From Armatimonadota bacterium (GTDB lineage: Bacteria; Armatimonadota; UBA5829; DTJY01): a stretch of 38,013 bases of DNA. The notes below the pieces were generated by a model. That model was not told where the DNA came from. It saw only the letters and a program-made list of their open reading frames with translations, and ran no database searches. Of this stretch, positions 1 through 38,013 are shown one piece after another. Both the position numbers and the translations under genes were made by a program. The stretch spans positions 1-38,013 of the forward strand of contig JAIMAU010000018.1 of assembly GCA_023511795.1 (NCBI GenBank), written 5' to 3'. Numbering within the stretch: the first letter of the stretch is position 1; each line of letters starts with the position of its first letter.

Positions 1-8
1 GTATTCAA

Positions 9-866
9 ATGTCCAACTGCTGTAATAACGATACCAATGAGAGAGATTCAATCAAAGCGTTCGTTAAAATGAAGTATGGTCAGATTGCAACGAATGCCAA
101 GTACAACAAGAGAGCCTCATGCTGTGCCAGCAATGCTTGCGCAGATGCAATAACACAAGGTCTCTATGATGAAGCAGAGACAAAAGACATTCCCACAGAG
201 GCACTGCTTGCCTCGCTGGGCTGTGGGAATCCGGTTGCGCTTGCCCAACTAAACCCAGGAGAAGTTGTACTTGACCTAGGCAGTGGCGGTGGAATTGATG
301 TTCTTCTATCAGCTAGGAGAGTCGGTCCTACAGGAAAAGCTTATGGACTTGACATGACAGATGAAATGCTTGAACTTGCTCGACAAAACCAGCAAGCAGC
401 AGGAATCGACAACGTCGAGTTCCTAAAAGGGAATATCGAGAATATTCCGCTTCCAGACAACACAGTAGATGTGATAATCAGCAACTGTGTGATCAACCTA
501 TCAACCGACAAAGATCGTGTATTTGCTGAAGCATTCAGAGTTCTGAAGCCCGGGGGCCGCCTTGCAGTAGCCGACATAGTTCTAACTCGACCAGTCGATG
601 ATGTCGTACGAAAGAACCTTGCGCTTTGGGCTGGGTGCATAGCCGGAGCACTTGAGATGAACGAATATAAGGAAAAGCTTAAAGCAGCTGGTTTCGCAAA
701 TCCAGAAATTGAGATTGTGAGGACATATCAGGCACACGATGCTGAGGGGATTATCCCTCCAGAGGTAATAACTGAACTTGGCGAAAAAGGCATTGAGGAG
801 CTTACAAGTGCATTTGTTAGTGCTTTCATTCGAGCAACTAAACCCGAAAAGGAAGCAAAACAATGA
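9..866 (+). CDS. arsM: Arsenite S-adenosylmethionine methyltransferase (ArsM)
   Basis: This cytosolic enzyme methylates arsenite stepwise using SAM. The 285-residue product has a class I methyltransferase fold with the SAM-binding motif [10 protein letters not shown] at about residues 88-97. The three cysteines that bind As(III) in characterised ArsM proteins are present: Cys72 (LGCGNP), Cys160 (ISNCVINL) and Cys210 (WAGCIAG). Extra cysteine pairs lie near the N terminus (4-5, 38-39). It overlaps the permease gene downstream by 4 bases (ATGA), so the two are translationally coupled. The reading frame stays open to the left edge of the window, so a start a few codons upstream cannot be excluded. 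The family assignment is firm; arsenic as the physiological substrate follows from family knowledge. Confidence 0.93.
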
Positions 867-2035
867 GCTCAAATCTTAAGAAATTCGCATGGCTAGCTGG
901 CTTTTTCCTGGCAGTATATTTCCTGCCGATTGACTCACCACGTGTAAGGAGAGCATTCATCGAAGCATTTGCGTTACTTCACGATTATGCGCGGGAGCAC
1001 GTGTTGTTCTGTTTAATCCCTGCCTTCTTTATTGCTGGAGCGATTGCAGTGTTTGTGAGTCAAGCTTCAGTAATGAAATACTTTGGGCCCAAGGCTAATA
1101 AACTACTCTCTTATTCTGTTGCGTCTGTATCAGGCACAATTCTAGCCGTGTGCTCATGCACAGTTCTGCCCCTGTTTGCAGGGATATACATGCGAGGTGC
1201 AGGTCTCGGTCCGGCAACCGCATTCCTCTACAGTGGACCGGCAATCAACGTACTTGCCATTATACTGACGGCCCGGGTTCTTGGATTTGAAATGGGTGCT
1301 GCGCGCGCGATTGGCGCCATCGGATTCGCTTTCATAGTTGGAAGTCTAATGCATCTTCTATTCTTAAAAGAGGAGCAAGCAAAAGCAGTTCAAGCTGAGG
1401 AATTCCTCGTAAGCGAAGTTAAAGAAGCACGACCACTTTGGAAGACCGCTATATACTTTGCAGTGATGATTGGAATCCTGGTATTTGCAAACTGGGGACG
1501 TCCTGTTGTTAATAGGGGCGTGTGGGCAACAATATACCAGTTGAAGTGGGAAATTTCGGGTGTTTTGCTCATATTGCTTGCCGTTATCTTAAAGAAATGG
1601 TTTAAGAAGGAAGAACTTAAAGAGTGGGCATCTGTTACATGGGACTTTGCCCTGCAAATTTTGCCACTATTATTTGCCGGCGTATTGGCTGCTGGTTTTT
1701 TGCTTGGAAGACCTGGTCATGAAGGCTTGATACCCTCGACGTGGGTAGCATCACTGGTAGGAGGAAATTCCCTTTTTGCCAACTTCTTCGCTGGCGTTTC
1801 AGGAGCTCTTATGTATTTTGCAACACTCACTGAAGTGCCCATTTTGCAAGGACTCCTTGGCGCAGGCATGGGCAAGGGGCCAGCATTGGCGCTATTGCTG
1901 TCGGGCCCTGCGCTCAGTCTTCCAAGCATGCTCGTAATAAACAGCATTCTCGGAACAAAGAAGACGATTGCTTACGTATCAATAGTTGTAGTAACAGCTA
2001 CGGTAGCTGGGCTGATTTTTGGTAGCACAGCATAA
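863..2035 (+). CDS. arsP: ArsP/DUF318-family permease, probable (organo)arsenical or metal efflux
   Basis: This 390-residue integral membrane protein has about ten hydrophobic segments and a Cys-containing motif (CSCTVLPLFAG) followed by a Gly/Pro-rich stretch (SGPAINVLA) near residues 95-130. A second copy of the GPAL-type signature (SGPALSLPSM) lies near residue 350. This two-fold pattern is typical of the PF03773 permeases that include ArsP, an exporter of trivalent methylarsenicals. It starts inside the arsM stop codon, so the methylating enzyme and the exporter are made together; methylation followed by efflux is the natural reading. Other PF03773 members move other metals, so the substrate is an inference from the neighbouring gene. 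Confidence 0.85.
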   Translation: MSSNLKKFAWLAGFFLAVYFLPIDSPRVRRAFIEAFALLHDYAREHVLFCLIPAFFIAGAIAVFVSQASVMKYFGPKANKLLSYSVASVSGTILAVCSCTVLPLFAGIYMRGAGLGPATAFLYSGPAINVLAIILTARVLGFEMGAARAIGAIGFAFIVGSLMHLLFLKEEQAKAVQAEEFLVSEVKEARPLWKTAIYFAVMIGILVFANWGRPVVNRGVWATIYQLKWEISGVLLILLAVILKKWFKKEELKEWASVTWDFALQILPLLFAGVLAAGFLLGRPGHEGLIPSTWVASLVGGNSLFANFFAGVSGALMYFATLTEVPILQGLLGAGMGKGPALALLLSGPALSLPSMLVINSILGTKKTIAYVSIVVVTATVAGLIFGSTA

Positions 2036-2061
2036 CCAATTTTATTCATAGGAGGATAAAT

Positions 2062-2295
2062 ATGAAAATTCAAATTCTGGGTGTTGGGTGCCCGAAATGC
2101 AAAGCACTTACCGAAAATGTGGAAAAAGCCGTCAAACAAGCCGGAATTGACGCAGAAATCGAAAAAGTTACCCAAATTACAGAAATCGCCAAGTTCGGTA
2201 TAATGATGACCCCAGGACTTGCTATTGACGGCAAGGTTGTTTCAGCCGGCAAAGTACTGGGCCCAGATGAAATTGTAAAGCTTCTAAAAGCCTAA
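2062..2295 (+). CDS. Small thioredoxin-fold protein (redox-active disulfide protein type)
   Basis: This 77-residue stand-alone thioredoxin-fold domain begins β-strand first (MKIQILGVGCPKC) with a CPKC redox pair at Cys10 and Cys13 and a cis-Pro-like MTPGLAIDG motif near residue 50. There is no signal peptide, so it should act in the cytosol. It has a textbook AGGAGG ribosome site about 8 bases before the ATG. Proteins of this family are commonly encoded beside PF03773 permeases, and here it follows one by 26 bases. A likely role is keeping arsenical or metal thiol ligands reduced, or delivering substrate to the permease; neither is shown by the sequence. Confidence 0.85.
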   Translation: MKIQILGVGCPKCKALTENVEKAVKQAGIDAEIEKVTQITEIAKFGIMMTPGLAIDGKVVSAGKVLGPDEIVKLLKA

Positions 2296-2328
2296 ATCCC
2301 GCATTCTAAGAAAAGAGGTCAGCAAACG

Positions 2329-2979
2329 ATGAGCACCACATGGCGCATCTTTATCGTCATCGCACTTATTGCTCTTGTTGTAGGAGCAGTCGCAGTCAAG
2401 TCGCGCCATAGTGAAAAAGTTGGCGCACCTAAAAAAGAAACCACTGTCGTAAAAATAAACTCTGACAGTTCTCCAGAGCCACAACTACCTAAGTCCAAAC
2501 TAGAAGCCGTGAATCAACCAAGTCAAACCAAGCCTGAGGTTGATGTATCTGCTGAGAAAAACGACGCAAAGCTTGCTGAGTCTTCAAAGGCAAACGCTCA
2601 AGCAAAAACAAGTGAGAAGTCAGAACAAACAAAGCAAGTACAAACAATTACCCAAACAAAATCCTCGATGCAATCAAAGCCTAACCAACCATCCACAAAG
2701 CATCTTCCTAAGCTCGTGGACATTGGTTCTGAACAATGCATTCCATGTAAGATGATGATCTCTGTCCTGGATGAGCTTAGCAAGGAATACAAAGGCAAAC
2801 TTGAGGTTGTTTTTATAGACTTGCAAAAGAATCCCGAGGCGGCGGAGAAGTTCGGCGTAAAGCTTATCCCAACACAAGTGTTTTATGACGAAAAAGGCAA
2901 GGAATTCTTCCGACACACAGGTTTCTATCCAAAAGAAGAGATAATCGCTAGATTTAAGGAGCACGGTATCAAACTATAA
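2329..2979 (+). CDS. Membrane-anchored thioredoxin with long charged linker
   Basis: The 216-residue product has one N-terminal membrane segment (about residues 7-23), then a low-complexity Lys/Ser/Gln/Glu-rich linker (about 30-125), then a thioredoxin domain with the redox pair Cys137-Cys140 (EQCIPCKMM) and a cis-Pro segment (KLIPTQVFYD). The domain most likely faces the periplasm, held away from the membrane by the linker. It lies between the small thioredoxin gene and a second exported thioredoxin, upstream of ccdA, which is the usual electron source for periplasmic thioredoxins. An AGAGG sequence precedes the ATG. Its thioredoxin domain closely resembles that of the next gene, suggesting duplication. 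Confidence 0.85.
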   Translation: MSTTWRIFIVIALIALVVGAVAVKSRHSEKVGAPKKETTVVKINSDSSPEPQLPKSKLEAVNQPSQTKPEVDVSAEKNDAKLAESSKANAQAKTSEKSEQTKQVQTITQTKSSMQSKPNQPSTKHLPKLVDIGSEQCIPCKMMISVLDELSKEYKGKLEVVFIDLQKNPEAAEKFGVKLIPTQVFYDEKGKEFFRHTGFYPKEEIIARFKEHGIKL

Positions 2980-2992
2980 AGGAGTCCAACTG

Positions 2993-3919
2993 ATGATTTT
3001 ACGTCTAAAGGCTCTAAGCCTCATGCTTGTTGCAGTTGCATTGATATTGGACACGGCATTTGGGCAGAGCAACAAAAACACGACAACTATCGAATCTAGG
3101 TTTCCAGGTTTGTCAAGCGGTCCTTTAAGCAAAGCCACTGTCACCTCTTTAAAGGGAGGCGCTATACTTGTTGCTGATGGCATAAGTATAACTGCAAAGG
3201 ACATTTCGAATGAAATTGCCAAAGCTCCAAAGGAAACACAAAGCCAGCTTTCGAAGTACCCATTCTTTATGCTCGAACAAATAGCTATTCGCAGATTGAT
3301 TACTAACGATGCAAAAAAGTGGGCTTCCAGTAAAGGAATAACTTCCAACTCAGACAGCGACCTGGTCGAGAAATACATGAATAGCTACTTAGGTGATATA
3401 AAAGTATCCGATGATGAAGCGACAAACTTTTTTAACGAAAACCGCAGTTTTTTTGGCAATTCCACCTTTGAACAAGCTAAACCAAGCATAAAAAGCTATC
3501 TCGAAAATGAAAAGCGAGCTAAAGCTGTAAACGACTTTATCAATTCAATCAGCGAGCGCCACAAAATTCAAATTTCGACCCTTTGGGCCAACCAACAATA
3601 TCAAAAATGGATTAAAAATCCAGTTGAGAAAACTCGGCGTTCCGGCAAACCATCGATGGTGAACTTCGGTTCAGAAAACTGCCGGCCTTGTGAAATGATG
3701 AAGCCAATCATAGCTGGGCTTCAGAAAGAATATCAAGGCAAGATTAACATTGTCTTCGTCCACGTAGGAAAAGAGCAAGTACTTGGTGCAGTGTATGGGA
3801 TTTCCGCAATTCCTGTCCAGGTATTCTATGACAAAACTGGCAAGGAACTTTTCAGGCACGTAGGCTATTTTGACAAAAGTTCGATTATCAAAAAATTCAA
3901 AGAATTAGGGTTCATTTGA
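2993..3919 (+). CDS. Exported SurA-like chaperone domain fused to thioredoxin domain
   Basis: The 308-residue product has a cleavable-looking signal peptide (residues 1-24, ending AFGQ). Residues about 58-195 resemble the helical N/C chaperone module of SurA/PrsA-type foldases (ILVADGISITAKDI; VSDDEATNFFNENR) but with no recognisable parvulin insert. Residues about 215-308 form a thioredoxin domain with Cys230-Cys233 (ENCRPCEMM) and a cis-Pro segment (SAIPVQVFYD). The C-terminal domain is a clear paralogue of the previous gene's. A good ribosome site (AAAGGAG) precedes the ATG and the stop overlaps the start of ccdA. A periplasmic thiol-handling protein reduced through CcdA is the best guess. 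Confidence 0.75.
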   Translation: MILRLKALSLMLVAVALILDTAFGQSNKNTTTIESRFPGLSSGPLSKATVTSLKGGAILVADGISITAKDISNEIAKAPKETQSQLSKYPFFMLEQIAIRRLITNDAKKWASSKGITSNSDSDLVEKYMNSYLGDIKVSDDEATNFFNENRSFFGNSTFEQAKPSIKSYLENEKRAKAVNDFINSISERHKIQISTLWANQQYQKWIKNPVEKTRRSGKPSMVNFGSENCRPCEMMKPIIAGLQKEYQGKINIVFVHVGKEQVLGAVYGISAIPVQVFYDKTGKELFRHVGYFDKSSIIKKFKELGFI

Positions 3920-4617
3920 ATATGAGAGAATTATTTACCACACTCACGCAAGCTGTTGAAGGAACCCCGGCTGTTGCGTTGACAGCTGCGTTCATCTGGG
4001 GCGTGCTCAGCATCGTGCTGAGCCCCTGTCATCTGTCAAGCATCCCTCTTATTGTAGGATTTATCAGCAAGCAAGGAAAAACAACGCCAAGAAAAGCGTT
4101 TGTGATAGCTCTGTTTTTTGCTGTTGGAATATTATTAACGATTGCACTCATAGGCGTCATAACCGCATCCGCTGGTCGCCTAATGGGCGACGTCGGGCCA
4201 ATTGGGAACTATATAGTAGCAGCCATCTTTTTTATCGTAGGCCTCTATTTGCTTGACGTAATCTCGATTCCTTGGTCTGGGCCCTCAATCTCCGTAAAGA
4301 GTAAAGGTTTCTTTGCAGCGTTTTTCTTGGGTTTGGTATTTGGGGTTGCGGTCGGTCCATGCACGTTCGCCTATATGGCGCCAATGCTTGGCGTAACTTT
4401 CAAAGTAGCCACTGCTAATTTGGCATATGGAATACTGCTTCTACTAGCGTATGGCATTGGCCACTGTTCGGTTATCGTGCTGATTGGCACTTCGACCGAG
4501 CTGGTTGAAGGATATCTTAATTGGAGCGAGGAATCGAAGGGCACGCAGACACTAAAGAGAATTTGCGGGGCGTTAATCCTTTTGGCAGGCGTTTACATGA
4601 TTTACAAAACAGTTTGA
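3916..4617 (+). CDS. ccdA: CcdA/DsbD-type transmembrane thiol electron conduit
   Basis: The 233-residue, about six-span membrane protein carries the two hallmark cysteines of CcdA, each followed in the same helix by a small-residue stretch: Cys38 (VLSPCHLSS) and Cys149 (AVGPCTFAY). CcdA passes electrons from cytosolic thioredoxin to thioredoxin-like proteins outside the membrane. Two candidate partners are encoded immediately upstream, so this gene completes a redox relay in the arsenic operon. The TTG at 3916 overlaps the previous stop (TTGA) and follows AGGG closely; an ATG at 3922 is the alternative start. Its stop codon directly abuts the stop of convergent recO with no base between them. 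Confidence 0.88.
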   Translation: MNMRELFTTLTQAVEGTPAVALTAAFIWGVLSIVLSPCHLSSIPLIVGFISKQGKTTPRKAFVIALFFAVGILLTIALIGVITASAGRLMGDVGPIGNYIVAAIFFIVGLYLLDVISIPWSGPSISVKSKGFFAAFFLGLVFGVAVGPCTFAYMAPMLGVTFKVATANLAYGILLLLAYGIGHCSVIVLIGTSTELVEGYLNWSEESKGTQTLKRICGALILLAGVYMIYKTV

Positions 4618-5376
4618 TTATTCGCTCGAGTTAGACTTTAGCATCTGAAAGAATTTTAAGCTTTTTATTTCGGCTGGCGAGCGATATCGTATATACCATT
4701 GCATTATGTGGCCAATTTGCTCCATGATGTTCGGTGAAATTTCCATTTTTTCTACCTCTGGCGCCTCCGCATGAAGAAGTTTTCGCATAATTTCAACCGT
4801 ATAATAAGAAATTTGGATGGCATCCTCTGGTAAAGGACCGCACATTCGACATACAACGCCACCTAGTGATGGACTAAAAAACACCTCTCCTTCGGACAGC
4901 GGCTTGCGACAGCGAACACACTTATCGAGCGTTGGTTCGTAACCTAGGAGCTTCATAAATTGAAGCTCGAACATGTGGGCGATCTTCTCAGGGTCGTTTA
5001 GTCTCTCCAGCAAGTAAAGGCTGGAAAGGAGCAGGTCGAACATGTCAGCATTTGGCTCTCGCTCTTCAACAAATCGCTCAATAAGCTCGGCTAAATAAGT
5101 AGCATAGGCTAATTGCCTCAGGTTGCTTCGTACCCGGGGAAACGAATGACGAACCTCCACCTGAGTAATTACGTCGAGCGTTTTACCGGTTGCAAGCTGA
5201 AACTTTGCATAGGTAAGCGTTTCAGTGGCACCTGCAAGGCGGCTTATGGGTTTGCGAGCGCCCTTAGCAATAGCGGATATCTTTCCAAGCTCCCGGGTAT
5301 AGAGCGTGGTTATACGGTCGGTCTCCCCAAAGTCAATCCGTCGCAGAACAATTGCATTAGCGGTATATAAAGGCAC
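4618..5376 (-). CDS. recO: DNA repair protein RecO
   Basis: RecO loads RecA onto SSB-coated DNA with RecR in recombinational repair. The 252-residue protein has the N-terminal OB fold (YTANAIVLRRIDFGETDRI) and a four-cysteine zinc site (CVRCRKP at about 151-157 and CRMCG at about 175-179). Length is normal for the family. It starts with GTG, 5 bases after the deoC stop, and is the last gene of the trp-deoC-recO string. The gene ends flush against the ccdA stop, so the convergent transcripts share no spacer and no terminator is visible here. Confidence 0.93.
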   Translation of the reverse strand: MPLYTANAIVLRRIDFGETDRITTLYTRELGKISAIAKGARKPISRLAGATETLTYAKFQLATGKTLDVITQVEVRHSFPRVRSNLRQLAYATYLAELIERFVEEREPNADMFDLLLSSLYLLERLNDPEKIAHMFELQFMKLLGYEPTLDKCVRCRKPLSEGEVFFSPSLGGVVCRMCGPLPEDAIQISYYTVEIMRKLLHAEAPEVEKMEISPNIMEQIGHIMQWYIRYRSPAEIKSLKFFQMLKSNSSE

Positions 5377-5381
5377 CCTTG

Positions 5382-6095
5382 CTATCTGCTCGCCTTCAGT
5401 AGCTCCTCCGGATCGTAGGCTTCCACAAGCGCAACTCCCGTGCTCGTGCCAAGCCGGCTGGCACCTGCATCTAGTAAATCCATCGCAAACTCTACAGTCC
5501 TAATTCCGCCGGAAGCCTTCACACCTATCGAAGGGCCAACAATTTCTCGGATAAGTTGGATATCCTCTACGGTAGCCCCACCCGGAGCCATGCCAGTCGA
5601 GGTCTTAACGAAATCAGCTCCAACATCGCGGATTATTTCACAAGCCTTAATTTTCTCCTCGCGGGTAAGGTATGCGGTTTCGATGATAACTTTTACCAAC
5701 GTTCGCTTGGCATCTTCAGTTATACCAGAAAGCCTTGCGGCTCCGACTATATCCGCAAGCTCTCTTTGAACAAAATCGTAATCGCCTGACTTGAAGGCTC
5801 CAATATTCATCACAACATCGAGTTCCTCTGCACCATTTGTGACAGCATTCCTAGCCTCGTAAACCTTCGTAGACCTTGTGTTAGCACCAAATGGAAAACC
5901 AATTGGGGTGCAAACCTTAACATCCGAACCTTCCAACTGCCGTACAGCCAAAGGAACCCAGAAAGGAAAAACAACGACGGCTGCAAAGTGATAACGCTTT
6001 GCTTCCTCACAAAACTTAATAATCTCTTCCCGGGTTGCTGCGGGTTTTAGAAAGGTGTTGTCGATGAGCTTTGAAAACTGCTCCTTTGTATACAA
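5382..6095 (-). CDS. deoC: Deoxyribose-phosphate aldolase
   Basis: DeoC cleaves 2-deoxyribose 5-phosphate into glyceraldehyde 3-phosphate and acetaldehyde during deoxynucleoside salvage. The 237-residue TIM-barrel protein shows the catalytic Asp in ELDVVMN, the Schiff-base Lys in VKTSTG, and the second active-site Lys in VKASGG. The start is TTG at 6095, chosen because GGAGG lies 7 bases upstream and no better ATG is nearby. It follows trpA by 20 bases and precedes recO by 5, so it is probably co-transcribed with the trp genes although it has no biochemical link to them. Confidence 0.93.
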   Translation of the reverse strand: MYTKEQFSKLIDNTFLKPAATREEIIKFCEEAKRYHFAAVVVFPFWVPLAVRQLEGSDVKVCTPIGFPFGANTRSTKVYEARNAVTNGAEELDVVMNIGAFKSGDYDFVQRELADIVGAARLSGITEDAKRTLVKVIIETAYLTREEKIKACEIIRDVGADFVKTSTGMAPGGATVEDIQLIREIVGPSIGVKASGGIRTVEFAMDLLDAGASRLGTSTGVALVEAYDPEELLKASR

Positions 6096-6115
6096 CCGTA
6101 AACCTCCAAAAAAAA

Positions 6116-6916
6116 TTACTTTACTTTTGTTCCGGCTTTCAGTTCCGCTACCATTTTAGATAAATGACTAAAAAGTTCAGCGGAACCTCCATACTCCGCA
6201 ATTAGGTTAACTAGTGCGCTGCCAACGACAGCACCATCGGCATAACTGCACACCTCGCGAACGTGTTCCGGCTTTGATACACCAAATCCCACAAGAACCG
6301 GAAGGTCCGTGCTGGCTTTTATTCGGGCAACAAGTTCGCTAACGCCAGAAGCTAGCTCAGTTCGCTCCCCCGTAACGCCAGTTCTAGACACACAGTATAC
6401 AAAACCGGAGGCGACTTTGGCAACTTTCCTAATTCTTATATCGGTACTTGTCGGCGCTAACAAGAATATAGTATTTAAGCCATGGTGCTCAGCAACCTTC
6501 TTCCATTCTCCGGATTCCTCAACAGTAAGATCGGTCAATATCACGCCATCTGCACCTGCATCAGCTGCATCGCAGGCAAACTGCTCTAGACCATATCTTT
6601 GCACAGGATTGTAATATGTCATTAGAACAAGCGGGACGTCTGAAGTCTTGCGCACGTCGCGCACGAGACCAAGCACGCCACGCACTGTGGTTCCAGCTAA
6701 AAGCGCGCGCATTGAAGACGCCTGAATACTTGGACCATCCGCAATTGGATCACTAAAAGGTATACCCAATTCGATAATATCTGCTCCTGCTTGGGCAAGT
6801 GCTAGAACTATCTTGGTCGAAGTCTGCAAATCTGGGTCGCCCGCTGTAACAAAACACACTAATGCTCCTTCGCCAGCGGTTCGCAACTCAGTAAGTCGTT
6901 TCACAAGACGCGTCAT
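6116..6916 (-). CDS. trpA: Tryptophan synthase alpha subunit
   Basis: TrpA splits indole-3-glycerol phosphate to indole and glyceraldehyde 3-phosphate; indole then tunnels to TrpB. The 266-residue TIM barrel has the two catalytic acids in their normal contexts: Glu in [11 protein letters not shown] and Asp in PIADGPSIQ. The phosphate-binding glycines near the C terminus ([18 protein letters not shown]) are also present. The ATG overlaps the trpB stop by 4 bases (ATGA), the usual coupling for this two-subunit enzyme. Nothing is unusual about it. Confidence 0.97.
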
Positions 6917-8142
6917 CTTGCCACCTCCTCTATTGGAGGCTTGATGTGCGTCAGGTACTGCGAGGCTGTCTCGACGTCCTTGTCACCTCGCCCAGATAAG
7001 TTTATTATCACAATTTTGTCTTTGTCCAGAGCTGGAACAAACTTGCGTGCATAAGCAAAAGCATGCGCTGGCTCAAGCGCCGGGATAATGCCCTCAGTCT
7101 TTGCCAGCCACTCAAAAGCCTCTAATGCTTCACGGTCAGGAACGGCGACATACTCGGCGCGACCGATTTCTTTAAAATAGCTATGTTCAGGACCCACCCC
7201 AGGATAGTCCAAGCCGGCTGAAATAGAGTGAGTCGTGCAAACCTGACCATCCTCATCTTGAAGCAAGTAACTTCTAGCTCCGTGGAGCACTCCTTTTGAC
7301 CCGGCGACTAGAGTAGCGGCATGCTGGCCAGTATCCAGCCCGCGTCCAGCTGCCTCGACGCCAATAAACTTAACCTCCAAATCGGCAACAAATGGGTGAA
7401 ATATGCCCATTGCATTGCTGCCTCCACCGACGCAAGCAATTATATAATCTGGAAGCCGACCCTCGCATTCAAGAATCTGTTGCCTGGCTTCCTTTCCAAT
7501 AACCGACTGAAAGTCGCGCACTAGCATTGGATAAGGATGTGGACCTGCAACGCTCCCAATTATGTAGTGTGTGCTCCTAACATTTGTTACCCAATCTCGG
7601 AGCGCTTCGCTCATTGCGTCTTTCAAAGTGCGAGTTCCCGACTTTACTGGAATTACTTTAGCCCCAAGCAGTTGCATTCTAAACACATTCAAAGCCTGTC
7701 TATGTACATCTTCCTCGCCCATATATATTTCGCACTTAAAGCCGAACAAAGCACAAGCTGTAGCTGTGGCTACTCCATGCTGACCAGCCCCGGTTTCGGC
7801 GATTATTCTTGGCTTTCCCATTCGTTTGGCGAGAAGTATTTGGCCCATTGTGTTATTCATTTTGTGAGCGCCTGTGTGACAGAGGTCCTCTCGCTTTATG
7901 TATATTTTCGCACCACCCAACTCACGAGTCATTCTATCGGCAAAATAGAGCGGCGTCGGTCTTCCAATATAATTCCTTAAATAGTAATCAAGCTCTTCTT
8001 GGAAGGAGGGGTCGCATCTTGCCTCCTCATATACCTTGGTCAGCTCATCGAGGGCCGGAATCAAAGTTTCAGGGACAAACCTTCCGCCAAACTCACCAAA
8101 GTGCCCCAGACTGTCGGGAACATTAAACGCATTTCTTTGCAT
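6913..8142 (-). CDS. trpB: Tryptophan synthase beta subunit
   Basis: TrpB is the PLP enzyme that condenses indole with serine. The PLP lysine lies in GAHKMNN, the phosphate-binding loop is [10 protein letters not shown], and the protein ends after LSGRGDKD as the family does. I place the start at the ATG at 8142 (409 residues) because AAGGAG sits 10 bases before it and the protein then begins directly at the conserved [14 protein letters not shown] segment. An upstream in-frame ATG at 8214 would add 24 non-conserved residues and overlap trpF by 92 bases. With the chosen start the trpF overlap is 20 bases. The catalytic residues show no departures. Confidence 0.97.
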
Positions 8143-8737
8143 TTCTAATAAACTCCTTGATTTTCTCATGACTCTTCTTGCCGGGGTATGCTTCCACCCC
8201 TGTGGAAACATCAACCCAGTCGGGGCAAGCTATTCTAATAGCATCTGAGACATTGCTAGGATTGAGCCCACCAGCAAGAATTATATCTTTACCAAGTTTT
8301 CTGGCTTCTTTGGCAAGATTCCAATCGAATGTCTTGCCCGTCCCTCCCATTTTACCTTCTACATGTGTGTCAAGTAGAATAGCCCAGCAAATGCTTAGGA
8401 TGGGGTCCTTAGCGGCTTGGTTTATATCATCGACAGATTTGACCCTCAGCGCACGAATAATTCCAAACTGAGGCTCTAATGAATCCAAACTGCCATGGAT
8501 TTGAGCGCTAGAAAGCCCGGTCTCTTTCATTATTTGCGATATTTCATCCGCGGTTTGATTTGCAAAAACGCCCACGGTGATTATTGATGATGGGATTACT
8601 TCCTTAATTTGGCAAACTTCTTCTATGCCAACTTTTCTTGGGCTCTCAGCGAAGACAAAACCAATAGCATCTGCTCCAGATTCTACAGCCAATACTGCAT
8701 CTTCAATATTCGTTATTCCGCAAATTTTTACTTTCAT
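8123..8737 (-). CDS. trpF: Phosphoribosylanthranilate isomerase
   Basis: TrpF converts N-(5-phosphoribosyl)anthranilate to the carboxyphenylamino-deoxyribulose form, the third step of tryptophan synthesis. The 204-residue protein opens with the diagnostic [11 protein letters not shown], in which the Cys is the catalytic base. The general acid Asp is in [14 protein letters not shown], and the C-terminal phosphate site is [10 protein letters not shown] and VDVSTGVE. It lies 19 bases after trpC and overlaps the start of trpB by 20 bases. Confidence 0.96.
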
Positions 8738-8756
8738 TCGCTAACTTGCCCACTAC

Positions 8757-9557
8757 TCACGCCGAAGTCAGCAACTCCCTTACCTTTACCCTTGGGTCCG
8801 GCTCGCGCATAAGAGACTCTCCAACCAAAATGGCATCCACACCAGCTTCCATTAACCGCTCAACATCGAGGCGAGTAAATATGCCACTCTCGCTCACTAA
8901 TATTCGATCTCCAGGAACCATTTTTGCAAGCTCAACCGTGGTTTCCAATTTCGTCTCAAAAGTTTGAAGGTTTCGATTGTTAATGCCAATAATTTCAGCT
9001 CCAGATTCCAGTGCCACTTCCAACTCCTCTGCTGTATGAACTTCGACAAGACAAGCCATTCCGAGGTCAGACGCCAACGCCATAAGTTCTGCAAGTTGGC
9101 TTTTCGAGAGTGCGGCCATTATAAGCAATATTGCGTCCGCTTGTGCCATTCGTGCTTCATATACTTGAAAAGCATCAATAATAAAATCCTTCCTCAGCAC
9201 CGGAAGATTTACGGCGTTGCGCACAGCTGTGAGATATTCAAGCCGCCCTTGAAAATATTTCTCGTCGGTTAAAACCGATATTGCAGATGCACCAGCTTCC
9301 TCATATGCTCGCGCAATTGCTACTGGATCGAAATCCGACCTAATCAAGCCCTTTGAAGGTGATGCCTTCTTTACCTCTGCGATTAACCTGATAATCAAAG
9401 AAGGTCCACGGCCGGCGGATGATTTTTGTACAGCAAGAGCGGCGCGAAAATCCCTTGGCGGAGAAGTTTCCTTTGTTTTAAGTTCATCTATCCGCCATTG
9501 GGACTTTCGGGAATCAATTTCAATACGTTTGTCTGCGAGGATTTTTTCGAGGATCAA
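8757..9557 (-). CDS. trpC: Indole-3-glycerol phosphate synthase
   Basis: TrpC closes the indole ring by decarboxylation. The 266-residue TIM barrel has the catalytic Lys in VKKASPSKG, the conserved Glu/Asn pair around GINNRNLQTFE, and the terminal phosphate site VGESLMRE. It starts with TTG at 9557, only 2 bases beyond the trpD stop, with GGAG about 12 bases upstream inside trpD. This tight junction implies reinitiation or coupling with trpD. The protein is single-domain, not fused to TrpF. Confidence 0.95.
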   Translation of the reverse strand: MILEKILADKRIEIDSRKSQWRIDELKTKETSPPRDFRAALAVQKSSAGRGPSLIIRLIAEVKKASPSKGLIRSDFDPVAIARAYEEAGASAISVLTDEKYFQGRLEYLTAVRNAVNLPVLRKDFIIDAFQVYEARMAQADAILLIMAALSKSQLAELMALASDLGMACLVEVHTAEELEVALESGAEIIGINNRNLQTFETKLETTVELAKMVPGDRILVSESGIFTRLDVERLMEAGVDAILVGESLMREPDPRVKVRELLTSA

Positions 9558-9559
9558 CC

Positions 9560-10585
9560 CTATGCCAGCTCCTGACTTAGCCTCCTAAGTCCCTCCAACG
9601 CTGCAAATGCCCTGCCTGAGTGAATGGATTCTAAAGCTAGTGCTATTCCGTCTTGTATTGTTGGTACTTTGTTAGAGATCATTAGAGCAGCGCCGGCGTT
9701 CAGAGCAACAATGTCTAACCTGGGCCCTGGCACTCCTCTCAAGACATCTTCAACAATCTTCGCACTCTGAGAGGCTTCCTCACCTTGGGTTAGATTTTCA
9801 ACGGTCGTACTACTTAAGCCGAAGTCATTTGGGGATATTTCAAACGTTTCTACTACACCATTTCGAAGCTCAGTGACTTTGGTTTTCCCCAGCGTTGATA
9901 GTTCGTCAATACCATCGAAGCCATGAACTACTATTGCGCGTTCACTACCTAGCCTCCGGAGTGCTGCTGCCATCAGCTCGGTAAGACGTGGCTCCGAGAC
10001 CCCGATGAGCTGCCTCTTTGCGCCGGCTGGATTCGTTAATGGCCCTAAAATATTAAACACTGTGCGTATGCCAATTTCTCTACGCGGGACGACCGCGTGC
10101 TTCATCGAAGGATGGTGCGCTGGTGCGAACATAAAGCCAATGCCGACTTTATCTATGCACATTGCTACTTTATCGGGAGAGAGGTTAATATTTACCCCAA
10201 GTGCTTCCAGGACGTCTGCGCTTCCACATTTGCTTGACATGGCGCGGTTTCCATGTTTGGCAACTGCAACTCCGGCACCTGCAACTACGAAGGCAGCGGT
10301 CGTGGAGATGTTGAAAGTGTTCAGATGGTCGCCCCCTGTTCCACACGTATCAACCAAGCTGTCTGGCTCACACTTCGTGGGTATCTTAACGCTTTTCTCC
10401 CGCATTACCCGCGCAAAGCCAGTTACTTCATCAACCGTTTCTCCCTTCATTCGCAAAGCGGTGATTAGGCTTGCGATTTGGGACGGCGTTGCAGCACCGT
10501 CCATAATCTCTTCCATGACAGCAGCGGCTTCTTCCTCTGTTAAATCAATCCCCTCAACGACTTTCTTTATAGCTTCCTTAATCAT
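9560..10585 (-). CDS. trpD: Anthranilate phosphoribosyltransferase
   Basis: TrpD attaches phosphoribose from PRPP to anthranilate. The 341-residue protein has the PRPP loop DTCGTGGDHLNTFNIST (about residues 81-97), the KHGNRAMSSKCGSAD segment and the second metal-binding motif (VHGFDGIDEL). It is a stand-alone enzyme, not fused to TrpG. A purine-rich GGTGAGGGGG precedes the ATG. The 144 bases between trpG and this gene hold only a nine-codon reading frame (about 10613-10642 on this strand), which I do not call. Confidence 0.96.
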   Translation of the reverse strand: MIKEAIKKVVEGIDLTEEEAAAVMEEIMDGAATPSQIASLITALRMKGETVDEVTGFARVMREKSVKIPTKCEPDSLVDTCGTGGDHLNTFNISTTAAFVVAGAGVAVAKHGNRAMSSKCGSADVLEALGVNINLSPDKVAMCIDKVGIGFMFAPAHHPSMKHAVVPRREIGIRTVFNILGPLTNPAGAKRQLIGVSEPRLTELMAAALRRLGSERAIVVHGFDGIDELSTLGKTKVTELRNGVVETFEISPNDFGLSSTTVENLTQGEEASQSAKIVEDVLRGVPGPRLDIVALNAGAALMISNKVPTIQDGIALALESIHSGRAFAALEGLRRLSQELA

Positions 10586-10729
10586 GCAATCCCCCTCACC
10601 CAGGATAGAAATTTTTCACAATATTACTTATATTGTTTGATTAAATACTTCATATATTTTTCCCTTAGGGTGGTCATACAATTTGCACTAAAGCCTCTTT
10701 TGCCCCTTCCTCATTGAATGTCTTTAGAG

Positions 10730-11299
10730 CTACACTTTCATTGCCAAGAAGTTTCTGAGCAGTTCTTTTCCGTGCTCTGTGAGGATTGATTCAGGATGGA
10801 ATTGTACCCCTTCGATTATAAACTCCCGATGCCGAATGCCCATAATCTCGCCAATGCCGGTCTCTGCACTGATTTCCAAGCAAGCCGGAAGAGTTTCGCG
10901 TTTGATGATGAGGGAATGGTATCTAGTTGCTCGAAATGGATTTGGCACGTCTTTGAAAATGCCCTTGCCATCATGGTAAATCATCGAAGTTTTTCCATGC
11001 ATTAGTCGCTCAGCCCGAACTATATCACCGCCAAATGCATATCCGATGCTTTGATGGCCAAGGCATACGCCCAGGATGGGAACCTTTCCGGCAAAGTGCT
11101 TGATTGTTTCAACAGAGATACCCGCTTCTTTCGGGCTACACGGCCCAGGCGAAATCACGATTTTATCTGGCTTAAGGTGTTCAATTTCCTCAATTGTTAT
11201 TTTGTCGTTTCGGAAAACTTTGAGCTCTTCGCCCATCTCGCCTAGATATTGCACTAAATTGTAAGTAAAGCTATCGTAGTTATCAATCATTAGAATCAT
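10730..11299 (-). CDS. trpG: Anthranilate synthase component II (glutamine amidotransferase)
   Basis: TrpG supplies ammonia from glutamine to TrpE. The 189-residue class I amidotransferase has the nucleophile Cys in GVCLGHQS and the His-Glu pair in FHPES. The ATG at 11299 is preferred over an in-frame TTG six bases upstream because GGAG lies 8 bases before it and the protein then starts [14 protein letters not shown], as the family does. It sits 89 bases downstream of trpE and may also serve p-aminobenzoate synthesis, as many TrpG/PabA proteins do; no pabB is in the window. Confidence 0.95.
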
Positions 11300-11388
11300 C
11301 GGCAAAACTCCAAATAAAAATACCCAACAAGCAATTACTCAGCTTTTGCAACAATACCTATTTCCTTGTTTCAGACCTCTTAGCCAGT

Positions 11389-12870
11389 CTAATCTAACCC
11401 TTTTTCAGCAAGTTCAATGGCTTTCATTAATGCCCCAGCTTTATTCATGCACTCGCGGTATTCTAGCTCCGGGACAGAATCGGCAACAATTCCAGCGCCA
11501 GCCTGCATGTGGGCGATTCCATCTTTAACAAGAATTGTGCGGATGGTGATGCACGTATCTATATTTCCAGAGAAACTAAAGTAGCCGATTGCGCCAGCAT
11601 ATGTTCCGCGCTTAGTTGGTTCAAGCTCTTCGATTATTTCCATTGCACGAATTTTTGGCGCTCCGGAGACCGTGCCTGCCGGGAACGTCGCTCTGAGCAC
11701 ATCGAACTGGTCTAAGCCATCGGCAAGTTGGCCCCGGACGTTCGAGACTATATGCATAACGTGGGAGTAGCGTTCAATAACCATTAGCTCGTCAACGGTC
11801 ACCGTACCGTATTTGCAGACGCGGCCAATGTCGTTGCGACCTAAGTCTACTAACATGATATGCTCAGCTCGTTCTTTTTCGTCGGCAAGAAGTTCTTTCT
11901 CCAATGCCTTATCTTCTTCATCGTTCTTGCCCCTGGGCCGCGTTCCCGCAATCGGGCGTGTAGTAACCACTCCCCTGTCTTCGGTCACTAGAATTTCGGG
12001 CGACGAACCAATCAACTTTACGTCATCATAGAAGAGATAATACATATAAGGAGATGGGTTCACTGAGCGTAGCGCACGATATACATCGAAAGGATCCGCG
12101 CTGAGCGGTGCTGACAGTCTCTGTGAAAGCACAACTTGAATGACGTCGCCAGCTTTGATGTACTCCTTAGCTATTTCAACTGCTTTCTCATACTCCTCCT
12201 GCGTCATGTTCGCCGACGGCTTCAAATCGGAGGGAGCCTCTGCTGGCTTTTCTGATAATGATAGAGGCTGGCGTAACCGCTGGACAATTTCCTCGATTTT
12301 CTCCACGGCTAAGTCATAAGTTGTCGCCGGGTCCGAACCAACCTCAGGATTGCAGATAACTTTCAACCTATGCTTTAGATGGTCAAAAACGACAAATATG
12401 TCGGTGAATATGAAGAAGCAATCCGGGATATTTAAATCATCAATAGTATCGTCTGGCAGTTCCTCAAAGAACCGGACCATATCATAGCCGATATATCCAA
12501 CAGCACCACCGCAGAACCTAGGAAGTGTTGGATCATCCACCCACTTGTACTTTGAAAGCAAGTTCTTAAGAATATGGAGTGGGTCTTGGCCTTGCTCCAG
12601 CGTAACTTTATCTGCCCTCATGCGTTGGATAATTTGCACATCACGGCCTTTGCTTTTAAAAACTAGGAAAGGGTCTGTGCCGAGAAATGAGTACCTTGCA
12701 AGACGCTCGCCGCCTTCCACGCTTTCAAGAAGGAATGAATACTTTCCACGAGCGATCTTCCGGTAGGCAGAAACTGGCGTTTCCATATCGGCGATTATAT
12801 CGCGGTAAACGGGAACTAGATTCCCAAACTCCGACCGGCGAATAAATTCCTCTTTAGTGGGGTAATACAT
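11389..12870 (-). CDS. trpE: Anthranilate synthase component I
   Basis: TrpE aminates chorismate to make anthranilate, the committed step. The tryptophan feedback-inhibition element LLESVEGGERLARYSF is intact, so the enzyme should be feedback controlled. Catalytic-domain signatures AGTRPRG, VDLGRNDIGRV and TVSGAPKIRA are present. I start at the ATG at 12870 (493 residues) because GGAGAG lies 8 bases upstream. An ATG at 12924 would add 18 residues, but it falls about 5 bases from the predicted transcription start and lacks a ribosome site. It is the first gene of trpEGDCFBA. Confidence 0.95.
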   Translation of the reverse strand: MYYPTKEEFIRRSEFGNLVPVYRDIIADMETPVSAYRKIARGKYSFLLESVEGGERLARYSFLGTDPFLVFKSKGRDVQIIQRMRADKVTLEQGQDPLHILKNLLSKYKWVDDPTLPRFCGGAVGYIGYDMVRFFEELPDDTIDDLNIPDCFFIFTDIFVVFDHLKHRLKVICNPEVGSDPATTYDLAVEKIEEIVQRLRQPLSLSEKPAEAPSDLKPSANMTQEEYEKAVEIAKEYIKAGDVIQVVLSQRLSAPLSADPFDVYRALRSVNPSPYMYYLFYDDVKLIGSSPEILVTEDRGVVTTRPIAGTRPRGKNDEEDKALEKELLADEKERAEHIMLVDLGRNDIGRVCKYGTVTVDELMVIERYSHVMHIVSNVRGQLADGLDQFDVLRATFPAGTVSGAPKIRAMEIIEELEPTKRGTYAGAIGYFSFSGNIDTCITIRTILVKDGIAHMQAGAGIVADSVPELEYRECMNKAGALMKAIELAEKGLD

Positions 12871-12935
12871 GCCCGGCTCTCCAATTTCAAGAGGTTGGTT
12901 TAGCTTAAGCTTTCCAACCATCATGTTGTTTCCGT

Positions 12936-12965
12936 ATTGTAGCAGAAATAATGTATGCTGGTCAA
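12936..12965 (-). promoter_or_regulatory. σ70-type promoter of the trp operon
   Basis: On the minus strand TTGACC (12960-12965) is separated by exactly 18 bases from TACAAT (12936-12941). Transcription should start near 12929, leaving a leader of about 59 bases before the chosen trpE ATG. That leader is too short for a conventional attenuator, and I see no Trp-codon leader peptide, T-box or GAG/UAG repeat array. Confidence 0.75.
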
Positions 12966-13005
12966 TGTCCGTAGGGCATTGCTTCTAAAAATCCAAGCAC
13001 ATGTG

Positions 13006-13014
13006 TGGTATAAT
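13006..13014 (+). promoter_or_regulatory. Extended -10 promoter of the Nudix gene
   Basis: The plus strand reads TGGTATAAT: a perfect TATAAT (13009-13014) with the TGn extension. The matching -35 position (about 12986-12991) is weak, as is common with extended -10 elements. It lies back to back with the trpE promoter, 41 bases away. Confidence 0.7.
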
Positions 13015-13055
13015 TGCCAAAATAGGACACGGAGGATGCTAATCTGAGTGCAAAA

Positions 13056-13469
13056 ATGGAAGGCAAACAGCCCATACCTGCAGTAGCTGCCATTATCGTG
13101 GAAGAAGGAAAGTTGCTACTTATAAGACGTGGAGCCGAACCAAACAAAGACAAATGGTCGATTCCTGGCGGCAGCGTTCAATGGGGTGAACCACTCAAGG
13201 AAGCCGTTAAGCGAGAAGTTCGAGAGGAAACCGGTTTGGATGTAGAGGTGGGTAAAATTGCAGGAGTTTTCGACCTCATTGTTCGTGATGAAGCAGGCAA
13301 CGTAGCATATCACTATGTCATTATTGACTTTTTTGCAAAGCCTGTTGGTGGAAAGCTAATCCCAGGCGATGACGCCGTACAAGTGCGATGGGTGCCAATT
13401 GAGCAAGTTGGCGAGTATGAGCTTTCGACGTTCCTAATGTCTCGGCTGAAGCAAACGAAAGTTCTTTAA
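13056..13469 (+). CDS. Nudix hydrolase (ADP-ribose pyrophosphatase/MutT-like)
   Basis: The 137-residue protein contains a complete Nudix box, GG(x)VQWGEPLKEAVKREVREETGLDVEV, spanning about residues 35-61 with all metal-binding glutamates. Nudix enzymes hydrolyse nucleoside diphosphates linked to another moiety; the substrate cannot be told from this sequence. The ATG at 13056 has no ribosome site at normal distance, whereas GGAGG at 13031-13035 is 8 bases before an in-frame CTG at 13044. Initiation at that CTG, adding four residues, is therefore possible. It is divergent from trpE and convergent with rdgB, 34 bases away. Confidence 0.92.
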   Translation: MEGKQPIPAVAAIIVEEGKLLLIRRGAEPNKDKWSIPGGSVQWGEPLKEAVKREVREETGLDVEVGKIAGVFDLIVRDEAGNVAYHYVIIDFFAKPVGGKLIPGDDAVQVRWVPIEQVGEYELSTFLMSRLKQTKVL

Positions 13470-13503
13470 AAATCCTATCAGTGTGCGGAGATATCAACAC
13501 AAC

Positions 13504-14109
13504 CTAACCATTTTTCTCCATCATCTCGATTAACAATTGCTTGGCTGCTTGGATTGCTTTCGCCCGATGGCTTATTTTGTTTTTCTCCGCGGGAGGAAGC
13601 TCAGCCATGGTTTTGCCAATATCTGGGAGGAAAAAGATAGGATCATACCCAAAGCCATACTCGCCCCTGGGCTCGTGTGCAATACGGCCCTCGCAAGTGC
13701 CCTCAACAACCACTGTGTATCCATCTGGCCTAGCAATCGCTATTGCCGCGCGGAACCTTGCAGTCCTCTTGCCCTCTGGCACGCCATCCATTAACTGAAG
13801 AATGAGCATATATTTATCGCGGTCACTCGCTCCCTGTCCGGCAAACCTGTTCGAAAGTACGCCTGGTCGACCACCGAGTGCGTCAACCTCTAGGCCTGAG
13901 TCATCCGCGAGAGCAACTTTCCCAGTGGCTTTTGCTGCTTCAAGCGCCTTAATTGTGGCATTTTCAGCGAAAGTTGCGCCTGTTTCCTGGGGTTCTGGTA
14001 TTCCAGGAAAATCAGCAAGGGAGAGTATCCGAATCGGTAGATCGGCAAGCATAGCACGGATTTCCTCAACCTTTTTCAGATTTCTTGTTGCGAGAACGAT
14101 TTCGCGCAT
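13504..14109 (-). CDS. rdgB: XTP/dITP diphosphatase (non-canonical purine NTP pyrophosphatase)
   Basis: RdgB/HAM1 removes inosine and xanthosine triphosphates from the nucleotide pool. The 201-residue protein shows the N-terminal TRNLKKVEEI substrate motif, the metal and base region DDSGLEVDALGGRPGVLS, FGYDPIFFLP, and the C-terminal SHRAKA motif. It follows rph by 57 bases; an rph-rdgB pairing is common in bacteria and joins RNA and nucleotide quality control. It is the last gene of the amidase-gerMN-murI-rph-rdgB string. Confidence 0.95.
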   Translation of the reverse strand: MREIVLATRNLKKVEEIRAMLADLPIRILSLADFPGIPEPQETGATFAENATIKALEAAKATGKVALADDSGLEVDALGGRPGVLSNRFAGQGASDRDKYMLILQLMDGVPEGKRTARFRAAIAIARPDGYTVVVEGTCEGRIAHEPRGEYGFGYDPIFFLPDIGKTMAELPPAEKNKISHRAKAIQAAKQLLIEMMEKNG

Positions 14110-14166
14110 GGGGAACTCTTTCGACAGTAAAAATCAAAGTTATGGAAAAACTATATCCTTTTCGCC

Positions 14167-14892
14167 TTAAATAAGATTACCAAGTACCGATTTTTGAATC
14201 TCAAAGAGTTCCTTTATGCCCTTCTCCGCCAAATCAAGCAGTTTACCCAGCTTTTGGCGCGAGAAAGGCATACCTTCTGCAGTACCTTGTACTTCGACAA
14301 TCTTGCCGCTTGCTGTCATTGCAAGGTTTAAATCTACCGCTGCAACCGAATCTTCAGAATAGTTCAAATCGAGGAGCTCTTCACCGCCAACGATTCCAAC
14401 GCTTATTGCCGCAAGCTGGTCTGTTATAATTGATGTTTTAATCAATTGCTCCTTTTTTAGCCAGTCAACTGCTTCCACGAGAGCCACATATGCTCCTGTA
14501 ACTGAAGCTGTTCGAGTACCGCCATCCGCCTGAATGACGTCACAATCCATCCAAACTGTACGCTCACCTAATCCTTTTAAATCAACCACAGATCGCAGGG
14601 CGCGGCCAACTAGGCGTTGTATCTCCATTGTTCGACCTGCAAGTTGGCCCCGCGATATATCGCGAACATTCCGAGTTCGGCACGAACGTGGTAGCATGCC
14701 ATACTCGGCTGTAACCCACCCAGTTCCTGAACCCTTCAGGAATGGCGGGACCTTTTCCTCCACAGAAGCTGTGCAAATGACGCGCGTGTTGCCAATCTCA
14801 ATGAGGCACGACCCTTCAGCATATTGTATATATCCTCTGGTAATTTTCACAGGGCGGATTTCGTCGTTTGCTCGACCGTCTTCTCTTGCCAT
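14167..14892 (-). CDS. rph: Ribonuclease PH
   Basis: RNase PH is the phosphate-dependent exonuclease that trims tRNA 3' ends. The 241-residue protein has the family's opening (RPVKITRGY), [18 protein letters not shown] with the phosphate-binding arginines, and the core acidic motif ([20 protein letters not shown]), plus [11 protein letters not shown] near the C terminus. The ATG at 14892 lies 46 bases inside the end of murI. Length is normal and no catalytic residue is missing. Confidence 0.95.
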
Positions 14893-15716
14893 TCGACTGC
14901 TCCCAATTCTTTTCCCCAGCTTACCTCGACCAAGTTTTGAATTTCCCTATTGAGAAATTTACTTCCCAAGTCAGCAAACTTTTCTGTTTTTGCTGTAGTA
15001 AAAAAAATATAGGAAGGTTCGTCCCCTGAAAAGTCCAGCAACTTACTGCTACTTAGCAGGTTTGCTGCCTCTACGACAGTTTCTTCGGCTGGGTCGATAA
15101 GCGTTATATGCTTGCCAGCAACTCGGCTGATGGCACCAGCTAAAAACGGATAATGTGTACATCCAAGTATTATAGTGCTACAGTCCGCGGATAGCAACGG
15201 TTTCATATATTCATGTGCCGCTGACTCAGCTTCTTCGGAATCTGCCATGTCTGCTTCGACAAGGGGCACAAATTTCGGGCACGCCTGCTCAACAACCATA
15301 GCAGATGGGTTAAGGCGCAGAATGGCATCCCGATATGCATGCGTATTTACTGTGCCTGTCGTCGCCAAAACCCCGATTTTGCCATCACGGGATACTCGGA
15401 GTGCAGCACGAACTCCCGCTTCAATTACTCCAATAACCGGCGTATCGGGAAAAAGCTTACGTGCGGGAGAAAGTGCGAGTGCAGAAGACATATTACAGCC
15501 CATTACGATTAATTTGGCGCCGCGTTCTATGAGGAATCTAGTGATTCCAAGTGCAAAGCTGATTATCTCATAGGGATGACGTTCGCCATAAGGAACATGT
15601 GCTTCATCGGCAAGATATATAACATTTTCACGAGGAAGTTTTTGTGAAATCTGTTTAACAACTGTTAGCCCACCAACTCCCGAATCGAAAACCCCAATCG
15701 AGCCTTTACTTTTCAA
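14847..15716 (-). CDS. murI: Glutamate racemase
   Basis: MurI makes D-glutamate for peptidoglycan. The 289-residue protein has Asp11 in FDSGVGG, the first catalytic cysteine at 74 and the second at 186 followed by His188 (LGCTHYP). The first cysteine motif is GCNMSSA rather than the usual ACNTASA: a Met replaces the conserved Thr, while the Cys and Asn are kept. The gene starts with TTG at 15716, inside the last codons of the GerMN gene (11-base overlap), and its 3' end overlaps rph by 46 bases. It fits the cell-wall theme of this cluster. Confidence 0.92.
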
Positions 15717-16275
15717 TCTCGTTGTTGAACCCCATTCCTGAAGAGTTTACGTCAAGTCGGCCGGATAGGTCTAGGTGACCTAGGCTACCTATTGGCTTTC
15801 CTTCGACTAGAATGCTGACCTGGCGTATCTCCGAGAATTGGCCCAGCGTGCGCAAGATTGCACCAATAAGAAGAGCCTCTCCCGTAGAACCGCCTTGGAA
15901 GTTATCGCGAAATTCATGGCTGAAGTTGACAATCGCCAGCCCATCTTTCACTTCAACTCCCAGCAGCTTTGTTCCTTCAGGAATTGGGTTCGACGGATCT
16001 TTACCGTTTCCCTGCTCGACAAGTAGTCTTAGTGCGGCCTCAATTGGGTCTTCTTTAGCAGATATTTGCTTATTTACAGGCCTGAGTTTTGGTCGGCTGT
16101 CTTCTATTTTTACATGGAAAATTTTAACTGTCTTAGGCTGCTCTGGCTGTGTACTAGCTGTAGGAGGAACTGTAGGAGTAGAGGATTCTTTCTGCTGGCT
16201 TGCCATATAAACTCCAAAAGCCACTGCAACCAAAAAAGTTAAAATTGCTAGAATTGCAAAGGATTTACTTTTCAC
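15706..16275 (-). CDS. GerMN-domain membrane-anchored protein
   Basis: The 189-residue product has an N-terminal membrane segment (about 5-24) with no lipobox cysteine, a Pro/Thr-rich linker, and a GerMN domain (about 50-175) recognisable by PEGTKLLGVEVKDGLAIVNF and STGEALLIGAIL. GerMN proteins occur in spore formers and also widely in non-sporulating bacteria, often beside cell-wall amidases. Here the GTG start overlaps the amidase stop by 4 bases, so a role with that amidase at the envelope is likely. Sporulation cannot be inferred from this gene alone. Confidence 0.82.
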   Translation of the reverse strand: MKSKSFAILAILTFLVAVAFGVYMASQQKESSTPTVPPTASTQPEQPKTVKIFHVKIEDSRPKLRPVNKQISAKEDPIEAALRLLVEQGNGKDPSNPIPEGTKLLGVEVKDGLAIVNFSHEFRDNFQGGSTGEALLIGAILRTLGQFSEIRQVSILVEGKPIGSLGHLDLSGRLDVNSSGMGFNNEIEK

Positions 16276-18140
16276 CTAGCCTCCTCGGTTACCAATACCG
16301 GTTTTTTTGCCGTTTGTGATTCCTGGGTACTTCCTTCGACATATACTTTCAACCCACGGACAATTGCCTCTGCCACTCTTTGTTGGAAGTCCGGATCGTT
16401 TAGTAGTTTTTCGTCGCCCGCATGGTTTAAATAGGCGACCTCTATTAGAGCCGCAGGAATTCCATAAGCAGTTGCTCCACGTAATACTCCAAGTCCACTC
16501 TGATAGAGCCAAAGGTCGCTCTTCACCTTTCTATCTGGTAAACCTGTAACCGCTACAACCTCTGTGTGAATGCATGTTGCAAGCGCCCGAGAATCCGGAT
16601 CCCATTTGTGAAAGTAGGTTTCTGTCCCGGAAACTGAGTTCATCTTACCACAAGAGTTATTGTGAATGCTAATAAAAATGTCGGCAGAATGCCGCCTAGC
16701 AAACTCAGGTCTTGCGGAAACTTCCAAATAGGTATCATTATCATCCCGCGTAAGCAGCGAGCAGGCACCTTCACTTTTCAGCAAATGGTGGACACGTTTG
16801 GCAATTTCAAGGTTGATGGTTTTTTCTAAGCTACCATTGCATCCTAGTGCCCCCCTTCCAGCCTGCCCTGGCCCACCGTGGCCAGGATCTACTACTATCA
16901 CCTTTGATGCAAGCGTTCCGCCCGATGATTTGGGGGGCTCAAGTTTCATGAGTAGCCTGTTTGAAGCCTTATCCAATCTAACTTCAGGAGCGGCAACTCG
17001 AGTTAACTCAAGGGATATCCTTACTAAATTACCATTTTGCTGTCCAGCCTGAACACTCCTAACCAACTGGTGCTCTTCCGTCCATCCATCAAAATTGCAC
17101 GCAAGGACCGCGTTCTTTATATCTAGGTACACTCGGTCTGGATGCCTAAGCAATGAAGTCTCGTATTGAATTTGCTTGCTAGCACGAACCTCCAGCTCTA
17201 TGCTCTTTGGGCTTCGGTTATGACAAATAATCGAGATTATCTCAGCAGGAGGAGGTGGAGGTTTTACTGCAAACTTGGTTGTGTCCGCAGATGCATCGGA
17301 CTTCATAACTGGCGGAGAAGGAGTAATCTCCACTTCGATGTTGCCATTAGCTTGATTTTGCTTGAAATTATTATTATTTTCCTGCTCTCCACCTAATGTT
17401 GCAACCCTACCTGCAGGAATGACATTAGAATCCCCTTCTGTTTTTAAAGTGGCAACAGGAGGCGTTATAGAAACCACAATTTTCATTGACTTTGGCGCAC
17501 TCAACGTCTTGTGCTGGAACGCGTGCGGAAGGTCGAGTACTATCCGGCCGGTTTCGCCGTCCTCGCGAATACCCGTTCGGATACTGATAGAAGTTGAGTT
17601 TCTCGTCAGATGCTCTATACTTGATGGCATATGAACCCCGGATATATCGAGAATCAGCTTTTTCTCTGAGGCCCACCGCAGCACCTTGTAAGTTACCGGA
17701 TAGCTTGTATTCACAACCAAGCGGGAGCCATCAAATTCAATGCATTCAATGCGTGCGCGTATGCTTAGGCTTTTCGATTTCTCGTTCCAGAAGGTTACTG
17801 CACCTAGCTCTTCAGCGATATCTTGTATTGGAATCATAGGGTTTCCATTGAAAATCTTCGCCTTGCAGGTGAACTTCTGGCCGCTTGCAGAGGTTATCTC
17901 GACTTCCTGACATTCATCCTGCTGTTCACCCACCAAAGAACCCCTTGCACCGAGGGCAACTAGAGAGGCAAGGGGAACATAAACGTTACTCTCTTCGCGG
18001 ATTGGTTGGATTGCAAAGTGAGTATTATGCCCAGCGATTACAAGTTTAATTGGTTCTGCGAGGAGAAACCCTTGGGCCACTAAAATGAGAATTATTAACA
18101 GAAGCAGTGCGCGCTGCACCTTGTGTTGCAATGCCTTCAC
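16272..18140 (-). CDS. N-acetylmuramoyl-L-alanine amidase with two AMIN-like domains
   Basis: This secreted zinc amidase cuts the peptide from peptidoglycan. The 622-residue product has a signal peptide (about 1-28), a copper-amine-oxidase-N-like domain (about 30-130), a first AMIN domain (about 132-226), a low-complexity Asn/Pro linker (about 227-300), a second AMIN-like domain (about 300-402) and an Amidase_3 domain (412-603). Zinc ligands are His421 (DPGHGG), Glu439 (SLEKTINLE) and His493 (SIHNNS), with catalytic Glu567 (ALIEVAY). The start is GTG at 18140; no strong ribosome site is visible. AMIN domains usually target such enzymes to the division septum. Confidence 0.92.
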   Translation of the reverse strand: MKALQHKVQRALLLLIILILVAQGFLLAEPIKLVIAGHNTHFAIQPIREESNVYVPLASLVALGARGSLVGEQQDECQEVEITSASGQKFTCKAKIFNGNPMIPIQDIAEELGAVTFWNEKSKSLSIRARIECIEFDGSRLVVNTSYPVTYKVLRWASEKKLILDISGVHMPSSIEHLTRNSTSISIRTGIREDGETGRIVLDLPHAFQHKTLSAPKSMKIVVSITPPVATLKTEGDSNVIPAGRVATLGGEQENNNNFKQNQANGNIEVEITPSPPVMKSDASADTTKFAVKPPPPPAEIISIICHNRSPKSIELEVRASKQIQYETSLLRHPDRVYLDIKNAVLACNFDGWTEEHQLVRSVQAGQQNGNLVRISLELTRVAAPEVRLDKASNRLLMKLEPPKSSGGTLASKVIVVDPGHGGPGQAGRGALGCNGSLEKTINLEIAKRVHHLLKSEGACSLLTRDDNDTYLEVSARPEFARRHSADIFISIHNNSCGKMNSVSGTETYFHKWDPDSRALATCIHTEVVAVTGLPDRKVKSDLWLYQSGLGVLRGATAYGIPAALIEVAYLNHAGDEKLLNDPDFQQRVAEAIVRGLKVYVEGSTQESQTAKKPVLVTEEAR

Positions 18141-18269
18141 CCCATGGGATAAAGTGGAAAAGAAAAATGGTTACCTTCCCTTTTTCCCATTTTCCGTTCA
18201 ACCGCTCATGCTCCGTTTTCAATAGCAGCATGAACCTCGCCAATGATGACGGGGCTGTAGATTCCCCGC

Positions 18270-18275
18270 ATTATA
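18270..18275 (-). promoter_or_regulatory. Possible -10 element upstream of the amidase operon
   Basis: The 294-base spacer 18141-18434 contains one good minus-strand TATAAT at 18270-18275. No convincing -35 hexamer lies 16-18 bases upstream. It would give a leader of about 120 bases. I see nothing else in this spacer, including no clear terminator for the phosphoesterase gene. Confidence 0.35.
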
Positions 18276-18434
18276 AATTCTGGCTTAGAATAACCCAGGC
18301 AATAGACTTAAGTATAATTTTTCCACCTGCGCCTGGATGTTCGTGCAAACACTATATCATACACTTAGACGCTCGTCCAGTGGGGCTTGTATATTTCGCT
18401 AGCCCTCCCTATTTCATTCACTTCAGAAAATTAC

Positions 18435-19325
18435 TTAGGGCTGACACGAAGACCCACTAGCTTCCGAGCTGCTTGGAACTGCCACGGAATACTCCCACGA
18501 ATCAAATATTTTGCCTTCTATATCCTTCGCCTTACACTTAACCTTTGCGCCATCAACCTCGATTACTACATAATGATACTTGCTAATGGCATCCTCACCT
18601 TTATAAATTGGCGCTCCGCACGTGCCATTTATCACTTGAAAGATGTTTCCATGACGCGACCGCTTATACAGGTGCTCATGGCCACAGAAATATATCCTAA
18701 CACCCGCCTTTTCCATCAGCTTCCAGAATGCATCGCGCTCATCAGGATGTGCATCCAGTGAGCTCTTGATATGCGGACCCACCGGGTATGCTGGATCGTG
18801 CGCCATTACGAAAATATGAGGTTTATTCGTCGACTTTAGGTCTTGCGCAAGCCATTCAACTTGAACGCGATGGGTTTCCCCTGGATGATAGCTGTTCAGT
18901 CCAACGAAATGGGCATTCTTGTGGTTAAATGAAAAAACCAATTCCTTATGCCCTGGCGGGCCGTTGAGCGGCTGGTCGATTTTCTTCCGAAGAACATCTT
19001 CACAGGCGGCTGAGCGAATTTCGTGGTTGCCGGGGACGTAGTACCAGCGGCATTTTAGCTTTTTCATAACAGAAAGCCAAGTATCCATTTGGGAACTTAG
19101 CACCTTTGGATCTTTTGAACCGCTAACCGCATCGCCTTGGAAAATGACTAAATCAGGTTTTTCGGCATTAACGCGGTCGATTATTGCCGAAAACACCTTC
19201 ATATTTACACCATTATCGTCTCCCCGGCTATCCGCCATGGAGACGAACTTCCAAGCATAAGATGAAATCGGAAGAATAATCAATAAAAAAATAATGATTG
19301 GGGTAAAGAGGACTCTGCGCTGCAT
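18435..19325 (-). CDS. Secreted metallophosphoesterase (calcineurin-like)
   Basis: The 296-residue product has a signal peptide (about 1-24) and the full set of metallophosphoesterase motifs: Asp32 (MADSRGD), Gly64-Asp65 (FQGDAV), Asn100-His-Glu (PGNHE), His176 (MAHDP) and Gly215-His-Glu-His218 (FCGHEH). The layout resembles purple-acid-phosphatase-like and 3',5'-cyclic-nucleotide-phosphodiesterase-like exported enzymes, but the substrate cannot be told. It is monocistronic with its own promoter. The C-terminal tail is Ser-rich. Confidence 0.88.
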   Translation of the reverse strand: MQRRVLFTPIIIFLLIILPISSYAWKFVSMADSRGDDNGVNMKVFSAIIDRVNAEKPDLVIFQGDAVSGSKDPKVLSSQMDTWLSVMKKLKCRWYYVPGNHEIRSAACEDVLRKKIDQPLNGPPGHKELVFSFNHKNAHFVGLNSYHPGETHRVQVEWLAQDLKSTNKPHIFVMAHDPAYPVGPHIKSSLDAHPDERDAFWKLMEKAGVRIYFCGHEHLYKRSRHGNIFQVINGTCGAPIYKGEDAISKYHYVVIEVDGAKVKCKAKDIEGKIFDSWEYSVAVPSSSEASGSSCQP

Positions 19326-19381
19326 TCTAAGCGTTCCTTTCCACTTCGGCAGTTGATTCAGTCGCCGAGCATTTTTATCTA

Positions 19382-19390
19382 ATTATATCA
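19382..19390 (-). promoter_or_regulatory. Extended -10 promoter of the metallophosphoesterase gene
   Basis: On the minus strand TGATATAAT gives a perfect TATAAT (19382-19387) with a TGn extension. The hexamer 17 bases upstream is only a half match. The predicted start near 19375 leaves a leader of about 50 bases. Confidence 0.65.
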
Positions 19391-19719
19391 GAAGTGGCAA
19401 CTTACGTCGGTGCTAGATTTCTCTTTTAGCAAAACTTTTAATGGTTTTCTTCAATTAAATATGCAGTTCGGAGATGTAAAGGAAAAAGTTCTCAAAATAC
19501 CGAAGTAATCATGTGATTATTCCAACTTTCTGAGGTAGAACGGCTTCTTTCAGATGAAAAGCAATGGCCGAGCCAATCCGCAAGTCATACTTAGCCACTG
19601 ATGGCTTTGGTTTTCAGCTATGGAATGTAACCATCGGATTGTGAAGCGAACTCCGAATATCCTTAGAATCAAGATGTACTCGTGCCAACGGCTTGCCGCT
19701 TCGAAAGAAGGATTATAAA
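19391..19719. other. Intergenic spacer with no recognisable gene
   Basis: This stretch between the divergent phosphoesterase and amidohydrolase genes is AT-rich at its left end. I see no open frame of useful length, tRNA, riboswitch or repeat family. The amidohydrolase promoter must lie here, but no strong -35/-10 pair stands out. Confidence 0.5.
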
Positions 19720-20508
19720 ATGAAGTTTATAGACTGTCACGTTCACTGTTTCCCTGATTCTCTTGCTGAAAAGGCCGTTGCGAACCTCGCAGAAGCCTAT
19801 AAACTCCAACCGTCCTTCAATGGCACAATAGCCGGCTTGCTCCGCCAGATGGATGAAATGGGAATACAAGCCTCGTTCATCCAATGTGTCGCAACAAAGT
19901 CGTCACAGGTGCCATCAATCAATAACTGGCTGGCGGAGGTTAAAAGCGAACGGCTGGTCCCATTCGGCGCAATACATCCTGACTTCCCAAATCCCGAAAC
20001 CGAACTCTGCCGGATGCGTAAGCTTGGAATTAAAGGAATCAAACTGCATGGAAACTGGCAGGGGTTTCGACCGGATGACAAGCGCATGATTCCAATCTAC
20101 CAGGCCGCTCAAGAGAACTTTATAATCTATTTCCATGCAGGTGGCGAAATTGTGGATAGCTTGGAGGTGCTTGCCACCCCTAAAGCGCTTGGTAATGTTC
20201 GGCGGATGTTTCCCAGCCTCAGGATGGTTTGCGCTCACATGGGCGGATACAAAATGTGGAATGAAGTTGAGAAACACCTTCTTGGAACCGATGTCTACTT
20301 CGATATGTCATACTGCTTCCCTAGGGATATGCCGGATGACCAGATGGTTAAATATATCCGCATGCACGGCGCAGAAAAGATACTCTTCGGCAGTGACTCT
20401 CCTTGCGGCCACCCGAAGCCCCAAATAGATAGACTTCTGTCGCTCCCTATCACCGATGAAGAAAAAGAGCTTATTGCTTGGAAGAATGCAGTACAGTTGC
20501 TCTCTTAA
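19720..20508 (+). CDS. Amidohydrolase 2-family metal-dependent hydrolase
   Basis: The 262-residue TIM-barrel protein begins MKFIDCHVHCF, with the metal-binding DxHxH motif at residues 5-9, followed by GIKLHGNWQGF, the His in IYFHAGGE, the His in VCAHMGG and the Asp in LFGSDSPCG. This order matches amidohydrolase family 2, which includes decarboxylases of aromatic acids and other hydrolases; the substrate is unknown. The ATG at 19720 is chosen over an in-frame TTG nine codons earlier because AGAAGGA lies about 8 bases before it and the conserved motif begins at once. It stands alone on the plus strand. Confidence 0.88.
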   Translation: MKFIDCHVHCFPDSLAEKAVANLAEAYKLQPSFNGTIAGLLRQMDEMGIQASFIQCVATKSSQVPSINNWLAEVKSERLVPFGAIHPDFPNPETELCRMRKLGIKGIKLHGNWQGFRPDDKRMIPIYQAAQENFIIYFHAGGEIVDSLEVLATPKALGNVRRMFPSLRMVCAHMGGYKMWNEVEKHLLGTDVYFDMSYCFPRDMPDDQMVKYIRMHGAEKILFGSDSPCGHPKPQIDRLLSLPITDEEKELIAWKNAVQLLS

Positions 20509-20723
20509 ATACTCTAACAACCTCAAAAGGTTCACTTAAGCGACTTAAAGCTGGCGTGAAAACCGCCGACGAATAGACAAATAGAACTCGGCAGCTTGCG
20601 AAATAGCAAGTCTGACACTTCCAATCGCGACATATTGTAATTAATTGCGTTTTAACTTTAAGTCTTTTTCTTCTGCCCTCCTTTTTCTAAAAAGTTAGGC
20701 TCTCCTCAAAACGACTTCAAACA

Positions 20724-21548
20724 TTAATTTGAACTTGCTCCGAGAAGGGGCAAATATCGCTTTGACTTCACCAATAAAGCAGGTATTAGCAACAAGATAA
20801 TCATAACTGCGGTTACGGTTGCACCGGTAGGCAAATCAAACCTGTAAGACAAGTAATATCCAATTACAGCTGGAATAAGAGCGTGGGTTGGCGCTATTAA
20901 GATGGCTGTTTTCATTCTCCTAGCCAAAGCAAGCGCGGCCGCCCCTGGGACTACCAGAAAAGCAAAAGTTACCAACGTGCCTACGGACCTTATGCTAACT
21001 GCCACAGCCACGCCAAGAGTTAAGAATATAATCGCATCAATTAATCTCACCTTGACACCCTGGGACGCGGCTGTTTCTGGGTCAAACGAGCTGAAAATGA
21101 ACTCCTTAAAACATAGCCAATGGACTACTCCAATGGCAAGGAATACTCCAAGCATTAACCACACATCCGCAACGTCAACGCCAATAACGCATCCAGTCAA
21201 AATATCTAGCATGTGCGCCTCGCCCGAACCCAAATGAATAAGCAAAACCCCAAGTGCGCCAGCTAGTGCATAACCTATACCAACACCAGCCTCCTGGGGA
21301 ACACCACGCCTCGCTCTTATGCTAAATATTCCTACTCCCCCAAGCACAAAAGCCAATGAGCCTATAACAGGATTTAGTCCTAAAAGCAAGGCTGCAGCAA
21401 TTCCCGCAGAACTTACTTCTGCTAATGCGGCCCCTAGGAACACCACTCTTTTCAGAATAACAAATATTCCAAGGTAGCCGCACGTAAGGCCTGTCAATAC
21501 CAAAGCAATTAACGGCATTCTAAGAATATTATCTGTGAAAATTTCCAC
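20724..21548 (-). CDS. znuB: Zinc/manganese-type ABC transporter permease
   Basis: This is the membrane subunit of a metal ABC importer, about 274 residues with roughly eight hydrophobic helices in the ZnuB/MntB (ABC-3) arrangement. It carries the LKRVVFLGAALAEVS cytoplasmic loop that docks the ATPase and the SIRSVGTLVTFAFLVVPGA segment. I start at the GTG at 21548 because AGGAGG lies 6 bases before it. An upstream ATG at 21578 would add ten basic residues and has no ribosome site. It is last in the operon, after the ATPase gene. Confidence 0.92.
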   Translation of the reverse strand: MEIFTDNILRMPLIALVLTGLTCGYLGIFVILKRVVFLGAALAEVSSAGIAAALLLGLNPVIGSLAFVLGGVGIFSIRARRGVPQEAGVGIGYALAGALGVLLIHLGSGEAHMLDILTGCVIGVDVADVWLMLGVFLAIGVVHWLCFKEFIFSSFDPETAASQGVKVRLIDAIIFLTLGVAVAVSIRSVGTLVTFAFLVVPGAAALALARRMKTAILIAPTHALIPAVIGYYLSYRFDLPTGATVTAVMIILLLIPALLVKSKRYLPLLGASSN

Positions 21549-21597
21549 CTGTTTCCTCCTGTGTCGAACCAAGCTCATCGCTTAAAAACTGAAGATG

Positions 21598-22332
21598 CTA
21601 AAACACAAACCTGTGTCCGTTGATTTCACCTACCTGCACCTCAATACCATAAAGACGGGTTAAGTTCTCAGCTGTAACAGCTGTTTCGATAGGTTCGAGC
21701 TTAAATGTGCTTTCCTCAACAAAACCAATAGTTTCCACATAGTTAACTACATGGTGAAGCAGATGGCTTGCTACGACCACTGTCAAATTTCGTTTGTCAT
21801 GCAGCCGTTTTAGGAGATCCATTATGCTTCTCTGACCAGCCACGTCCAAGTCAGTGGTTGGCTCATCCAAAATCAGAACATTTGGTTCGCCAGCCAGTGC
21901 TCTAGCAATGAGAACTCTTTGCTTTTGTCCACCTGAAAGATCTCGAAAGAGGGAATCTGCTAGGGAGCCCACTCCCGCCTGCTCTAACGCAGTCAGAGCT
22001 GCTTGCCAATCTCTGGGCTTTGCACGACGTCCGAACCCAATCAGACGCCATCTTCCCATGAGCACAACATCCAGGACAGAAAGTGGAAAGGCATCATCTG
22101 GAGACTGGCGCTGGGGTACGTATCCGAACTTGATGTTCTTGCTGTAAGTAATCTGGCCTCTAATGGGAGAAAGCATCCCTAGCATTCCCTTTAGAAGTGT
22201 GGTTTTTCCAACTCCGTTTGGACCTATTATGCCCACAAAATCGCCTTCCTTTATAGCGAAGTCTAAAGCAGTAAGTATTGGTATCCCATCATAACCAAGG
22301 TCAACATCTTTGAATCGGATTATTTCTTTCAT
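21598..22332 (-). CDS. znuC: Zinc/manganese-type ABC transporter ATP-binding protein
   Basis: The cytosolic ATPase subunit has Walker A GPNGVGKTT, Q-loop YVPQR, signature LSGGQKQR and Walker B VLILDEPTTDLD. The chosen ATG at 22332 gives 244 residues, begins at the conserved IIRFKDVDLGYDG strand and has a GAGG site 5-6 bases upstream. Longer starts would run into the solute-binding protein gene. The 3' gap to the permease gene is about 49 bases. Zinc versus manganese cannot be decided from this subunit. Confidence 0.93.
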   Translation of the reverse strand: MKEIIRFKDVDLGYDGIPILTALDFAIKEGDFVGIIGPNGVGKTTLLKGMLGMLSPIRGQITYSKNIKFGYVPQRQSPDDAFPLSVLDVVLMGRWRLIGFGRRAKPRDWQAALTALEQAGVGSLADSLFRDLSGGQKQRVLIARALAGEPNVLILDEPTTDLDVAGQRSIMDLLKRLHDKRNLTVVVASHLLHHVVNYVETIGFVEESTFKLEPIETAVTAENLTRLYGIEVQVGEINGHRFVF

Positions 22333-22340
22333 AAGAACCT

Positions 22341-23243
22341 CTACTTTAGTGCATCGGCTATCTTGTTCACAATATAATCCATCATTTTGATATAGGAATC
22401 TGCGCCTTTGACCGCCCCTACTTCGTAGGGTAGCACACATATCTCAGCACCAGTCTCCTTTGCGATTAACTTTGGAAACTTCTGAGGATAGAATGTCTCC
22501 ATCATGATGACCTTTACTTTCTCCCGTTTCATTGCGCGAATAAGCTTGCTGACGTGCGAAGGCGAAGGAGGTATCCCTGGTTTTGGTTCAATTGTACCAG
22601 CATCTTCGAGGCCAAAACGTCCGGTAAAATAAATCCAGCTTTTGTGGTAGGTTACAACAGGTTGGCCTTTAAATGGCCGAAGAATGCCTCCCCATTTATT
22701 TATCGCTGAGTCAAGTTCACTAAGAAATCGGTTATAGTTACTTCGGAATTTATTCTCATCTTTTGGCGATACCCGAATAAGGCCTCCCAAAATATTCCTT
22801 GCCACAATTTTTGCATTCTCTGGGTCGAGAAGATAGTGAGGATTCCCCAGCGGATGAATTTCCCCCATAGACATATCTATTTTTCCAGCGGGCACTTCAC
22901 GCTTCTTTATACCGAGAGAGGCATCTACATAACCAGGACCTCCCTGAACAATTTTCTTATTGCGTGCGCTGTCTATCAACGGCCGCATCCACTGGTCGAA
23001 ACCCATTCCGTAGACCACGACAACATCGGCATCCTTCAACTTAGTAATGAAACTGGGTCTAGGTTCTACAAAATGAATGTCTTCGGTAGGTCTGGCAAGG
23101 CTGGTAACACTCACCAAGTCACCGCCGATATTGCGAGTGATATCCGCAAGGTTTGATGCAGATGTAACAACTTTTATCTTCGCATATGAAGGTACCGCAA
23201 GTATGATTGTCAAAAGGAGCAAAGAAATTACTCTTATTTTCAT
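22341..23243 (-). CDS. znuA: Periplasmic metal-binding protein of a Zn/Mn-type ABC importer
   Basis: This cluster A-I solute-binding protein delivers a divalent metal to the ABC permease. The ATG at 23243 gives a 300-residue precursor with a signal peptide ending PSYA. AGGAGGG lies about 8 bases upstream. Likely ligands are the His in DIHFVEP, the His in NPHYLLDP, the His in VTYHKSW and the acidic residue near METFYPQ. The mobile His-rich loop found in many ZnuA proteins is missing; instead a His-rich loop is in the neighbouring barrel protein. Spacing to the barrel gene is 14 bases, so they are one operon. Confidence 0.92.
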   Translation of the reverse strand: MKIRVISLLLLTIILAVPSYAKIKVVTSASNLADITRNIGGDLVSVTSLARPTEDIHFVEPRPSFITKLKDADVVVVYGMGFDQWMRPLIDSARNKKIVQGGPGYVDASLGIKKREVPAGKIDMSMGEIHPLGNPHYLLDPENAKIVARNILGGLIRVSPKDENKFRSNYNRFLSELDSAINKWGGILRPFKGQPVVTYHKSWIYFTGRFGLEDAGTIEPKPGIPPSPSHVSKLIRAMKREKVKVIMMETFYPQKFPKLIAKETGAEICVLPYEVGAVKGADSYIKMMDYIVNKIADALK

Positions 23244-23257
23244 ATTGAATCCCTCCT

Positions 23258-24490
23258 CTATTGCAGCTCGTGTGAATGTGGGCCAAGACCCCAAACAAAT
23301 TGAAGAAATGTAGATAAATAGTCGTCTGAACTATTTGAGCTTCCTTTCGTAACTTGAAGACGCATGTAGCTAGTCTCCGTAAGCCGCATGGTATAAATTG
23401 CGGAAAGACCCGAATCGTGTCCTATTTCGGGAGCAGGAAGTGAAGCCCAGTCATACCGAATGCCAACCTCATTATATTTATTAGTTCTATATGAGTAGAG
23501 TAAATAATAGCCATTGCGCGCCCCATCCCCTTCTGCCAGGCATCTCTTCTGGCGCACTGCCTCAGCTTGTAATAGTATTTGTTTGTGCGCGGCTGGCCAT
23601 GCACGGTAAGTGAGGTCTACACCATAAAGCCTGGTCTTTGGATTGCCCAAGGATTCCTCACCCTTCCCACCTGCCATGCTCATGCCGACTTCCAATTCAG
23701 CAAAATCCTGCACTGGCTTTGAAAGCCATAGCCTGCCTGTGTAGAGCCGATCATGCACTCTTATGCCTAACTCATGATGCTCAACACCTTCAGCGTGCTC
23801 ATGATGATGATGCGCCGATGGCTTCCAAATGCCAACCTCAGCCTGGCAAAAGAAATTACCTTTAAGAGGAAGCAGGTAGTTTACTTGCGCCCCCTGCCCC
23901 GTGAGTCCTTCCTCAGGATTTAGGAGATTTCTAATGGCAAAAGGCTGAGTCACGAAAGGCCATTCCTCACGGTGGGCAGGATTATTTTTTCCAAAATTAA
24001 TGAACTTTTTGCCGACATTCAAGGAAAGGTCGGTATTTCCAATTTGCAGGAACGACGCATAAGCTTCTTCCACACCAATTGAGAGTTCTTCTCCCTCAGC
24101 GGTAATAAACACGTCACCTCTAATTTGGGGGTAAAGATAGCCCTGAATCCCAAGCTCAATTCCGCGGATTTGGATTTGGTCGCGATTGGGCTCTAATTTC
24201 GTTGTGCTAATAGTTCCCAAGGTATCAACAATGATACTTATATCAGGCAAAAGCTTTTCGTTGCCGGTAGGTTGGATTGGCTGAGGACTGATTTCCTCAG
24301 GAGCTAGTTCGGTAACTTCAGATTTGTCCTCTACAAGATCCTTGATTTGATTCTCCAGCTCCTCGATTCTTTGTTCAAGGCTCTGAACTTGTTGCTCATA
24401 TTCCCGGCTAACGTCAGAATTACCAGCCAAAGCTGGCAGGAAAGCTACGAATTGAAATAAAAGGCACAGTAGGAGCTTGCAACTATTCAA
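23258..24490 (-). CDS. Outer-membrane β-barrel protein with coiled coil and His-rich loop
   Basis: The 410-residue product has a signal peptide (about 1-22), a coiled coil (about 28-55, REYEQQVQSLEQRIEEL) and a C-terminal region rich in alternating amphipathic strands ending in aromatic residues, as in porin-like barrels. A loop at about 226-246 is packed with histidines (AHHHHEHAEGVEHHE). Placed directly upstream of a metal-binding protein and ABC importer, it is likely an outer-membrane channel or metal-capturing porin for zinc. The start is TTG at 24490, supported by AAGGAGG 8 bases upstream. I do not recognise a named family. Confidence 0.78.
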   Translation of the reverse strand: MNSCKLLLCLLFQFVAFLPALAGNSDVSREYEQQVQSLEQRIEELENQIKDLVEDKSEVTELAPEEISPQPIQPTGNEKLLPDISIIVDTLGTISTTKLEPNRDQIQIRGIELGIQGYLYPQIRGDVFITAEGEELSIGVEEAYASFLQIGNTDLSLNVGKKFINFGKNNPAHREEWPFVTQPFAIRNLLNPEEGLTGQGAQVNYLLPLKGNFFCQAEVGIWKPSAHHHHEHAEGVEHHELGIRVHDRLYTGRLWLSKPVQDFAELEVGMSMAGGKGEESLGNPKTRLYGVDLTYRAWPAAHKQILLQAEAVRQKRCLAEGDGARNGYYLLYSYRTNKYNEVGIRYDWASLPAPEIGHDSGLSAIYTMRLTETSYMRLQVTKGSSNSSDDYLSTFLQFVWGLGPHSHELQ

Positions 24491-24510
24491 TTAATGTCCC
24501 TCCTTAAAAA

Positions 24511-24561
24511 TAGTCTTCCTAATTAGCTTGTCAACTTATACGACTTGAGATTGGAAGACTA
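24511..24561 (-). repeat. Perfect 9-bp inverted repeat before the barrel gene
   Basis: TAGTCTTCC and GGAAGACTA are perfect inverted copies 33 bases apart. On the minus strand the hairpin is followed by TTTTT and then the AAGGAGG site of the barrel gene, so it looks like a weak terminator or attenuator between the small membrane protein gene and the importer operon. The long loop makes the terminator call uncertain. Confidence 0.45.
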
Positions 24562-24945
24562 CGCAGGAGGAGCCCTGGGGTTAGTTGGGGAAATATTGAG
24601 CGCTAACGGTACTTGCCAACCGTAAGGGGAAGCTTGTGAGACAGATTCAGGAAATTCAACCGAACCGACCGCAAATAAGCAATAAGAACCTGCCGCCATC
24701 AGAAACAAGCATGCTGGGCAGGAACTCGAGTCATGTCCATGAGCCGTCTTGTCTTGGGGCAAGATAACCGATTGTTCGGAATTTACTTTTGCGCAGAATG
24801 ATTGGTCATTAGGAGAACAGCATTCTAATTGGATGTGGAAAAACAGTGCCCACGACCAAGTCGAAAGAAATGTCAATACTAATAAAGCTGTTAGTATTCT
24901 TTTAATAGATTTAGCTTTCCACATGCACAACTTAGAAGTTTTCAT
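24559..24945 (-). CDS. Small Cys-rich membrane protein, DUF2946-like
   Basis: The 128-residue product has one N-terminal membrane segment (about 13-32), then paired cysteines (ECCSPND, FCAKV), a HGHDSSSCPAC metal-ligand-rich stretch, a second hydrophobic segment and the C-terminal tail NPRAPPA. This pattern, especially CPxC followed by a hydrophobic segment and a terminal RAPP, resembles DUF2946-type proteins found near metal transport genes. The ATG at 24945 is favoured because AAGGA is 9 bases upstream; the ATG at 24954 is too close to it. It lies just before the barrel-ABC operon and may bind metal at the membrane. Confidence 0.6.
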   Translation of the reverse strand: MKTSKLCMWKAKSIKRILTALLVLTFLSTWSWALFFHIQLECCSPNDQSFCAKVNSEQSVILPQDKTAHGHDSSSCPACLFLMAAGSYCLFAVGSVEFPESVSQASPYGWQVPLALNISPTNPRAPPA

Positions 24946-25010
24946 CCCTGACATTCCTTCTTGATGTGGGTTCGCCTACAACTGTTGCCTTCCTGAAATA
25001 CGCACAAACA

Positions 25011-25022
25011 AACCTATAGGTT
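25011..25022. promoter_or_regulatory. Perfect 12-bp palindrome, possible operator
   Basis: AACCTATAGGTT is a perfect palindrome about 66 bases upstream of the small Cys-rich protein gene, in an 87-base spacer. A metal-sensing repressor site is plausible from the gene context, but it does not match a Zur/Fur consensus I know. Confidence 0.3.
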
Positions 25023-25041
25023 CCCATCCTCAAACTTACTT

Positions 25042-25935
25042 CTATTCCTTGTTAAATTCCTCCAATTCGGCTACTTTTCGGCGCTTCATTAGCCACCGAG
25101 CACGGAATGCAAGGATAGCAAAGAACGCCATCAAGAACGAGATGGTTGCGCTCCCAAATCGAATCCACCGGTCAAAGCCATACTCATTCCAAAGATACTG
25201 CCGCCATTCTTCTTCCAGCTTTTCCGGTCGGACACCAATGCTGTATTCGAGAGCTGTAGGAAAAGGATTACCCGCCGAAAGCTCGGCAAGTAAATCAGGA
25301 ATGCACTCCGGACCGTATTTCTTTGCCATATAACCAACTATTGAGTAGCTTTCGACGTATGCAATTGCACGCTGTTTTTCATCCTGCGGAAATACATAGG
25401 AGATCCTATTAAGAGGAATAATCCTACCTGAGGTACCAATTTCTTTAAGAAGTTCAGCATCGCCGGGTGACCAATCACCTGTTAAGTATTTTGCGAGACC
25501 TTCATGCATCCATAGAGGCATTCTAGAAGTGAATGCTTTAAGCCGCCGAGAAAGAAAAACATGTGCCAATTCATGAGGAACAATGCTCTCGATTCGTGTG
25601 AAAGTATTGGAGGCATCAATTTGAACCTTCAAAGTCCGGGTATGAGCCATCCCGACAATGCTCTCATCTGGCTTTGCGCCAATTGCCTCTGCGAATGCAC
25701 GGCGATTTGGATAAAGATACACAGGTATTACGCCACCTGGGTCAAAATCAAGCTTTTCAGACAGCACCGAATGCCATTGTTCTCCAATTTTTGCCACTCT
25801 TATCCCTTTGGATCTTGCACCTGGCGAGTAATAAATGAGGAAGTGTCTAGTCCTCAAAGTCTGCCATTGTTCTTGGGCAGATAGCGAACAGGCAAAAATA
25901 AAAATAACAAGACTGACGAAGAAAATTCGTGCCAT
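25042..25935 (-). CDS. Membrane-anchored gluzincin metallopeptidase (peptidase MA-like)
   Basis: The 297-residue product has a signal peptide (about 1-20), a zinc peptidase domain with His121-Glu122-x-x-His125 (PHELAHVF) and the third ligand Glu145 (MHEGLAKYL), and a C-terminal transmembrane helix near 258-275 followed by a basic tail. The layout matches the peptidase MA family of exported gluzincins with unknown targets. The gene starts only about 70 bases after the 23S rRNA 3' end and on the same strand, so it may be transcribed partly by read-through from the rRNA operon. Confidence 0.85.
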   Translation of the reverse strand: MARIFFVSLVIFIFACSLSAQEQWQTLRTRHFLIYYSPGARSKGIRVAKIGEQWHSVLSEKLDFDPGGVIPVYLYPNRRAFAEAIGAKPDESIVGMAHTRTLKVQIDASNTFTRIESIVPHELAHVFLSRRLKAFTSRMPLWMHEGLAKYLTGDWSPGDAELLKEIGTSGRIIPLNRISYVFPQDEKQRAIAYVESYSIVGYMAKKYGPECIPDLLAELSAGNPFPTALEYSIGVRPEKLEEEWRQYLWNEYGFDRWIRFGSATISFLMAFFAILAFRARWLMKRRKVAELEEFNKE

Positions 25936-26007
25936 TCTATAGGCAGTCTAGCATTGGAAATTAAGGGTGTCAATTGGCAGGTTGTGAAAAAGATTTCAGA
26001 ACGAGTG

Positions 26008-29116
<3,109 letters not shown>

Positions 29117-29186
29117 GCACTCGTTCAAAAATCAATTGTCAAGGTGCAAGCAATTGCCTTGGTCCGGAAAGCCGGCTTATTTTTCT
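29117..29186 (-). other. 16S-23S internal spacer without tRNA genes
   Basis: The spacer is only about 70 bases. It holds a boxA-like site and the 3' arm of the 16S processing stem (29161-29178, rRNA sense AAGCCGGCTT then TCCGGACC). No tRNA cloverleaf fits. Confidence 0.75.
29135..29148 (-). promoter_or_regulatory. boxA-like antitermination site in the rRNA spacer
   Basis: In rRNA sense this reads TGCACCTTGACAAT, identical to the site in the operon leader at 31103-31116 and close to the E. coli boxA TGCTCTTTAACAAT. BoxA recruits NusB and S10 so polymerase reads through structured rRNA. Confidence 0.75.
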
Positions 29187-29444
29187 TTTAAGAAAGTCCA
29201 ACCGCACCTTCCGGTACGGTTGCCTTGCTACTCCAACGTCCAGCCGGTTGGGCCCGCCTAACCCCGTCAGTATGCAAAAGATGAAAGAGAAGAGTTTCCC
29301 CGCCTTTCCTTCTAGCGCATTTCCACGGGGCTTCGGTCGGGCCCGCGCGGCCGGAACGCGGTTAGCGGTATGAAGGACGCCTGGGAACGTATTCACCGCC
29401 GTATCGCTGACCGGCAGTTACTAGCGACGCCCACAATGGGCCAC

Positions 29445-29479
<35 letters not shown>

Positions 29480-29652
29480 CACGGCCCGCTTTTCGGATTG
29501 CCTCCCCCTCGCGGGGTCGCCGATTGTACGGGCCACTGTAGCATGTGTGCGGCCCAGGGCTTGCGGGCCGCACGGACTCGCTGTCGTCCCCTCCTTCCTC
29601 CAACCCCACCCCAAGGGCAGGGCGGCGGTTCCCCCAGAGTGCTCAACTCCCC

Positions 29653-29715
29653 GGGCAGTTGCGATTTTGAGGTCGAGAAAACTGGATTTTCACAACCTTA
29701 AATTGCTTTCTGCCC
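29653..29715 (-). repeat. Expanded hairpin in the 16S 3' major domain
   Basis: The element is closed by GGGCAG/CTGCCC and holds an inner GGTTGTGAAAA/TTTTCTCGACC stem. It replaces the short tip of about 20 bases in the region of helix 39 (E. coli about 1118-1155). Confidence 0.6.
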
Positions 29716-30610
29716 GAGTAATGGAGCAACAGGGGGTGTGGGGTTTCGTCCGCTCCCGGAGTGAACCGGACATCTCACGACGCGGACTGACAACAGCCAC
29801 TCAGCACCTTGTCCGCATGCCGCTTGCAAACCGAGACAATATTCATTGCTACGGCTGGAGGTCGGCGACCGGCCGCTGTTTCCAACGGCTGGGCCGAAAC
29901 CTCAGGCATGCGGACAGCCCTGGTAAGGTTCTTGGGTCAGGGTCCAATTAAGCCACATGCTCAGCCGCTTGTGCAGGCGTCCCCAATTCCCATGATTTTC
30001 AGCCTTGCGGCCGTACTCCACAGGCGGGACACTTAACGCGTAAGCTCCGCCCCGGGAGAGTTCGTAGCTATTTAGTTTACTAGCTCATCACTCAGATAGT
30101 TCTGAGCCAGTGAACTAAATTGCCAACTAGCTCCCCCAGGACAAGTGTCCATCGTTTAGGGCCAGGACTACCCGGGGGCCAGACCGGTTCGCTCCCCTGG
30201 CTTTCGCGCCTTCAACGTCAGGAACAGCCTAGAGAGCTGCCTTCGCCATTGGTGTTCCTCCCGATATCAACGCATTTCACCGCTACACCGGGAATTCCAC
30301 TCTCCTCTACTGCCCTCAAGCCAAGCAGTATCGAGCGCACTTCCCCAGTTGGGCTGGGGGATTTCACGCCCGACTTGCCTGGCCGCCTAGGCGCCCTTTA
30401 CGCCCAGTGATACTGGCCAACGCTCGCACCCTACGTCTGAACCGCGACTGCTGGCACGTAGTTGGTCGGTGCTTCCTCTGGCAGGCTACGTGCCTGCCCG
30501 ACAGAGGTTTACAACCGCAGAAATTGAATTTCAAAATTAAGCGGCCTTCCTCCCTCACGCGGCGTCGCTGCGTCAGGGTTTCCCCCATTGCGCAAGATTC
30601 CCCACTGCTG

Positions 30611-30672
30611 CCCCCTACTCCCGGCGAGTTTGGGCCAAATTAGCAGATATTTTACCCTCCGGGATTCGGGGT
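30611..30672 (-). repeat. Expanded hairpin at 16S helix 12 region
   Basis: The universal hairpin ACTCCTACGGGAGGCAGC is replaced by a nested hairpin of about 60 bases closed by CCCC/GGGG and CCCGG/CCGGG, after which GGCAGCAG resumes normally. Confidence 0.65.
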
Positions 30673-30994
30673 CGGGGCCGTGTCTCAGTCCCCGTCTGGC
30701 TGGCCGTCCTCCCAGACCAGCTACCCGTCATCGGCTCGGTGGGCCTTTACCCCACCGACTACCTGATAGGACGCGGGCCCATCCTGGAGCGGAGAGCTTA
30801 ATCTCCCTTTAACCGGTCTAACATGCGTCAGACCGGCCACATCCGGGATTACCCCGCCTTTCGACGGGCTATCCCGGTCTCCAGGGCAGGTTGCCCACGC
30901 GTTACGCAACCGTTCGCCACTGAGGAGCGGGAGTGTGGGAGTTAGGGTTGCAAAACACAACCACCCTTAATTTTAGTCTTCCCGCTCCTCCGTA

Positions 30995-31028
<34 letters not shown>

Positions 31029-31081
31029 GCCCTGGACTGGGATCAGATCCTCCCAGGACCTTTGCTAATTTTATGCATTCC

Positions 31082-31100
31082 AAGCCGGCTTCGCCGAACC
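31082..31100 (-). other. 5' arm of the 16S processing stem in the rRNA leader
   Basis: In rRNA sense GGTTCGGCG followed by AAGCCGGCTT pairs with AAGCCGGCTT followed by TCCGGACC in the spacer (29161-29178), making about 17 bp with one small bulge across the whole 16S gene. This is the RNase III-type stalk expected for a 16S precursor. Confidence 0.7.
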
Positions 31101-31102
31101 AA

Positions 31103-31116
31103 ATTGTCAAGGTGCA
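31103..31116 (-). promoter_or_regulatory. boxA-like antitermination site in the rRNA leader
   Basis: TGCACCTTGACAAT in rRNA sense, about 45 bases before the 16S 5' end, is an exact copy of the spacer site. Two boxA copies, one before each large rRNA, match the organisation of E. coli rrn operons. I could not identify a convincing rrn promoter upstream. Confidence 0.75.
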
Positions 31117-31205
31117 TTTCTTCTAAATATTGTGTGCCCGTTCTCGCCACATGATAAACGCAACTATCAGCCCAACCCCAACATTTACAAACTTTCAAAC
31201 TCGCT

Positions 31206-31222
31206 TTGGCATACTTCTTGCA
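31206..31222 (+). promoter_or_regulatory. Candidate σ54 promoter
   Basis: TTGGCATACTTCTTGCA has the -24 GG and -12 GC elements exactly 10 bases apart and matches TTGGCAyrnnnnTTGCw well. It points toward the region 31235-31431 and the TPR gene beyond. No σ54 activator is in the window, so this rests on sequence match alone. Confidence 0.4.
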
Positions 31223-31234
31223 TTTATTTTGGAT

Positions 31235-31393
31235 GAAGGCGATTTGGCAAAGATACACAAGCAATAAAACTCCAAAAGAGACAGCCGAGCCAATCCAGAT
31301 AAGTAGGTGCGGCTTCAAGATAAATATGACTATCAGTTTTTGGGCAAGAAAGCCTATACGCTGGTCGGAGAGCTTTCTTTACCCCAAAAAGCC
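31235..31393 (+). other. Structured intergenic region, possible small RNA
   Basis: Between the rRNA leader and the TPR gene there is no gene for about 420 bases. It contains a strong hairpin at 31337-31390 (TTTTTGGG/CCCAAAAA outside, AAGAAAGC/GCTTTCTT inside) just before a terminator, and follows the σ54-like site. A small RNA of about 200 bases ending at the terminator is possible; I match no known family. Confidence 0.25.
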
Positions 31394-31431
31394 AGAAACA
31401 GCCACCTGTGGGGGGTGGCTGTTTCTATTTT
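31394..31431 (+). terminator. Rho-independent terminator
   Basis: AGAAACAGCCACC and GGTGGCTGTTTCT form a perfect 13-bp stem with a 7-base loop, followed by ATTTT. On the minus strand a CTTTTT also follows within a few bases, so it may work in both directions. No coding gene ends here, which suggests that an upstream non-coding transcript does. Confidence 0.75.
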
Positions 31432-31539
31432 GAACCAATGCTTGCGCCTTGACTTTTGGCATGCAATGTCCTAAAATTCTCACACTACCGGTCGGTTTAA
31501 AACTACCAGCATCTCAAATAGTTGCAAAAGAGGACTCAT

Positions 31540-34173
31540 ATGCCCACTAATCCGTTTCGTTTCCTAATCCCATGGATTCTGCTTTTGGTGATTCTTCCAT
31601 GCATTGCCGTAGCACAATATTCGAAGGCGTCACCAACAAGCCCCGCAAAGGCAGCTTACGACAAGGCTACACAGCTTGCTAAAGCAGGAAAACTCAAAGA
31701 AGCTGCCGTCGAGCTAAAGAAAGTAATCAAGCTCGACCCTAATTTCATCCCTGCCTATGCAAACCTAGCGCAGATAAGCTTCATGACCGGAGATCTAAAT
31801 TCCGCCGAGGCTTACCTAAAAGCCGGTCTAGGTAGGAAGCCGAACGACGCTAAGCTTCATCTAATGCTTGGACAAGTTCGTCTCCGCGCTGGAAGACGCA
31901 ATGAAGGCAAAGCCAGCTTGAAAAGGGCAATATCTCTTGATCCCAAACTAGCCGATGCCCATATGGAGCTTGGGACGGCATATGCAATGGAAAAAGAGTT
32001 TAAGCTTGCAGAAGCTGAGTTTAAAGAGGCAGTAAAGCTGAACCCCAAGGACGTGCAAGCTCAGTTTAACCTTGGTTCGGTTTTAGCAAGCCAAGGCAAG
32101 TTAAAAGAGGCGGCTGCTGCTTTCAAACGTGTTACAGATATCAACCCCAAAGATGCATACTCATGGTACGCACTTGCCTCATGTCAGGCGAAAATGAATG
32201 ATTGGAAATCCTCCTTCCAAAGCATCAAGAAAGCCGTCGCCTTAGACCCACAAAACAAGAACTACCTTGCATTCATGGGCTCAGTAGGCATTCAAGCAGG
32301 ACAATACAAGGAAGCAGCCGATGCTTTGGATAAACTCTCACGCCTAGATGCAAAAAACGCAAAAGTTTATTTCGAAGCAGGCCGCGCGTATTTTGGACTT
32401 AAAAACTATGGAGAAGCCGCAAAACGGTTTGCCAAAGCCTCTGAGCTCGACCCAAAGGACGACTTGGCTGCTTCTAACACAGGCGTATGTTATTCCCAGA
32501 TTGGGAAATTCGATGAAGCGAAAAAATGGTTTGAGAAAGCTATAAAAATTAATCCAAAAGAAAAAAGCAACTACCAAGGTTTGGCGTATATTTACGAGCA
32601 GCAAGGAAAGTATGACGATGCAATCACTCAATACCGCAAACTACTTTCTGTTGATCCCAAGAATATAGAAACAACTAGTCTAATAGCTGCCATCTATGAG
32701 CGCAAACATAATTATAACAACGCAATAGAAGTATACCGTGAGCATTTGAAAAATGACCCAAAACAACTTCAGGCATATGTAAACATAGTTAGGCTACTGC
32801 GGATGCAACAAAAGTTCAAAGAAGCCCTAGACGAAGCAAAAAAGATGCTCGAAATTGCACCTAATAATGTGGAAGCTTTGACAACCACAGCGCAAGTTTA
32901 CGAGTCGATGCAAAACTATGACGAGGCACTAAAATACTATGAGAAAGTAAAGCAGATTTCCCCAAAAGCTCAGCCCGCATACCTTTCAGCGGCATCGATC
33001 TATGAAGGTAAAGGCAAGCTGGAAGAAGCTATCAAGGAATACGAAGCTCTTGCAAAGGCAGACCCCACAAACCCAATGCCTTTTGCTAGGATAGCCGAAA
33101 TTCTCGAACGACAGGGTAAAATCGAAGACGCCATTGCAAAATATAGAGAAATCGAAAAGATAACTCCAAACAATGTCTTCTTACTAAAAAATATCGGCAG
33201 GCTGTTAGAACAGCTTGGCAAGAAAGAAGAAGCAATTGTTGAATACAGAAAACTCGCCAGCCGGGCCCCCGATGACCCAACAGCACGGCGCACATTAGCC
33301 GAAGCGTTAAATAGAAATGGACAATACGACGAAGCAATTAAAGAATATGAGATTCTACTCAAGAAAAACCCAAAAGATGTCGACACTATTTGGGCAATTG
33401 GCCGGATAATGGTTGACCAGAAAAAAGACAACGAGGCAATTGTAAAATTCAAAGAAGCGATTGCTATTGACCCCACTTACGCTCAAGCACTTGATACGAT
33501 GTTGCGCGTGTACGAAAAAAACGACAACGCCAAAGCTGGCCGAGAATTCGTTATCAATCTTATAAATAAGGATTCCAATAACCGCTCGGCTATGATGGCT
33601 CTTGTTGATTCGCATGAAAGGACTCGTTCGCTCTCCGAAGCAATCTTATTTTTCGAGGATTACCTCAAAAAGCACCCGAATAGTAGAGCTGCAAGGGAAA
33701 GCTTGATAGCTGTTTTTGACAAGCTTCAGCTCAAGGATGACGTCATTCGCATGTACAAGGAAATGATTGAAAAAGATCCAAACGATATCATGGCTCGCAG
33801 CTCGCTTGCCCAATACTACGAACGACAAAACATGATAAACGAGGCGATTGCCGAATATGAGCTACTTGCGAAGGACCGCCCTGCTGATATATATCCGCGC
33901 TATAGGCTAGCACAAATTTACGCTCAGAAAGGCGAGAAAGAAAAGGCAATAGAGATATACAAAAAGCTGCTGGAGGAACAGCCTGACAACCCATTCCTAA
34001 AAGAAGCAATGGACGACTTGCTTGGAACGCCACCCGAAGTCTCTCCGCCTGCTCCTGGGGACCAAACGCCAACGCCGGCACAGAATCCGCCACCACCAAG
34101 TGAAACCAAACCGACTGAAGACGCCAAGCCGCCAGCAGAGCCTGCGCCTACTCCCGTTGAGCAAACAAAATGA
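31540..34173 (+). CDS. Large exported TPR-repeat protein
   Basis: The 877-residue product has a signal peptide or signal anchor (about 1-26, PWILLLVILPCIAVAQ) and then about 22 tetratricopeptide repeats filling residues 35-815, each near 34 residues with the usual W/L-G-Y-A-F-A-P pattern (for example NPKDVQAQFNLGSVLASQGK). The C-terminal tail of about 50 residues is Pro/Thr/Glu-rich (PPAPGDQTPTPAQNP) and looks disordered. It is probably an extracytoplasmic scaffold. The ATG at 31540 follows AGAGG by 6 bases; an in-frame TTG 18 bases upstream is less likely. The stop abuts the sugar-binding protein region, suggesting one operon. Confidence 0.88.
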   Translation: MPTNPFRFLIPWILLLVILPCIAVAQYSKASPTSPAKAAYDKATQLAKAGKLKEAAVELKKVIKLDPNFIPAYANLAQISFMTGDLNSAEAYLKAGLGRKPNDAKLHLMLGQVRLRAGRRNEGKASLKRAISLDPKLADAHMELGTAYAMEKEFKLAEAEFKEAVKLNPKDVQAQFNLGSVLASQGKLKEAAAAFKRVTDINPKDAYSWYALASCQAKMNDWKSSFQSIKKAVALDPQNKNYLAFMGSVGIQAGQYKEAADALDKLSRLDAKNAKVYFEAGRAYFGLKNYGEAAKRFAKASELDPKDDLAASNTGVCYSQIGKFDEAKKWFEKAIKINPKEKSNYQGLAYIYEQQGKYDDAITQYRKLLSVDPKNIETTSLIAAIYERKHNYNNAIEVYREHLKNDPKQLQAYVNIVRLLRMQQKFKEALDEAKKMLEIAPNNVEALTTTAQVYESMQNYDEALKYYEKVKQISPKAQPAYLSAASIYEGKGKLEEAIKEYEALAKADPTNPMPFARIAEILERQGKIEDAIAKYREIEKITPNNVFLLKNIGRLLEQLGKKEEAIVEYRKLASRAPDDPTARRTLAEALNRNGQYDEAIKEYEILLKKNPKDVDTIWAIGRIMVDQKKDNEAIVKFKEAIAIDPTYAQALDTMLRVYEKNDNAKAGREFVINLINKDSNNRSAMMALVDSHERTRSLSEAILFFEDYLKKHPNSRAARESLIAVFDKLQLKDDVIRMYKEMIEKDPNDIMARSSLAQYYERQNMINEAIAEYELLAKDRPADIYPRYRLAQIYAQKGEKEKAIEIYKKLLEEQPDNPFLKEAMDDLLGTPPEVSPPAPGDQTPTPAQNPPPPSETKPTEDAKPPAEPAPTPVEQTK

Positions 34174-34220
34174 AACGAGGTGAACACAACCCAATACCTT
34201 TTAACCTAAGGAGGGTTCAG

Positions 34221-35144
34221 TTGAGAACAAAGTTTGCGGCAATTATGCTGAGCACAGTCCTAACGCTTACAATTGCGTCATGCAGTAAGAAGGAGGAAAG
34301 CAAAAAGCAATTTCGCGTTGGTGTTACACTCCTCACCAAAAGCCATCCATTTTACCAGGAACTTGAAGCCGCAATGCGGGAAACTGCTGAGAAAGAAGGC
34401 ATCGAGCTTAACATACAATCCGCCGAATTTAAAATGGATGACCAGCAGGCACAAATTGAAGATTTCATAACCCAACAAGTAGATGCAATTGTTGTTTGCC
34501 CTGTTGATTCCGATACAATTGGTGGGGCAATTCAACGAGCGAACGAAGCTAAAATTCCTGTTTTCACTGCAGACATCAAAGCAAACGAAGGCGACGTTGT
34601 ATGTCACATCGCTTCTGATAATGTAGCTGGCGGCCGTTTGGCTGGCGAGTACATGGCAAAGCTCTTAAAAGGAAAAGGAAAGATTATTATCATCGACCAT
34701 CCAAAAGTCATGAGCGTCCGCGACCGAACCAAGGGCTTCGTCGAAGCCATTTCGAAGTACCCTAGTATTAAGATAATCGACCGTCCGCCGGGGGATGGCG
34801 AACGTACAACTTCGATGAATGTGATGGAGAACATGCTACAAAGGCATCCTGACCTAGATGGAGTGTTCGCAATAAACGACAGTACTGCTTTAGGCGCATT
34901 GGCAGCAATACGGCAAGCAAAGCGGAATGATATAGTTATCGTTGGCTATGACGGCGACCCAGAAGCAAGGGATGAAATATTAAGAGACAGCCCCCTCAAA
35001 GCTGATGCAGTCCAGCATCCGCGAAAAATAGGCGAAATGACGATAAAAATGGTTGCCAAGTACTTAAGAGGCGAAAAAGTTCCAAAGGTTGTACCCATCG
35101 AAGTTGGTTTGATAGACAAGACATCGCTACAAGCAGAAAAGTAA
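34221..35144 (+). CDS. rbsB: Sugar-binding lipoprotein of a CUT2 (ribose-type) ABC importer
   Basis: The product is a type 1 periplasmic-binding protein (peripla_BP_4). I start at TTG 34221 because AAGGAGG lies 6 bases upstream; this gives a 308-residue lipoprotein precursor with a lipobox ending IASC, after which VGVTLLTKSHPFYQEL begins the mature domain. An ATG at 34170 overlaps the TPR stop (ATGA) and would add 17 residues before the signal peptide. Family motifs include VDAIVVCPVDSD, ASDNVAGGRLAGEYM and AINDSTALGALAAI. The sugar is not determined; ribose is only the family archetype. Confidence 0.9.
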   Translation: MRTKFAAIMLSTVLTLTIASCSKKEESKKQFRVGVTLLTKSHPFYQELEAAMRETAEKEGIELNIQSAEFKMDDQQAQIEDFITQQVDAIVVCPVDSDTIGGAIQRANEAKIPVFTADIKANEGDVVCHIASDNVAGGRLAGEYMAKLLKGKGKIIIIDHPKVMSVRDRTKGFVEAISKYPSIKIIDRPPGDGERTTSMNVMENMLQRHPDLDGVFAINDSTALGALAAIRQAKRNDIVIVGYDGDPEARDEILRDSPLKADAVQHPRKIGEMTIKMVAKYLRGEKVPKVVPIEVGLIDKTSLQAEK

Positions 35145-35179
35145 ACTTTCTGGACAGAAGTTAAAATTGGGTAGAAAAC

Positions 35180-36676
35180 ATGGGTGAAAAGCTTGCCCTC
35201 GAAATGAGGGGCATAACAAAAACTTATCCTGGCGTGAAGGCGCTCGATAATGTAGATTTTGAAGTTGCGAAAGGCGAAGTCCACGCACTTGTCGGTGAGA
35301 ACGGCGCTGGGAAATCCACACTCATGAAGATTCTAGCTGGCGCTCAACCAATGGACTCCGGCGAAATACGCATAAATGGCGAGGTAGTTCATATTACCTC
35401 GCCACAAAAGGCGATGGACCTCGGCATAAGCATCATTTACCAAGAGTTTAACCTCGTCCCATACCTTAACGCTGCTGAGAACATTTTCCTTGGCCGCGAG
35501 CCAAAGGGGATACTACCTGGTTTTATAGATTTCAAGACTATGTATGCAGAAGCTCAAAGGGTAATTGATTCTCTTGGCGTGAAGCTTGACGTCCGAACAC
35601 CCGTTAACCGCCTTTCGGTCGCCCAGCAGCAGATGGTCGAAGTGGCAAAGGCGACATCACGAAATGCCTCCATCATCGCAATGGACGAACCTTCGGCAAC
35701 ACTTACAGAACACGAGCTCCAAAACCTCTTCGAGCTGATTCGCTCACTCAAGAGCAAAGGCGTTAGCATCATATACATCTCCCATAGGTTGGAGGAAATT
35801 TTCCAAATAGCAGACAGGGTAACTGTTCTCCGAGATGGCAGGCTCGTTGGAACAAAGCCAGTCTCTGAGATTGACCGCGATGAAATCATTCGGATGATGG
35901 TTGGGCGCGAACTCAAAGAGAAGATTCCTAAAGAGAGCGTCGAGTTTGGTCCCCCAGCACTAACAATAAAAGGCCTATCTCGAAAAGGGATTCTGCATGA
36001 CATCAGCTTTACAGTTCACAAAGGCGAAGTGCTTGGCATTGCAGGACTTGTTGGCGCAGGCCGCACAGAACTTGCGCGTGCAATATTCGGCGCAGACCCC
36101 ATAGATTCAGGTGAGATATGGCTAAATGGAACCAGAGTAGATATTCGCTCGCCAAGGGATGCAATTCAGCTGGGCATTGGCCTTGTCACTGAGGACCGAA
36201 AGGAACTCGGCCTAATATTGGGTATGGTCGTCCGAGAAAACATTAGCCTTGCCAACCTCGATTCACTTACACGGTTTGGATTTGTTAACCGCCGTGAGGA
36301 GAAAAAGGCAGCCCTGAAGTTCGTCGAAGATCTAATGATAAAAACTCCAAGCATAGAACAACAAGTCCAGAACTTAAGCGGCGGCACTCAGCAAAAAGTT
36401 GTGCTTGCAAAGTGGCTTTTCACCCAATCGAAAGTATTAATATTTGACGAGCCAACTCGGGGCATCGATGTAGGTTCAAAAGTTGAGATCTACCAATTGA
36501 TGAACCAATTGGCGGCAAACGGCGCAGCTATCATTATGATTTCCTCCGAGCTACCAGAGATTTTAGGCATGAGCGACAGGATTATTGTAATGCATGAGGG
36601 GCGAATTGCCGGCGAACTTTCTAGAGAAGAAGCAACTCAGGAAAAAATAATGCACCTTGCCACCGGAGGGCAGTAA
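35180..36676 (+). CDS. rbsA: CUT2 sugar ABC transporter, tandem ATPase (RbsA-like)
   Basis: The 498-residue protein is two ABC ATPase halves in tandem, as in RbsA/MglA. The first has Walker [10 protein letters not shown], signature [10 protein letters not shown] and Walker [10 protein letters not shown]. The second has the degenerate Walker [10 protein letters not shown] typical of RbsA, an intact signature LSGGTQQKV and Walker [13 protein letters not shown]. It lies 35 bases after the binding-protein gene. Its family energises import of ribose, galactose and other monosaccharides or inositols. Confidence 0.94.
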
Positions 36677-36716
36677 GGGCAACCCAGGGTTCACGGCTGA
36701 AACTCAACCTAAGCGT

Positions 36717-36743
36717 TTGACGTGCGCTTAAATATCTTAAAAT
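36717..36743 (+). promoter_or_regulatory. Weak promoter-like sequence before the permease gene
   Basis: TTGACG (36717-36722) and TAAAAT (36738-36743) are 15 bases apart in the 119-base gap between the ATPase and permease genes. The spacing is short, so this may be only an internal secondary promoter or chance. Confidence 0.25.
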
Positions 36744-36795
36744 TTCTTGTATTGTCCGTTTATTATTACTCCATATTTCGCCTAAGGTTTTGATT

Positions 36796-37788
36796 ATGAA
36801 GCTAGCCTCTTACTTTAGAAGCACATCCCAATATGGTATTGTTATTTTCCTCATTCTCCTTAGCATCTACTTTGCTTACGCCACTGATGGCATTTTTCTC
36901 AGCGCCCGAAACATTGAGAATGTTTCTCGGCAGATAGCCATCAACACGATATTAGCAGTTGGCTTAACCTTTGTAATCATCTCTGGCGGAATTGATTTGT
37001 CCGTTGGTTCGGTTCTTGCACTTGCCGGCGTAATTTCTATGAAAGTTCTGTGCGATGGCCTGGTAATTGGCCAAAGCACCGTTATTCATCCGCTCTCCAC
37101 TGAATATGCAATCATACTTTCAGCGGTCATCGCCCTACTAGTCGGTGCAATCGCCGGGGCTTTCAATGGACTTGTAATAACCATCTTTCGAGTAGCTCCT
37201 TTTGTAGCGACTCTGGGAATGATGACAATTGCCCGAGGACTCGCATATGTTTATACTGACGGTCGCCCAGTGAGCCCTTTGCCCAGATCTGTTAGAGAAT
37301 TCGGTGCATCAACCATTCCACACACAGGAATACCAACACTGGTATTCATTGCTCTCCTTGTAGTTGCATTAGGACACCTTATGCTAGCCCGTATGAAATT
37401 TGGCCGCCACGTGTATGCCATAGGTGGAAATGAAGAGGCGGCAAGGCTTTCGGGAATCAATGTTGCACAATCCAAGTTGAAAATATATGTATTGTGTGGA
37501 ATGCTTGCTGGTCTCGGCGGAATGCTCCTTGCAACGCGCCTTGCATCTGGCGACCCAAAGTCAGGGACGATGTTCGAGTTAAACGCAATTGCTGCAGCAG
37601 TGCTTGGGGGCACAAGTCTTATGGGCGGGCGTGGAACAGTGTTAGGCACACTAATCGGAGCACTAGTAATCGGCGTTCTTGACAACGGTTTGATACTTCT
37701 AGGAGTCTCAGCATTTTACCAAATGGTCGCCAAAGGTTTTGTTATCCTCGGCGCAGTAATCCTTGACCAATTAACACGCAGACCTTGA
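36796..37788 (+). CDS. rbsC: CUT2 sugar ABC transporter permease (RbsC-like)
   Basis: The 330-residue membrane protein has about eight to ten hydrophobic helices and the RbsC signatures: GGIDLSVGS in the cytoplasmic loop region, VAPFVATLGMMTIARGLAY, GGNEEAARLSGIN and AAVLGGTSLMGGRGTVLGT. ATG 36796 follows AAGG by 9 bases; an in-frame TTG six bases upstream is an alternative. It completes the binding protein-ATPase-permease set. The substrate is unknown. Confidence 0.93.
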   Translation: MKLASYFRSTSQYGIVIFLILLSIYFAYATDGIFLSARNIENVSRQIAINTILAVGLTFVIISGGIDLSVGSVLALAGVISMKVLCDGLVIGQSTVIHPLSTEYAIILSAVIALLVGAIAGAFNGLVITIFRVAPFVATLGMMTIARGLAYVYTDGRPVSPLPRSVREFGASTIPHTGIPTLVFIALLVVALGHLMLARMKFGRHVYAIGGNEEAARLSGINVAQSKLKIYVLCGMLAGLGGMLLATRLASGDPKSGTMFELNAIAAAVLGGTSLMGGRGTVLGTLIGALVIGVLDNGLILLGVSAFYQMVAKGFVILGAVILDQLTRRP

Positions 37789-37828
37789 CCGTTCCTAAAA
37801 CGCATGATAGATTAGGCATGGAGCACAT

Positions 37829-38013
37829 ATGCCAAGCTTCCTAACGAAAATCACCTCAAAGAGTGCATTTTCAAAACGCCAAAGGAAAGCGATTCTTGTG
37901 GCTGCTGGTGCCGCTACGATTGTCACCCTCATCTTAGTTGCCTACATCCCGGCAATGCAAGGAGGATATATCTGGGACGACGACGTCTATGTTACCGAGA
38001 ATACGCTTCTAAC
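37829..38013 (+). CDS. N-terminal fragment of a TMTC/DUF1736-like membrane TPR protein
   Basis: The frame is open to the right edge of the window, giving 61 complete codons. It shows a basic N terminus, one membrane helix (about 21-43) and then GGYIWDDDVYVTENTLL, a motif that marks bacterial relatives of TMTC proteins (multi-span membrane proteins with a C-terminal TPR region and a probable glycosyltransferase-C fold). GGAG lies just before the ATG. Function cannot be judged from the fragment. Confidence 0.65.
   Translation, partial: MPSFLTKITSKSAFSKRQRKAILVAAGAATIVTLILVAYIPAMQGGYIWDDDVYVTENTLL

Follow-up and report, generated by a model that had tools for sequence, protein, structure and literature searches.

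Gene content of the metal-import locus

We analyzed a 38,013-nucleotide window (the whole stretch of DNA considered here) from an Armatimonadota bacterium, in which five genes lie one after another on the minus strand, the strand of all coordinates given below. The first is a small ORF (24559..24954; 131 amino acids from the first ATG) with a hydrophobic segment, His40, an HGH motif, CPAC, and a terminal RAPP-Ala before the stop codon; its second ATG, at 24945 (128 amino acids), is the likelier start, with AAGGA nine bases ahead, and agrees with the boundary in a first-pass annotation of this DNA. A 68-nucleotide gap (24491..24558) separates the stop codon of this ORF from the start of an outer-membrane barrel gene (23258..24490; assigned from an AlphaFold2 model and porin fold matches), which begins with TTG and is preceded by the Shine-Dalgarno (SD) sequence AAGGAGGG at 24498-24505. 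Further downstream are genes for a ZnuA-type metal-binding protein with a three-His site (22341..23243; Pfam ZnuA, E 4e-57), an ABC transporter ATPase resembling ZnuC or AztA (21598..22332; Pfam ABC_tran, E 7e-27; sub-cut-off NCBIfam match to AztA, E 3e-52), and, last in the operon, an ABC-3 family permease resembling ZnuB or AztB (20724..21578; Pfam ABC-3, E 6e-45). This confirms the metal importer genes (znuA-znuC-znuB), the barrel with a His-bearing loop, and the CPxC small protein described in the annotation. The five genes probably constitute a single metal-import operon, with a regulatory leader rather than a transport component as its first gene.

The binding protein is of the ZnuA type, judged by its match to PF01297 and its three His ligands, which mark zinc, and it scored below the NCBIfam equivalog cut-offs for AztC (124.6 versus 350 bits) and ZnuA (80.5 versus 268 bits). 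The ligands were conserved in 71, 71, and 70 of the 71 barrel-linked proteins. That this protein lacks a His-rich loop had been noted correctly, but the lack is not peculiar to the window's genome: none of the 71 aligned barrel-linked ZnuA proteins carries one, and from the first ligand to the second no run of 20 residues contains more than two His. It is the sole ZnuA-family match in this genome, which is 97.6% complete.

The barrel and its linkage to znuA

The barrel protein has a hydrophobic N terminus (a signal peptide by eye), a helix at residues 25 to 58, and a 16-stranded domain at residues 83 to 402. Structure prediction, which the first-pass annotation had proposed as a check, yielded a porin fold with 16 strands and no plug (AlphaFold2, mean pLDDT 84.2). 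TonB-dependent receptors consist of a plug domain and a 22-stranded barrel; that class was rejected on the basis of this model and because the window barrel had no TonB-receptor Pfam match. Among the porin families compared by VIA-align, the best matches of the model were OprP and OprO (Z 27.9 and 27.8), and by Foldseek E-values other porins came first and OprP 12th. Neither Pfam nor NCBIfam gave the barrel a name: the six Pfam families listed for it at E 1 were all below cut-off and did not include Porin_O_P, Porin_4 matched weakly in 2 of 29 relatives, and a barrel profile found no porin among PDB sequences. According to the model, the barrel is a 16-stranded porin, with OprP the closest by one measure. 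It shares this fold with the phosphate porins OprP and OprO, whereas its identity to them is 12 to 15%, it has no Pfam porin family above cut-off, and its family is set apart by conserved His173 and His405 and by its genomic neighbor.

That neighbor is znuA, which lies downstream on the same strand in 68 of the 71 loci at which tblastn located the barrel, the window included (five other regions, in which tblastn gave no match to the barrel, were left out). Two of the three other loci are contig ends, and one (L095) is a true exception. Barrel homologues therefore occur mostly beside metal transport genes, not away from them, and the earlier view that the two belong together holds.

Histidines are found at three places in the barrel. 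Loop L4 carries AHHHHEHAEGVEHHE (residues 226 to 240; codons at 23771..23815) and, under the usual topology of porins, would lie outside the cell. His173 (23972..23974), in the long loop L3, a constriction loop by porin analogy, is His in 75/75 barrels. The third site is His405-x-His407 (23270..23278) in the C-terminal GPHSHELQ, with His405 in 74/75 and His407 in 56/75. The annotation had proposed that metal capture moved to the His loop of the barrel; three or more His were present in L4 of just 23 of 75 barrels, which does not bear this out. A porin predicted to carry His in an outer loop, in a long inner loop, and at its C terminus nonetheless makes outer-membrane metal entry plausible. That the CPxC protein is a layer of the proposed three-layer zinc route is not supported, as its conserved features and position match those of a translation-arrest leader (see below). 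The barrel would be a candidate TonB-independent, metal-selective porin.

By description, the putative outer-membrane entry of zinc is shared with ZnuD, which has a plug and needs TonB, with other TonB-dependent zinc receptors, and with MspD. MspD belongs to the mycobacterial porins and is induced by zinc (PMC13098993), and a porin for copper transit has also been reported (PMC6011978). The psp porins of metal-reducing deltaproteobacteria, hypothetical proteins described as weakly resembling phosphate-selective porins, were predicted to take up metal and may also be likened to the window barrel by description, whereas they have Fur boxes and iron was proposed as their metal (PMC545781). We found no phosphate-type porin with znuA among the literature matches.

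The small upstream protein as a putative arrest leader

HGHDSSSCPAC spans residues 72 to 82 of the small protein. Its CPAC (24709..24720) is a proposed metal-binding pair, CxxC also being a selection criterion of the locus scan, and the RAPP (24565..24576) in the C-terminal NPRAPPA, 44 residues farther on, is a proposed arrest motif. This C-terminal motif and its distance from CPAC had been overlooked in the first-pass annotation. The N terminus is hydrophobic (1.79), an export signal or transmembrane segment as judged by hydropathy alone. Pfam gave no family above cut-off; DUF2946 (PF11162) scored 15.3 versus 23.7 bits, so we do not class the protein as a member.

The arrangement resembles that of CruR (DUF2946), which heads the bfrG operon of Bordetella pertussis. 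CruR requires both RAPP and CXXC, 45 residues apart and constant within one or two (PMC9426467), and stalls in vitro (PMC12992588). Like CruR, the window ORF is a small protein with an export signal that heads a metal-import operon, lies directly upstream of the putatively regulated gene on the same strand, is followed by an outer-membrane transporter, and combines CXXC with a C-terminal RAPP, at 44 residues in the window and 42 to 45 elsewhere, in agreement with the CruR yardstick. The systems differ in that CruR is associated with copper, a TonB-dependent receptor, and a 162-nucleotide gap, whereas the window has ZnuABC, a porin-like barrel, and a 68-nucleotide gap, belongs to another phylum, as do the other loci, and has a leader below the DUF2946 cut-off.

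We scanned barrel loci for ORFs with a CxxC and an R[AG]PP 30 to 60 residues apart. Such a leader was present upstream of the barrel at 49 of 74 loci in the phylum, the window and its congener included (51/74 once L103 and L104 were corrected), across 20 of the labelled family-level groups. Despite the permitted range, the spacing was 42 to 45 residues in every leader counted. Chance occurrence of RAPP was ruled out: R[AG]PP was found in 49/74 zones, AAPP or AGPP in 0/74, permuted motifs in 0 or 1 per 74, and the leader pattern in 3 of 2,049 control windows. Among background ORFs, 4/4,554 matched, three of which look like leaders by eye. A hydrophobic segment of hydropathy 1.6 or more precedes CxxC in 48/49 leaders. 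The DUF2946 profile matched 9/49 with E no higher than 0.1, the strongest at 4.7e-6, and single-sequence searches miss most relatives; the 42- to 45-residue spacing provides a simple annotation signature for leaders that are mostly too divergent for such searches.

The His, the CxxC, the R[AG]PP, their spacing, and the position of the ORF lead us to read the small protein as an arrest leader. It could instead be a metallochaperone of the periplasm or membrane that passes metal from the barrel to ZnuA, as would suit its hydrophobic N terminus, its His and CxxC, and the adjoining importer. However, in 49 aligned relatives only H40, C79, C82, R127, P129, and P130 (window numbering), i.e., H, CxxC, and R.PP at a near-fixed distance, are invariant and the remaining sequence drifts; dN/dS in one genus pair is 0.51 for the leader (34 changes) versus 0.22 for the barrel and 0.06 for znuA; and at 23/74 loci an R[AG]PP leader with 30- to 60-residue spacing is absent even after correction. 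A chaperone role is thus improbable. Five of these 23 loci have leader-like ORFs with 70 to 91 residues, and one locus has RDPP; L092 has a RAPP ORF with a longer spacing, and at L035, L066, and L077 the barrels are good and no leader was found. The leader was found at 0/20 znuA loci away from barrels, indicating that it travels with the barrel and not with znuA alone.

An arrest peptide of the RAPP type might also monitor Sec export and precede an exported barrel by chance. Such peptides often precede sec or yidC genes (PMC10951233, PMC7897499, PMC10987492), and the leader does have a signal-like segment; yet Pfam found no sec or yidC gene downstream in the window operon, and the model gives no role to the possible metal ligands, which are conserved and keep an almost constant distance to RAPP. 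We consider this explanation very improbable.

In the arrest-leader reading, the hydrophobic N terminus of the translated leader would engage the export machinery, and the ribosome would stall once RAPP reaches the peptidyl-transferase center, with CPAC, 44 residues back, just outside the exit tunnel. Under scarcity of the metal, which is most likely zinc, the ribosome would remain stalled and downstream expression would go on, supplying a porin-like barrel that may pass metal through the outer membrane and then ZnuA, ZnuC, and ZnuB. Gene order and linkage, leader architecture with its recurrence at near-fixed spacing, the predicted barrel fold, and the conserved His were computed here; from these we infer the stalling, the metal, the direction of the response, and coupling to Rho, and put the probability that a metal-sensing, probably zinc-sensing, RAPP leader governs the pore and ZnuABC at roughly 65%. 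An excess of C over G, higher in the 3' part of the leader than in the barrel at 49/49 loci, is compatible with a rut site, and the amino acid make-up could also cause it. Masking the RNA behind a stalled ribosome raised the predicted accessibility of the barrel SD from 0.36 to 0.44 (44 loci), but this is no evidence for a stem-loop, since shuffled upstream RNA acts like native RNA (native minus shuffled, -0.002 at 38 loci, in a comparison that covered stem-loops reaching beyond the gap).

Metal specificity and related systems

The barrel with a leader also occurs in Nitrospira and in the anammox bacteria Scalindua and Anammoxibacter. In Nitrospira (L117) the order is fur-leader-barrel-znuA-znuC-znuB, and in Omnitrophota (L135) a Fur-family gene heads the operon and there is no leader; NCBIfam did not type these Fur-family proteins as Zur. 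By tblastn, Fur-family genes are rare near Armatimonadota loci (1/49 leader loci and 2/25 others), so the zur argument rests on the two other lineages. The three-His ZnuA, the lone ZnuA-family match in the genome, and these Fur-family genes together favor zinc. We hold it slightly more likely than not that a zinc-sensing arrest leader with a His/CxxC site controls, through translation or transcription elongation, a dedicated zinc porin and ZnuABC. Such a leader would extend across Armatimonadota, Nitrospira, and anammox bacteria; in one lineage a Fur-family repressor accompanies it, and in another such a repressor takes its place.

To our knowledge, the CXXC leaders studied so far are copper sensors, and such control is known mainly for copper. 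The leader might be a CruR-like copper sensor, with the operon answering to copper or copper status tuning zinc uptake: CXXC senses copper in CruR (PMC9426467), and Cys-bearing CutF-like proteins are mostly upstream of copper genes (PMC9973294). We regard this as unlikely, because Pfam found no copper gene among the five window genes, the binding protein has a three-His site, and two other lineages have a Fur-family gene in the operon. The invariant His40 does not decide between these readings.

CutF, the leader of cutO in Rhodobacter capsulatus, is likewise an exported nascent metal sensor with a C-terminal Pro-rich stall-like motif. It has CxxxC, and copper prolongs its stall, opens a stem-loop, and turns cutO on (PMC9973294), whereas the window operon is an importer with no sign of upstream RNA hiding the barrel SD. 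The CutF-like/DUF2946 proteins CzcI and Caulobacter CC2720 (before czrC) have already been tied to zinc-class heavy-metal genes (PMC9973294, PMC4176598); they lie upstream of RND efflux genes, and CzcI is without a C-terminal Pro motif, whereas the window leader heads an import operon and has RAPP.

Among top-ranked literature matches, no zinc-linked RAPP leader was found. The words "zinc" and "znu" are absent from the main texts of PMC9426467, PMC9973294, PMC12992588, and PMC10987492, although a znu neighbor may be in the supplements; the single mention of Zn in PMC9426467 is a remark on riboswitches. There, Roy et al. point out that copper and zinc have no known riboswitch and propose that copper is sensed by a nascent chain. 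If an import operon does have a counterpart for zinc, the idea would reach another metal and phyla in which genetic models are few, here a little-studied phylum whose operon also appears to encode its own outer-membrane pore.

A whole-genome CxxC-44-R[AG]PP pattern matched at least 200 of 291 genomes, and its reversed control also matched often; being too noisy for counting, it served solely to find further leaders, 20 of which were picked by eye. Similar leaders also stand upstream of TonB-receptor-like and prepilin-like genes, indicating that the leader class is not zinc-only.

A candidate arrest leader at the head of the importer operon

Five minus-strand genes make up the operon in the window: the small ORF comes first, followed by the barrel (a predicted outer-membrane porin-like protein), znuA, znuC, and znuB. 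Past the operon end is an amidohydrolase gene on the plus strand (19720-20508), convergent with it; on the upstream side, 87 bases separate the small ORF from a peptidase-like gene (25042-25935), also on the minus strand. We confirmed that both motifs cited in the first-pass annotation, the His-rich stretch of the barrel and HGHDSSSCPAC of the small protein, are present in the window. The znuA, znuC, and znuB products gave high Pfam scores, and neither the small protein nor the barrel had a Pfam match above the cut-off; residues 43 to 130 of the small protein matched DUF2946 weakly (E value 0.036; 15.3 bits; cut-off, 23.7).

According to PMC9426467, CruR is a DUF2946 member in which copper control depends on CXXC and expression on RAPP, the two being spaced by 45 residues with variation of no more than one or two. 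In vitro stalling at RAPP has since been demonstrated for CruR (PMC12992588), and CutF is a variant of opposite sign (PMC9973294). The window small protein ends in NPRAPPA-stop, and its CPAC-to-RAPP distance is 44 residues, compared with 45 in CruR. We consider the small protein to be a regulatory leader of the RAPP class (probability, roughly 0.88). It is very likely that this leader senses a metal, and reasonably likely that it stalls under metal scarcity, i.e., with the sign of CruR.

Recurrence of the leader and its possible mode of action

A single-sequence search of 291 genomes of the phylum found the small protein in 2 and the barrel in 75. Together with the window, the 75 barrel regions made 76 loci, and 74 were scored after L053 and L099, with fewer than 500 bases upstream, were set aside. 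Leaders were defined as ORFs of 60 to 260 amino acids, ending no more than 900 bases upstream of the barrel, with CxxC followed 30 to 60 residues on by R[AG]PP within the last 18 residues. Such an ORF precedes the barrel at 49 of the 74 loci. The other 25 include L103 and L104, where the barrel match starts late and leaders appeared in the background ORF list; adding them gives 51/74, spread over 20 family-level groups. The pattern fitted 4 of 4,554 background ORFs, three of which (in L103 and L104 and an additional one in L067) look real, and 3 of 2,049 control windows.

The CxxC-R[AG]PP spacing was 42 in 1 ORF, 43 in 21, 44 in 22, and 45 in 7, two loci carrying two such ORFs each. RAPP is found in 43 of the 49 leaders and RGPP in 6; neither A[AG]PP nor a K, S, P, or L variant occurred in any of the 74 upstream zones. 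Six columns are invariant in the alignment of 49 leaders (His40, both Cys, Arg, and two Pro); selection had required the Cys, Arg, and Pro but not His40, which adjoins the hydrophobic segment. This segment lies ahead of CxxC in 48/49 leaders, and DUF2946 was matched at an E value of ≤0.1 by 9/49. Tandem pairs of leader-like ORFs before a single barrel were observed at L046 (the same as L118), L052, L081, and L130.

Outside the leader set, L037 carries RDPP instead of R[AG]PP at a spacing of 43, and leader-like ORFs with CxxC-RxPP spacings of 70 to 91 (L082, L094, L096, L098, and L102) perhaps represent a second geometry. Among the remaining 17 loci, L092 has a RAPP ORF with a spacing longer than the defined range, no leader was found at L035, L066, and L077 despite well-matching barrels, and most of the other leaderless loci have weakly matching barrels.

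A stalled leader ribosome may govern the downstream genes through CruR-like Rho control. There was no sign that upstream RNA specifically hides the barrel Shine-Dalgarno site (native minus shuffled accessibility, -0.002; 38 loci), and the C-over-G skew of the leader 3' part exceeded that of the barrel in 49/49 cases (mean, 0.18 versus -0.01). This skew is what a Rho site would show, but Pro, His, Ser, and Thr codons could also produce it. We therefore weakly favor Rho control, at slightly better than even odds, over opening of the Shine-Dalgarno site.

The barrel and the genes that the leader accompanies

The AlphaFold2 model of the barrel (mean pLDDT, 84.2) has an N-terminal helix (residues 25 to 58) and 16 strands. 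Its top VIA-align match was OprP (Z, 27.9; 300 residues; rmsd, 4.5), followed by OprO (Z, 27.8 and 27.6), with other porins at about 24. Since other porins lead by Foldseek E value and OprP ranks 12th, the kinship to OprP is a lead. If the usual porin topology applies to the model, the His-rich stretch would be extracellular loop L4, His173 would lie in the long loop L3, and His405 and His407 at the periplasmic end. These three are conserved in 75/75, 74/75, and 56/75 barrels, respectively; L4 has at least three His in 23/75 (20 of the 49 leader loci). The barrel is probably an outer-membrane pore for the metal.

Barrel and znuA are linked at 68 of 71 loci (regions with a tblastn barrel match; five regions without one were left out). 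At 20 ZnuA-family loci away from barrel matches in the same phylum, chosen among the higher-placed entries of the matches listed, no leader was found in up to 2.7 kb upstream (about 1.4 kb for two). The third His ligand is kept in 20/20 of these proteins (the first in 19/20); therefore, the leader is tied to the outer-membrane step and not to znuA as such.

Elsewhere in the phylum, the same leader class stands ahead of TonB-receptor-like genes (L166-L172, L175, L179, and L184), most of these operons also having ExbB- and TonB-like genes, and RGPP or RAPP leaders precede prepilin-like genes (L174, L181, L182, and L185; gap of 71 bases in three of the four, all of one genus). These neighbors were named by eye among 20 hand-picked loci, in 3 of which the script did not detect the leader.

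The metal probably sensed and loci of other lineages

The three ZnuA His ligands are kept in 71, 71, and 70 of 71 sequences, and a three-His set is of the zinc type. The genome of the window has one ZnuA-family match and one Fur-family match; as the latter adjoins a FeoA-like ORF (by eye), a dedicated Zur may be lacking. Two TonB and two TonB-receptor matches were also found there, and one receptor (L188), beside NikR-like and cobalt/nickel-transporter-like ORFs (by eye), is likely a nickel route. The links of CutF-like proteins to zinc-class metals described earlier are on the efflux side: CzcI (PMC9973294) and Caulobacter CC2720 (PMC4176598). We think it likely that the metal sensed is zinc rather than copper.

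When named genomes were searched with an alignment of seven barrels, 27 loci were obtained, of which 14 are labeled Armatimonadetes, Armatimonadota, or Abditibacteri-, 5 have no phylum name, and 8 are named otherwise. Six of these 8 have leaders, with CxxC 41 to 46 residues ahead of R[AGS]PP (Nitrospira, L117; Scalindua, L129, L130, and L133; Anammoxibacter, L131 and L134). The two Omnitrophota loci lack a leader, and a Fur-family gene occupies its position in Omnitrophota L135. In L117 (record titled Nitrospira sp.), a tight operon at 5130-9807 runs Fur-family gene, leader (RGPP), barrel, znuA, znuC, and znuB, with 18 bases from the fur stop to the leader start; regulator and leader thus occur together in one operon. 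NCBIfam typed neither the L117 nor the L135 Fur-family protein as Zur. By tblastn, a Fur-like gene lies near 1 of the 49 Armatimonadota barrel loci with a leader and 2 of the 25 others. The anammox leaders (L129, L130, L131, L133, and L134) have an extra HHHH-rich stretch ahead of the CxxC that is spaced 41 to 43 residues from R[AGS]PP; a further CxxC stands some 80 residues away from that motif.
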